Positions 1-64,000 of a stretch of 64,000 bases of DNA are shown here, in pieces. The stretch covers positions 62,001-126,000 of the forward strand of contig JAJYHX010000003.1 in the NCBI GenBank assembly GCA_021784575.1, given 5' to 3'. Origin of the DNA: Nitrospirota bacterium. GTDB lineage: Bacteria; Nitrospirota; JACRHJ01. How positions within the stretch are numbered: position 1 is the stretch's first letter; each line of letters opens with the position of its first letter. The position numbers and the translations under genes were made by a program. The notes beneath the pieces were generated by a model that saw only the letters and a program-made list of their open reading frames with translations, had not been told where the DNA came from and did no database searches.

Positions 1-328
1 CTCCACCCGCAATAAGCCCTGTGCCCGGGGAAGCGGGTTTCAGGAGGACTTTTGCCGAACCGAAATGTCCCAGTGTCTCATGCGGTATGGTAGTATCCTT
101 GAGCGCCATCTTCACCATGCTCTTCTTTGCGCGCTCTACCGCCTTCTGTATCGCAACCGGCACTTCGACGGCTTTTCCTTTGCCAATGCCGACACTGCCA
201 TCGCCGTCGCCGACTACGACAAGCGCCGAAAAGGAGAACCTCCGCCCGCCCTTGACGACCTTGGCCACCCTGTTTATATGGATAACCTTGTCCTTGAAAC
301 TGGAGCCTTCGGCTTCGTACTTTTCCAA
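1..328 (-). CDS. rpsE: 30S ribosomal protein S5 (partial, 3' end beyond window)
   Basis: Small-subunit protein S5, which binds 16S rRNA near the decoding site. The minus-strand translation begins [18 protein letters not shown] and continues through [14 protein letters not shown] and the [14 protein letters not shown] segment, typical of the S5 N-terminal RNA-binding domain. About 109 residues are visible; the C-terminal third lies outside the window. The start is TTG at 326-328: an in-frame TAA sits directly upstream, no ATG occurs in the conserved N-terminus, and an AGGAGG ribosome-binding site lies six bases upstream (335-340). It is the last visible gene of the spc cluster, after rplR. Confidence 0.96.
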
Positions 329-346
329 TTAATTCCTCCTGTCAAA

Positions 347-496
347 ATTCAGGCCGGCTTTCTCCGCCGCGCCTTCCGGCCATGTTCAAAGCCGCCCTGC
401 AACCGCCCTCTTGCCATAGCGGGAAAAAAGTTTTAAGGTATCTCCCGTCATGTTCAAAGCCGTCCTTCTGCCACCGTCAGAAATTCAGGCCGGCTT
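347..496. repeat. Degenerate duplication around the rplR 3' end
   Basis: The 148-bp rplR-rpsE spacer carries decayed copies of neighbouring sequence. A 14-base block at 347-360 (ATTCAGGCCGGCTT) recurs at 483-496 inside the rplR 3' end, 136 bp away. A second 14-base block (CATGTTCAAAGCCG) occurs at 381-394 and 449-462, 68 bp apart. Read on the minus strand, the spacer copy still encodes the terminal GLNF of L18 before drifting. This suggests an old tandem duplication with a 68-bp periodicity. Confidence 0.55.
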
Positions 497-845
497 CCCT
501 CGCCGCGTCGGCCAGGGCCTTGATTCTTCCGTGAAATATGTATCCGCCTCTGTCGAAAATGATTTCTTTTACGCCTTTTTCGATGGCTTTTTTGGCTACT
601 GCGGTTCCGACCTTCTTCGCCGCGTCTATGTTGCCTTTGGATTTCAGACCTTCCCTGATTTCCTTGTCGAGCGTGGATGCGGCGGTTATGGTGACACCTT
701 TTGCGTCGTCTATGACCTGGGCATAGATGTTCGAGGCGCTCCGGAATACGTTCAGCCTGGGACGCAAGGCCGTTCCATGAACCTTTTTCCTTATCCTGTC
801 CTGTCTTCTCTGCCTCCCGGCAAGTCTCTCGCTTGTGGAGCCCAT
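477..845 (-). CDS. rplR: 50S ribosomal protein L18
   Basis: L18 (122 residues, normal length) binds 5S rRNA and anchors it to the central protuberance with L5. Seen in the sequence: a basic N-terminus ([11 protein letters not shown]), the core [16 protein letters not shown], and the conserved C-terminal [19 protein letters not shown] ending in GLNF. It lies one base downstream of the rplF stop and precedes rpsE, as in nearly all spc operons, so it is transcribed with them. Confidence 0.97.
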
Positions 846-846
846 G

Positions 847-1383
847 TTATTTACCCTTCTTCCCTTCCTTGCGGAGTATTGTCTCTTCGACGTACTTTAT
901 TCCCTTGCCCTTGTAAGGCTCAGGTTTCCGGACCGCGCGGACGTTTGCGGCTACCTGCCCCAGGAGCTCCTTGTCGATGCTCGAAAGCTTTATGGTGGTC
1001 GCCTTGTCCACGGAAGCGGAAACGCCCTTGGGGAGTTCAAAGTTGACGGGGTGAGAGAAGCCCATGCTAAGCACGAGCGTGCTACCCTTAACCTCGGCCT
1101 TATAACCCACGCCGTTTATTTCCAGCACTCTCTCAAAACCCTTGGTGACGCCGGAGACCATGTTGTTTATCAATGTCCTGGTCAGCCCATGGAGCGAACG
1201 GTCGAACCTGTGGTCGGAAGCCCTTTCCACGACGATCGATTTCCCATCCTGCCGTATCGTCATCTTGGGGTGAAAATCCTTCACGAGTTCACCTTTCGGC
1301 CCCTTTACGCGCAGGTTGCTGCCGGAGAGCTTCACCTCCACTCCGGCTGGTATCTCCACGGGTTTTTTGCCTATCCTCGACAT
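847..1383 (-). CDS. rplF: 50S ribosomal protein L6
   Basis: L6 (178 residues) binds helix 97 of 23S rRNA near the factor-binding region. The N-terminus [15 protein letters not shown] and the C-terminal [16 protein letters not shown] block are diagnostic. Two related alpha/beta repeats make up the protein. It sits between rpsH and rplR in the spc order; the 210-bp gap on its 5' side carries a dispersed palindrome rather than a gene. Confidence 0.98.
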
Positions 1384-1492
1384 TTTATAACTCCCTCACC
1401 GGTTCATTCTATAAAAAAATTAATGCGGATTTTTCCCCTTCACTTCGTTCAGGGCTTCTCGGTTTACTCGTTCAGAACAACGGCTATTCGTT

Positions 1493-1537
1493 GGATTCCC
1501 GTTTTTGCGGGAACGACGGGCACAATGAATTGCGCCC
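1493..1537. repeat. Dispersed double palindrome (GGATTCCCG / GGGCGCAAT families)
   Basis: This lies in the rpsH-rplF spacer. The first part (1493-1512) is an imperfect hairpin of the GATTCCCG-TTTTTG-CGGGAA type, also seen at 3996-4020 and 55692-55715. The second part (1518-1537) is a near-perfect 20-bp palindrome centred on AATGAATT, also seen at 23783-23802. Repeated intergenic location marks them as members of genome-wide repeat families. Confidence 0.7.
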
Positions 1538-1593
1538 CTGCACTTACTTTAATCAACGAATTTATTATAACTCGCCCCGGCTCATCGCCCGGA

Positions 1594-1992
1594 CTACCAG
1601 ATGTAGCAGAGAATTTCGCCGCCGATATTCTTCTGCCGCGAGTCTCTATCCACCATGACGCCCCTCGACGTGGAGATGATAGCAACGCCGAGGCCGCCCA
1701 TCACGCGCGGGATGTCGTCGGCTCCCACATAAACGCGGTTGCCGGGACGGCTCACCCTTTTCAAACCGTTTATAACCCTGGCCTCGTCGGGACTGTATTT
1801 CATATAGACCCGGACTATCCCCTGCTTGCGGTCCTTGAGAAGCTTGAAGTTCTTTATATATCCCTCTTCCTTCAGGACGCGGGCCAGTTCCAGTTTCAGG
1901 TTGGACGAAGGCACATCCACCTTCTCCTGTTTCGCCAGGTTGGCGTTTCTGATCCTGGTCAGCATATCAGCAATCGGGTCCGTCATTCCCAT
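1594..1992 (-). CDS. rpsH: 30S ribosomal protein S8
   Basis: S8 (132 residues) binds helix 21 of 16S rRNA early in assembly and in many bacteria represses the spc operon. The start MGMTDPIADMLTRIRNAN is the canonical N-terminus, and the C-terminal half has GLKRVSRPGNRVYVG and the TSRGVMVD motif. It follows rpsN (140-bp gap) and precedes rplF (210-bp gap); these spacers are longer than in most spc operons. Confidence 0.98.
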   Translation of the reverse strand: MGMTDPIADMLTRIRNANLAKQEKVDVPSSNLKLELARVLKEEGYIKNFKLLKDRKQGIVRVYMKYSPDEARVINGLKRVSRPGNRVYVGADDIPRVMGGLGVAIISTSRGVMVDRDSRQKNIGGEILCYIW

Positions 1993-2132
1993 CTTCCATT
2001 GCTCCTTTTTCGATATTTGATAAGACGCCCGGAACTTGCCTCATAAGGCTGGGGTTGCTATGACATGGCCGGAACTTCCGCTTGTCTTCCGCTCCCCTTG
2101 CCACCCCCGCCCGTCGGCACGCCCGGAGGTCT

Positions 2133-2318
2133 TTACCAGCTTGCCTTTATCACTCCCGGTATCTCGCCTTTCAAGGAGAGCTCGCGGAAGCATATCCTGC
2201 ACATCTCGAATTTCCTGAGGAAGCCCCTGGGCCTGCCGCAAATCTTGCAGCGGTTATATCCGCGCGTGGAGAACTTCGGCGCCCTTTTCTGCTTGGCCAT
2301 GAGAGATTTCTTTGCCAA
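2133..2318 (-). CDS. rpsN: 30S ribosomal protein S14, zinc-binding short form
   Basis: S14 of the 61-residue type (rpsN1). It carries four zinc-ligand cysteines, C24 and C27 (CKIC) and C40 and C43 (CRIC), followed by the [18 protein letters not shown] tail. The short zinc form replaces the ~100-residue zinc-free S14. It lies between rplE and rpsH as expected. Confidence 0.98.
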
Positions 2319-2401
2319 CTTACATACCTCGCTATCAGTTTAGGAAAGACATTCAAAAGCGGCGATATGCCCGCCTCTGTTGCGTCCACCAGACATCGCC
2401 A

Positions 2402-2944
2402 TCAGTTTCTGAACGGCATCCCGATGTGGCGGAGGAGCGCCTTGCCCTCTTCGTCCGTCCTGGCGCTTGTTACAATGGAAATATCCATCCCATGCACCAT
2501 TTCTACCTTGTCATAGTCTATCTCCGGAAATATAAACTGTTCCTTGAGGCCGAGGGTGTAGTTACCCCTGCCGTCGAAAGCCTTGCCGGAGACGCCTTTG
2601 AAGTCGCGTATGCGGGGAAGCGCCACGTTCAGAAGCCTGTCGAGGAACTCCCACATGCGGTCCCGCCTGAGGGTTACGGAACACCCGACAGACATGCCTT
2701 CGCGGAGCTTGAACGCGGCAATGGACTTCTTGGCCTTCTTAACGACAGCCTTCTGGCCCGTTATATCGCCAACCTCCTTCACCGCCCCGTCCATAAGCTT
2801 CGGGTTCTGTATCGCCTCGCCCAGTCCCACATTCACGACAACCTTCACGACCTTTGGAACCTGCATGACGTTCTTGAACCCGAATTCCTTCATCAGGGCC
2901 GGCGTTATCTCTTTTTCGTATTTTTCCTTGAGCCTTGCCGCCAT
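2402..2944 (-). CDS. rplE: 50S ribosomal protein L5
   Basis: L5 (180 residues) contacts 5S rRNA and the P-site tRNA. The start is ATG at 2942-2944 ([17 protein letters not shown]), with a GGAGG ribosome-binding site at 2956-2960. The reading frame stays open further upstream into the end of rplX, but that extension is not L5-like. Diagnostic blocks are [32 protein letters not shown]-like sequence and the C-terminal [16 protein letters not shown]. It belongs to the contiguous S10/spc transcription unit. Confidence 0.97.
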
Positions 2945-2963
2945 TTTATAAAAAACCTCCAGT

Positions 2964-3284
2964 TCAAACCTTGTCCATGGGGCTTCCGCACTTCTTGCAG
3001 ACGCGAACCTTGTTCTCGCCCTCAAAGCTGTGGGAAACCCTGGTAGTTTTGCCGCACTTGGGACAGACGACCATCACATTGGAAACGTGTATCGGCGCTT
3101 CCTTCTCTATGATCCCGCCCTGCCGGTTGGTCGAGGTCGGGCGGGTATGCCGCTTGACGATATTAATCTTTTCAACGAGCAGGCGGTCTTCCTTGGACAT
3201 CACCCGGAACACTCTTCCCGTCTTGCCCTTTTCCTTGCCGGCTATGACCATCACGGTGTCGTTTTTCTTTATAGTTACGCCCAT
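2964..3284 (-). CDS. rplX: 50S ribosomal protein L24
   Basis: L24 (106 residues) is an assembly-initiator protein of the large subunit. The KOW motif is seen in the N-terminal [20 protein letters not shown]. The C-terminal part carries two cysteine pairs (C74/C77 and C96/C99), which look like an intact zinc ribbon; many bacterial L24 proteins have lost it. It lies 13 bp downstream of rplN and 19 bp before rplE. Confidence 0.97.
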
Positions 3285-3297
3285 CCTGTCAGCCCCC

Positions 3298-3666
3298 TTA
3301 TAGAACTTCCGGCGCCAGCGAGATTATTTTCATAAAGTTCTTCCAACGAAGCTCCCTGGCGACGGGCCCGAATATGCGGGTGCCTATGGGCTCCCTCTGG
3401 TTATTGATCAGAACCGCGGCGTTCTTGTCGAACTTTATATACGAGCCGTCGTTCCTCCTGACTTCCTTCGACGTCCTCACCACAACCGCTTTCGCCACCT
3501 TTCCTTTTTTGGCGGTGCCTTCGGGAATGGCCTCCTTTATGGAGACGATGATGATGTCCCCGACTGTAGCATAGCGCCTCCGGGTTCCGCCGATTACCTT
3601 TATGCACATTACTTTTTTGGCGCCGGAATTGTCCGCAACATCCAGCATCGTCTGGACCTGGACCAT
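3298..3666 (-). CDS. rplN: 50S ribosomal protein L14
   Basis: L14 (122 residues, standard length) forms intersubunit bridges with 16S rRNA and is the docking site for silencing factor RsfS. The N-terminus [18 protein letters not shown] and the C-terminal FGPVARELR followed by [10 protein letters not shown] are near-invariant. It follows rpsQ by 22 bp and precedes rplX. Confidence 0.98.
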
Positions 3667-3688
3667 GGTTAACCTCTCCCTTCAGGCC

Positions 3689-3937
3689 TTATCCGGCCTT
3701 TTCTATTACCTCTACGACTTCAAATCGTTTGTCCTTGGAAAGCGGCCTGGTTTCGGCTACCCTGACGGTGTCGCCGATTGCGCACTCGTTCTTTTCGTCA
3801 TGGGCCTTCAAGCGGGCTACGCGGCTTACTATCTTCTTGTAGACCGGATGCGGCACTCTTCTTGTGACCCTGACGACGACCGTCTTGTCCATCTTGTCGC
3901 TAACGACTTCTCCAACGAATGTCTTCTTTTCGGCCAT
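3689..3937 (-). CDS. rpsQ: 30S ribosomal protein S17
   Basis: S17 (82 residues) is a primary 16S rRNA-binding protein of the small-subunit body. The OB-fold core [18 protein letters not shown] and the segment [18 protein letters not shown] are typical. It sits between rpmC and rplN. The 104-bp spacer upstream contains a dispersed palindrome at 3996-4020. Confidence 0.97.
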
Positions 3938-3995
3938 CAGCCTTATCCTCCGGGGATAATCCCCAACTCCCTTAATTCAGGGTTTTTAAATCCCT

Positions 3996-4020
3996 GGATT
4001 CCCGCTTTCGCGGTAATGAC
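3996..4020. repeat. Dispersed palindrome, GGATTCCCGC family
   Basis: Imperfect inverted repeat (GATTCCCGC, TTTC loop, GCGG-TAATG) in the rpmC-rpsQ spacer. It matches the first half of the element at 1493 and the element at 55692-55715, where the right arm is complete (GCGGGAATG). It would form a hairpin in the operon transcript but has no T-run, so it is not an obvious terminator. Confidence 0.65.
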
Positions 4021-4041
4021 GTCTTTATAAGCTTCGCCTGG

Positions 4042-4236
4042 TCAGCCCTCGATTTCCTTCTCTCGAAGAACGGTCTTTATCCGCGCAATATCCCTCTTTA
4101 CGTCACGGATGCGAATCGGGTTTTCTATATCACCCATCGCAAGCTGGAAACGCAGGTTAAAACGCTCCTTGTCCAGGTCGGAAAGCTTGGACTTAAGCTC
4201 CTCCGAAGAAAGTTCTTTTATTTCGGATGCCTTCAC
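4042..4236 (-). CDS. rpmC: 50S ribosomal protein L29
   Basis: L29 (64 residues) sits at the polypeptide exit tunnel beside L23 and helps form the docking platform for SRP and trigger factor. Two helices with [18 protein letters not shown] and [15 protein letters not shown] are typical. Its start overlaps the rplP stop by four bases, indicating translational coupling. Confidence 0.97.
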
Positions 4237-4652
4237 GAAAGTCCTCCTTCCCTGGATACGAACCGCGTTGCGACCGGGAGCTTGTGCGCGGCGAGCCTGA
4301 GCGCCTCTCTCGCCACTTCTTCCGGCACGCCGGCCATTTCGTATATTATGCGGCCGGGCTTCACGACGGACACCCAGTATTCAGGAGCGCCTTTACCTTT
4401 GCCCATCCTGGTCTCGGCGGGTTTTTTGGTTATGGGCTTGTCCGGGAATATCCTGATCCATATCTTGCCGCCCCTCTTTACATGGCGGGTCATGGCGATA
4501 CGGGCGGCCTCTATCTGGGCGCTTGTCACCCAGCCCGGCTCAAGGGCCTTCAGGCCAAATTCGCCGAAGCTTATATCTCCACCCCGCCAGGCTTTCCCGT
4601 TCATGGTGCCTTTCTGTTTCTTCCTGAATTTGACTTTCTTCGGCGCTAACAT
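4233..4652 (-). CDS. rplP: 50S ribosomal protein L16
   Basis: L16 (139 residues) stabilises the A-site region of 23S rRNA. The N-terminus [15 protein letters not shown], the [17 protein letters not shown] block and the ARMGKGKG-like segment followed by [11 protein letters not shown] are standard. It ends four bases inside rpmC. Upstream, the 151-bp spacer to rpsC holds a MITE-like inverted repeat. Confidence 0.98.
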
Positions 4653-4681
4653 TTATAACTCCCTTTCGACCTTCCCAAGGA

Positions 4682-4779
4682 TGTCATTCTGAGATCCGTA
4701 TTTTGGGCCGAAAAATCCACGGTAGATATTGAGGTTATGAAAAACCAAAAGTGGATTCTTCGCTTTGCTCAGAATGTCA
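4682..4779. repeat. MITE-like element with TGTCATTCTGAG inverted ends
   Basis: Terminal inverted repeats at 4682-4693 and 4768-4779 differ at one position and enclose about 74 bp containing AATCCACGG and GGATTCTTCGC blocks. A related element with the same left end, an internal AATCCACGG and a GAATGACA right end lies at 55607-55678. Both are in spacers within operons. No coding capacity is seen. Confidence 0.65.
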
Positions 4780-4803
4780 ATCTTCACGCTATCCACAAAC
4801 CCC

Positions 4804-5445
4804 TTATGCCGTCGCCGCCTCGCCAAGGATGTCGCCCTTGTATATCCAGACCTTGACGCCTATCTGCCCGTATGTCGTCTTGGCCTCGGCAAAACCGTAG
4901 TCTATGTCCGCCCTTATGGTATGCAGGGGCACTCTGCCCTCCCTGTACCACTCGGAGCGGGCTATTTCGGCGCCCGCCAGGCGTCCGGCACAGGCTATCT
5001 TGATGCCCTGCGCTCCGAACCTGAGCGAGGACGTTACGGACTTTTTCATAGCGCGGCGGAAGGCTATCCTGCGTTCGAGTTGAAGGGCTATGTTCTCCGC
5101 AACGAGTTGGGCATCCATCTCCGGCTTTCTTATTTCCATGATATTTATATAGACCTGCTTGCCGGTCTGGCCCTCGAGCTCCTTCTTGAGCTTGTCCACC
5201 TCGGCGCCTTTTTTGCCGATAATGATACCCGGGCGGGCGGTATAAATATTCACTTTTATCCTGCTGCCCGCGCGCTCGACGTCTATCTTGCCGACCCCCG
5301 CGTGAAATAGCTTCGCCTTAACGACCTTGCGGAGCCTTAAGTCTTCGTGCAGGTACTCGCCATATTCCTTTCTGGCATACCAGCGCGAACTCCAGGTCTT
5401 TATGACGCCAAGCCTGTAACCGACTGGATGGACTTTGTGGCCCAA
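4804..5445 (-). CDS. rpsC: 30S ribosomal protein S3
   Basis: S3 (213 residues) lines the mRNA entry channel with S4 and S5. Seen: [18 protein letters not shown] at the start, the KH domain with [17 protein letters not shown], and the C-terminal domain with GCKVRVSGRLxGAE-like sequence ([19 protein letters not shown]). Translation runs 29 bp after rplV and before rplP. Confidence 0.98.
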
Positions 5446-5474
5446 AAGCTCACCTCCGATTATTCTTTTTCGCC

Positions 5475-5807
5475 TTATTCGTCGCCCAGCACCAGGGTAA
5501 TATGGCTGGAACGCTTCCGTATGATGTTCGCTCTGCCCATCGCGCGGGGCATAACCCTCTTCAAGACAGGCCCCTGGTCCACAAATGCCGCTTTCACTCT
5601 GAGCCTGTCCACATCGGAAACATCCTTCTGTTCCGCGTTGGCTATGGCGGATTTCAGGAGTTTCTCGACTACGCGGGACGCATGTTGTGGCATGAACTTA
5701 AGCATGTTCATGGCCTCGCCAACCTTCCTGCCCCGTATGACGTCAATAACAAGCCGCGCCTTCCTTGGCGTGACTCTTATAAACCTTGCCTTTGCAGTGG
5801 CTTCCAT
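5475..5807 (-). CDS. rplV: 50S ribosomal protein L22
   Basis: L22 (110 residues) lines the nascent-peptide exit tunnel; its extended beta-hairpin is a site of macrolide resistance. The N-terminal [20 protein letters not shown] and the C-terminal hairpin with [22 protein letters not shown] are diagnostic. It sits between rpsS and rpsC with spacers of 15 and 29 bp. Confidence 0.98.
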
Positions 5808-5822
5808 CGGAATCCGACCTCG

Positions 5823-6131
5823 TTATCCTTGTTTTGCCGTTCCCGTTCCCGGGCCTGTCGTTGTTTTCTTCTCGGTGCCGCCGTGGCCCTTGAATTGCCT
5901 CGTGGCCGCGAATTCACCCAGCTTGTGGCCAATCATGTTCTCTGTGATATAAACCGGGATAAACTTTTTCCCGTTATGCACGGCCAGTGTATGGCCTATG
6001 AACTCCGGAACGACCATGCTGCTCCTGGACCACGTTTTAAGGATTTTCTTCTCCCCGCCTTCATTCATCCCGACTACTTTTTTTAGCAGGCTTTCCTGGA
6101 CGTAAGGCCCCTTGTTTACCGATCTTGGCAC
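5823..6131 (-). CDS. rpsS: 30S ribosomal protein S19
   Basis: S19 (102 residues) is a head protein of the 30S subunit that pairs with S13. [19 protein letters not shown], the [25 protein letters not shown] region (here shortened) and the [12 protein letters not shown] block are canonical. The C-terminal tail is slightly longer than the 91-93 residues usual in bacteria and is rich in Thr, Gly and Lys. Confidence 0.97.
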
Positions 6132-6161
6132 AGCGCTCCTCCTGAAAAATCAGTCCGTAAA

Positions 6162-6980
6162 CTATTTTCTCTTCTTTACGATAAACTTGTCCGCATTCCT
6201 GCTCTTCCTGGTCTTGACGCCTTCCGGCTTGCCCCACGGCGAGCATGGCGGCCTTCCGCCCGACGAACGGCCTTCGCCGCCGCCAAGGGGATGGTCTACC
6301 GGGTTCATTGCGACGCCTCTGACCTTCGGCCTTTTACCGAGCCAGCGGGCACGCCCGGCCTTGCCCAGGGAGATGTTTTCGTGGTCGAGGTTGCTGACCT
6401 GACCAATAGATGCCTTGCAGTCCATAAGGACCATACGCACCTCGCCGGACGGGAGCCGGAGCTGGGCGTATTTGTCTTCCTTGGCCATAAGCTGGGCATA
6501 CGACCCCGCGCTTTTGACCATCTGTCCGCCCCCGCCGACCCTCATCTCGACGTTATGAACCTGTGTTCCGAAGGGAATGTTGCGAAGCGGCAGGCAGTTG
6601 CCCGGAAGTATATCCGCCTCCGGCCCCGACATTACATTATCGCCCGCCTTAAGCCCCACTGGCGCAAGGATATAGCGCTTTTCGCCGTCCGCATAATGCA
6701 GAAGGGCAATCCTTGCGCTCCTGTTCGGGTCGTATTCTATGCTCGCCACCTTTGCGGGTATGCCGTCCTTGTCTCTCTTGAAGTCGATGAGGCGATAGGC
6801 CCGCTTGGAGCCGCCGCCGCGCCGCCGCACGGTTATCCTGCCATAGGAGTTCCTGCCGGCGCTCTTGGAATAGACCTTGACCAGACCTTTCTCGGGCTCT
6901 TTTTTGGTGATGTCCTCGAAGGTGTCTACGGTCTGGAAACGCCTTGCCGGCGAAGTCGGTTTATATGATTTTATAGGCAT
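6162..6980 (-). CDS. rplB: 50S ribosomal protein L2
   Basis: L2 (272 residues) is essential for subunit association and peptidyl-transferase structure. The start [16 protein letters not shown], the central [19 protein letters not shown], and the C-terminal [19 protein letters not shown] region carrying the conserved His are all present. Its ATG shares a base with the rplW stop codon (TAATG at 6978-6982), indicating coupled translation. Confidence 0.98.
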
Positions 6981-7273
6981 TATTTCACCCCCTCAAGGTA
7001 CTCGACGGTCTGGCCTTCCTTTAGCGTGACAACCGCCTTTTTCCAGTCCGAACGCACGCCCTGGCGCACTCCAAGACGCTTTCTTTTGCCCTTGAAAACC
7101 ATGGTGCGCACTTCGTCCACCTTCACCTTGAAGACGGCTTCGACCGCGTTCTTTATCTCTATTTTGTTTGCATCGGGAGAAACCTGAAGCACTATCTTGT
7201 TCTGGCTCTCCTTCAGCTTTGAACCCTTTTCGGTAATCAGGGGTTTCTTTATAATCTCGTAGATACCTCTCAT
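6980..7273 (-). CDS. rplW: 50S ribosomal protein L23
   Basis: L23 (97 residues) is the docking site for trigger factor and SRP at the exit tunnel. The start chosen is ATG at 7271-7273 ([17 protein letters not shown]), which overlaps the rplD stop by ATGA; a longer frame upstream would lie inside rplD and is not L23-like. [19 protein letters not shown] and the basic [13 protein letters not shown] loop are typical. Confidence 0.96.
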
Positions 7274-7893
7274 GAAAGCGCCTCCTGGAGCTTCTCCAAC
7301 GACTCCCTGTCGGAAAGCAGGTTCTTGTACTTCAGGAGGTCGTAGATATTTATGTTCTCCACGCGGCATACCTTCACGCTAGGGATATTCCGCGCCGCAA
7401 GATATATGTTTCTGTCCGCTCCGGCAGTCAAAACAAGTATAGTCCCGGTAAGACCCAGCGAAGAAAACAACGCGGCTGCGGCCCTGGTTTTAGGCTCCCC
7501 GACCGTAAGTTTGTCCATGACGAAAAGCTCTCCGTCCGCAACCTTGGCCGACAGTACCGCCGCAAGCGCCGCCCTTGACGCCTTTTTGGGCATGGAGTAG
7601 GAATAATCCCTCGGATGCGGCCCGAATATTATGCCGCCGTGCCTCCAAAGCCCAGAGCGCGAAGACCCAGCACGGGCGCGGCCAGTCCCTTTTTGCCGGT
7701 ACGGCTTTACGCCGCCGCCGCTGACAAAATGACGCGTCTTCGTCTCCGACGTGCCCTGCCGGGCATTCGCCCTCTGCATCAGGAACGCTTCATGTATCAG
7801 GCCTGGGTTGACCTTTACGCCGAAAACATCGTCCGAAAGGTTAATGTTTCCCGCCTTCTGTTTTTTTGAATCTATTATATCTACCGACGGCAT
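7270..7893 (-). CDS. rplD: 50S ribosomal protein L4
   Basis: L4 (207 residues) has a globular domain and a long loop reaching into the exit tunnel; in Escherichia coli it also represses the S10 operon. The loop is visible as SGGGVKPYRQKGTGRARAGS, followed by FGPHPRDYSYSMPKKASR. It follows rplC by 21 bp and overlaps rplW by four bases. Confidence 0.97.
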   Translation of the reverse strand: MPSVDIIDSKKQKAGNINLSDDVFGVKVNPGLIHEAFLMQRANARQGTSETKTRHFVSGGGVKPYRQKGTGRARAGSSRSGLWRHGGIIFGPHPRDYSYSMPKKASRAALAAVLSAKVADGELFVMDKLTVGEPKTRAAAALFSSLGLTGTILVLTAGADRNIYLAARNIPSVKVCRVENINIYDLLKYKNLLSDRESLEKLQEALS

Positions 7894-7914
7894 CCTGTAT
7901 CTCCTTGGCTGCCC

Positions 7915-8532
7915 TTATATTTTGTTTACGATGACAATCCCGCCGGGAGAACCGGGGACTGAGCCTTTGACCAGCAGGATATTGTCCTGGGCCTTGACAT
8001 CGACCACTTCCAGGCCGCGGGTGGTAACGCTCCCGTTGCCCATGTGACCCGGAAGCCTCTTGTTCTTCCAGACCCTGGACGGCCATGCCGATGAACCTAT
8101 ACCTCCCGGTTCCCTGTGAAACATCGAGCCGTGAGTTGCGCGCCCGCCCTTGAAGTGGTGGCGCACGATAACGCCCTGGAAGCCCTTGCCCCTCGACGTA
8201 CCCATTACGGATATCTTGTCGCCCCTTGCGAATATCTCCACGGTTACTTTTGAACCCGGCTCCATATCTGATGTGTCGCCTTGAAATTCCCGGAGGTGCC
8301 TGTAAGACGCAGCGCCAGCTTTTTTGAAATGGCCTGTCATGGGTTTGTTTGCCTTGCTCTCTCTTACCTCGAGGAAACCTATCTGGACTGCATCATAGCC
8401 GTCCGTCGGGACCGACTTCTTCTGGACTACCGCGCACGGCCCGGCCTCTATTACCGTAACAGGCGTAACGCGGCCATCGTCCGTGAAAATCTGGGTCATT
8501 CCCAGTTTTTTTCCTATTATGCCGCTTATCAT
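7915..8532 (-). CDS. rplC: 50S ribosomal protein L3
   Basis: L3 (205 residues) is an assembly initiator whose loop reaches the peptidyl-transferase centre. The start [16 protein letters not shown] and the methylatable-Gln loop region ([21 protein letters not shown], partly) are canonical. It overlaps rpsJ by four bases (8529-8532). Confidence 0.98.
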
Positions 8533-8834
8533 AACTTTATCTCCACGTCCACGCCGGCGGAAAGATCCAATTTCATAAGCGCGTCAACGGTTTGCGGCGT
8601 TGGGTCCAGGATGTCGATAAGGCGCTTGTGTGTTCTTATCTCAAACTGCTCGCGGGATTTCTTGTCCACATGGGGAGACCTGAGCACGGTGTATCTGTTT
8701 ATCTTCGTGGGCAACGGCACCGGGCCGGACACCCGCGCGCCAGTCCTTTTCGCCGTGTCCACTATCTCGGTAACCGACTGGTCAAGCAGCCTGTGGTCGT
8801 AGGCGTTCAGCCTTATCCTTATTTTCTGTGCCAC
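8529..8834 (-). CDS. rpsJ: 30S ribosomal protein S10 / NusE
   Basis: S10 (101 residues) is both a 30S head protein and the antitermination factor NusE, which links RNA polymerase-bound NusG to the ribosome. [19 protein letters not shown] and [24 protein letters not shown] are near-invariant. It lies seven bases after a tuf gene, so the str and S10 clusters are joined with no room for a separate S10 promoter. Confidence 0.98.
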
Positions 8835-8841
8835 GTCAACC

Positions 8842-10041
<1,200 letters not shown>

Positions 10042-10079
10042 AATAAACCCTCCTCAATTGAACGGGATAATTTCGCCTT

Positions 10080-12200
10080 TTATTCGCCTTTCACCTTGGC
10101 GATTATCTCGTCCGCAAGCCCCTTCGGGACCTCTTCGTAATGCGAAAACTGCATGGTATACGTAGCGCGGCCCTGGGTCGCGGAGCGAAGGTCGGTCGAG
10201 TAGCCGAACATCTGAGAAAGCGGTACGACTGACTTTATTACCTGCGCGTTGCCCCTGGGCTCCATGCCTTGGATCTTACCGCGCCTTGAGTTCAAATCGC
10301 CTATGACATCGCCCATGTACTCTTCGGGCACGACGGCCTCTACGGACATGACCGGCTCAAGCAGTACCGGTGCAGCCTTTGCGGCGCCTGCCTTGAAGCC
10401 CATCGAACCGGCTATCTTGAAAGCCATTTCGGAGGAGTCCACTTCGTGATAGGAGCCGTCGGATATGGTGACCTTTATATCCACCATCGGATAGCCCGCA
10501 AGCACGCCGCCGTCCATGGCCTCCTTGACGCCTTTCTCCACCGCCGGGATGTATTCCTTTGGAACAACGCCGCCGACAATTTTGTTTACAAACTCAAAGC
10601 CCGTACCCGGCTCGGTCGGTTCAAGGTTTAACCAGACATCGCCGTACTGGCCGCGCCCGCCGCTCTGCCGAACGAACTTGCCCTGCGCCTCAACCGCCTT
10701 ACGTATGGTCTCACGGTATGCAACCTGCGGTTTGCCGACGTTCGCATCAACCTTAAATTCGCGGAGGAGTCTGTCAACTATTATTTCGAGATGAAGCTCG
10801 CCCATCCCGGAGATTATTGTCTGGCCGGTTTCCTCGTCGGTCTTCACCTTAAAAGACGGGTCTTCCTGCGCAAGCTTCGCAAGCGAAGTACCAAGCCTTT
10901 CCTGGTCTACCTTGGTCTTTGGCTCTATGGCGACGGATATGACCGGCTCCGGGAATTCCATCGCCTCAAGGATAATAGGATGGCTGGGATCGCACAGGGT
11001 GTCGCCTGTAATAGTGTTTTTGAGCCCTACCGCGGCGGCAATATCGCCCGCCATTACGACATCTATGTCTTCGCGCTTGTTGGCGTGCATCTTTAGGATG
11101 CGGCCAATGCGCTCCTTGCTGTCCTTCGTCGCGTTATATATGTAGGAGCCTGCGTTCATGGTGCCGGAGTATACCCTGAAGAAGGTAAGCTGGCCGACGA
11201 ACGGGTCCGCCATTATTTTGAACGCCAGGGCCGAGAAAGGCTCGCTGTCGTCCGCCTTGCGCGTAAGCTCCTCCTCCGTGCCGGGATGCGTCCCGACAAC
11301 CGGCGGGACATCCAGAGGAGATGGCAGGTAGTCCACAACCGCGTCGAGGAGCGGCTGGACGCCTTTGTTTTTGAAGGCTGTTCCGCAGAGGCACGGGGTT
11401 ATTTTGAGCCCGATGGTGCCCTTGCGAAGAGCCGCCTTTATCTCTTCCTCGGATATGGCCTCGCCGCCCAGGTATTTTTCCATGAGGACATCGTCCACAT
11501 CCGAAAGGGCCTCTATCATCTTCTCGTGGTATTCATGCGCCTGAGTCTTCATGTCTTCCGGGATTTCCGTCTCGTCGAATTTCGCACCGAGCGTTTCGTC
11601 CAGGAAAAGTATCGCCTTCATTCTGACCAGGTCTATTACGCCCTTGAAATTCTCTTCCCTGCCTATCGGCAGCTGGATCGCGACGGGTTTCGCCCCAAGA
11701 CGGTCTATCATGGTCTTGACAGAGCGGTAGAAATCGGCTCCCGTCCTGTCCATCTTGTTCATGAAGGCAATCCTGGGAACCTCGTACTTATCCGCCTGAC
11801 GCCATACCGTCTCGGACTGAGGCTCCACTCCGGCGACTGAATCGAATACCGCTACGGCGCCGTCAAGCACCCTGAGCGAGCGCTCTACCTCGATTGTGAA
11901 ATCGACATGACCCGGCGTGTCTATTATATTGATGCGTTTCCCCTTCCAGAAGCATGTCGTGGCGGCGGATGTAATGGTAATGCCGCGCTCCTGCTCCTGA
12001 ACCATCCAGTCCATTACCGCGGTGCCTTCATGCACCTCGCCTATTTTATAGGACACGCCGGTATAGTAAAGAATGCGCTCGGTAGTCGTGGTCTTGCCCG
12101 CGTCTATATGCGCCATTATCCCGATATTGCGTGTATCCTCGAGCGGGTACGGCCTCTTGGCCTTCCCTGCCCCTGCTGCTTTTTCAACTGCTTGTGCCAT
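10080..12200 (-). CDS. fusA: Elongation factor G
   Basis: EF-G (706 residues) is the translocation and ribosome-recycling GTPase. Domain I has [34 protein letters not shown] and [12 protein letters not shown]; domains II-V follow, with the domain IV YRETI and [13 protein letters not shown] motifs. The N-terminus has a short Ala/Lys-rich extension before the usual start. It lies in the classical str order rpsL-rpsG-fusA-tuf. Confidence 0.99.
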
Positions 12201-12287
12201 TAAGTATCCTTACCTATAATTACACGAAGGCATTGCCGCTTCAGCCATTTGCAACATTTCAATTAACGTGCGCAACCCGTATACCGT

Positions 12288-12758
12288 TTACCACCTGTAA
12301 TGGGCGAAGGCCTTGTTGGCCTCGGCCATCTTGTGGGTATCATCCTTCTTCCTTACCGCCGCCCCGGTGTTGTTCGCCGCGTCCAGAAGCTCCGCCGCGA
12401 GCCGTTCCCTCATGGTCTTTTCGCCTCTTTTGCGGGCGAAAGTTATAAGCCACCTTATGCCAAGGGCCATCCTCCTGTTCGGGCGGATATCCACCGGAAC
12501 CTGGTATGACGCGCCGCCTACCCTGCGGGATTTCACTTCAACCGCCGGTTTTACGTTATCGAGCGCGCTCTTGAAGGTCTTGAGGGGGTCGCCCCCGGTC
12601 TTGTCTTTTATAATGTCGAACGCGCCGTAGGTTATGTGCTCCGCAACGCTTTTTTTGCCTTCCATCATAAGGCAACTCATGAACTTGCCGACCAGCTTGT
12701 TATTGAATTTCGGGTCGGGGAGGATTTCCCTTTTTGCGACTTCTCTTCTTCTCGGCAT
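12288..12758 (-). CDS. rpsG: 30S ribosomal protein S7
   Basis: S7 (156 residues) nucleates assembly of the 30S head and touches E-site t[21 protein letters not shown], the [17 protein letters not shown] beta-ribbon and the C-terminal [13 protein letters not shown] are standard. It is 11 bp downstream of rpsL and 87 bp upstream of fusA. S7 represses the str operon in Escherichia coli; no matching site was identified here. Confidence 0.98.
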
Positions 12759-12769
12759 CTCGCTCCTCC

Positions 12770-13150
12770 TTAGGCCTTTGGCCGCTTGGCGCCGTATTTG
12801 GAACGGCCCTGCTTGCGGTCGGCCACGCCCGTGGTATCCAGTGTCCCGCGAATGATGTGGTATCTGACTCCAGGGAGGTCCTTGACCCTGCCGCCCCTGA
12901 TAAGGACTATCGAATGTTCCTGGAGGTTATGTCCCACCCCGGGAATATAGGTGGTAACTTCCATCTGGTTTGTAAGCCTCACCCTCGCCACCTTCCGAAG
13001 CGCCGAGTTCGGCTTCTTGGGCGTTGTCGTGTAAACCCTCACGCATACGCCTCTTTTTTGAGGGCAACTCTTCAGGGCAGGGCTTTTGCTCTTTATGGAG
13101 ACCTTCTCCCTGCTGCTCCTCACTAACTGGTTAATTGTCGGCACACCCAA
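12770..13150 (-). CDS. rpsL: 30S ribosomal protein S12
   Basis: S12 (126 residues) monitors codon-anticodon pairing and is the streptomycin-resistance target. The [17 protein letters not shown] segment keeps the lysine of streptomycin-sensitive proteins, and the [21 protein letters not shown] region (in part) has the modifiable Asp. It is the first gene of the str transcription unit, with a consensus promoter about 85-110 bp upstream. Confidence 0.98.
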
Positions 13151-13233
13151 CCTCCAGGGAACGTTCTTTCAAAAAATACCCATGCTTTTTTAGATAGTTA
13201 GCAAAATCAAAACCACTGGCGAAAAACTTGCGG

Positions 13234-13263
13234 ATTATATCTCAACCGCACTTGCAATGTCAA
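13234..13263 (-). promoter_or_regulatory. Consensus sigma-70 promoter for the str/S10 transcription unit
   Basis: On the minus strand a perfect TTGACA (13258-13263) and a perfect TATAAT (13234-13239) are separated by 18 bp. Transcription would start near 13227 and leave a leader of roughly 75 bases before rpsL. It lies just beyond the rpoBC terminator, so the rpsL-rpsG-fusA-tuf-rpsJ-to-spc series is an independent unit. Confidence 0.85.
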
Positions 13264-13279
13264 GCATTAATTATACATG

Positions 13280-13314
13280 AAAAATAAAAAAGCAGGGGCC
13301 GCCTTGCCGACCCC
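13280..13314 (-). terminator. Rho-independent terminator after rpoC
   Basis: Minus-strand hairpin with seven-base arms (GGGGTCG / CGGCCCC, one G-U pair; 13295-13314) and a six-base loop, followed within a few bases by a T-rich tract (T6-A-T5, 13280-13291). It lies about 26 bp after the rpoC stop and ends the nusG/rplKAJL/rpoBC transcription. Confidence 0.85.
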
Positions 13315-13339
13315 CCAAGTCTATAGTCTCCGCCCGGCG

Positions 13340-17560
<4,221 letters not shown>

Positions 17561-17597
17561 TTCATTACCTCCGATAGATGGATAACACCATCCTTCT

Positions 17598-21569
<3,972 letters not shown>

Positions 21570-21594
21570 CTGCTCTCCTTGATTTTTAAGCTAT

Positions 21595-21619
21595 GCCCCT
21601 CATTTCAGGGGCTGTTTTT
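21595..21619 (+). terminator. Plus-strand terminator-like hairpin in the rpoB leader
   Basis: GCCCCT - CATTTC - AGGGGC is a perfect six-base stem (21595-21612) followed on the plus strand by TG and five Ts (21615-21619). In the minus-strand transcript of rplL-rpoB the same stem would form just upstream of the rpoB ribosome-binding site, without a T-run. It could stop antisense transcription or act as a leader structure. Confidence 0.5.
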
Positions 21620-21639
21620 ACTCATACCATTTAAGACGC

Positions 21640-21689
21640 AAAAAGCCGCCAGCCCTCCGGCCCCGTGACAGGCCAGAGGACCGACAGCC
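21640..21689 (-). terminator. rplL-rpoB attenuator
   Basis: On the minus strand, arms of about 18 bases (21671-21689 and 21645-21662) pair with no mismatch other than G-U wobbles. They close an eight-base loop and are followed by five Ts (21640-21644). It lies 12 bp past the rplL stop. Partial terminators at this position are known in other bacteria to make rplL transcripts outnumber rpoBC transcripts; the G-U-rich stem fits leaky termination. Confidence 0.8.
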
Positions 21690-21700
21690 TAAATTCGCGC

Positions 21701-22084
21701 CTACTTTACCTCTACTTTGGCGCCCTGCTCTTCGAGCTTCGCCTTTATAGTATCGGCCTCTTCCTTCGAGACGCCGCCCTTTACCTCTTTCGGGGCGCCG
21801 TCCACCAGGTCTTTAGCCTCCTTGAGGCCAAGCCCGGTCAGCTCGCGCACGACCTTGATTACCTGGATTTTCTTGTCGCCAGCCGAGGCGAGGATGACGT
21901 CGAAAGCCGTCTTCTCCTCCACGGCAGCCGGCCCCGCTCCGCCAGCCGGGGCGGCGGCAACCGCTACCGGGGCGGCGGCTGTCACGCCGTAACGCTCCTC
22001 GAACTCCTTGATGAACTCGCTCATCTGGAGTATCGTCATGTTATCTATAAACGAGAATACCTGGTCTTTTGTAACGTCAGCCAT
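21701..22084 (-). CDS. rplL: 50S ribosomal protein L7/L12
   Basis: L7/L12 (127 residues) forms the multimeric stalk that recruits translational GTPases. It has an N-terminal dimerisation helix ([19 protein letters not shown]), an Ala/Gly/Pro-rich hinge ([15 protein letters not shown]) and the C-terminal domain with [20 protein letters not shown] and [20 protein letters not shown]. It follows rplJ by 68 bp. Confidence 0.99.
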
Positions 22085-22152
22085 TTTTATCTCTCCTGTA
22101 TCAGACTTGGAAATTAAATTTTGCCGCCCGATTCACCGGGCGTTTTCAAGTT

Positions 22153-22668
22153 TTACGCCTTCTGTTCCCTGAGCGCCGCCAAGGCATAGCCGAGCCTTGC
22201 AATAGTCGCGTTCAAGAGCCTTGCCATCTTTGAAGCCGGCGCCTGGAATCCGGCGGCCATCTGCGAGAGAAGCTGTTCCCTGGAAGGAAGAGCCGCAATC
22301 GCCTTAAGCTCCTTTTCGCTCGCGAGGGAGCCTTCGATTACGCCGATTTTTACCTTCAGCTTCTCGTTCTTCCTGGCGAATTCCGTGACGGCCTTCGCCG
22401 GCGCGACCGGGTCTCCGAAACCGAGCACAAGGCCGGTCGGGCCCTGCATGTAGTCGCCTAACTTCTGCGCGGAAGTCCCGGCAGCCGCGCGTATCGCCAG
22501 CGTGTTTTTCACGACCCTATACTCGAGCTGGCTTTTGCGAAGCTCGTTTCTCAGCTCCGTAATCTCGGCCACAGTAAGGCCCTTGTACTCCGTTACTATG
22601 GCGGCCTTCGCGGCTTCAAACTTGCCGTGAAGCTCGTCTATCAGCTCCTGCTTTTCGTTCTTGTTCAA
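22153..22668 (-). CDS. rplJ: 50S ribosomal protein L10
   Basis: L10 (171 residues) anchors the L7/L12 stalk and represses its own operon by binding the mRNA leader. MNKNEKQELIDELHGKFE, the TVAEITELRNELRK helix and VKNTLAIRAA are typical; the Ala-rich C-terminal helix (LLNATIARLGYALAALREQK) binds L7/L12 dimers. It is preceded by an L10-leader-like sequence. Confidence 0.98.
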   Translation of the reverse strand: MNKNEKQELIDELHGKFEAAKAAIVTEYKGLTVAEITELRNELRKSQLEYRVVKNTLAIRAAAGTSAQKLGDYMQGPTGLVLGFGDPVAPAKAVTEFARKNEKLKVKIGVIEGSLASEKELKAIAALPSREQLLSQMAAGFQAPASKMARLLNATIARLGYALAALREQKA

Positions 22669-22705
22669 ACTTTAAACCCCCTTTCCAAGTCGTCGACAGG
22701 GGAAT

Positions 22706-22816
22706 TTGTTTTACCCTTATCGTCTCGGCGGGACGACCTTTTCAAAGGCCAATTAAGGAGCGAATCCAAAAGCACGTGGCTCGTGTTCGTCAAAAGCCCT
22801 TCACGAACACTAACAT
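22706..22816 (-). promoter_or_regulatory. L10 leader (autoregulatory mRNA structure) upstream of rplJ
   Basis: The 276-bp rplA-rplJ spacer contains the conserved CCGCCGAGACG signature of L10 leaders (about 22721-22733), where CGTC and GACG pair around CCGCCGA. Upstream helices include GTGTTCGT pairing with ACGAACAC. By analogy with the Rfam L10 leader, binding of the L10(L12)4 complex here would repress rplJ-rplL translation. Boundaries are approximate. Confidence 0.65.
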
Positions 22817-22944
22817 AGAACACGGCTTTTATTTACCCGCCCCTCCTGCTGTCTTCGACTCCCGAGTTAACCGGCAAAAGCCGGGATTACCCCCCTGTCC
22901 GCCTCCTAAGATTAAGAGAGATGGGGGAGTACTATGAAAATATA

Positions 22945-23643
22945 TTACACCATCGCCGCAGTGGCGATGACCACATCTAACTTTATCCCAGGCCCCATCG
23001 TCGATGACACGACAATCTTTTTCATGTAGCGGCCCTTGGCGGTAGCCGGCTTGGCCTTCATAAGGGCCTCTATGACAACGTTCGCGTTCTCGGCAAGCTT
23101 GTCCGCCGCAAATGAAACCTTCCCGACCGGGACATGGACGATGCCGGCCTTCTCGACCCTGTACTCCACTTTACCGGCTTTTATCTCCCGTATCGCCTTG
23201 CCTATGTCCATCGTGACCGTGCCGACCTTGGGGTTCGGCATGAGTCCCCTTGGGCCCAAAAGCTTGCCGAGCTTGCCGACGGAACCCATCATGTCCGGCG
23301 TCGCCACAACCCTGTCGAAGTCCATCCAGCCTCCCTGGACTTTCGCAATCATATCATCGGCACCGGCAAAGTCCGCCCCGGCCTCGGTCGCCTCTTTTTC
23401 CTTCTCGCCCTTGGCGAAGGCCAGCACCCTGACCGTCCTGCCTGTTCCGTTTGGAAGGCCCACCGATCCTCTGACCATCTGGTCGGAGCGTTTCGGATCC
23501 ACTCCAAGGACAACGGCCAGGTCAACGGATTCGTCGAACTTCGCAAATGCGCATTCCTTGACGAGCGCCATCGCCTCCTCAAGGGTATACTGCTTCGACT
23601 TGTCAACCTTCGCCCGGCTTGCCTTCAGCTTCTTCTGTGTCAT
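22945..23643 (-). CDS. rplA: 50S ribosomal protein L1
   Basis: L1 (232 residues) forms the mobile E-site stalk. It has the start [36 protein letters not shown] and the central [15 protein letters not shown] motif followed by [20 protein letters not shown]. It follows rplK by 182 bp; that spacer contains a dispersed palindrome. Confidence 0.98.
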
Positions 23644-23782
23644 CTCGTCTCCTTATCGAACGGGAAATGGCCGCAATTAGTGCTCGGGATTCGTGTTCGT
23701 TAAAACCGAACCCGACAGCGCCCGCCCACGTTCTCCCGCCGGTATTGAATATCCCTGGACGGCGGTTGTTTCCAGAGATGGC

Positions 23783-23802
23783 GGGCGCAATGAATTACGC
23801 CC
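23783..23802. repeat. Dispersed palindrome, GGGCGCAAT family
   Basis: A 20-bp imperfect palindrome (GGGCGCAATGA then ATTACGCCC) in the rplK-rplA spacer. It matches the second half of the element at 1518-1537, including the flanking CCCCT, but its left flank differs, so the two palindrome families can occur separately. Confidence 0.6.
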
Positions 23803-23825
23803 CTAAATTGCACTATTCCCGCTCT

Positions 23826-24254
23826 CTATGACGTAACTTCTATCCCCATGCTGCGGGCGGTGCCCTTGATTATATTTATCGCGCCGTCTATGTTCACGGC
23901 GTTCAAGTCCGGGAGCTTCGTCTGGGCAATCTCCCGCACCTGCGCTTCCGTAACCTTCCCTACCTTGTCCTTGTTCGGGACGCCGGAGCCTTTGACAATT
24001 CCCGCGGCCTTCTTTATGAGTTCGGAGGCGGGCGGCGTCTTCAGGACAAACGTGAACGTCCTGTCGTTGTAGATGGTTATCACCACCGGAACGACCTGAC
24101 CGGCCATCTCCTGCGTCTGGGCGTTATATGCCTTGCAGAACTCCATGATATTCACGCCGTGCTGGCCAAGCGCCGGGCCGACTGGCGGCGCGGGATTCGC
24201 CTTCCCCGCCGGTATCTGGAGCTTTACGAATCCGGTTATCTCTTTCTTGGGCAT
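23826..24254 (-). CDS. rplK: 50S ribosomal protein L11
   Basis: L11 (142 residues) forms the GTPase-associated centre with 23S rRNA and is needed for RelA activation; it is the thiostrepton target. The start [19 protein letters not shown], followed by [18 protein letters not shown], and the prolines of the N-terminal domain are present. It lies 120 bp after nusG; that spacer has an AT-rich stretch and a small GTCCTT/AAGGAC stem. Confidence 0.98.
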
Positions 24255-24374
24255 TTTAGAACTCCTTCATTATAAATAAATTGCTATTTATCTATTATTG
24301 ACACGGCCCCGCAGGCAGAAGCATGTCCTTTAAAATTATAAGGACACCGTGGGATACCGGGATTTTTCCTTACA

Positions 24375-24905
24375 TTACGCCTTCTCCACCTGAAGGAAGT
24401 CAAGCTCCACAGGCGTCGCGCGCCCGAAGATGGATACCATGACCTTTAGCTTGCCCTGGTCCAGGTTGACCTCCTCGACGGTTCCGGTGAAGCTGATGAA
24501 CGGGCCGTCCACGATCCTGACGGAATCGCCGTGGCTGTAAGCTGCCTCGCGTTTCGCCGGGGCCGCGCCTTCCTCCATCTGGGTGCGGATAAGTCCAACC
24601 TCTTCCTCGGTTATGGGGGACGGTTTCTGCTTGTCGCCCACGAAACCCGTCACCTTCGGGGTGTCTTTCACGAGGTGCCAGGTGGCGTCGTCGAGATCCA
24701 TCTCGACCAGTATGTATCCGGGAAAGAATTTCCTTGTCGAGGTGCGCTTCTTGCCGTTTCTGAGCTCCACCACGTCTTCCGTAGGCACCAAAATCTGGCT
24801 AATCCTGTCCTGGAGGCCCAGCGACTTCGCGCGTTCCTCTATGCTCGATTTTACCTTGCCCTCGAAACCCGAGTAGGTATGAACCACATACCATTCCTTG
24901 GCCAT
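24375..24905 (-). CDS. nusG: Transcription termination/antitermination factor NusG
   Basis: NusG (176 residues) binds RNA polymerase through its NGN domain and S10 or Rho through its KOW domain. Visible: [16 protein letters not shown], the [13 protein letters not shown] segment, and the KOW motif [21 protein letters not shown]. The start is ATG at 24903-24905 with GGGAG just upstream; an in-frame TTG four codons earlier lies within that ribosome-binding site and is less likely. It sits between secE and rplK. Confidence 0.97.
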
Positions 24906-25015
24906 CTTCTCTCCCAAATATAATATGGCTCTTTTAGCCCGCCTGAACCAACATCACATAACGGATACGACAACTCGCGCCGTTACGGATTCCAAAGGCC
25001 ATCCGGCCCTCTATT

Positions 25016-25050
25016 AAACTTTCCCGTTCCGATAAACTTTCCCGTTCCGA
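25016..25050. repeat. Two-copy 18-bp tandem repeat
   Basis: AAACTTTCCCGTTCCGA occurs at 25016-25032 and again at 25034-25050 in the 223-bp secE-nusG spacer. This spacer is otherwise without recognisable genes; it is unusually long for a secE-nusG junction. Confidence 0.7.
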
Positions 25051-25128
25051 AAGACGAAGCGGCTTCTCCACCTTATATCCAACGACCCGGCCGGTCTCAA
25101 TAAATTAAACCCCGCCCGCAGAACCCCC

Positions 25129-25317
25129 TCAGCGCATCACTATGGACGACATCAGCCTGGTCAGCCCCACGTCTACCGCCCCAAGAAACAACGACAAGAA
25201 TATTACCGCCACTATCACGGCGATCGTCGAACTTATAATCTCGTTCCTCGGCGGAAAGACAACCTTGGAAAGCTCGTTCTTGGATTCCTTGATGAACTCT
25301 ATCGCCTGATTGAACAT
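25129..25317 (-). CDS. secE: Preprotein translocase subunit SecE
   Basis: SecE (62 residues) clamps SecY in the Sec translocon. It is the short, single-membrane-span form: an amphipathic N-terminal helix (FNQAIEFIKESKNELSKVVF), then PPRNEIISST and one transmembrane segment (IAVIVAVIFLSLFLGAVDVG). The ATG at 25315-25317 is used; an upstream extension would run through the tRNA-Trp gene. It lies between tRNA-Trp and nusG, the classic order. Confidence 0.96.
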   Translation of the reverse strand: MFNQAIEFIKESKNELSKVVFPPRNEIISSTIAVIVAVIFLSLFLGAVDVGLTRLMSSIVMR

Positions 25318-25368
25318 CTTTATCTCCCGACGTCCTTTGCGGCGTCTCGCGCTCCGCTTTTCTAAGAA

Positions 25369-25445
25369 TGGCAGGCCAGGAGGGATTCGAACCCCCAACA
25401 CCCGGATTTGGAGTCCGGCGCTCTAACCGTTAGAGCTACTGGCCT
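25369..25445 (-). tRNA. trnW: tRNA-Trp (anticodon CCA)
   Basis: A full cloverleaf reads on the minus strand, with AGGCCAG / CTGGCCT acceptor arms, an anticodon loop CTCCAAA giving CCA, a TTCGAAT T-loop and an encoded 3' CCA. Its position between rpmG and secE matches many bacterial genomes. Confidence 0.97.
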
Positions 25446-25489
25446 GTAGCTTTCTTTTGCCCGCTCTTCTTTCCCGAAGGGAGAGCAGG

Positions 25490-25642
25490 TTAGGCCTTCG
25501 TTTCCTTGTGGACGGTATGGCTTCTGCAATGCTTGCAGTATTTCTTCAGCTCAAGCTTCTCCGTGGTGTTTTTCTTGTTCTTCATCGTGGAGTAGTTGCG
25601 CTGTTTGCAAGTCTGGCACGTAAGAAGTATTATGTCACGCAT
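25490..25642 (-). CDS. rpmG: 50S ribosomal protein L33, zinc-binding form
   Basis: L33 (50 residues) is a small E-site protein. Two CxxC pairs (C9/C12 and C36/C39) mark the zinc-containing type. The ATG at 25640-25642 gives [17 protein letters not shown]; longer frames upstream run into tuf and are not L33-like. Co-transcribed between tuf and tRNA-Trp. Confidence 0.96.
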
Positions 25643-25656
25643 TCCAAATGCCCCCT

Positions 25657-26856
<1,200 letters not shown>

Positions 26857-26955
26857 TTGTTCCCCCCTAAATGGAAATACACGAGGGCGCAAACCCCTCC
26901 CAGCGTCCGGTTCAATACCGTTTCGCCGGAAGACTTTCCCTCGCCTCAATCTTCC

Positions 26956-27031
<76 letters not shown>

Positions 27032-27063
27032 GTTACTTTTCTTTCACGTGACGGTCTTTAAGG

Positions 27064-28314
27064 CTACCTGCCTAGGTCTTCGCGCCACTCCCGCTCGAAA
27101 TCGGGGAGACTCACGCCTGCGGCATATTTCATGGCCGCAGATACGTCCTTGCCCCTGCCCATCGCCTTTATAAGCTGGGAGAGACTGTACATGCCGTACG
27201 TATTTACGTAATATCGGACGACAGAGAGCGATTCGGCGTATGCCTCCCTCGCCTTTGTCGCGTCAAGTTTCGTAAATGTCGAATCAAGGCTCCCAAGCGG
27301 CACGGGCGCAAAATCGCCCGCCTTCCGCCGCACTGCCCAGTGTTCCTCGTACTGCGCCACGCCTTCGTCCAGCCAGGCCGGCACGTGGCCGCTTATTTCC
27401 GTGTGTATCACCGCGTGTGTGTATTCGTGGTGAAGCACGGCAGAAAGCGCCGTCTTGTCTATGTTGCCGCCCCCGACTGGTATTCTTATGCAACCGTCGA
27501 ATACGCCGTCAGACCACGATGGCGCGTCGGTTATGCCCACGAACTGGCGCCGGGTATAGAGGATGACGTTAATGGGCTCTTTCTGGTAGAAGTCGAGGTC
27601 GCTCCCGACATCCGACGAGACATCCTGAAGGATGTCGAGTACAAGCTCGCCCAGTTTTCTGTCTTCCTCGCCGTCATATTCCAAATTGAAGTTATAGGTC
27701 TCCTTCTTCGTGAAGGAGCCTTCAACTCCAAGCTCTTTCCTGGCCTTCACAAGCAGGCCCTGCAAGGCCTTGTCTCCTGGCCTGTCCTGAAGGGCCTGTT
27801 CCCACTCCGATACGGCGTCCCGCAGCCGCCCGTCCTGGTAATATATCTCGCCTTTAAGCGTCCGGGCCTGCGCGCTGGAAGGTTTCAGGTAAAGCGCCTC
27901 GTCGAGATAACCCTGCGCGTCGTCAAACTGCTCCAGGCGATAGGAACAGTATGCAAGCCCGAAATATGTCGCGAACTTCTTCTCCGGCTCGTTGAGGCGC
28001 GCCTTCCCGAAATCCTTCCGCGCACCCTTGAAATCTCCTGCATTCAGCCTCTTCCAGCCCCGCCCGTCGTATGCCTGACCGAGGAGAGTCTTGTAGTCGT
28101 CGTCGAACGGGTCCCGGAAATTATCGCTTTCGAGTATCTTTATCGCGCCGTCGAAATCCCCGGCGTTAAGCGCCTGTATAGCCTGCCCCTTTGTCGTCCC
28201 GGCCTGCGCCCGTATAACGGAATCGCCGGCGCGGCCATTCGACGGCGACAGCATTGCAATGAACACCGCAAGAGCCGCGAAAACAATTTTATGTAGCGGA
28301 AGCCGGGTCATCAA
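27064..28314 (-). CDS. Secreted TPR protein with a gluzincin (peptidase MA-like) domain
   Basis: A 416-residue protein with an N-terminal signal peptide (hydrophobic residues 9-23, likely cleaved near A29-G30). It has TPR-like repeats from about 42 to 195, seen as repeated ALNAGDFDGAIKILE-type helices. The C-terminal domain has a zinc-protease motif HEYTH (H296, E297, H300) and a downstream WLDEG (E317) as likely third ligand, the arrangement of peptidase MA-family proteins. Periplasmic proteolysis is inferred; the substrate is unknown. It is inserted between tRNA-Gly and tRNA-Thr and shares their transcription. Confidence 0.85.
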   Translation of the reverse strand: MMTRLPLHKIVFAALAVFIAMLSPSNGRAGDSVIRAQAGTTKGQAIQALNAGDFDGAIKILESDNFRDPFDDDYKTLLGQAYDGRGWKRLNAGDFKGARKDFGKARLNEPEKKFATYFGLAYCSYRLEQFDDAQGYLDEALYLKPSSAQARTLKGEIYYQDGRLRDAVSEWEQALQDRPGDKALQGLLVKARKELGVEGSFTKKETYNFNLEYDGEEDRKLGELVLDILQDVSSDVGSDLDFYQKEPINVILYTRRQFVGITDAPSWSDGVFDGCIRIPVGGGNIDKTALSAVLHHEYTHAVIHTEISGHVPAWLDEGVAQYEEHWAVRRKAGDFAPVPLGSLDSTFTKLDATKAREAYAESLSVVRYYVNTYGMYSLSQLIKAMGRGKDVSAAMKYAAGVSLPDFEREWREDLGR

Positions 28315-28347
28315 ACCCCTCTTGCGCCCCCACGGCCCGCAGCGTTA

Positions 28348-28423
28348 TGGAGCGGGCGACGGGGTTCGAACCCGCGACCCCCAGCTTGGAAGGCTGGCGC
28401 TCTACCAACTGAGCTACACCCGC
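28348..28423 (-). tRNA. trnG: tRNA-Gly (anticodon TCC)
   Basis: A minus-strand cloverleaf with GCGGGTG / CGCCCGC acceptor arms (one G-U), anticodon loop CTTCCAA giving TCC, TTCGAAC T-loop and encoded CCA. It is 19 bp downstream of tRNA-Tyr. Confidence 0.97.
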
Positions 28424-28442
28424 AAGACAAAATTAAGCTGAA

Positions 28443-28529
28443 TGGTGGGGAGGGGAGGGTTCGAACCTCCGTAGGTGCAAGACCGGCAGATTTACAGTCT
28501 GCTGCCATTAACCGCTCGGCCACCTCCCC
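28443..28529 (-). tRNA. trnY: tRNA-Tyr (anticodon GTA)
   Basis: A class II tRNA of 87 nt with a long variable arm (GGTCTTGCACC region), GGGGAGG / CCTCCCC acceptor arms, anticodon loop CTGTAAA giving GTA, and encoded CCA. First gene of the tRNA-tuf transcription unit. Confidence 0.97.
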
Positions 28530-28565
28530 GTTCAAGCCGCTGCGGGGGAACCATCGGGCGACATC

Positions 28566-28594
28566 TTAATACATTATAGCCGGAATTTTGTCAA
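28566..28594 (-). promoter_or_regulatory. Probable sigma-70 promoter for the tRNA-Tyr/Gly/Thr-tuf unit
   Basis: TTGACA (28589-28594) and TATTAA (28566-28571) are 17 bp apart on the minus strand. A TATAAT closer to the -35 box is only 10 bp away and so cannot be its partner. The start would fall near 28559, about 30 bp before tRNA-Tyr. Confidence 0.6.
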
Positions 28595-28599
28595 CCCTT

Positions 28600-29165
28600 T
28601 ATTTCTAAAGGATTTAAAAAGCGCGTTCCACCAGCCTTGACCGCCACCACGCACACCGCCAAACCGGAGCTGGCGAGTCGGGCCGAACCTCAGGCCCACT
28701 GATTGCAAGCCAATCCAATGCCGCTCATTAACTACTTGTTTTTATTAATATAAGATGGATTCCACCCTGTAAGCAACTTGCTTACACTTGACAAAATCCG
28801 AGCAAACAAGCCGCTATTTTTGTAAAATTTTCCAAGCAAAATTGTTATTTTATATCCACGAGTGAGTAAAGTCAAGTAAAATCAGAGGGTATTCCGATGC
28901 TTTCATCTTTATGGCGTGAAGTCCGCTATTTAAACCAATATCCAAGGAGTTGACAAAATATCACCTTCAATTTAGACTTCCAATAATTTATGGCATCGAT
29001 ACTTGTTTATGCGATAACGGTATCGCGTTTTACGGAATCCAAGACAAGTCTGGTGAGGCTTAAGGCAATAGAACTGTTATCATAAAATGAACTCACGGAT
29101 GTAATTTGTCCTCGCGGTGAATTGGTGCGGTAATTAAGATTCTTTGGTTATCGACATCGGTTATG
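28600..29165. other. Low-GC non-coding stretch
   Basis: About 570 bp without a credible gene on either strand, clearly more AT-rich than its surroundings. The only structure seen is an inverted repeat GCGATA-ACGG-TATCGC (29011-29026). No tRNA, terminator or transposon end was recognised. It may be a decayed gene or an unrecognised RNA. Confidence 0.5.
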
Positions 29166-29169
29166 CAGA

Positions 29170-29664
29170 TTAAGATCTTCCGCATTCTGCGTTGCTTCCG
29201 CAGATTTTTTCGATTGCGTGCGGGATCGCCGGCAGAACAACCGCGAGGTTCTCTTTAGCCCCTTTCAGGCTGCCCGGCAGGTTGATTATAAGCGTCTTCC
29301 CGCGTATCCCGCAGGCAGCGCGGCTTATCATGGCGTGAGGCGTTTTCTTCAGCGATTCCGCGCGCATAGCCTCAGCCATACCCGGCAGCTCACGGTCGAT
29401 TACCGCCCTTGTGGCCTCCGGAGTTACGTCCCTCGGCGAGACTCCCGTGCCGCCGGCGGTAACAATCAAACCGGCACCGGATTCGTCGGAAAGTTTTATA
29501 ATCCGGGCACTTATAACATCAGCTTCGTCCGGGATTACCTCATAATGTATAATCTCCGCCCCGGCATTTTTAAGCATTTCCATGACCGCCGGGCCGGCCG
29601 TATCCTCCCTTTCGCCCCGCGATCCCTTGTCGGATATGGTAAGGACGGCAACTCTTATTATCAT
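29170..29664 (-). CDS. mogA: Molybdenum cofactor biosynthesis protein, MogA/MoaB family
   Basis: A 164-residue protein of the molybdopterin adenylyltransferase family, which adenylylates molybdopterin before molybdenum insertion. Family motifs are IRVAVLTISDKGSRGEREDTAG, the TAGGTGVSPRDVTPEAT loop and IINLPGSLKGAKENL near the end. The start ATG overlaps the MOSC gene stop by four bases. Moco made with it would be needed by the formate dehydrogenase at 38.5-43.1 kb. Whether it is MogA or MoaB cannot be told from sequence alone. Confidence 0.9.
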   Translation of the reverse strand: MIIRVAVLTISDKGSRGEREDTAGPAVMEMLKNAGAEIIHYEVIPDEADVISARIIKLSDESGAGLIVTAGGTGVSPRDVTPEATRAVIDRELPGMAEAMRAESLKKTPHAMISRAACGIRGKTLIINLPGSLKGAKENLAVVLPAIPHAIEKICGSNAECGRS

Positions 29665-30095
29665 GGGATTACGAGCAGCTTGTCTCCGGGCCTGACTACA
29701 CCGCCCTGAAGGACTCTAATGAAAATACCCTCTTTCGGCATAACGCAGTCTCCGGCCTGGTAGTATATCGCGCACCGGGAATGGCACTCCTTGCCTATCT
29801 GGCTTACCTCGCCAAGCGCGGGGCCTATCATGAGCTTTGTCCCGATGGGGAGTTTAAGCAGGTCTATGCCCTCGGTTGTTATATTTTCGGCGAAGTCTCC
29901 GGGGTTAACATTCAGGCCGGCTTTTCTCATTTTTTCAATGCTTTCTATGGCAAGGAGACTTACCTGCCTGTGCCACTCCGAACTTGCGTGGGCATCGCCC
30001 TCTATGCCGAAATTCTCAAGAAACGACGCGCTTTCCACGTTCTTTTTTCGCATACCCTTCTTCGCGCTTACGCTTACCGCCACCACTGTCGCCAT
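29661..30095 (-). CDS. MOSC domain protein
   Basis: A compact 144-residue single-domain MOSC protein (related to the C-terminal domain of Moco sulfurase). Seen: AVSVSAKKGMRKKNVE, NFGIEGDAHASSEWHRQVSLL and PGDFAENITTEGIDLLKLPIGT, then CHSRCAIYYQAGDCVMPKEGIF with the conserved cysteine. Such stand-alone MOSC genes often sit with moaB/mogA, as here, where the two overlap by four bases. A role in Moco sulfur or delivery chemistry is inferred. Confidence 0.88.
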   Translation of the reverse strand: MATVVAVSVSAKKGMRKKNVESASFLENFGIEGDAHASSEWHRQVSLLAIESIEKMRKAGLNVNPGDFAENITTEGIDLLKLPIGTKLMIGPALGEVSQIGKECHSRCAIYYQAGDCVMPKEGIFIRVLQGGVVRPGDKLLVIP

Positions 30096-30135
30096 TTTTT
30101 ATACTCCGAAATAAAAATAGCCGCACCGGGTATCT

Positions 30136-30163
30136 ATTATAGTTGTTTCCCTTTATTTGTCAA
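30136..30163 (-). promoter_or_regulatory. Consensus sigma-70 promoter for MOSC-mogA
   Basis: Minus strand TTGACA (30158-30163) and TATAAT (30136-30141) with a 16-bp spacer. The start would fall near 30129, about 34 bp before the MOSC start codon. No molybdate-responsive element was recognised. Confidence 0.8.
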
Positions 30164-30232
30164 AGGATTTGAGAACGGTATACAATAATAACCCATGAAA
30201 CGCGATGCCGGAGGAATCAGGGCTTGCAATTT

Positions 30233-31474
30233 TTATCGGGGAGGTAAAATAGCGTCCTTCGGGGCAAGGAAATAGAGTCTGCCGTCCCGTTTCATAAAAC
30301 CCGCCTCCTCTGCCGCCTTGCGCCCATATCCGAAATAAATATCCACCCTGCCGGGCCCCTTTATGGCTCCGCCCTCGTCCTGCGCAAGGACAAACCTCTT
30401 GAACGGCGACCATCCGGAGGGTTTGCCGGAGGCCATGAAATCCGGCTCCCTGGTATCCACGAACGCCAGCGCGCCCGGAGGGAATATCCCGTTATCCACT
30501 GCTATGCTCCGCCCCCCCGTTACCGGCTCGTCAAGACAGCCGAATGGGCCGTCGCCGGAGAGCGTGAAGAAGACATAGCTTTTGTTCTTGTCCAGTATGG
30601 AATTCATCTCTTTGGGGTGAGAATGCAGGTAGTCCCTGAGCCATTCAAGGGACATCCTGCCGCCTTCCGCCCGGCACTTTCCCATGAGAATCGCGCCTAT
30701 GCTCCTGTATTCCCTGCCGTTCTCGCCGGCGTAATTTACATGTTCCCTGGAACCGTCGGGGAACCTTAGCACCCCGGAACCCTGTATCTGCAGGAAAAAT
30801 ATATCCAGAGGGTCCCTGCACCACGCTATTTCGAGCCCCTTGCCGTCGAGCGCGCCTTCCCGGATTTTGCGTCTCGAATAATACGGCACGAGCATACCGT
30901 CTTTAACCCTGCCGACAATCGTCACGTTAAGGCTCTCGTCGAAATCTCCAAGGTCGGCCAGGACAAGGTCGTCCGGCTTTTTATATAACGGGTATTTGAA
31001 CTCTTTGCCGGGAGCAAGGCTCGCCTTTATTTCCGGGCAATAATAACCCGTAAAGAGAACGCTGCCACGGCCGTCGCACCCGACGGACTTATACACGTTG
31101 AACTTCTCCGTCACGTATTTCTTCACAAGACCCGCCGACGGGCCGGAGAGAAGAAATTCCCTGAATCTCGACAGGGCATTTGCCATGCCTGCCGCGGAAT
31201 ATCTGTCGGTTCCGAATACGATTGTCTTTTGAGGGAGTTTCGAGAAGTAATCTATGGAATTCGCCGTGGCGCGGGCAAGCGAGAAAGGTTCGGAGTCGTC
31301 CATAAAGGCAGGATAACCGCCCGGCCCTACCTTGACGAGCGCCGGAGCAGGAGGATTTCCGAGGCCGGGCCTGGTGAACGCTTCAGGGCCGGCGCATGCG
31401 GTTATGAAGACGACGAGCAGGGCGACAAATAACTTAAACTTAAACTTAAACTTAATCTTAGACTTAAGCCTCAA
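30233..31474 (-). CDS. mltA: Membrane-bound lytic murein transglycosylase A (lipoprotein)
   Basis: A 413-residue MltA family protein that cleaves peptidoglycan with formation of 1,6-anhydromuropeptides. It has a lipoprotein signal peptide ending ITAC at C27, the MltA domain ([36 protein letters not shown]), and the C-terminal 3D domain with conserved aspartates ([32 protein letters not shown] in part). The start is TTG, sharing bases with the chemoreceptor stop codon (TTGA at 31471-31474). The N-region of the signal peptide is encoded by a hexanucleotide repeat giving alternating Lys-Phe. Confidence 0.92.
31433..31468. repeat. Hexanucleotide tandem repeat in the mltA signal peptide
   Basis: Six copies of CTTAAA-type units (three perfect, then CTTAAT, CTTAGA, CTTAAG) lie at the 5' end of mltA, encoding Lys-Phe repeats on the minus strand. 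Because the unit is six bases, copy-number change would lengthen or shorten the signal peptide without a frameshift. Confidence 0.8.
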
Positions 31475-33141
31475 ACCTTAAACTTCCCCATCTCATCCCG
31501 AAGATATACGGCCTGCCTGAGGAGCTTGTCCACCGACTGCTCCATGTCGTTTGATATTTCCGAGTTTTTCTGGGCGATTTCGAGAAACTTCTCCATAGAG
31601 CTTACCATGCCGCCGCTGTCGTCTTTCTGGTTCTTTGTGGCGTTGGCGATAGTCCCGGCCAGGTCGCGCGTATCCTCAAGGCTTTTCGCAAATTCCCTTA
31701 TGCCCCTGGCCTGCTCGTCCATGGCCTTCCTCACTTCCCTGGATACATCGCTTATTTTCTCGGCGGCGGCGGCTATGAGCTCGCTTCCCACGGCCTGTTC
31801 CTGCGTGGCCTTCTCTATCTGCTGAACCCGCTCGTGCACGTTGGTTATGGCTTCCGCCACCTGCTGCACGGCATCCACCTGTCTTGTAGTGGCCTGCTCT
31901 ATCTCTATTGCGGTCTTCATAGAGCGGTCGGACGACTCTATTATCTTCGCAAGCGCCTCCGCGGCGCCAGAGGCCGTCTTTGCGCCCTCGATAACCCGCT
32001 CCTTCCCGGAACGCATGGATTTCACCGCCGCCTGCGATTCCTCCTGAACGGACTTTATGAGCTTCGCTATCTCTCCCGTGGAAGACGACGTCCGCTCCGC
32101 CAGGTCCTTTATCTCGTTCGCCACGACAGAAAAGCCCTTGCCGTGTTCTCCCGCCTGCGCGGCGAGGATTGCCGCATTCAGCGCAAGCAGCGAGGTCTGG
32201 TTTGTTATCTCGTCGATAACCTTTATAATCTTGCCGACCTCCGCGGACCTTTTGCTGAGGCTCTCGATTACGTCCGACGCCTGCTCGACAGTCACCCTTA
32301 TCATGTCCATCGCTTCCATCGTCTTTGCTATAGCCTCGTGTCCAAGCGTATCGGCGTCATTGGAAACCTCCTGCGAAATAGACGCGGACATCTTGGCCCT
32401 GTCTTCGACTTCGCGTATCATGACGTGTATGCGCCCTATCCCGTCAGCGGTTCTCGACGCAAGCTCGGAGAGAACCTTCACGTTCTCCGCCACTTCCTTT
32501 ATGGACATGGTCATTTCCGAAATCGACGACGAAGCCCCCTCGACGTGGCTCGAAAGATTGGCCGTGCTCTCTGCAACGACGTCCACCTGCGCGGCCATTT
32601 CCGTAACGGTCGCGGAACTGTCCGCCGCGGTAATGTTCAGGCTTTCGGCGCTGCCGGCTATATCCTGTACCGAACGGTCCATCCGCTCAAGCGCCTTGAA
32701 GTTCCCATTGGTAGCCTCTTCCTGCTCCTTCGCGCCGAAGGCGAATGTATTCGTCTTCTTCCGTATATCTTCCGTAAGGTTGAGCAGCAGCTTCGAGTTA
32801 TCGCCGGCGTGGACGACAAGGTCCTGGAGCCTCTCCATGAACATATTTATATATCTCGCAACCTCCCCAAGCTCGTCGTCGGCCATTAAGTCAAGCCTCT
32901 GGGTAAGGTCTGCCTTGCTCTCGGCCATGCTGCTCATAATGTCCTTCATGCGGTCCAGCGGCCGCAGGATAAGCCTGTTGAAGCTGTACATCATTGCGAA
33001 AAGGCTTACAACGGCGAGCACAACCGTAACCGGAAGCATCCAGGAAGGATGTATGTTGAACAGGTAGATAAAAGCCGCAATCCACACAGCCATGAGAGAA
33101 ACGATCACAACCCCAAGCTTGGCCCTAAGCCCTTTTATCAT
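31471..33141 (-). CDS. Methyl-accepting chemotaxis protein without a periplasmic sensor domain
   Basis: A 556-residue chemoreceptor. Two transmembrane helices (about 9-29 and 34-53) are separated by only a few residues (NIHPSW), so no extracytoplasmic ligand domain exists. A HAMP domain follows (to about 107), then a long coiled-coil signalling domain with the invariant hairpin tip [19 protein letters not shown] and [18 protein letters not shown] around 315-345. No C-terminal CheR-tether pentapeptide is seen. It overlaps mtnA by four bases upstream and shares stop/start bases with mltA downstream. It should sense a membrane or cytoplasmic cue. Confidence 0.93.
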
Positions 33142-34214
33142 GAGCGCTCCTCCCGTTTAATCCGGACCTTGTCCAGATCCGCTCCTTCATCCCCGAGCTT
33201 CCTTATGTCTCTCGGCCTGAAGGCCCCTTTTTCGGTTATGATGGCGGTTATATACCTTGCCGGTGTCACGTCGAAGGCCGGATTTTTTACCTTTACGCCC
33301 CGCGGGGCTATGCAAAGACTCCCGCAGACGTCCGTAACCTCGCGGGGATGGCGCTCTTCGATTGGTATATGCTCGCCGGAAGGCATGGACAGGTCAATCG
33401 TGGAGGTCGGCGCCGCGACATAAAAAGGCAGGCCGTGCTCCTTGCAGAGGACGGCGACGGTATAGGTCCCTATTTTATTTGCCACGTCTCCGTTGCGCAC
33501 CGTTCTGTCCGTCCCGACGATGGCAAGGTCAATCTCGCCCTGTTGCATGAAATAACCGGCCATGTTGTCCGTTATGAGCGTTACGTCTATCCCGTCCTGC
33601 ATAAGCTCCCAGGCGGTCAGGCGCGCGCCCTGAAGCACCGGCCTCGTCTCATCCGCAAACACCTTTATTCTCTTCCCCTGCTCCACGGCAACGCGTATCG
33701 GCGCCGTCGCCGTGCCGTAGCCTCCCGTGGCAAGCGAACCCGCGTTGCAATGCGTGAGCACGGTGTCGCCGTCGCGGATGAAACCGGCCCCGAATTCCCC
33801 TATGGCACGGTTAATCTTTATATCCTCCTCCAGAACCTTGCATGCCTCACGGACAAGAAGTTCCTTGATTTTATTAACACTGTCATCGCGGTGTTCAACA
33901 ACGAACCGCTTCATCCTGTCTATTGCCCAGAAAAGATTTACGGCTGTGGGTCTCTGGGCGGCCAAATGGTCGCATACGGGCATCAGTTTAGCGTAAAAAC
34001 TGTCGAAATCCTTCGCCTTTATATCCTTTGCCGCGAGAGCTACTCCCATGGCCGCGGCAATACCGATGGCCGGGGCGCCGCGTATCCACAGCTCCTTGAT
34101 GCCCCTTGCCACGGTTTTATAATCATCGCATTTAACATAAACTATCTCGCCGGGCAGTTTGGTCTGGTCGAGCATCAGGACTTTTCCGTCCTTCCATTCT
34201 ATCGCCGGTATCAT
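33138..34214 (-). CDS. mtnA: Methylthioribose-1-phosphate isomerase
   Basis: MtnA (358 residues) converts methylthioribose-1-phosphate to the ribulose form in methionine salvage. Motifs: [34 protein letters not shown], the catalytic Cys in [16 protein letters not shown] and the catalytic Asp in [12 protein letters not shown]. Family members are homologous to eIF2B-alpha, but the Cys/Asp pair supports the isomerase. No other salvage gene (mtnB, mtnK, mtnN) is adjacent; instead it leads an operon with a chemoreceptor and mltA. Confidence 0.95.
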
Positions 34215-34255
34215 CTTGTGTAACCCTCATTAATAAAAGTTTTACAGCCTGCCGC

Positions 34256-34285
34256 ATTTTAACCTTCCCGCCGGCAATTTGTCAA
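34256..34285 (-). promoter_or_regulatory. Probable sigma-70 promoter for mtnA-mcp-mltA
   Basis: Minus-strand TTGACA (34280-34285) and TAAAAT (34256-34261) with an 18-bp spacer, about 40 bp upstream of mtnA. It is divergent from the metal-operon promoter at 34303-34331; the -35 boxes are less than 20 bp apart. Confidence 0.65.
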
Positions 34286-34302
34286 TAGAACAACATAAAC
34301 CG

Positions 34303-34331
34303 TTGCGTTTGTGTTTTTTCGCTGATATACT
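34303..34331 (+). promoter_or_regulatory. Candidate promoter for the Met-rich/YHS/Trx/CcdA/HMA operon
   Basis: TTGCGT (34303-34308) and TATACT (34326-34331) are separated by 17 bp; the -35 box is weak, as expected for an activated promoter. The start would be near 34338, about 58 bp before the first gene. No clear CueR/MerR-type 19-bp spacer or Fur box was seen. Confidence 0.5.
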
Positions 34332-34395
34332 TGTCGGAGCGAATCAGGTAATTCCCAATCACGTCATCAGGACGAATAAAGACAAGGAGGCTCGA

Positions 34396-35172
34396 ATGAA
34401 AGTATTCGCACTGCAACTTTTATGCGTAATGTCTCTTATTTTTACAGCCTTCCCTGCGGCGGCAGAAGGTATGCCCGCCCGGAATGGCGCAATGCCTGCG
34501 GCCTGCAATATGAATTCACAGACCTGCAGTTGCGGCGATAAATGCGCATGCGGAAACTGCCGCAAGGCCGGCCCGATGATGGGCATGATGGGCGGCGGTA
34601 TGCGCGGGCGGATGGGAAGGGACGGCATGGGGATGATGAAGTGCCGGATGTGCCATATGCGGGAGGGCTCTTACGGTATGGGCGGCATGATGGGCCGGCG
34701 CATGGGCATGATGAAAATGATGGGCATGGGGCCTATGGGCATGGCGGGCTCCCCCATGATGATGTCCCTGAAGCTCCCGGATTATTATCTCGACTGCCGG
34801 GACGCGCTGAACCTCACGGACGGCCAGGTGGAGAAACTGGCAAGGCTTAAGGAAAATCTCCGGGAAGAGACCATTATGAAAGGCGCAACCGTAATGGTGC
34901 TTGAGCTTCAGCTCTCAGATATAGTGTCCAATACCGGTTTCAAGCTCTCCGATGCGGATGCGAAGCTTAAACAGATAGAGGCCGCGCGGCTGAAGCTTCG
35001 CATGTCGGTTATCAAGGCCGCGGCGGAGGCGCGAAACACGCTGACCAAAGACCAGCTTGAAAAACTGAAGAAGATTTCGTCATCCGGCGGGAAGCGCTGC
35101 GCGTCGTGCGGCGGCATGAAAAAAGACATGATGGAGAAGATGATGAAGGAAAAAATGGAGAAGATGAAATAG
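34396..35172 (+). CDS. Secreted Met/Cys-rich metal-binding protein with a Spy/CpxP-like domain
   Basis: A 258-residue protein, start ATG at 34396 with AAGGAGG upstream. A signal peptide (residues 1-23) precedes a cysteine cluster (C37, C44, C46, C50, C52, C55), then a Met/Gly-rich stretch (about 60-125, with more than twenty Met plus C83/C86). A helical part (128-228) has two LTxxQ-type motifs (LTDGQ at 140-144, LTKDQ at 216-220), the signature of CpxP/Spy/ZraP-type periplasmic proteins. The C-terminus adds CASC (C235/C238) and a Met/Lys-rich tail. Met and Cys clusters of this kind bind Cu(I). Function is inferred: periplasmic metal sequestration, most likely copper. Confidence 0.8.
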   Translation: MKVFALQLLCVMSLIFTAFPAAAEGMPARNGAMPAACNMNSQTCSCGDKCACGNCRKAGPMMGMMGGGMRGRMGRDGMGMMKCRMCHMREGSYGMGGMMGRRMGMMKMMGMGPMGMAGSPMMMSLKLPDYYLDCRDALNLTDGQVEKLARLKENLREETIMKGATVMVLELQLSDIVSNTGFKLSDADAKLKQIEAARLKLRMSVIKAAAEARNTLTKDQLEKLKKISSSGGKRCASCGGMKKDMMEKMMKEKMEKMK

Positions 35173-35207
35173 CAGGCGTCCCGGCTTAAGTAAGGGAGGA
35201 GAGTCTT

Positions 35208-35504
35208 ATGAAAAAGTTTTTTATTGTCATAGCCATAGCGTTCCTTGCCGCGGCTTTTTCGCCTGCATGGGCCGATTCGCCGAAGCAATGCACAAAAAAA
35301 GGCGAATGCGGCATCAGATCCAAAGACCCTACCAAGCAGGATATTGTGATAGACCCGGTATGCGGCATGGACGTAGTCGCCAAGAAATCAAAATACAGCA
35401 GCGCTTACAAGGGGAAAACCTATCACTTCTGCAGCTTGAAGTGCAAAAGGGAGTTCGACAAAAATCCTTCAAGGTTCATTGGCAAAGAACACAAGAAAAA
35501 ATAA
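35208..35504 (+). CDS. Secreted YHS-domain protein
   Basis: A 98-residue protein with a signal peptide (1-22), an extra Cys pair (C28, C34) and a YHS domain: DPVCGM (49-54) and YHFCSLKCKREF (72-83). YHS domains bind soft metals through the cysteines and are often attached to copper ATPases or found in mercury loci. Here it stands alone in the periplasm. It follows the Met-rich gene by 35 bp and has a GGGAGGAG ribosome-binding site. Confidence 0.85.
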   Translation: MKKFFIVIAIAFLAAAFSPAWADSPKQCTKKGECGIRSKDPTKQDIVIDPVCGMDVVAKKSKYSSAYKGKTYHFCSLKCKREFDKNPSRFIGKEHKKK

Positions 35505-35517
35505 CGGGAGAAATTAA

Positions 35518-36078
35518 ATGAAATATCTGAAAACTGCGGCGCTTTTGCTGATGGCGGTATTTTTGTTCTTACAGTTCGGATGCGAGAAAAGTGGAGCGCA
35601 GAGCGGCGCCGCAAGCGGGAATACGCAGGCCGCAATGCCTTCACCCGGGAACGGCATACACTGGATGAACTACACCGACGGCATGGCGCAGTCCGCTAAG
35701 ACCGGAAAGCCGGTCATGATAGACTTTTACACCACCTGGTGCAAATACTGCAAACTGCTCGAATCCACTACTTACCAGGACCCGCAGGTAATCAAGACCT
35801 TAAACGGCAGCTTCATCGCAATCAAGGTAAACGCCGAGGGCGACGACAAGGTAATGGACAACGGGAAATCCGTTTCGGAGAAGGACCTTGCCGGGGAATA
35901 CGAGGTGACCGGATTTCCGACAATCTGGTTCCTCGACGCCAAACAGCAGAAGATAGGCAACGTCCCCGGCTATGAACCGGCTTCGGACTTTGAACCGAAA
36001 CTCACTTATATCTCGAGCGGCGCCTATGCCAATGGGATAAAGTTCGACGATTACCTGAAATCTCTCGGGGGAAAATAA
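35518..36078 (+). CDS. Thioredoxin-fold lipoprotein 1 (CKYC active site)
   Basis: A 186-residue lipoprotein with lipobox LQFGC (C22). The residue after the Cys is Glu, not Asp, so outer-membrane sorting is likely. The thioredoxin domain has the active site TWCKYC (C75, C78) and the cis-Pro region TGFPTIWFLD. It resembles the thioredoxin_7/DsbD-gamma group. It is clearly paralogous to the next gene, sharing the spacing of IxW-x2-Y-x-D, the CxxC site, TTYxDPxV and the C-terminal YI-SG segment. Stop and next start share a base (TAATG). Predicted role: periplasmic thiol reduction fed by CcdA. Confidence 0.85.
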   Translation: MKYLKTAALLLMAVFLFLQFGCEKSGAQSGAASGNTQAAMPSPGNGIHWMNYTDGMAQSAKTGKPVMIDFYTTWCKYCKLLESTTYQDPQVIKTLNGSFIAIKVNAEGDDKVMDNGKSVSEKDLAGEYEVTGFPTIWFLDAKQQKIGNVPGYEPASDFEPKLTYISSGAYANGIKFDDYLKSLGGK

Positions 36079-36668
36079 TGAGGTATTACTCAGTGCTGAA
36101 GACGGTATCGATGTCTTTTCTGCTGGCGGCGGCGCTTCTCCTGCCCGCATGTGCGAGCGCTGTGGACAAAAACGAGGTGGAACAGAAGGACAACCCCGTG
36201 AAAGAGCTTCATCAGCAGGCTCTGAAAAAAGTGCAGGCGGAAAATAACAAGATCAGATGGGTTTCCTATGGCGACGCCGTCGTCAGGGCGAGAGAAGAAG
36301 GTAAATATGTGATGGTCGATTTCTTTGCCACGTGGTGCAAATGGTGCAAAAAACTCTACAAAACCACTTACGCCGACCCCAAGGTCGCCCAGGCAATAAA
36401 TGCGGATTTCGTGCCGGTCAAGATAGACTCGGAATCTCAGGATAAAGTGACATACGCGATGCGGAGGATCACGAAGGCCCAGCTCGCCGACAAATACAAG
36501 GTTTCGAGCTACCCGACGATTTATTTCCTGGACAAAGACGGCAAGAAGGCAGATGTTTTGAACGGCTATCTCCCGCCTGATTCGTTTCTCGTGTATCTTC
36601 AATACATAAAAAGCGGCAAGTATAAAAAAATGTCATGGGATCAATACGTCTCAAAAGAGGCTAAGTAA
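36078..36668 (+). CDS. Thioredoxin-fold lipoprotein 2 (CKWC active site)
   Basis: A 196-residue lipoprotein with lipobox LLPAC (C25) and an active site ATWCKWC (C87, C90); the cis-Pro region is SSYPTIYFLD. A charged linker of about 35 residues separates the lipid anchor from the domain. It is a tandem paralogue of the preceding gene. Having two different CxxC dipeptides (KY and KW) may give different redox potentials, allowing a relay. Translation is coupled to the upstream gene through a TAATG overlap, and ccdA starts five bases later. Confidence 0.85.
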   Translation: MRYYSVLKTVSMSFLLAAALLLPACASAVDKNEVEQKDNPVKELHQQALKKVQAENNKIRWVSYGDAVVRAREEGKYVMVDFFATWCKWCKKLYKTTYADPKVAQAINADFVPVKIDSESQDKVTYAMRRITKAQLADKYKVSSYPTIYFLDKDGKKADVLNGYLPPDSFLVYLQYIKSGKYKKMSWDQYVSKEAK

Positions 36669-36673
36669 GAAAG

Positions 36674-37405
36674 ATGTTTCAGCAAGGGGTCACTTACCTT
36701 ATGGCCTTCACCGCGGGTCTTCTGTCTTTTTTCAGCCCCTGCGTTCTGCCGCTTATCCCCGCTTATCTCTCCTACGTCACTGGCATGTCCATAGAAGAGT
36801 ACCAGAGCAACCTTGAGAAGGCCGCACGGCGAAGAGTTGTCTTAAAAACCCTCTCTTTCATCGCCGGGTTCGCCTTTATTTTTATAGTAGTGTTCGGGGC
36901 CGGGACAACGCTTCTTTCCGCCGCGCTCCGGGAACACAAGGAACTCATCGGCAAGATGGGCGGGATACTCATCATCCTCTTCGGACTGCATTTCCTGGGA
37001 GTGTTCAAATTCAAATGGCTCTACAAGGAAAAACGCGCCCACTTCCGCAAGATTCCCTCGGGCTACGCAGGCTCGTTTATCATAGGCATTGCGTTCTCGG
37101 CGGGGTGGTCCCCATGCATCGGGCCGATTCTCGCCTCCATCGTCGGGATGGGATTGTCTTCCAGAAACCAATGGGAAGCCGTTCGCCTTCTCTCAATTTA
37201 CACTACAGGCCTGGCGCTGCCGTTCTTCCTGACATCTCTGGCGATAAACTTCTTCATGCCGCTATTCAACAGGGTAAAGCATCACTTCAGGTTCGTCGAA
37301 ATCGTAACCGCGCTTCTTCTTATCTCTGTCGGCGCGCTGATGTTCTTCGGTAGATTCGAGTCGTTTTCCGGCAGCATGATGCATTATCTTAATATCGGAG
37401 TCTGA
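36674..37405 (+). CDS. ccdA: CcdA-family thiol-disulfide electron transporter
   Basis: A 243-residue six-helix membrane protein of the CcdA/DsbD-beta family, which passes electrons from cytoplasmic thioredoxin to periplasmic thiols. The two redox cysteines are in conserved contexts: FFSPCVLPLIPAYLSYV (C23) and GWSPCIGP (C148). The cytoplasmic loop is short and basic. CcdA homologues serve cytochrome c maturation, but here no cytochrome c genes are near; the two thioredoxin lipoproteins directly upstream are the evident partners. Confidence 0.92.
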   Translation: MFQQGVTYLMAFTAGLLSFFSPCVLPLIPAYLSYVTGMSIEEYQSNLEKAARRRVVLKTLSFIAGFAFIFIVVFGAGTTLLSAALREHKELIGKMGGILIILFGLHFLGVFKFKWLYKEKRAHFRKIPSGYAGSFIIGIAFSAGWSPCIGPILASIVGMGLSSRNQWEAVRLLSIYTTGLALPFFLTSLAINFFMPLFNRVKHHFRFVEIVTALLLISVGALMFFGRFESFSGSMMHYLNIGV

Positions 37406-37410
37406 AAAAT

Positions 37411-37620
37411 ATGAAGACTGTCAAGCTTAAGGTCGCCGGCATGACATGCAATCACTGCGTCATGCATGTCGAGAACGCGCTGAAAGAGCTCTCGGGGGTG
37501 AAAACCGCGAAGGTTGACTTAAAGGACAAATCCGCCGAAGTAACATATGACGAGAGCGCGGTAGATACAAAGGAACTGGCGCAGGCCGTGGCCGAGGCGG
37601 GATATAGGGTCGAGGGCTGA
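37411..37620 (+). CDS. CopZ-like heavy-metal-associated (HMA) protein
   Basis: A 69-residue single HMA (ferredoxin-like) domain with the metal site GMTCNHC (C13, C16), no signal peptide, hence cytoplasmic. Such proteins carry Cu(I) or, less often, Hg(II) or Zn(II) to P-type ATPases. No ATPase gene is in the window. It ends the metal/thiol operon, three bases before the stop of the convergent gene at 37624. Confidence 0.9.
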   Translation: MKTVKLKVAGMTCNHCVMHVENALKELSGVKTAKVDLKDKSAEVTYDESAVDTKELAQAVAEAGYRVEG

Positions 37621-37623
37621 GAT

Positions 37624-38442
37624 TTATTCTTCCTCCGGCATACCGATAAGCCTGCCCGCATCGCTCGGCGGAAATAGCGGCTGGCCTTTTTTTTCAAGCT
37701 CGATTTCCAACTGCACTTTGACAGCCGCCGGCACGGACGGGTCGTTGTAAAGGAACCTCTGTTCCGAGATTGTCATTCCCTGAACGAACTCTATCGCACG
37801 CCCGATTGGAGTAAACGGGTTCCTTGCGAGCGCAAACCTGACGGACTTGCGGGCAGACCACTTCGGGTGCCCTGAGATGCTTTCTATTGCCGATGACGGC
37901 GTTTTCTTGTGGTTCACCGCCCATAGCGCCACAGCCTCGCTCATCACAGGATTTTCGAAGCACGCCCTGACAACGAGCGGGTTACCCTCGGCAAGCAGCG
38001 CCTTGATTAATTCTTCCGATACCTGCCTCGCAAGCGAAATTTTCATGCCCGGCGGAAGGCTCGGAAGCTTCTCCTTCACTATCCCCTCCGCCGCCTGACG
38101 AAGCTCGGTCGGAATGCCCTTGTTCCGCGTGACGAATCCCATATCCCTGAGCCTCAGTTCCTTAAGAAAACCAAGCGCCATCCGCCTTGGAGTCCTGGGA
38201 TTTGCCACAAGCGCGAGCTTTACGCGGTAGCCCTCAGGCCCGAATTTCCTCGCGCCGACAGCCTCAAGCGCGCTCCCCGACAAGTCCCGTCTCTTGGCGA
38301 GGACAAGCAGATGTTCTTCGTTTATGTTCCGGTTCGCAAGCAGGGACAATATAACCTTGTCCGAAGGGTCGCCAAGGAATCTGCCGATGCTTTCAGGTCC
38401 CGCCTCTGCGGCGCCTCTGACACGTCTTTCAATCTCGTCCAT
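37624..38442 (-). CDS. Hypothetical protein, predicted alpha-solenoid repeats
   Basis: A 272-residue protein without signal peptide or membrane span. It contains irregular helical repeats of about 40-45 residues, each with an LA-x-NP/R-x-TP-type turn (LSLLANRNINEE, LALVANPRTPRR, VRFALARNPFTP), resembling HEAT or leucine-rich-variant solenoids. No catalytic motif is seen. It is convergent with the metal operon. The similarity of the turns suggests a protein-binding scaffold; the function is unknown. Confidence 0.65.
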   Translation of the reverse strand: MDEIERRVRGAAEAGPESIGRFLGDPSDKVILSLLANRNINEEHLLVLAKRRDLSGSALEAVGARKFGPEGYRVKLALVANPRTPRRMALGFLKELRLRDMGFVTRNKGIPTELRQAAEGIVKEKLPSLPPGMKISLARQVSEELIKALLAEGNPLVVRACFENPVMSEAVALWAVNHKKTPSSAIESISGHPKWSARKSVRFALARNPFTPIGRAIEFVQGMTISEQRFLYNDPSVPAAVKVQLEIELEKKGQPLFPPSDAGRLIGMPEEE

Positions 38443-38481
38443 GCGTTTATTTTAAAATATCAGACTCTCGTTTCACAACAC

Positions 38482-38512
38482 AAAAAATGGCCGGCGCGCA
38501 GGCCGGCCATTT
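38482..38512 (-). terminator. Rho-independent terminator after the formate dehydrogenase operon
   Basis: A perfect 11-base stem (38485-38495 with 38502-38512, ATGGCCGGC core) with a six-base loop, followed on the minus strand by six Ts. It lies 20 bp past the stop codon of the formate dehydrogenase alpha gene. Confidence 0.92.
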
Positions 38513-38531
38513 CGCTGGACAATTAAAGAAT

Positions 38532-41255
38532 TTACGCCTTCGAAATCTTAACGGCGCTGACCTTGAACTCCGGTATCTTCGCAAGCGGGTCAACATTCGC
38601 CGCGGTAAGCACATTCGCGGACGCCTCGGCAAAGTGAAAAGGTATAAAGACCTCACCCCTTGCGACTCGCTCGGTAATCCGCGCCTTTATCTTTATCTCT
38701 CCCCGGCGGGACGCGACTACAAGGAAATCGCCCTCGCCCGCATCAAGCCTCTCGGCGTCGCCGGGATTTAGCTCCACGAACGCCTCCGGGACAACATGGA
38801 CAAGCCCGCCGACGCGCCTGGTCATAGTGCCGGTATGGTAGTGCTGAAGTATCCGGCCGGTCGTGAGTAGAAACGGATATTCCATGTCCGGGTTCTCGAC
38901 GGGCGGCCTGAACTTCACCGCATGGAACCTTCCCGGGCCGCGCGTAAACTTTCCGGTGTGCAGTATCGGCGTGCCTGGATGCCCGGGCGACGGGCAGGGC
39001 CAGCATATGCCTCCCGTCTCTTCAAGCCTTTCGTGCGACATGCCAGCATACTGCGGCGTGAGTGAGGCCATCTCCGTGAATATCTCGCGCGCGGAATTAA
39101 AACCGAACCCGGATATTCCCATCTCTTCCGCAATCAGCCGCACAATCTCCCAGTCGGCTTTGGCCTCCCCGGGCGCGGGCAAGGCGCGCCGGACGAGCTG
39201 CACGCGCCGTTCGGTATTCGTGAATGTCCCGTCCTTCTCGGCCCACGAGAACGCCGGCAGGACAACGTCCGCAAGGCACGCCGTCTCCGTCAGGAATATA
39301 TCCTGCACCACGAGAAAATCCACGCTTGTCAGCGCGTCCCTCACGTGGTTTGCGTCCGGGTCGGAAAGCGCCGGATTCTCTCCGATGATATAAAGCGTTT
39401 TTATGCTCCCGCGCCCGGCGGCGTCTATGATTTCCGTAACCGTAAGCCCCGGCTTTGCGGGAAGATTGACACCCCAGGCATCTTCAAACTTTGCTCTTGC
39501 TCCTTCGTCCGCCACGGCCTTGTATCCGGGAAAGACGTCCGGGAGCGCGCCCATGTCGCACGCGCCCTGGACGTTGTTCTGGCCCCGGAGCGGATAGACG
39601 CCGGTGCCGGTCCTGCCTATATTGCCGGTGAGCATGGCGAGGTTGGCGACCGAAAGGACGTTGTCAACACCCGTGGTATGCTGGGTGATACCCATAGAAT
39701 AGACGAAGCACGACGCATCCGAGCAGGCGAGCATCTCTCCGGCCTCATGGATGGTTTCAACAGGAACGCCGGTGATGATGGACGCCGCCTCGGGGCTGAA
39801 ATTCCTTATCGATTCCCGGAACTCCTCGTAATTCTCGGTCCGTTCTCTTATAAAGGCCGCGTGTCTTTCGTTGCCATGGCCGGCGATGACGTTCATCAGC
39901 CCGTTAAGGAGCGCAACGTCCGTGCCCGGCCTGTGCCTCATCCATACCGACGCATATTCCGCAAGCTCTATCTTCCTTGGGTCGCAAAGTATAAGCTTCG
40001 CGCCGAGCTCCACTACGGCCTTCTTTATCCGAAGGCCGATTATAGGATGAGACTCCGTGGTATTCGAGCCGATGACGAATATTATTTCGGCGTTCTCAAG
40101 GTCGGCAATGGTATTCGTCATGGCGCCGCTTCCGAAGGCCATCATAAGCCCGGTTACGGTGGAGGCATGGCAGAGCCGCGCGCAGTGGTCTACGTTATTT
40201 GTCCCTATTCCGGCGCGGGCGAATTTCTGGACGACATAGTTTTCTTCGTTGGTGCACCTGGCGGACGAGAGAACCGCGAAACTGTCCGGGGCGTTATCCC
40301 TTGCGGCTGAGAATTTTTCGGCTGCCAGGCTTATCGCCTCGTCCCAGGAAGCCTCGCGGAATTCCGGGGCGGCGCCCTTGGGGCTTGTGCGGATAAGCGG
40401 TCTCTTCAGCCTGTCGGGGCTGCCTGCAAACTCATACCCGAAACGCCCCTTGACGCACAGGCTGCCGTTGTTGGCGCCCTTGCCGACCGGCGCGGTTATT
40501 TTGACGATTGCCCCGTCCCTGGAATTTATCTCGATTATGCAGCCGCAGCCGCAGTACGGGCAGACGGTCTCGGTTTTTTCAAGGCCGGATTCTCGCGCGC
40601 CGTCCGTAAAAACTTTCTTTTCCATCAGCGCGCCGACCGGGCAGACTGAAACGCAGTGGCCGCAGAAACTGCATCCGGTATCTTTGAGCGGCATGTCGAA
40701 CGCAGGCCCGACCTTTATGTCAAAGCCGCGGTTTGCGAGCGTCAGGACTTCCCTGCCCTCCACCTCCCGGCATATCCGGACGCATTTGCCGCACATCACG
40801 CACTTGTTCAGGTCCCTGACGATGAAAGGATCGGAGACGACGGTCTCGTACCTGTGCCTTTCGCCCTCAAACCTTCCGGGCCCTGACGCGGGCCACAGGC
40901 CGTATTCGTATGCCAGGCTCTGAAGGACGCAGTCTCCGTCCTTTGCGCAGCTTTTGCACTCCTCTTCCGGCGGGTGCGACGCCAGCATGAGCTCGACAAC
41001 GAGTTTCCGCGCCTTGCGAACCCTGTCCGAGGCGGTGTGCGCAACCAGTCCCTCCTGTGCTGGTGTATGGCAGGATGCGGCCAGCTTGCGGCTCCCTTCT
41101 ATCTCCACAAGGCACAACCTGCACGCGCCGGAGGGTTTAAGCCTCTCGTCCCAGCACAATGTCGGGATATATATACCCGCCCGCCTCGCCGCCTGTAGGA
41201 TGGTCTCGCCAAGCTCGAAGGCCGCGGGTTTTCCGTCTATAATCATCTCGCGCAT
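38532..41255 (-). CDS. fdhA: NAD-dependent formate dehydrogenase, alpha (catalytic) subunit
   Basis: A 907-residue molybdenum (bis-MGD) oxidoreductase. Domains: N-terminal [2Fe-2S] ferredoxin (C34, C45, C48, C62), NuoG-type cluster region (C100, C103, C109), two [4Fe-4S] sites (C152/155/158/162 and C195/198/201/205), the Mo-domain [4Fe-4S] site (C232, C235, C239, C267) and the catalytic domain. The active site reads CARLCHAS: Cys362 replaces selenocysteine and His363 is kept. GNIGRTGTGVYPLRGQNN is typical of formate dehydrogenases. It is last in a three-gene operon with NuoF- and NuoE-like subunits, the FdsGBA layout. A hydrogenase or other partner is absent locally. Confidence 0.92.
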   Translation of the reverse strand: MREMIIDGKPAAFELGETILQAARRAGIYIPTLCWDERLKPSGACRLCLVEIEGSRKLAASCHTPAQEGLVAHTASDRVRKARKLVVELMLASHPPEEECKSCAKDGDCVLQSLAYEYGLWPASGPGRFEGERHRYETVVSDPFIVRDLNKCVMCGKCVRICREVEGREVLTLANRGFDIKVGPAFDMPLKDTGCSFCGHCVSVCPVGALMEKKVFTDGARESGLEKTETVCPYCGCGCIIEINSRDGAIVKITAPVGKGANNGSLCVKGRFGYEFAGSPDRLKRPLIRTSPKGAAPEFREASWDEAISLAAEKFSAARDNAPDSFAVLSSARCTNEENYVVQKFARAGIGTNNVDHCARLCHASTVTGLMMAFGSGAMTNTIADLENAEIIFVIGSNTTESHPIIGLRIKKAVVELGAKLILCDPRKIELAEYASVWMRHRPGTDVALLNGLMNVIAGHGNERHAAFIRERTENYEEFRESIRNFSPEAASIITGVPVETIHEAGEMLACSDASCFVYSMGITQHTTGVDNVLSVANLAMLTGNIGRTGTGVYPLRGQNNVQGACDMGALPDVFPGYKAVADEGARAKFEDAWGVNLPAKPGLTVTEIIDAAGRGSIKTLYIIGENPALSDPDANHVRDALTSVDFLVVQDIFLTETACLADVVLPAFSWAEKDGTFTNTERRVQLVRRALPAPGEAKADWEIVRLIAEEMGISGFGFNSAREIFTEMASLTPQYAGMSHERLEETGGICWPCPSPGHPGTPILHTGKFTRGPGRFHAVKFRPPVENPDMEYPFLLTTGRILQHYHTGTMTRRVGGLVHVVPEAFVELNPGDAERLDAGEGDFLVVASRRGEIKIKARITERVARGEVFIPFHFAEASANVLTAANVDPLAKIPEFKVSAVKISKA

Positions 41256-41261
41256 GAATGT

Positions 41262-42527
41262 CTAAGCGGCCTTCTCCGGACAGGCCGTCCCGTGTATATG
41301 CATGAGGTATTCATGCCTGAAATGTTTCAGGGTGGAGAGGATAAAGTTCGAGCAGCTACCGCCCAGGCCGCAGAGCGAAGTCTCCTGGACGGTCTCTCCC
41401 AGCTCGCGCATGAGTTCAAGGTCAGACTCCTTACCATTGCCGTCCGTTATCCTCTGGAGTATCTCGTGCATGCGTTTCGTGCCTTCCCGGCACGGCGCGC
41501 ATTTGCCGCAGGACTCGCGCGCAAAGAACTTTGCGGCCCGCTTCGCGGCATGAACCATGCATACGTCTTCGTCCATGACAATAACCCCGCCGGAACCCAT
41601 AGAACTCCCGGCGGCTGAAAGGGCGTCCACATCCATCCTCACATCCAGATGCTCACCCGTCAGCAATGATGTCGCAACACCGCCCGGTATTACAGCCTTG
41701 AGTTTCCTGCCGGCTATTATGCCTCCGCCATACCCGTATATAAGTTTGCGCAGGACAACTCCCGTCGGCAGTTCGTACAGGCCCGGACGCCTCACGTTCC
41801 CGCTCAGGCAGAAGATCTTCGGCCCCGGATGTTTCGGAGAGCCTATGGAGGCGAACCACTCCGCGCCCCTCTCGATTATGTGCGGAACGTTTACAAGCGT
41901 CTCGACGTTGTTCACGACGGTCGGCATGGAAAACAAACCTTCGATTGCGGGATAAGGCGGCTTAGCGCGGCTATGCCCGCGGTCTCCTTCAATGGACTCC
42001 ATAAGCGCGGAATCCTCTCCGCATACATATGCTCCGGCGCCGCGGTATACCTTCAGGCGGAAGTTGTTTCCGCTCCCCAGGATGTTGCTTCCGAGGCAGC
42101 CTCTCTCCTCGGCCTGCCTTATCGCGGCCTCCAATACCCTCGCCCCTTCGGGATACTCGCCCCGGATGTATATATAACCGCGCTCTGCGCCGACGGCATA
42201 TGCGGCAATCAGCATACCCTCTATAAGCATGTGCGGGTCTTTTTCGAGAAAGAAACGATCCTTGAACGTGCCCGGCTCGCCTTCGTCTGCGTTGGCGACA
42301 AGATACCTTGGAGTCCTGTTTGTCTCCCGGCTTGCCTGCCATTTCCTCCCGGTGGGATACCACGCCCCGCCCCGGCCGCAAAGCCCGGACTTTATTACCT
42401 CTTCCGTAATCTCCTCCGGGGAAATGGAATACGCCTTCCTCAGCGCGCCATATCCGCCTGAAGAGACATAGACGTCAAGGTCCCGGCTGTTGGGAGTGTT
42501 CAAGTTCTTCAGGAGCACCCGGTTCAT
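41262..42527 (-). CDS. fdhB: NAD-dependent formate dehydrogenase, beta subunit (NuoF-like, FMN/NADH-binding)
   Basis: A 421-residue NuoF/FdsB/HydB-type protein. It has the NADH-binding GRGGAWYPTGRKW (51-63), FMN-binding NADEGEPGTFKDR and GAGAYVCGEDSALMESIEG (in part), and a C-terminal [4Fe-4S] site (C340, C343, C346, C386). It shuttles electrons between the alpha subunit and NAD. Unlike FdsB it lacks an N-terminal thioredoxin-like domain, which is supplied by the separate subunit immediately upstream. Its start abuts that gene's stop. Confidence 0.92.
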   Translation of the reverse strand: MNRVLLKNLNTPNSRDLDVYVSSGGYGALRKAYSISPEEITEEVIKSGLCGRGGAWYPTGRKWQASRETNRTPRYLVANADEGEPGTFKDRFFLEKDPHMLIEGMLIAAYAVGAERGYIYIRGEYPEGARVLEAAIRQAEERGCLGSNILGSGNNFRLKVYRGAGAYVCGEDSALMESIEGDRGHSRAKPPYPAIEGLFSMPTVVNNVETLVNVPHIIERGAEWFASIGSPKHPGPKIFCLSGNVRRPGLYELPTGVVLRKLIYGYGGGIIAGRKLKAVIPGGVATSLLTGEHLDVRMDVDALSAAGSSMGSGGVIVMDEDVCMVHAAKRAAKFFARESCGKCAPCREGTKRMHEILQRITDGNGKESDLELMRELGETVQETSLCGLGGSCSNFILSTLKHFRHEYLMHIHGTACPEKAA

Positions 42528-43067
42528 TTATTTATACCTCGCCAGTATCCTTTCTATCTTGCGCGGAGTCAGCCCGTAATATGAATCGCCGTTTACCATC
42601 ATGGCAGGCCCCCTGCCGCACGAGCCGATGCACTCGGACTGGATTATGGTATACCTGCCGTCCCTCGTAGTATTTCCGGATTTTATCTTCAGTTTAGCAC
42701 ATAAAAATTCAAGAAGGCTCTCCGCTCCGTTCACATGGCAGGCCATATTAGTGCAGAGCCTGATGACGTTTCGTCCCTGCGGGGCAAGCGAGAGCTGGTC
42801 GTAGAATGTCGCCACTCCGTAGAGATGGGCCGGAGTCGTTTTAAGCCTCTTTGCAAGTTCAAATACCGCCTCTCTCGGTATATATCCATAGGCTTCCTGG
42901 GTGCGCCGAAGGACGGGCAGGATCGCATCGCGCGAACGCACGTCAATCCCCTTAAGAACAACGCTAATCAGAGACAGATCCACCCCGGGATTATATTTCT
43001 CATGCGGCCCGTGCGGCCTTTCCCCCCGCCTTTTCCCCGGCCTCTCAAGCCCCGCAACGCCTTTCAT
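42528..43067 (-). CDS. fdhC: NAD-dependent formate dehydrogenase, gamma subunit (NuoE-like [2Fe-2S])
   Basis: A 179-residue NuoE/FdsG/HydA-like protein with a thioredoxin-like [2Fe-2S] domain: C105 and C110 (CTNMAC), then C146 and C150 (CIGSC). The N-terminal helical part contains QEAYGYIPREAVFELAKRL. The ATG at 43065-43067 is chosen; an in-frame TTG seven codons upstream is less likely because an AAAGGA ribosome-binding site lies between. First gene of the operon, preceded by a good promoter. Confidence 0.9.
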   Translation of the reverse strand: MKGVAGLERPGKRRGERPHGPHEKYNPGVDLSLISVVLKGIDVRSRDAILPVLRRTQEAYGYIPREAVFELAKRLKTTPAHLYGVATFYDQLSLAPQGRNVIRLCTNMACHVNGAESLLEFLCAKLKIKSGNTTRDGRYTIIQSECIGSCGRGPAMMVNGDSYYGLTPRKIERILARYK

Positions 43068-43102
43068 GGCTCTACCGTCCTTTCCCAACCCTGCTATTTA
43101 AA

Positions 43103-43132
43103 ATTTTAGCATAAATTCGTAATAATTCTCAA
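43103..43132 (-). promoter_or_regulatory. Probable sigma-70 promoter for the formate dehydrogenase operon
   Basis: Minus-strand TTGAGA (43127-43132) and TAAAAT (43103-43108) with an 18-bp spacer in an AT-rich stretch, about 36 bp upstream of the first subunit gene. No sigma-54 or FNR-like element was recognised. Confidence 0.6.
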
Positions 43133-43227
43133 CAGATTAAAGTGTTTTAATTAAGCCAAAGGCATGACATGCGGGATGGCGTGGGCGCATTTCCGGTTAA
43201 TCCCCGCGCTTTTTTAGAAAATATGGC

Positions 43228-43257
43228 TTGACAGGAAGTCTTGGCTTTCTGTATAGT
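43228..43257 (+). promoter_or_regulatory. Sigma-70 promoter for tRNA-Glu
   Basis: TTGACA (43228-43233) and TATAGT (43252-43257) with an 18-bp spacer. The start near 43264 would be about 30 bp before the tRNA. Confidence 0.75.
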
Positions 43258-43294
43258 TACGGGCACGCCGCTTGACCGGCTTCGGCCAACATCC

Positions 43295-43372
43295 GTCCCC
43301 CTCGTCTAGCCAGGCCCAGGACACCGCCCTTTCACGGCGGCGACGGGGGTTCAAATCCCCCGGGGGACGCCA
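43295..43372 (+). tRNA. trnE: tRNA-Glu (anticodon TTC)
   Basis: Plus-strand cloverleaf with GTCCCCC / GGGGGAC acceptor arms, anticodon loop CTTTCAC giving TTC, TTCAAAT T-loop and encoded CCA. It is transcribed alone from its own promoter. Confidence 0.97.
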
Positions 43373-43534
43373 ATCAAATCAATACGTTACAAAAGAATAA
43401 CATTAACTGTGTTAAATTTGCGCTGTCTGCAAAAGCGTTGCTATGGCTTTGTTTTTCAGGGTCATAAAACCGGCGTAAAAACGGCAAAGGGGCGAAGTTT
43501 GAGGGTAATGCGCCTGGACGGCGGGACACGAAAA

Positions 43535-43574
43535 TTTAAAAATAAAAGGGCTACGGAAAACTCCGTAACCCTTT
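43535..43574 (-). terminator. Terminator after tRNA-Lys
   Basis: A 13-base stem (43545-43557 with 43562-43574, one G-U pair) and a four-base loop, followed on the minus strand by a T-rich tract. On the plus strand it is followed by a weaker T-stretch upstream, so it may also limit read-through from tRNA-Glu. Confidence 0.85.
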
Positions 43575-43582
43575 GATTTTGC

Positions 43583-43658
43583 TGGTGAGCCGCCTGGGAT
43601 TCGAACCCAGCACACCCGCCTTAAAAGGGCGGTGCTCTACCAAATGAGCTAGCGGCCC
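43583..43658 (-). tRNA. trnK: tRNA-Lys (anticodon TTT)
   Basis: Minus-strand cloverleaf with GGGCCGC / GCGGCTC acceptor arms (one G-U pair), anticodon loop CTTTTAA giving TTT, TTCGAAT T-loop and encoded CCA. Own promoter and terminator flank it. Confidence 0.97.
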
Positions 43659-43678
43659 GCTATCGAAATCAGGCGGCA

Positions 43679-43707
43679 AAAATACCAGAGGAGCGCCCGA
43701 AAGTCAA
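43679..43707 (-). promoter_or_regulatory. Sigma-70 promoter for tRNA-Lys
   Basis: Minus-strand TTGACT (43702-43707) and TATTTT (43679-43684) with a 17-bp spacer, about 20 bp upstream of the tRNA. It lies just after the purA stop codon. Confidence 0.65.
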
Positions 43708-43725
43708 GCCAATTCCCTTTAAAAT

Positions 43726-46649
<2,924 letters not shown>

Positions 46650-46668
46650 ATCGAAATGCCTCCCGCCT

Positions 46669-47811
46669 TTAGAATTTTAGAAGTATCTCTTCCGCCGCGG
46701 CAACGCCCTTGCCAAGCGTTATGTTCGCGCCCATTTCCTTCAGCGCCATCTCCGCGCAGGAAATCCCGATTATTATGTCGAACGTATTGAAATAGCCGAG
46801 GTGCGCAATGCGGAATATCTTCCCCTTAAGCTGCGCCTGGCCGCCCGCAACCGTCACTCCGTATTTGTCCCGCATGATCTTAGTCAGCTTCCCGCCGTCG
46901 ATCCCTTCCGGGACCTCGACAGCCGTAAGCGCAAGGCTTGGGGACTCCTTCGCGAAGAGCTTCAGGCCCATCGCCTTCACCCCCGCCCGCGCGGCGTTCG
47001 CAAGCCGCTCGTGACGTTTAAAGATGTTCTCCAGGCCCTCGGCCTTCATCATCGAGAGGGCGGAGTTCAGGCCCACGACGAGCGAAGACGCGGTGGTAAA
47101 GTTCGTCTGGTTCTTCTCAAGGTTCTTGCGCTCCTTGCTGAAATTGAAATAGAACCTGTTGCACTTCGCGCCTGCGTTTGCCTTCCAGGCCTTCTCGCTG
47201 ACGGAGACGAAGGCCAGCCCCGGCGGGAGCATGAGCGCCTTCTGCGAGCCCGTTATGCAGACATCGATGCCCCATTTGTCCACCGGCATGTCGATTACGC
47301 CCATGGCCGTAATCGCGTCCACTATGAAAAGGCAGTTCGGATATTTCCTTACTATCTCGCCGATTTCCCTGGTCGGGTGCAGGACGCCTGTCGAGGTCTC
47401 GGAGGCCTGTATCATCACGGCTTTTATAGACGGGTCTTTTTTAAGCTCCGCCTCCACCTGCGAGGGTTTGACGGCATATCCCCACTCGACGTCGATATTA
47501 ATCGGCAGGACGCCGAAGGCCTCGCAAATCTCGCTCCACCTCTCGCCGAACTTCCCGCCCCGCACCACGACGGCCTTGTCGCCGGGAGAGAGGAAGTTGT
47601 TCACGGCGCCGACCATGCCGCCCGTGCCGGTGGACGCAAGGATGAGGACGACGTTATCCGTCTGGAACAACCACTTAAGGCCGTTCTTGGCCGATTCAAG
47701 GATGGGTATGAAGTCCGGAGAGCGATGGTGGATAATCGGCATGGCCATTGCCGTGAGCGCCTCAGGTGGAACGGGCGTCGGGCCGGGTGCAAGGAGATAG
47801 GTCTTTTTCAT
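46669..47811 (-). CDS. Class V aminotransferase (serine-pyruvate / phosphoserine-type)
   Basis: A 380-residue PLP enzyme of the alanine-glyoxylate/serine-pyruvate group. It begins KKTYLLAPGPTPVPPEAL, has ASTGTGGMVGAV for phosphate binding and the Schiff-base lysine in GSQKALMLPPG. Because it precedes serA in an operon and no serC is present here, it may serve as the phosphoserine aminotransferase; this is inferred from context. A strong hairpin lies directly upstream of its AGGAGG ribosome-binding site. Confidence 0.88.
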   Translation of the reverse strand: MKKTYLLAPGPTPVPPEALTAMAMPIIHHRSPDFIPILESAKNGLKWLFQTDNVVLILASTGTGGMVGAVNNFLSPGDKAVVVRGGKFGERWSEICEAFGVLPINIDVEWGYAVKPSQVEAELKKDPSIKAVMIQASETSTGVLHPTREIGEIVRKYPNCLFIVDAITAMGVIDMPVDKWGIDVCITGSQKALMLPPGLAFVSVSEKAWKANAGAKCNRFYFNFSKERKNLEKNQTNFTTASSLVVGLNSALSMMKAEGLENIFKRHERLANAARAGVKAMGLKLFAKESPSLALTAVEVPEGIDGGKLTKIMRDKYGVTVAGGQAQLKGKIFRIAHLGYFNTFDIIIGISCAEMALKEMGANITLGKGVAAAEEILLKF

Positions 47812-48155
47812 GTCAGAAACCTCCTTTTAAGACCGAAATACCGGTATGAAAGCCGTACCGGCCTGAATTTAACCGGAATAACGGTCTCAGTTAAAAATAG
47901 CTTAGTGATAAAATGAAAGTATGGGACGCTGGATTTCCGGGAACCCGTTGCCCCGGAAAATAAAACGAAGCGATTCTTGTCAAACAACAGGCTTGACCAG
48001 GCCGGGCCGGTAGACCGGCTTCAAAACGGCGGAGCAACCCCGAACCGGTTAACCGGCTCGGAACCGACCTGCTCCAACCGAAAATAAACCTGCCCCGGCA
48101 AACCAGCCCCGGTGAAATGGACCTTAACGGCCTTGTGCCTCTGCGACGAGGCGTC
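47812..48155 (-). promoter_or_regulatory. Long 5' leader of the aminotransferase-serA-purA operon
   Basis: From the promoter at 48159-48187 to the start codon is about 340 nt with no credible gene. Near its 3' end, arms at 47872-47887 and 47830-47845 pair at 13 of 16 positions around an inner GCCG/CGGC hairpin, ending four bases before the ribosome-binding site. No known riboswitch or T-box was recognised. The leader also contains a GCCGGT-AG-ACCGGC palindrome. Confidence 0.5.
48006..48019. repeat. GCCGGTAGACCGGC palindrome
   Basis: A 14-bp perfect inverted repeat (six-base arms, AG centre) followed by TTC. The same element occurs at 49184-49197 and, in slightly shorter form, at 49203-49216; a related ACCGGCTTC lies at 43275-43283. 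It is a short interspersed palindrome of this genome. Confidence 0.65.
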
Positions 48156-48158
48156 TGA

Positions 48159-48187
48159 AAATTAGCACAAAGGTTTAAGACTGTCAA
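48159..48187 (-). promoter_or_regulatory. Sigma-70 promoter for the aminotransferase-serA-purA operon
   Basis: Minus-strand TTGACA (48182-48187) and TAATTT (48159-48164) with a 17-bp spacer. It lies between the LolB-like gene and the long leader and gives an untranslated region of about 340 nt. Confidence 0.65.
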
Positions 48188-48203
48188 GAATATTTTATTT
48201 TAT

Positions 48204-48242
48204 AAGGGCATAACAATGCTAACGAACTTCCCTTATGCCCTT
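48204..48242 (-). terminator. Perfect 10-base inverted repeat at the end of the LolB-like gene
   Basis: AAGGGCATAA (minus-strand 5' arm at 48233-48242) pairs perfectly with TTATGCCCTT (48204-48213) across a 19-nt loop that includes the stop codon. It is followed by an A/T-rich tract rather than a T-run, so it may be a weak terminator or an mRNA-stabilising stem. Confidence 0.5.
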
Positions 48243-49037
48243 TAGCTGCGCGCCCTCGATAGAAAAATCCTTGTCGAGACCCTCAGGGTTCACAATATAC
48301 TTCTCGAAATCCACGGTCAAAATGATACCGTGCGCGATGTCCTTTGCCGTAAGCCGCGCCGGGAGCGCAACCGGTGGAATACCCGCCGCCCCCGCCGGCA
48401 GAACCTCTTTTGCCTTCCCGGACATTGTAACGTAAAGATACGGACGGGCAAGGCTGTCATAGAATATCTTCTCCTTAAGGTTCAGTCCGGCGTCGTAGAC
48501 CGCCTTCATGCGCGGCAGGAGTATGCCGGGGCCGACACGCGCCTGGTAAATATCATAGCCGTTGTCCGACTTTTCCGCAAGGAACTCCTCTCCCTCTTTC
48601 TTCTCAAGGAAGAGCGCACGACCGATGATTTCCGGGTCCGCCTGGATACCGTTTTTTGCCAGAAATTTTTTAAACGCCTCCCGCGGGCCTGTGTACAGCC
48701 AGCCCTCGGATGGCCTGTAGAAATAAAACTTGTCGCTCGTCAAAACGAGGTCGAAAATCGTAAAGCCCATAAAGGCAAGCCCCGTAAAGCGAAACCTGTC
48801 CGGTCTTTCAAAATAAAGGACACCGTCCACGCCCTGAGGGATTTTCCCGTCAACCTGAGCGGAAACCTTCACTAACGCCTTGAAACCCTTGATGTTTTCC
48901 GTCCCGGCGGAGGCCATTTTTATAATCCGGTAAGGCGGCGTGTCAGCGGGAATGGGTTTTACGGCCACGCGCGGCGCGCAGGAGGATAAAAACATTATCA
49001 AAAGCAGTATGGGAAGCGTTTTTTTCATGTATTCCAT
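48219..49037 (-). CDS. LolB/LolA-like outer-membrane lipoprotein
   Basis: A 272-residue lipoprotein with lipobox LSSC (C20). The mature part resembles the LolA/LolB beta-barrel fold: IKGFKALVKVSAQVDGK, GVDGVLYFERPDRFRFTGL and a SDKFYFYRPSEGWLYTG segment. Proteins of this type receive or move lipoproteins at the outer membrane, but this one is longer than Escherichia coli LolB (about 207 residues) and the family call is moderate. It has no operon partner. Two starts are possible (MEYM or the Met three codons in). Confidence 0.7.
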   Translation of the reverse strand: MEYMKKTLPILLLIMFLSSCAPRVAVKPIPADTPPYRIIKMASAGTENIKGFKALVKVSAQVDGKIPQGVDGVLYFERPDRFRFTGLAFMGFTIFDLVLTSDKFYFYRPSEGWLYTGPREAFKKFLAKNGIQADPEIIGRALFLEKKEGEEFLAEKSDNGYDIYQARVGPGILLPRMKAVYDAGLNLKEKIFYDSLARPYLYVTMSGKAKEVLPAGAAGIPPVALPARLTAKDIAHGIILTVDFEKYIVNPEGLDKDFSIEGAQLKGIREVR

Positions 49038-49114
49038 GGCCGTATCTGGCGCTCCTTACGTTTTTTAACTTTTAAAGAATAACACAGATTAAAAAACATC
49101 TCATCAATTTTCTC

Positions 49115-49143
49115 TTGACTGCGCGCCGCCGTTATGATTTGAT
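49115..49143 (+). promoter_or_regulatory. Candidate promoter for fur
   Basis: TTGACT (49115-49120) and TTTGAT (49138-49143) with a 17-bp spacer, about 100 bp upstream of fur. The -10 box is poor, so confidence is low. A tandem pair of ACCGG palindromes (49184-49216) lies between it and the gene. Confidence 0.35.
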
Positions 49144-49183
49144 ATTGACAACCGATTTCAAAAACCGCTGCCGACCACTTCAC

Positions 49184-49216
49184 GCCGGTAGACCGGCTTC
49201 GGACCGGTAGACCGGC
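49184..49216. repeat. Tandem pair of ACCGGTAGACCGGC-type palindromes
   Basis: Two copies of the GCCGGTAGACCGGCTTC element, 49184-49200 and 49202-49219, lie next to each other just upstream of fur. The same sequence is at 48006-48019. Confidence 0.65.
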
Positions 49217-49249
49217 TTCGAGCATGAACCGCAAACAAACGGGGCTAAA

Positions 49250-49684
49250 ATGAACAAAACAATTGCCGACTTAAACAAGTATCTTGCCGACAAGGGCCTC
49301 AAGATCACGCGCCAGCGCGAGGCCGTGGCCCAGGTGTTTTTCGACACGGACGGCCATATCAGCGCAGAGGAGCTTTACGTGAAGGTCTCCCGCTCCTACC
49401 CCGGCGTCGGGCTCACCACCGTCTACCGCACCCTGAAACTCCTCAAGGAGGCGGGCCTGGCCAAAGAGCGCCGGTTCGCGGAGGACTCGCAGGGGGTATT
49501 TGAAAAAGAAGATACGGCACGGCATCACGACCACTTAATCTGCACCCGTTGCGGAAAGATTGTGGAGTTCAAGGAGCCACTCATCGAGAAGCTCCAGGAG
49601 GAAGCGGCTCACAGGCACGGCTTCTCCGTGGAAGACCACAAGATGGAGCTTTACGGTCTTTGCAACTCATGCCGCACCGCCTGA
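49250..49684 (+). CDS. fur: Ferric uptake regulator Fur
   Basis: A 144-residue Fur family protein: winged helix with GLKITRQREAVAQVFF and the recognition region VGLTTVYRTLKLLKEAGLA, followed by the dimerisation domain with HHDHLICTRCGKIVEF and a C-terminal CNSC pair, i.e. two CxxC motifs forming a structural zinc site. Its place next to feoB, whose promoter has a Fur box, supports Fur rather than PerR or Zur. Confidence 0.93.
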   Translation: MNKTIADLNKYLADKGLKITRQREAVAQVFFDTDGHISAEELYVKVSRSYPGVGLTTVYRTLKLLKEAGLAKERRFAEDSQGVFEKEDTARHHDHLICTRCGKIVEFKEPLIEKLQEEAAHRHGFSVEDHKMELYGLCNSCRTA

Positions 49685-49710
49685 TTCGGCAGTTTTTTCA
49701 TGCCCGATGA

Positions 49711-49739
49711 TTGAAATTGATTATCATGTTCTCTAATAT
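49711..49739 (+). promoter_or_regulatory. feoB promoter with overlapping Fur box
   Basis: TTGAAA (49711-49716) and TAATAT (49734-49739) are 17 bp apart. A Fur box, TGAAATT-G-ATTATCA (49712-49726), matches the 7-1-7 consensus TGATAAT-N-ATTATCA at all but two positions and covers the -35 box. Fe(II)-Fur binding here would block polymerase, so feoB should be derepressed when iron is scarce. Confidence 0.8.
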
Positions 49740-49760
49740 CGAAAGGACCGTGTTTATAGA

Positions 49761-51710
49761 ATGACAGCAAAAGGTCTCAAAAAGCTTCTGCTCGTCGGCA
49801 ACCCGAATGTCGGCAAGAGCGTTATCTTCGGGAACCTCACCGGCAAATACGCCACAGTATCCAATTACCCCGGAACCACGGTAGAGGTATCCGCCGGCAA
49901 CGCGGCAATCAAGGGGGTTCCGTATGTCGTCACGGACACGCCGGGGGTAAACAGTCTTCTTCCCATGTCTGAAGACGAGCAGGTAACCCGCGACATCCTG
50001 CTGCACGAGGACTTCGATACGGTAATACAGGTGGCCGACGTAAAGAACCTCCGCCGCTCGCTGCTTATCAGCCTCCAGCTCTCCGAGATGGGCATACCGT
50101 TTGTGATGGCCCTGAACATGGCGGACGAGGCTGAGGACCTGGGAATCTCGACAGACCTGGCCTCATTGTCCAAGAGCATCGGCGTCGATACCGTCAGCAC
50201 CGTCGCCACGAGGAAAAAAGGCATATCGAAACTGAAGGAGGTATGCCAGACGCCCAGGCATTCCACCCTTTCGGTTGTATTTGGAGAAAGGGTGGAGAAC
50301 GCGATAAAGGCCATGGAGCCGCTCCTCCCCGAGGCGAAAATATCGAAGCGCTCCCTTGCCCTGATGCTCCTGGGAGGGGACTCAAGCCTCAAAAGCTGGC
50401 TGCACAGCCTTATCCCCGACACCTCCATAGACGCCCTGGAAGAAACGGTAAACAACCTTCAGGCGCAGTATCCTGAGCCGTTGGGATATTATATAAACCG
50501 GAAGCGTCTTATGGCTGTGGACAAGATTGTGAAGTCCTGTCAGTCCCGCGTGAAGGGCGCCAGGAAGGGATTCGGGCAGTGGCTTGGGTCAACCACGATG
50601 CACCCGCTCTGGGGCCTTCCGGTTCTGCTCGTCGTGCTTTACGGCATGTATGAGTTCGTCGGGGTTTTCGGCGCCGGAACGCTGGTGGATTTCATGGAAA
50701 AGACGGTCTTCAACAAAGGCATAAACCCGTTCGTCATCCGGCTGTTCGACTACGTGCCGGCGCAATTTTTGAAGGAGCTTTTCGTCGGCCAGTACGGCAT
50801 TGTCACCATGGCTATAACCTATTCCATCGCGATTGTCCTTCCGATTACCGCAACATTTTTCATGGCCTTCGGCATACTCGAAGACTCCGGATACCTGCCG
50901 CGCCTGGCGATAATGGTCAACCGCCTGTTCCGGCTTATCGGCCTGAACGGAAAGGCCGTAATGCCGATGGTGCTGGGGCTCGGATGCTGCACGATGGCGA
51001 CTTTGACCACCCGGATACTTGAGACGAAGAAAGAGCGTGTCATCGTTACGCTCCTGCTGGGGCTTGCGATTCCATGCTCCGCTCAGTTCGGCGTGATAAT
51101 GGGGATGCTCGCGGGCATATCCGGCAAGGCGGCTGTTATCTGGGCGCTCGTGCTTACGGGCGTCCTTTTCCTGATAGGTTATCTCTCGTCGAAGATTATC
51201 AAGGGCGAGCCGTCGGACTTCATACTGGAACTGCCGCCGATGCGCGTCCCGAAACTGAAGAACATCCTGAACAAGACCCTTGGCAGGATAGAGTGGTATC
51301 TTAAAGAGGCGGTGCCGCTTTTTATCCTGGGCACGCTGATACTCTTCACCGCGGACAAGCTTATGCTGCTGGGCCTGGCCGAGAAAATCGCATCCCCCGT
51401 CATAGTGGGGCTTCTGGGCCTTCCGGAAAAGACGACGGCGGCTTTCATCATCGGCTTTCTCCGCCGGGATTACGGGGCCGCCGGGCTTTACGCGATGCAG
51501 AAGGCCGGGGAACTGACTCCGGCGCAGGTGCTGGTGAGCGTTGTAACGATTACGCTTTTCGTGCCCTGTATCGCCCAGTTCTTCATTACCGTCAAAGAGC
51601 GCGGCATGAAAACCGCCGTGGCAATGATGGCGTTCATCTTCCCGTTTGCGATACTTGTAGGCTCAGCGCTTAATTTCAGCCTTCGATTCCTGGGAGTAAC
51701 ACTAAAATAG
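49761..51710 (+). CDS. feoB: Ferrous iron transporter FeoB
   Basis: A 649-residue protein with a cytoplasmic G domain (GNPNVGKS at 13-20, NYPGTT switch I, DTPG switch II, NMADEAEDLG for G4) and a membrane domain containing the two Gate motifs (around GCCTMAT and FVPCIAQF). It imports Fe(II). It is shorter than Escherichia coli FeoB (773), mainly at the spacer and C-terminus; no FeoC follows. The FeoA function is provided by the C-terminal domain of the next protein. Confidence 0.95.
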   Translation: MTAKGLKKLLLVGNPNVGKSVIFGNLTGKYATVSNYPGTTVEVSAGNAAIKGVPYVVTDTPGVNSLLPMSEDEQVTRDILLHEDFDTVIQVADVKNLRRSLLISLQLSEMGIPFVMALNMADEAEDLGISTDLASLSKSIGVDTVSTVATRKKGISKLKEVCQTPRHSTLSVVFGERVENAIKAMEPLLPEAKISKRSLALMLLGGDSSLKSWLHSLIPDTSIDALEETVNNLQAQYPEPLGYYINRKRLMAVDKIVKSCQSRVKGARKGFGQWLGSTTMHPLWGLPVLLVVLYGMYEFVGVFGAGTLVDFMEKTVFNKGINPFVIRLFDYVPAQFLKELFVGQYGIVTMAITYSIAIVLPITATFFMAFGILEDSGYLPRLAIMVNRLFRLIGLNGKAVMPMVLGLGCCTMATLTTRILETKKERVIVTLLLGLAIPCSAQFGVIMGMLAGISGKAAVIWALVLTGVLFLIGYLSSKIIKGEPSDFILELPPMRVPKLKNILNKTLGRIEWYLKEAVPLFILGTLILFTADKLMLLGLAEKIASPVIVGLLGLPEKTTAAFIIGFLRRDYGAAGLYAMQKAGELTPAQVLVSVVTITLFVPCIAQFFITVKERGMKTAVAMMAFIFPFAILVGSALNFSLRFLGVTLK

Positions 51711-51732
51711 CAAAGGATAAAAGGAGAATAGT

Positions 51733-52449
51733 ATGCCGCATAAAAAGGAACCCGGCGCGGGTTTTATCGTAACCGGCGAGATACGGGACGAATTTCTGGA
51801 ATCCCTGTGGCTGCTGGAAGAGACGGGCAAAGGGGAAAAGACCGACAGGCAATCGGTGCTCGCCCTCGCAGTGCAGGAGGGATATATCGAAGATAACGCC
51901 GATGTCGAGGCGGTTATAAGCGACATGGCGGCCAAAGGGGACATCCTGCTTAAAGGATACAGTGTGTCCTTGAGCGATGCAGGGCGCGAGGCCGCGAAAA
52001 ATATAATCCGGAGGAAGCGTCTTGCGGAAACGCTGCTCTCGGAGGTCTTCGCGCTTGGGCCAATGGAGATGAAAAATGCCGCCTGCCAGTTCGAGCATAT
52101 CCTAAGCCCCGAGGTTACGGACTCGGTATGCTCTTTCCTTGGGCATCCGCCATCCTGCCCTCACGGGAAACCCATCCCCCGCGGGAACTGCTGCAAAAAG
52201 CTCGCGCACCACATCCGCCCGCTCGTTATGCCGATGAAGGACCTTGAGCCTGGCAACCGCGCCCGCATAACGTTCATCTCGCCCAGGGATCACGGCAGGA
52301 TGGACAGGCTCTCCACTCTTGGCATCGTGCCTGGGACGGACATTGTCCTGCACCAAAAGAGGCCCGCGTTCGTAATACGCGCGGGGGAGACGGAGTTGGC
52401 CCTCGACATGGACATCGCGGCGGAGATTTACGTGAAATTAATCAGCTGA
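51733..52449 (+). CDS. DtxR-family metal-dependent regulator fused to a FeoA domain
   Basis: A 238-residue protein. Residues 1-85 form a winged-helix DNA-binding domain; 91-155 form the DtxR/IdeR metal-binding and dimerisation domain, seen as RRKRLAETLLSEVF, MEMKNAACQFEHILSPEVTDSV, HPPSCPHGKPIP and NCC. Residues 164-238 form a FeoA/SH3-like domain (LEPGNRARITFI, MDRLSTLGIVPGTDIVL). Located 22 bp after feoB. It could both regulate and act as FeoA. The 3' end overlaps the convergent DUF362 gene by eight bases. Confidence 0.88.
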   Translation: MPHKKEPGAGFIVTGEIRDEFLESLWLLEETGKGEKTDRQSVLALAVQEGYIEDNADVEAVISDMAAKGDILLKGYSVSLSDAGREAAKNIIRRKRLAETLLSEVFALGPMEMKNAACQFEHILSPEVTDSVCSFLGHPPSCPHGKPIPRGNCCKKLAHHIRPLVMPMKDLEPGNRARITFISPRDHGRMDRLSTLGIVPGTDIVLHQKRPAFVIRAGETELALDMDIAAEIYVKLIS

Positions 52450-53563
52450 GGTATTTCAGGAGCCAGCCTTCGGCAATGTCTATTGCGCCGTGGGGGCATA
52501 TCTCCTGGCAGCAGAAGCAGCGTATGCACTGGCGATAGTTTATCTCGATTCCCGCGCCTTGCCCCTTCATGGCCTTTGCCGGGCACATGTCGGCGCACAT
52601 CATGCACAGTTTGCATCTACCCTTATCAACCCTCGGCCTGGTTGTAAGAGCGTCCTTCAGAAACCTCCTGACCGTCTCCGGAATCGTCCATTCGAGGTGT
52701 GTGCCCGGCGGGAGCCTGAAATCCCTTATCCCGGCATACTCGGGCGCATTGAAATCGCCAAGCAGGTCTATTTCGGGCGTCTCCGGGAAAAGCCCCTTTT
52801 CACGAGCCGCCTTGAGTGTCGGGAGCATGAACGGCTCGACTCCGATGAATTTGCAGAGCATGTAATCCACGGCAAAGGCGTCTTCGCCCGCCATTATAAA
52901 ACCGGTCTCTCGCGGCCTGCCGCTGCCGGGACCGTTCCCGTCCATGCTCACTACGGCGTCCACGACCGACAGCCTCGGCCTTATCAAACCGTGCAGCTCT
53001 ACGAGCATTGCGGCAAAGGCGCCAATGTCCACGCCTGCGTTCAAATGCCACTGAACCTTGCGCCTGCCGGGAATGCAGCCGAAAAGATTTTTCACCGCAA
53101 GCGTAAGCAGCATCTGTCCGTGCGTCTTGGCCTTCGGGAGGTTAATTATCGCATCCGCGCGGAGGGCTTCACTGGAAATCTCGAAATGCCTGAACGTGCC
53201 CGTGCCCGGCACGCCCCTGGCCTCGGACAATTCGATTAAATCGGCGCCTTCTGCCTGAGCGACATCAGCAATACCGGTGACTTCGGCGATTTTTTTAAAA
53301 GAGCCTATGGCGCCGGAATCCCCTATTAACGGGATTCCCCCGGCGTCTTTGACCAGCCGGACAACTGCGCGCACCACCTCCGGATGGGTCGTAACGGCCT
53401 TGTCGGGGGCCCTGGCCGCCAGCATGTTGGGCTTTATGAGGACGCGCTCGCCTTCGCGGACAAACCTTTCCATCCCGCCCAGCAGGTCCACGGCCTTTCT
53501 TATGGCGCTGTCAACAAGGTTTCTTTCGTATGACCGGCACTCAAGAGCGCTTACGGTATTCAA
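52442..53563 (-). CDS. DUF362 domain protein with C-terminal 2x[4Fe-4S] ferredoxin
   Basis: A 373-residue protein. The N-terminal 300 residues are the DUF362 domain (ERVLIKPNMLAARAPDKAVTTHPEVVRAV, GDSGAIGSFKKIAE, LPKAKTHGQMLLTLAVKNLFG in part). The C-terminus has two clusters, CKLCMMCADMCPAKAM and CIRCFCCQEICPHGAID. Such proteins occur widely in anaerobes; the function is unknown, though an electron-transfer role is likely. It forms a pair with the gene six bases upstream (53570-54148). Confidence 0.85.
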   Translation of the reverse strand: MNTVSALECRSYERNLVDSAIRKAVDLLGGMERFVREGERVLIKPNMLAARAPDKAVTTHPEVVRAVVRLVKDAGGIPLIGDSGAIGSFKKIAEVTGIADVAQAEGADLIELSEARGVPGTGTFRHFEISSEALRADAIINLPKAKTHGQMLLTLAVKNLFGCIPGRRKVQWHLNAGVDIGAFAAMLVELHGLIRPRLSVVDAVVSMDGNGPGSGRPRETGFIMAGEDAFAVDYMLCKFIGVEPFMLPTLKAAREKGLFPETPEIDLLGDFNAPEYAGIRDFRLPPGTHLEWTIPETVRRFLKDALTTRPRVDKGRCKLCMMCADMCPAKAMKGQGAGIEINYRQCIRCFCCQEICPHGAIDIAEGWLLKYLS

Positions 53564-53569
53564 TAAGGA

Positions 53570-54148
53570 CTACAGTTTCAGAAGATACATGCAGGCCTGG
53601 CTGTCGATCCTTTCGTCAACTTCTTCCTTGGAGAACTTTATCCTCGACATGCCTTCGTTGGCGTAGACCACCCTGCCGCTTACGGACCTGCACGCTATCT
53701 GATAGATTGCTACGGACTTGCCGCCCACCGTCGTATGTTCGCCGATGACGGAACGGATAACCTGATGCACTATGCAGAACGGATGGAGTATGGCGCCCTT
53801 GTTTTTGTATATTTCCTTGTATTTTTTTTCAACTTCCCGGAAATGTTCGGGAAGCTTCCCGTCAGGGCCTTGTAGAGAGCTGAGGAGTTTAATGAGGGGA
53901 CACTTGTGAAGGACGACAATTTCGCCCTCGATTGTGGACTTGCCTTCAAGCCTGGCAAAAGAGGTGTTGCCCGATGCATGTTCTCTCAGGAAATCTTCAA
54001 GGCTCTTGTATTCCTTGCCGTCGATTTCCTCCGCTATTTCCCGGCCCTTTTCCTGGAGGTCGAAAATGATAGCGCTTATAAGCCTGCTTTTTTCCGGAAT
54101 AACCTGTTTGGCCCACTCCTTTGTCAGTTGCTTCTCCAGATAAGACAT
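53570..54148 (-). CDS. Hypothetical Cys/His-rich cytoplasmic protein
   Basis: A 192-residue soluble protein that I do not recognise. It begins with helices, followed by a possible metal- or cofactor-binding region: HKCPL near residue 80, LHPFCIVHQ near 120 and IACRS near 151. There is no signal peptide. It is six bases upstream of the DUF362/ferredoxin gene and likely co-transcribed, so a redox role for the pair is plausible. It is separated from the rplT operon by a terminator-like hairpin. Confidence 0.65.
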   Translation of the reverse strand: MSYLEKQLTKEWAKQVIPEKSRLISAIIFDLQEKGREIAEEIDGKEYKSLEDFLREHASGNTSFARLEGKSTIEGEIVVLHKCPLIKLLSSLQGPDGKLPEHFREVEKKYKEIYKNKGAILHPFCIVHQVIRSVIGEHTTVGGKSVAIYQIACRSVSGRVVYANEGMSRIKFSKEEVDERIDSQACMYLLKL

Positions 54149-54186
54149 GGCACACCTCTCGTTTCCTGCTGTTTATCCCCTCGCTT

Positions 54187-54240
54187 GAAAATAGAAATAC
54201 CTGCGCCCATCATCCGACTCCGGCGGGAACACAGGTATTT
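54187..54240 (-). terminator. Probable terminator after rplT
   Basis: A perfect nine-base stem (AAATACCTG at 54195-54203, CAGGTATTT at 54232-54240) with a 28-nt, GC-rich loop, followed on the minus strand by a T-rich tract (TTTCTATTTT). It lies 24-70 bp past the rplT stop. Confidence 0.55.
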
Positions 54241-54263
54241 TTGAGCAATCCTATAAAGTATCC

Positions 54264-54626
54264 TTAGGAGGCTTTGGCGTATTCCTTGGCGCTTTGGGCG
54301 ACCTTCATAAACCCGGCAGGGTCGGACACCGCCATTTCGGCCAATACCTTGCGGTCCAGCTCTATCCCGGCGAGTTTCAGGCCGTGCATGAGCTGGCTGT
54401 ACGAGATATCGTTCATCCTTGCCGCCGCGTTTATGCGCGCTATCCAGATGCCGCGGAACGTCCTTTTCTTTGCGCGCCTGTCCCTGTAAGCGTATTTAAG
54501 GCCTCGGTCAACCGCCTCCGTAGCCGTCCTGAAAAGGCGGCTTCTGCCGCCGTAATAACCTTTCGCCAGCTTGAGGACCTTGCTCCTCCGCCTCCTGGCT
54601 TTAAATCCCCTTTTAACCCTCGGCAT
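54264..54626 (-). CDS. rplT: 50S ribosomal protein L20
   Basis: L20 (120 residues) is an early assembly protein with a long basic N-terminal extension: [19 protein letters not shown], then [20 protein letters not shown] and [21 protein letters not shown]. In several bacteria it represses rpmI-rplT translation; no such site was mapped here. Last gene of the thrS-infC-rpmI-rplT order. Confidence 0.98.
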
Positions 54627-54733
54627 TGCAATTCTCCTTAATAATTAAGCAGTGATGCGTAATATTGAGTCGATGTCTTTGCCAGGCCCTGACTTTGGCC
54701 TGCGCAGGTCAACCGGCCTGCCCGCCGGCCCAC

Positions 54734-54937
54734 CTATTTAAAAGGAAGAAGCCTCTTCAGCATCGTTTCGTTGGTTTTGTCCGCATAGGAGACCTTGGAC
54801 AGCTTGCGCATTCTGCCCGCGGATTTTGAAGTCAGGAGATGGCTTCCGAATGCCATGTCCCTCTTCACCTTGCCCTTGGCGGTAAAATTAAACCGCTTCG
54901 CCGCGCCCCTGTGCGTCTTAAGCTTATAGCCAGCCAT
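54734..54937 (-). CDS. rpmI: 50S ribosomal protein L35
   Basis: L35 (67 residues) with KLKTHRGAAKRFNFTAKGKVKR and HLLTSKSAGRMRKL. It lies 111 bp after infC and 107 bp before rplT. These spacers are long and may hold regulatory structure, but none was recognised. Confidence 0.97.
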   Translation of the reverse strand: MAGYKLKTHRGAAKRFNFTAKGKVKRDMAFGSHLLTSKSAGRMRKLSKVSYADKTNETMLKRLLPFK

Positions 54938-55048
54938 TATACCCCCCTATGCCCCATCGTCGTCTTTCATTATTTAATAAAGCCGCCGCCCCTTGAAAAT
55001 TTCAGGGAAAAACGGAAAAAAGCAGGTTACACTATTAATAAGCCTTTG

Positions 55049-55564
55049 TCAAGAAGACTTTGGGGCGATTACCATCGAAAGCGCCCTGCCCTCCTGTTTA
55101 GGCATCTGCTCGATATTGCCGGCCTCCTGGATGTCCGCAACCACCTTGCTTAAAAGCGCGTTCCCAAGCTCGGTATGGGCCATCTCTCTGCCCCGGAAAA
55201 CCACCGTAACCTTTACCTTATTGCCCTCGTCGAGGAATCTCTTTGCGTTATTGAGCTTGAAGTTATAGTCGTGAACGTCCGTGCCGGGACGCATCTTGAC
55301 TTCCTTGAGCTGAATAATCTTCTGGTGTTTCTTGCTCTCGTGGGCCTTCTTGGCCTGCTCGTACTTATATTTGCCGAAGTCCATAATCTTGCAGACCGGC
55401 GGTTCCGCCTGCGGGGCAACCTCCACCAGATCCAGCCCCCGCTCTTCCGCCGCCCGGATTGCCTCGAATACCGGCAGTATCCCAAGCTGCGCGCCGTCGT
55501 CCGCTATAACCCTTACCTCCCGCACGCGTATCTCGCGGTTTACCCTCGTCGTCGGTTTTCCTAT
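55049..55564 (-). CDS. infC: Translation initiation factor IF-3 (AUA start)
   Basis: IF-3 (171 residues) discriminates against non-canonical start codons and elongator tRNA. The conserved N-terminus (TTRVNREIRVREVRVIADDGAQLGI) reads without interruption back to ATA at 55562-55564. The codon before that is GTC and the one before it a TAG stop, and a GGGGGTGA ribosome-binding site lies at a normal distance, so AUA is the only sensible start. The C-domain follows with KEVKMRPGTDVHDYNFKL. AUU, AUC or AUA starts are known for infC and allow IF-3 to repress itself. The next usable codon, GTG at 55523-55525, would remove 13 conserved residues. Confidence 0.93.
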   Translation of the reverse strand: MGKPTTRVNREIRVREVRVIADDGAQLGILPVFEAIRAAEERGLDLVEVAPQAEPPVCKIMDFGKYKYEQAKKAHESKKHQKIIQLKEVKMRPGTDVHDYNFKLNNAKRFLDEGNKVKVTVVFRGREMAHTELGNALLSKVVADIQEAGNIEQMPKQEGRALSMVIAPKSS

Positions 55565-55606
55565 GACCTATCACCCCCTGTCGGTTTTTGGTTGTTATAG
55601 AACAGC

Positions 55607-55678
55607 TGTCATTCTAAACTATGTAAAGAATCCACGGGTTGCTTCCAAGCCATATCCTCCGCTACGCCCGGAATGACA
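55607..55678. repeat. MITE-like element with TGTCATTCT / GAATGACA ends
   Basis: The left end TGTCATTCT (55607-55615) and right end GAATGACA (55671-55678) form an inverted repeat; between them an AATCCACGG block matches the element at 4682-4779. It lies in the thrS-infC spacer. Confidence 0.55.
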
Positions 55679-55691
55679 TTCTTAAGCCTCC

Positions 55692-55715
55692 GGATTCCCG
55701 CTTTCGCGGGAATGG
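55692..55715. repeat. Dispersed palindrome, GGATTCCCGC family
   Basis: GATTCCCGC - TTTC - GCGGGAATG: a nine-base inverted repeat with one mismatch, the most complete copy of the family also found at 1493 and 3996. It lies 15 bp past the thrS stop codon, adjacent to the MITE-like element. Confidence 0.7.
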
Positions 55716-55729
55716 CCATAACTTCAATC

Positions 55730-57499
55730 CTAAGTTTTATTCGATATTTCCTCTTCTATTTTCCCAATAAACTCGGCCCTCGGCATCGGCCCCAAATCCT
55801 TCCCGTTCCGAAGCCGCACGGCCACAGTGCCCTTCTCCTGCTCCTTGTCCCCCACCACAAGTATATACGGTATCTTCCGGAGCGTCGCCTCCCTTATTTT
55901 GAACCCTATCTTCTCGTTCCGGATGTCCGCCTCCGCACGGACGCCTGCGGCCTTAAGCTCGTCCACGGCCTGCTTTGCGTATGCCTCCTGCCTGCCCGTA
56001 ATCGTGCAGACAACGGCCTGAACGGGCGAGAGCCACACGGGAAAAGCCCCGGCGTAGTGCTCGATAAGCACACCGAAAAATCTCTCAAGCGAACCCATCA
56101 GCGCGCGGTGGATCATTATTGGCTGGCGGGCATTCCCGTCTTCCGCGATATACTCGACCCCGAAGCGCTCCGGGAGGTTGAAGTCCACCTGAATTGTCGT
56201 GCACTGCCAGGAGCGGCCAAGCACGTCTTTTATCTTGATGTCTATCTTGGGGCCGTAGAAAACGCCTTCGCCCGGGTCTATGGAGTAATCAAGACCTTTT
56301 TTCTCCAGGGCGCTCTTCAGCGCCTCCGTTGCCCTGTCCCAGTTCTCCTGCGTGCCTACGGACTTTTCCGGCTGGGTGGAGAGATATATGTCGTATTCCG
56401 AAAACCCGAAGGTCTTGAGCACGAACAGCGTAAAGTCCAGGACCTTGAATATTTCGTCCTGTATCTGGGCCGGCGCGCAGAATATGTGGGCATCGTCCTG
56501 CGTAAAACCCCTGACGCGCATAAGCCCGTGCAGCGTGCCGGAGCGCTCGAAACGGTATACCGTCCCGAGCTCCGCCCAGCGTATCGGTAGCTCCCTGTAG
56601 CTGCGCATCCTGGACTTGTATATCGCTATGTGGAACGGGCAGTTCATGGGCTTTATCTCATACTCCTGCCCTTCCACCTCCATGGGCGAATACATGCTTT
56701 CGCGGTAGAAGTCCCAGTGGCCGCTCCTCTTCCAGAGGTCGAGCTTCGCCATGTGCGGGGTGTATACAAGCTCGTAGCCGCTTTTTACGTGCTCCGCCTT
56801 CCAGAAATCTTCTATTACGCGCCGCACCACGGCGCCTCTCGGGTGCCAGAGTATGAGACCGGGCCCGGTTTCCTCTTCGTAAGAGAAAAGCTCAAGCTCT
56901 TTCCCAAGCTTCCTGTGGTCGCGTTTCTTTATCTCCTCGAGGCGGTCGAGGTAGCCCTTCAACTGTTCCTTGTCCTGCCATGCCGTGCCGTATATGCGCT
57001 GGAGCATCCGGTTGTGCTCGTCGCCGCGCCAGTACGCGCCGGCGGAACTGAGGAGCTTGAACGCCTTTATGCAGCCCGTGGAAGGGACGTGCGGGCCGCG
57101 GCAGAGGTCTATAAAACCGCCCTGGTCGTAAAGGGATACGGTATCGGCGTCAATCCCGTTTATGATTTCGACCTTATAAGGCTCGCCCATCTCCGCAAAC
57201 AGTTTCGCGGCGTCCGCCCTGGACATCTCCCTGCGGACAAACGGCTTGTCGGCCCTGATTATCTCGGACATCCGGCCTTCAATTTTTTCAAGGTCCTCCG
57301 GCGTAAAGCCCCTCTCGTAGTCGAAGTCGTAGTAGAAGCCGTCTTCGATTGCCGGGCCTATAGTTACCTTCGCCTCCGGATAAAGGTCTTTAACCGCCTG
57401 GGCCATTATGTGCGACGCGCTGTGGCGGTAGATTTCCTTGCCTTCCTGAGAATCGAGGCTTATCTCTTTTTCAGTGCCATCCGGCAGATTAATCCGCAT
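55730..57499 (-). CDS. thrS: Threonyl-tRNA synthetase lacking most of the TGS domain
   Basis: ThrRS (589 residues from ATG 57497-57499; an in-frame TTG six codons earlier is less likely, being in the GGAGAG ribosome-binding site). The editing domain has HSASH (H26, H30) and CRGPH (C133, H137). The class II core has zinc ligands C287 (PMNCPFH) and H338 (QDDAHIF), and the third in MIHRAL. A normal bacterial ThrRS has a ~62-residue TGS domain before the editing domain; here only about 17 residues ([12 protein letters not shown]) remain. It leads the infC-rpmI-rplT operon. Confidence 0.95.
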
Positions 57500-57578
57500 C
57501 CTGAAATCGCTCTCCAAAAATTAAAAAAGGCATCAATGGAAGGAATACCCTTCTAATGACGCCCCGGCGAAATTGCGA

Positions 57579-57608
57579 GTTTTACAACTGAAAATGCCCC
57601 AAAGTCAA
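57579..57608 (-). promoter_or_regulatory. Candidate promoter for thrS-infC-rpmI-rplT
   Basis: Minus-strand TTGACT (57603-57608) and TAAAAC (57579-57584), 18-bp spacer, about 75 bp before the thrS start. A second candidate (TTGACA at 57677-57682, TAATGT at 57653-57658, 18 bp apart) lies further upstream. No T-box was recognised in the leader. Confidence 0.5.
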
Positions 57609-57745
57609 TAAAATAAATCCCCCCGCCCGCAAACACTTGCGGATTTACTTCAACATTACCAGCAAACCGGAGACGTTGTCAAGCCTTTTCGTGTAGTTAG
57701 CAAGAAGAACTGCCCGGCCGCCCGGAACTACACACGCCACGGGTA

Positions 57746-57820
57746 TGGTAGGCGCGGGCGGTTTCGAACCGCCGACCTCTTGCGTGTCAAGCAAGCGCTC
57801 TCCCCCTGAGCTACGCGCCT
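57746..57820 (-). tRNA. trnV: tRNA-Val (anticodon GAC)
   Basis: Minus-strand cloverleaf with AGGCGCG / CGCGCCT acceptor arms, anticodon stem CTTGC/GCAAG with loop TTGACAC giving GAC, TTCGAAA T-loop and encoded CCA. It stands alone. Confidence 0.96.
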
Positions 57821-57841
57821 TCGATATTCGTGCAGGAGCAG

Positions 57842-57870
57842 ATTGTAAATTCAAGCAGTCTTTTTGTCAA
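57842..57870 (-). promoter_or_regulatory. Sigma-70 promoter for tRNA-Val
   Basis: Minus-strand TTGACA (57865-57870) and TACAAT (57842-57847) with a 17-bp spacer; the start falls near 57835, about 15 bp before the tRNA. Confidence 0.8.
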
Positions 57871-57925
57871 GCCATAAAAGGGACGGCGGGACGAAAACAT
57901 GCCCTGACCGCTTACATCACAAGAA

Positions 57926-57991
57926 GGGCCGACACATGGTCGGCCCCTGAGATTGTCTTTCGGATAAAAGGGCCGACACATGGGCCGGCCC
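57926..57991. repeat. Tandem palindromes GGGCCGAC-ACATG-GTCGGCCC
   Basis: Two copies, 57926-57946 and 57970-57991, 44 bp apart, each an eight-base stem with a five-base loop; the second has one G-U-type change. They share flanking AAG and CCTG. On the minus strand the second is followed by TTTTAT, so the pair could terminate hup transcription. Confidence 0.75.
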
Positions 57992-58013
57992 CTGCTGACC
58001 CGGCGTCGCCGGT

Positions 58014-58286
58014 TTACTTTATTGCGTCCTTGAGAGCCTTGCCCGCGCTGAACCTTGGCACCTTGGCGGCAGCGATCTTTATTGTCTCGCCGGTCTTGGG
58101 GTTCCTGCCCTTCCTTGCTTTCCTCTTGGTTACAGAGAAAGTGCCGAACCCGACAAGGGATACCTTCTGGCCCTTCTTCAGCGACGCCTTTACGGAGTCA
58201 AGACAGGCCGCAAGGGCTTTGCCGGCAGCCGCCTTGCTGATGTCGGCTGAATCTGCCATCTTCTCGATTAATTCCGCTTTCGTCAT
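58014..58286 (-). CDS. hup: HU-type DNA-binding protein
   Basis: HU/IHF family nucleoid protein (90 residues): [21 protein letters not shown] helices, [11 protein letters not shown] and the DNA-wrapping arm [26 protein letters not shown] with the intercalating proline (NPKTG). Single gene with its own promoter; hairpin repeats follow. Confidence 0.96.
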
Positions 58287-58350
58287 TGGTGTATCCTCCT
58301 TTCTTATGGAAATCGGATTACTGGATTTAGTGCCCCAAAAATGATGAAGA

Positions 58351-58379
58351 AGTATCTCTTACGGATGCCCGATTGTCAA
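58351..58379 (-). promoter_or_regulatory. Sigma-70 promoter for hup
   Basis: Minus-strand TTGACA (58374-58379) and GATACT (58351-58356) with a 17-bp spacer. The -35 box overlaps the last bases of the NtrC-type gene. An AGGAGG ribosome-binding site lies before hup. Confidence 0.7.
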
Positions 58380-59812
58380 GGATTTTTTTTATTCGGTATA
58401 CGCAGCTCGAATATTTTTTTACGGAGGGTGTTCCGGTTAATGCCGAGGAGGTCTGCGGCTTTCAACTGATTGTAGTTGGTTTCGGAAAGCGCGCTTATGA
58501 TAAGCGGCCTTTCGGCGAGCGCGATTACGGAGTCGTAAAGGTCGCTTTTCCCAAGCTTCTTGGTCTTCTTCAAAAACGAGTGTATACGCTCTTCGAGGAG
58601 GCCCTCGAAGGTTATTCCGCCGCTGATCCTGATTCCCTCCTTCTCGCCCTTCATCAGGACTTCCAGGTCTTCCGGCAGTATTGCCATCGAACTCGAAAGC
58701 ACTACCGCGCGCTTTATGCAGTTCTCAAGCTCCCGCACGTTTCCGGGCCAGTCGTATTCCATCAGGCGCTTCAGCGCCTTTGGCGTTATCTGTTTTTTCG
58801 GCGCGCCGAGCTCCTGCGCGGTCTTCTCGATGAAGTGTTCCGCGAGCGCGGGAACGTCCTCCTTTCTCATCCTCAGGGACGGGAGGTGCAGGCTCACCAC
58901 GTTAAGGCGGTAGAAGAGATCTTCGCGGAATTTGCCGGCGGCCACCGCCTCTTCAAGCTCCCTGTGAGTCGCCGCGATTATCCGCACGTCCGCCTTGAGC
59001 GTCACGGTAGAGCCGACGCGCTCGAACTCCCTCTCCTGCAGCGCCCGAAGGAGTTTCGCCTGAAGGTTTAAGTCCATATCACCTATTTCGTCAAGGAAAA
59101 GTGTCCCGCCCGCCGCCTGCTCGAACTTGCCGATTTTCCTTGCCACCGCGCCCGTGAAGGCCCCCTTTTCGTGCCCGAAGAGCTCGGACTCCATAAGCTC
59201 CCTTGGTATCGCCGCGGAATTTACCACCACGAACGGCCCCGCGACACGCTTGCTGTGCGCATGAATCGCCCGCGCTATAAGCTCCTTGCCGGTCCCGGAC
59301 TCGCCCGTGATAAGCACCGTAACGTCCGTGCCCGCGACGCGCCCGACGTCCTTGAATATCTCCCGCATCGACGGCGCCTGGCCGATAATCTGCCCGACCT
59401 CGTAACGCTCCCGGAGCGACGCCTTAAGGTTCTCCACCTCCGCCGCCATCGCCCGGTTGTCCATTGCGCGCGCGGCCAGGAGCTTCACTTCCTCCACGTC
59501 GAAAGGCTTGGTGATATAGTCGAACGCGCCGAGTTTCATGGCCTCGATGGCGGTGCTCATAGTGCCCTGGGCGGTCATCATAATCACGCAGGTGTCGATT
59601 TCCGCCTCCTTCATCTGCCTGAGCGCCGAAAGGCCGTCCAGCCCCGGCATCCTTATGTCCATGAACGCAATGGGATATTCTCCCTTCTTCAAGAGAGAAA
59701 GCCCGGTATTGCCGTCCCTCGCCTCCTGGACTTCGTATCCCTCTTTCGTCAGGGCCTTGTTCAGGACAAAGCGTATCGAGTCGTCGTCGTCAATTATCAG
59801 GATTTTCTGCAT
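58376..59812 (-). CDS. NtrC-family sigma-54-dependent response regulator
   Basis: A 478-residue activator: receiver domain (1-120; acidic DDDD, phospho-acceptor D52, TAQ and the conserved K in TKPF), AAA+ sigma-54 interaction domain (GESGTGKE Walker A, GAFTGA loop, FLDEIGDMD Walker B, R-finger region FREDLFYRLNV), and a Fis-type helix-turn-helix at the C-terminus (YNQLKAADLLGINRNTLRKK). The C-terminal domain is close to that of NtrC. No histidine kinase gene is adjacent, so it is an orphan here and its signal is unknown. Confidence 0.92.
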   Translation of the reverse strand: MQKILIIDDDDSIRFVLNKALTKEGYEVQEARDGNTGLSLLKKGEYPIAFMDIRMPGLDGLSALRQMKEAEIDTCVIMMTAQGTMSTAIEAMKLGAFDYITKPFDVEEVKLLAARAMDNRAMAAEVENLKASLRERYEVGQIIGQAPSMREIFKDVGRVAGTDVTVLITGESGTGKELIARAIHAHSKRVAGPFVVVNSAAIPRELMESELFGHEKGAFTGAVARKIGKFEQAAGGTLFLDEIGDMDLNLQAKLLRALQEREFERVGSTVTLKADVRIIAATHRELEEAVAAGKFREDLFYRLNVVSLHLPSLRMRKEDVPALAEHFIEKTAQELGAPKKQITPKALKRLMEYDWPGNVRELENCIKRAVVLSSSMAILPEDLEVLMKGEKEGIRISGGITFEGLLEERIHSFLKKTKKLGKSDLYDSVIALAERPLIISALSETNYNQLKAADLLGINRNTLRKKIFELRIPNKKNP

Positions 59813-59843
59813 CTATGCCCCGTTGTTTTATGAATAGCATTCA

Positions 59844-59872
59844 ATAGTATTTTTTTATTATACTCCTGTCAA
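59844..59872 (-). promoter_or_regulatory. Candidate promoter for the NtrC-type gene
   Basis: Minus-strand TTGACA (59867-59872) and TACTAT (59844-59849) with a 17-bp spacer, about 30 bp upstream of the start codon. A TATAAT within the spacer is too close to this -35 box. The rest of the 195-bp divergent gap to leuS is AT-rich, without a convincing leuS promoter. Confidence 0.5.
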
Positions 59873-60007
59873 CACAATTCTGCACATTTTTTAGGCAATT
59901 ATTATCTCGGCATTCCGCCTCTTTATTCTTGCCTCAGGATTGTTAACGTGGTAAATTATATTGTTTTGGTTTAATCATGGACGAATTTTCCGGAGGTTTG
60001 CAGCCCC

Positions 60008-62491
60008 GTGGACGAAAAATACAACCCCAAGACCGTAGAAGCGAAATGGCAGAAACGCTGGGAGGAAAACCAGTCGTTCAAGGTCTCCGAAGACCATGAA
60101 AAAACGAAATATTACGTGCTCGAGATGTTCCCCTACCCGTCCGGGAAGATCCACATGGGGCATGTCAGGAACTACTCCATAGGAGACGTTGTCGCGCGCT
60201 ACAAGAGAATGCGCGGCTATAACGTCCTGCACCCGATGGGGTGGGATTCCTTCGGTCTCCCCGCCGAGAACGCCGCAATAAAGCACGGAATCCACCCGCA
60301 CAAGTGGACGCTTGAGAACATCGCCTACATGCGAGACCAGCTAAAGAAGATGGGACTCAGCTACGACTGGTCACGCGAGGTAACGACATGCCTTCCGGAG
60401 TATTACAGGTGGAACCAGCTTTTCTTCCTGAGGATGCTGGAAAAAGGTCTGGCATACAAGAAACTCGGAAGCGTGAACTGGTGCGAGTCCTGCAATACCG
60501 TGCTTGCGAACGAGCAGGTGGAAGACGGCAGGTGCTGGCGGTGCGAGTCGGAAGTCCGGCAGAAAGAGCTCCCGCAGTGGTTCTTCAAGATTACCGCATA
60601 CGCCGAGGAGCTGCTCGAATACCTCGACAAGCTTCCGGGATGGCCGGAGCGCGTCCTGACGATGCAGAGGAACTGGATAGGCAAGTCCGTCGGATGCGGG
60701 ATTGATTTCAGGGTCGAAAACGTGCCGGGGGTCGATAAAATCACCGTGTTCACCACGCGCGCGGATACCCTTTTCGGCGCGACTTTCATGTCCATCGCGC
60801 CTGAACACCCGCTTGTGAGAGAGCTTATTAAAGGGAAGCCGCAGGAAACGCAAGTTCTGGAATTCATAGAAAAAGTCAAAAAGACCAACAAGATAGAAAG
60901 AACCGCCGAAACCGGCGAAAAAGAGGGTATCTTCACCGGCGCATACGCGATAAACCCCGTAACGGATGAACCCATACCCATCTGGGCCGCAAATTTCGTC
61001 CTCGCGGAATACGGCACCGGCGCCGTGATGGCCGTCCCGGCGCATGACGAGCGGGATTTCCAGTTTGCAAAAAAATACGGCCTGCCGATAAAAGTCGTAA
61101 TCCAGCCGAAGGACGAAAGTCTCGATCCTGCAACGATGCAGGCGGCATATGTTGACGAAGGGATAATGACGTCATCGGGCCGGTTCGACGGCACGCATAA
61201 TGTCGAAGGGAAAGAGAAGGTCGCGGACTATCTACAGTCCCGGGGCATAGGGGAAAAGACCGTAAACTACCGCCTGAGGGACTGGGGAATCTCGCGCCAG
61301 CGCTACTGGGGCACGCCGATACCTGTAATTTACTGCGATAAATGCGGCGCTGTGCCGGTGCCGGAAAAAGACCTGCCCGTGCTCCTTCCGACGGACGTGA
61401 AATTCACGGGCAAGGGCGCATCGCCGCTTACGACGTCGAAGGAGTTCCTGAGCGTTAAATGCCCTGTTTGCGGGGCGGACGCCGCGAGAGAGACGGACAC
61501 TATGGACACCTTCGTGGACTCCTCGTGGTATTTCCTGCGTTATACCGGCTGGGACAATAACTCGCCGTTTAAAAAAGGGAACGCGAATTACTGGCTGGCC
61601 GGCGGCGTTGACCAGTACATCGGCGGGATCGAACATGCAGTCCTGCATCTTTTATATTCGAGGTTTTTCACCAAGGTCATCCGGGATCTCGGCCTTTCCG
61701 GGACGGACGAGCCGTTCAGGAACCTCCTGACCCAGGGGATGGTTATAAAAGACGGGGCGAAGATGTCCAAGTCCAAGGGCAACGTGGTGGACCCGGACGA
61801 GCTGATACGCGAATACGGCGCGGACACGGCGAGGCTATTTTCCCTGTTCGCGTCGCCGCCGGAGAAGGACCTTGAGTGGTCAGACCAGGGCGTGGACGGT
61901 TCTTTCCGGTTCCTTTCGCGGATTTTTCGCTTTGTTCACGAGAACCTGGATACCATAAAATCAGCCGGAACACCGTCCGAACATGCCTCCGCAAACGCAA
62001 AAAACCTGCGCCGCGCCACCCACAAAACCATAAAAAAAGTTACCGACGACATGGAAGACAGGTTCCATTTCAATACCGCCATCGCCTCGATAATGGAGCT
62101 TGTTAACGCGCTCTACCAGTTCGAGCCGGGCAAGGGAGACCCTGAAGACAAGGCCGCCCTGCGCGAGGCCGCGGAGGTTTTAATCCTCCTTATCTCGCCG
62201 TTTGCTCCGCACATGGCAGCCGAATTATGGGAGGCGCTGGGCAAGAATACGCCGATTGAGAACGTCCCGTGGCCCGCATTCGACCCTGAGCTTATGAAAG
62301 CCGCCGAAGCGCTCGTTGTCGTGCAGGTGAACGGGAAGGTGCGGGACAGGATAACGGTTCCGGCGCAGTCGGACGACGATTACGTGAAAAAGACCGCGCT
62401 TTCGCTGGAGAAGGTAAGGCAGTTCCTTGGCGGCAAGGAGCCGAAGAAGGTCATATACGTGAAATCGAAGCTCGTTAATATCGTGGTGTAA
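60008..62491 (+). CDS. leuS: Leucyl-tRNA synthetase
   Basis: LeuRS (827 residues), class I. The HIGH-type motif is HMGH (49-52) in [11 protein letters not shown] and the KMSKS motif is KMSKSKGN near 584; the zinc/editing region includes [23 protein letters not shown] and [16 protein letters not shown]. The start is GTG at 60008 with GGAGG 11 bases upstream; the usual N-terminus ([16 protein letters not shown]) follows directly. It heads leuS-lptE-holA, a common order. Confidence 0.97.
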
Positions 62492-62517
62492 CTGTCGGGA
62501 AAGACAAAGCATAAACC

Positions 62518-63030
62518 ATGAAGAAAATAATATCCATCCTTCTTCTCATCACCCTGCCCGCCTGCGGCTACCAGCTTGCAGGCAGAGGCGCGGGCACGGG
62601 GAAAACCGCCGGAAAATACAAGGTCTTCGTCAGGATGTTCCGGAACGATTCGTGGGAGCCTTTGGTGGAGAAGGACGTGACGGCGGCGTTGAAAGATGAG
62701 ATCGCCATCGACGGACGCTGGATGCTTACGGATAAAGACAACGCGGATATACTCGTGGACGGCAGTGTAAAGAAAGTCGAACTCGAACCTCTCTCGTACG
62801 ACCAGCAGGAGAGGATACTTGAGTATCGGCTTGTAATGCACATGGACGTGGAGGTATCCAACATAAAAACAAAGAAGGTAATCTGGAAGAAAAACGACTT
62901 CACTTCGTTTGCCGATTACCGGGTTACCGTGGACGTCACCAAGAGCAAGATCCGCAAGGAAGAGGCCATAAAATACGCCTCCAAACGCTTTGCGGAGGAT
63001 TTTATAATCCGGGTGCTGGATACGTTCTGA
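62518..63030 (+). CDS. lptE: LPS-assembly lipoprotein LptE
   Basis: A 170-residue lipoprotein with lipobox LPAC (C16), followed by the LptE-type GYQLAGRG. LptE plugs the LptD barrel that inserts lipopolysaccharide in the outer membrane. The sequence is otherwise poorly conserved; the call rests on size, the CGYQL start and location between leuS and holA. Its stop overlaps the holA start (TGATG). Confidence 0.88.
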   Translation: MKKIISILLLITLPACGYQLAGRGAGTGKTAGKYKVFVRMFRNDSWEPLVEKDVTAALKDEIAIDGRWMLTDKDNADILVDGSVKKVELEPLSYDQQERILEYRLVMHMDVEVSNIKTKKVIWKKNDFTSFADYRVTVDVTKSKIRKEEAIKYASKRFAEDFIIRVLDTF

Positions 63031-64000
63031 TGAATAAGTCCATTACACATAAGGCCCTTTTCGACCACCTCGACAAGTGCCGGCCCGGCCTCTCGACCGG
63101 CGGCGGATCATTGGCCCCGGTATATCTTTTTACCGGCGAGGAACTTTATTTTGCCGACAGGGCGCTCGCCGTAATCACGGACAAGGCCCTTGCGGGCGCG
63201 CCAAGGGATTTCAATCTCGACGTCTTCTACGGCAGGGACACAAAGGCGGCGGATGTTGCGGCGCAGGCATCCACGCTCCCCATGATGGCGGACAGGCGCC
63301 TTGTCATACTCAAAGAAGCGGACAAACTCCGGGACTTCAGGGAATTAAAGGAATATCTAAAAGCGCCGTCGCAGGACTGCGTCTTAATCCTCCTCGCAAT
63401 GGGCGCGGACCGCTCTAAGGAACGGACTCTTTCGGACATGCTCCCGGATAGCGCCGTTTTCGCGCATTTCTGGCGCCCGCGGGATTACGAAATACCGGAC
63501 ATTGTCCAGAAACTTGCCCGCGCGTCCGGTTTTACCATAGACCGTGGCGCAGTGGCATACCTTTCCGAGGCCCTGTCCGGCAACATAGCCCTGACAGCGG
63601 CGGAGCTTAACAAGGTCTTCAACCTCCTTGGCGAGAGACGGCACATAACGGAGGAAGACGTCCGGGAGTCGGCTGGGGATTTCGGCCTGCCCGCGGTATT
63701 CGAGCTTTCCGATGCGGCGGCGGCAGGGAATGCGCCGAAGGCCGTCGAGACGCTGGAGAAGCTTCTACGGGACGGCGAGGAACCCCTGAAACTTCTTGCT
63801 ATACTCTCCGGGAACTGGCGGAAGATGGCGGCGGGAGAGAAGGCGGCCGGCGGCTGGAGCGGGAACAAATCTCCCGCAAGGAAACTGCCGGACGGCGAAA
63901 TCGTCCGGGCCTTCGGCTGCTTGATGAAGGCGGACCGGGAGCTTAAAGGTTCCCCCGTGCCGCCGAGACTTGTCATGGAGCGTCTTGTGCTGGAGCTTTC
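63030..64000 (+). CDS. holA: DNA polymerase III subunit delta (partial)
   Basis: HolA opens the beta clamp within the clamp loader. From the ATG at 63030-63032 the frame is open to the window end (323 residues): MNKSITHKALFDHLDK, then APVYLFTGEELYFADRAL (the conserved LxGEExxL region), TLPMMADRRLVILKEADKL, and the later LAILSGNWRKMAAGEKA. The last few residues are missing. The start overlaps the lptE stop, so the two are translationally coupled. Confidence 0.92.
   Translation, partial: MNKSITHKALFDHLDKCRPGLSTGGGSLAPVYLFTGEELYFADRALAVITDKALAGAPRDFNLDVFYGRDTKAADVAAQASTLPMMADRRLVILKEADKLRDFRELKEYLKAPSQDCVLILLAMGADRSKERTLSDMLPDSAVFAHFWRPRDYEIPDIVQKLARASGFTIDRGAVAYLSEALSGNIALTAAELNKVFNLLGERRHITEEDVRESAGDFGLPAVFELSDAAAAGNAPKAVETLEKLLRDGEEPLKLLAILSGNWRKMAAGEKAAGGWSGNKSPARKLPDGEIVRAFGCLMKADRELKGSPVPPRLVMERLVLEL

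Follow-up and report, generated by a model that had tools for sequence, protein, structure and literature searches.

Closest described systems

The Scs system (ScsABCD, suppressor of copper sensitivity) joins a membrane thiol-electron transporter and periplasmic thioredoxin-fold proteins in one copper-tied locus. ScsB is a three-domain (alpha-beta-gamma) DsbD-like protein, and ScsC binds Cu(I) when reduced and depends on ScsB (PMC8900818). System II of cytochrome c maturation (CcsA-CcsB-CcsX-CcdA) is described as requiring DsbD or CcdA plus the CcsX thioredoxin (PMC4222556), and a ccsB-ccsA-ccsX-tfp7-ccdA cluster has been published for Leptospirillum (PMC7084401). The FetMP-FetABCDEF cluster of Campylobacter serves iron uptake and combines an ABC transporter, FetM, FetP and a membrane YHS/DUF2318 protein with twin periplasmic thioredoxins (PMC10783030). 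Copper toxicity is described as striking cytochrome c assembly as well as periplasmic thiols (PMC7558416).

The six-gene cassette of an uncultured Nitrospirota bacterium analysed here resembles Scs in encoding a membrane thiol-electron transporter together with periplasmic thioredoxin-fold proteins, and among known systems its proposed mode of action is closest to that of Scs. In contrast to ScsB, the cassette CcdA comprises the transmembrane part only, and since a three-domain ScsB is lacking, the cassette is not classed as an Scs system. Its thioredoxins are DsbD-gamma-like, and genes for Spy-like, YHS and HMA proteins are added. As in the DsbD and CcdA-thioredoxin pathways, CcdA and the two thioredoxins match, respectively, the transmembrane and the C-terminal domain of DsbD, but here these parts are split into separate genes that are embedded among metal-binding proteins. 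The CcdA family is shared with System II, and the cassette gene is the sole CcdA-type gene found in a genome with this system. However, ccsA and ccsB are absent beside the cassette ccdA, so that the cassette is not a System II maturation locus; the thioredoxins are not of the ResA/CcsX type by model score, and CcdA falls outside the Nitrospirota clade. A YHS domain and paired periplasmic thioredoxins in a metal locus recall the Fet cluster, from which the cassette is separated by the absence of FetM, FetP, FetA and an ABC transporter among its six products. No paper joining CcdA, a YHS domain and a thioredoxin was found in a literature search.

Organization of the locus

The window, i.e. the whole stretch of DNA that was analysed, comprises 64,000 nucleotides. 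An open reading frame check places six adjacent genes at 34396-37620, all on the plus strand and flanked on either side by minus-strand neighbours. The intergenic gaps are 35, 13, -1, 5 and 5 bp, and the six genes are presumably co-transcribed. The sequence-only reading had described this tightly packed plus-strand set, and all six reading frames are found where it placed them.

34275..34345, plus strand: upstream block, candidate promoter/operator, with high conservation in three congeners
34396..35172, plus strand: secreted protein of 258 aa, rich in Met and Cys; N-terminus signal-like, followed by a disordered Met/Cys-rich region, a helical domain of Spy/CnrX type at about 124-230 and a C-terminal helix rich in Met and Lys
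35208..35504, plus strand: secreted YHS-domain protein, 98 aa (Pfam YHS)
35518..36078, plus strand: exported thioredoxin (WCKYC), DsbD-gamma-like, probable lipoprotein (Pfam/NCBIfam, motif)
36078..36668, plus strand: exported thioredoxin (WCKWC), DsbD-gamma/DsbH-like, probable lipoprotein (Pfam/NCBIfam, motif)
36674..37405, plus strand: CcdA with six hydrophobic segments, C23 and C148 (DsbD_TM, profile match, orthologue alignment)
37411..37620, plus strand: CopZ-like cytoplasmic HMA protein, 69 aa, GMTCNHC (HMA, TIGR00003)

The upstream block holds an extended -10-like motif, TGATATACT, and a conserved dyad, AACATAAAC-N6-GTTTGTGTT. The dyad alone is not significant: equally good palindromes occur in 125 of 1000 shuffles, and it was dropped as an operator. 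A promoter scan gave no plus-strand promoter above threshold and no excess over shuffles. The GC and AT skews reverse sign locally across 34-36 kb of the window.

Conservation of the gene order

The six-gene order is intact in two congener loci (L006 and L007). In a third congener (L008) it is kept up to the contig end, which falls inside the first gene, and in the sister genus (L009) it is kept with a third thioredoxin and one extra gene, between different flanks. The order is thus not unique to one contig, whereas uniqueness to this contig is what the earlier reading had named as speaking against it. The ratio dN/dS is 0.05-0.17 for each of the six cassette genes, which indicates purifying selection; together with the synteny, this rules out a chance neighbourhood. 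Beyond these congeners and the sister genus, the cassette was not detected in the sampled phylum among the matches listed, and it may occur elsewhere. The absence of CcdA from one genome (G004) was considered as a sign of an accessory cassette and dropped, being uninformative because MtnA is missing there as well. In the sister genus, a secreted protein of 306 aa is encoded between CcdA and HMA (L009, 5662-6582).

Predicted metal-binding proteins

The first protein contains 16.2% Met and 4.7% Cys beyond residue 23, and the Met plus Cys content of its reading frame is 18.2% vs a median of 4.1% for the reading frames of the window. In the AlphaFold model, residues 1-123 are of low confidence and residues ~124-230 form a confident helical part. 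The best Foldseek matches of this helical part are CnrX, Spy, ZraP and CpxP, all with weak E-values (CnrX on top with probability 0.99 and E 0.23, the others at 0.23 or worse). The protein differs from these helical periplasmic proteins in its long disordered Met/Cys-rich region, and its Pfam LTXXQ score of 21.2 bits is below the gathering threshold of 24.3. The orthologue of the sister genus has 41% identity and carries 20 Cys and 31 Met beyond residue 23. The Met/Cys richness is therefore retained despite sequence drift, and the sister-genus form is richer still in Cys.

The second protein scores 64.2 bits with Pfam YHS, above the gathering threshold of 30.3. A search for this YHS protein found its close relatives in this class alone; secreted forms with weaker matches come from a further family (f37). 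Among 395 genomes sampled around G396, the YHS profile had no match at 1e-16, which is weak evidence as the search had no positive control. The sixth protein reaches 70.8 bits with Pfam HMA and passes the NCBIfam model TIGR00003 'copper ion binding' (75.2 vs a cut-off of 62). Its best-scoring NCBIfam models are those of CopZ, although it stays just under the CopZ-specific cut-offs (85.7 vs 95, 82.4 vs 91 and 80.7 vs 85); MerP models also score.

Secreted YHS genes of family f37 adjoin a CPC ATPase that itself bears YHS domains (L149, 5884-9074; L148, 74-2932). In G239, a secreted protein with 26% Met is encoded just before such a gene, and in G001 another secreted YHS gene adjoins CusC/CusB-like genes, named by eye from translations. 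The ATPase assignment near the f37 genes is based on CPC motifs; the names of other neighbours, including those in G239, are partly by-eye readings.

CcdA and the exported thioredoxins

The cassette CcdA (243 aa) scores 49.5 bits with Pfam DsbD_TM, has no other domain above gathering and maps to the membrane part of DsbD in NCBIfam. Its sequence shows six hydrophobic segments; C23 and C148 are its only cysteines and do not vary across 5 orthologues. The profile of the protein matches the solved CcdA 5vkv (3.6e-29). Six transmembrane segments, two conserved cysteines and homology to a solved structure identify it as a CcdA. The two thioredoxins (P0003 and P0004) belong to the Thioredoxin_2/7 families, with Thioredoxin_2 Pfam scores of 72.4 and 66.4 bits, and both match the C-terminal part of DsbD models in NCBIfam. 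With the ResA model NF002854 they reach 18.8 (P0003) and 38.4 bits (P0004) vs a cut-off of 170 and are thus not of the ResA/CcsX type. Both are exported and probably lipid-anchored. The earlier designation as two thioredoxin lipoproteins holds for the export and the CxxC motifs; the lipid anchor is only probable, as the lipoboxes (FGC, PAC) are non-canonical. A comparison of P0003 with plasmids returned 29 records, all below 60% identity and none spanning 80% of the query.

CcdA matches are present in 371 of 396 phylum genomes. Among 85 CcdAs placed in a tree, the cassette form makes up a separate branch (100/100) outside the Nitrospirota clade (96/91). Of 25 ordinary CcdA loci, most of the eight viewed in full have a ResA/TlpA-type thioredoxin as neighbour, and CcsA lies within 1.5 kb of CcdA at 6 of the 25. 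In Desulfobacterales (L041, L047, L064, L066, L072), CcdA is followed by one DsbD-gamma-like thioredoxin, without metal genes; several of these loci adjoin a pyrroline-5-carboxylate-reductase-like or NUDIX-like gene. An arsenic operon of the sister genome G001 (L185, 6621-10851, contig C50) encodes ArsR, Acr3, a thiol protein, an exported thioredoxin whose tail is rich in Cys (CTTGKTCTTGKTCSPGSKC), a second CcdA and an ArsM-like methyltransferase.

Cytochrome c synthesis and copper ATPase in the source genome

The only DsbD_TM match in the source genome (G000), and hence the only DsbD/CcdA-type homologue found, is the cassette CcdA; as this draft has a completeness of 96.7%, a further copy may have escaped detection. 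System II cytochrome c synthases are present, with CcsA homologues at three sites (including contigs C2 and C6) and a probable ResB alongside at two of them. No CcdA is encoded at these sites within the fetched 13-14 kb. A separate TlpA/ResA-like lipoprotein is encoded on contig C14. The earlier statement that neither a metal ATPase nor a cytochrome c gene is present is correct for the cassette, but a CPC-type copper ATPase and cytochrome c synthases are encoded elsewhere in the genome. On contig C2 (L184, 3686-8374), the ATPase lies next to CcsA and a probable ResB, which brings genes for copper transport and for cytochrome c synthesis together. Because no other CcdA-type gene was found in this System II genome, the cassette CcdA probably also serves cytochrome c; it is the best candidate electron source for cytochrome c maturation as well.

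Proposed function and alternative explanations

At a probability of roughly 0.55, we favor a periplasmic operon for soft-metal handling, most likely of Cu(I), and thiol repair. The joining of soft-metal-binding parts to a complete CcdA-thioredoxin electron route, proposed before, is supported by the protein families and the conserved order. The cassette is probably a disassembled DsbD, with CcdA as the beta part and the two thioredoxins as gamma parts, judged by their model matches. Electrons would pass from cytoplasmic thioredoxin to CcdA and on to the two membrane-tethered thioredoxins, which would maintain the Met/Cys-rich Spy-like protein and the YHS protein with reduced cysteines able to hold Cu(I), and would undo wrong disulfides induced by the metal. 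The HMA protein may buffer or pass on cytosolic Cu(I), and CcdA would probably also feed reductant to apocytochrome c. The direction of electron flow, the substrates and the metal are inferred; copper is indicated, by association, by the similarity to CopZ and by secreted-YHS genes near CPC-type ATPases elsewhere in the phylum. Speaking against this reading are the absence of a metal transporter, a metal regulator and a cuproenzyme from the operon, the weak Foldseek E-values, the LTXXQ score below gathering, the CcdA-thioredoxin pair in the arsenic operon of the sister genome, the conserved dyad that is not significant alone, and the draft state of the genome. The sequence-only picture was largely right but incomplete, as it missed that this is the sole detected CcdA of the genome. 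More tentatively, a copper-defence operon may have taken over the cell's sole CcdA route, coupling metal tolerance to cytochrome c maturation, with the Met/Cys-rich Spy-like protein storing Cu(I) under redox control.

That CcdA and the thioredoxins mainly serve general or cytochrome c thiol reduction, with the metal proteins as neighbours in a separate role, appears rather doubtful. In its favor, the genome has CcsA, probable ResB and a single detected CcdA-type gene, and the separate TlpA/ResA-like lipoprotein would need a CcdA. Elsewhere in the phylum, CcdA adjoins ResA/TlpA-type thioredoxins and sometimes CcsA, so a cytochrome c association, which had been put forward as grounds for giving up the metal reading, does occur, though not at this locus. 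Against such a separate role, the six-gene order outlasts a changed genomic location in the sister genus, the thioredoxins match DsbD-gamma/DsbH rather than ResA models, and the cassette CcdA branches apart from the Nitrospirota clade.

A role with other soft metals or metalloids (Ag, Hg, As/Sb), singly or together, in place of copper is unlikely: the HMA protein has its highest scores with CopZ models and exceeds the copper-binding cut-off, secreted YHS relatives are found near CPC-type ATPase and Cus-like genes, and no ars or mer gene is present in the cassette. However, the HMA protein scores against MerP models too, and the ArsR-Acr3-thioredoxin-CcdA-ArsM arrangement of G001 (named by eye) indicates that modules of CcdA and thioredoxin also become part of metalloid operons here; this second pair makes soft elements besides copper possible. 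Delivery of metal to an envelope metalloenzyme instead of detoxification, as with Sco/TlpA or the Campylobacter iron cluster, is improbable. The Fet precedent, where two redundant thioredoxins accompany a YHS/DUF2318 membrane protein in metal acquisition (PMC10783030), favors it, but the six products include no transporter, FetM, FetP, FetA or cuproenzyme.

If the soft-metal and thiol-repair operon joins copper-type binding proteins to the sole detected thiol-electron transporter, the link between copper toxicity and cytochrome c and periplasmic thiols would become directly testable. A single electron supply may serve both the defence against copper and the building of cytochromes, and the cassette would show DsbD function rebuilt from separate parts within a metal cassette. 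Apart from the cassette, the window contains two EF-Tu-like reading frames (8842-10041 and 25657-27000) with a common 12-residue stretch.
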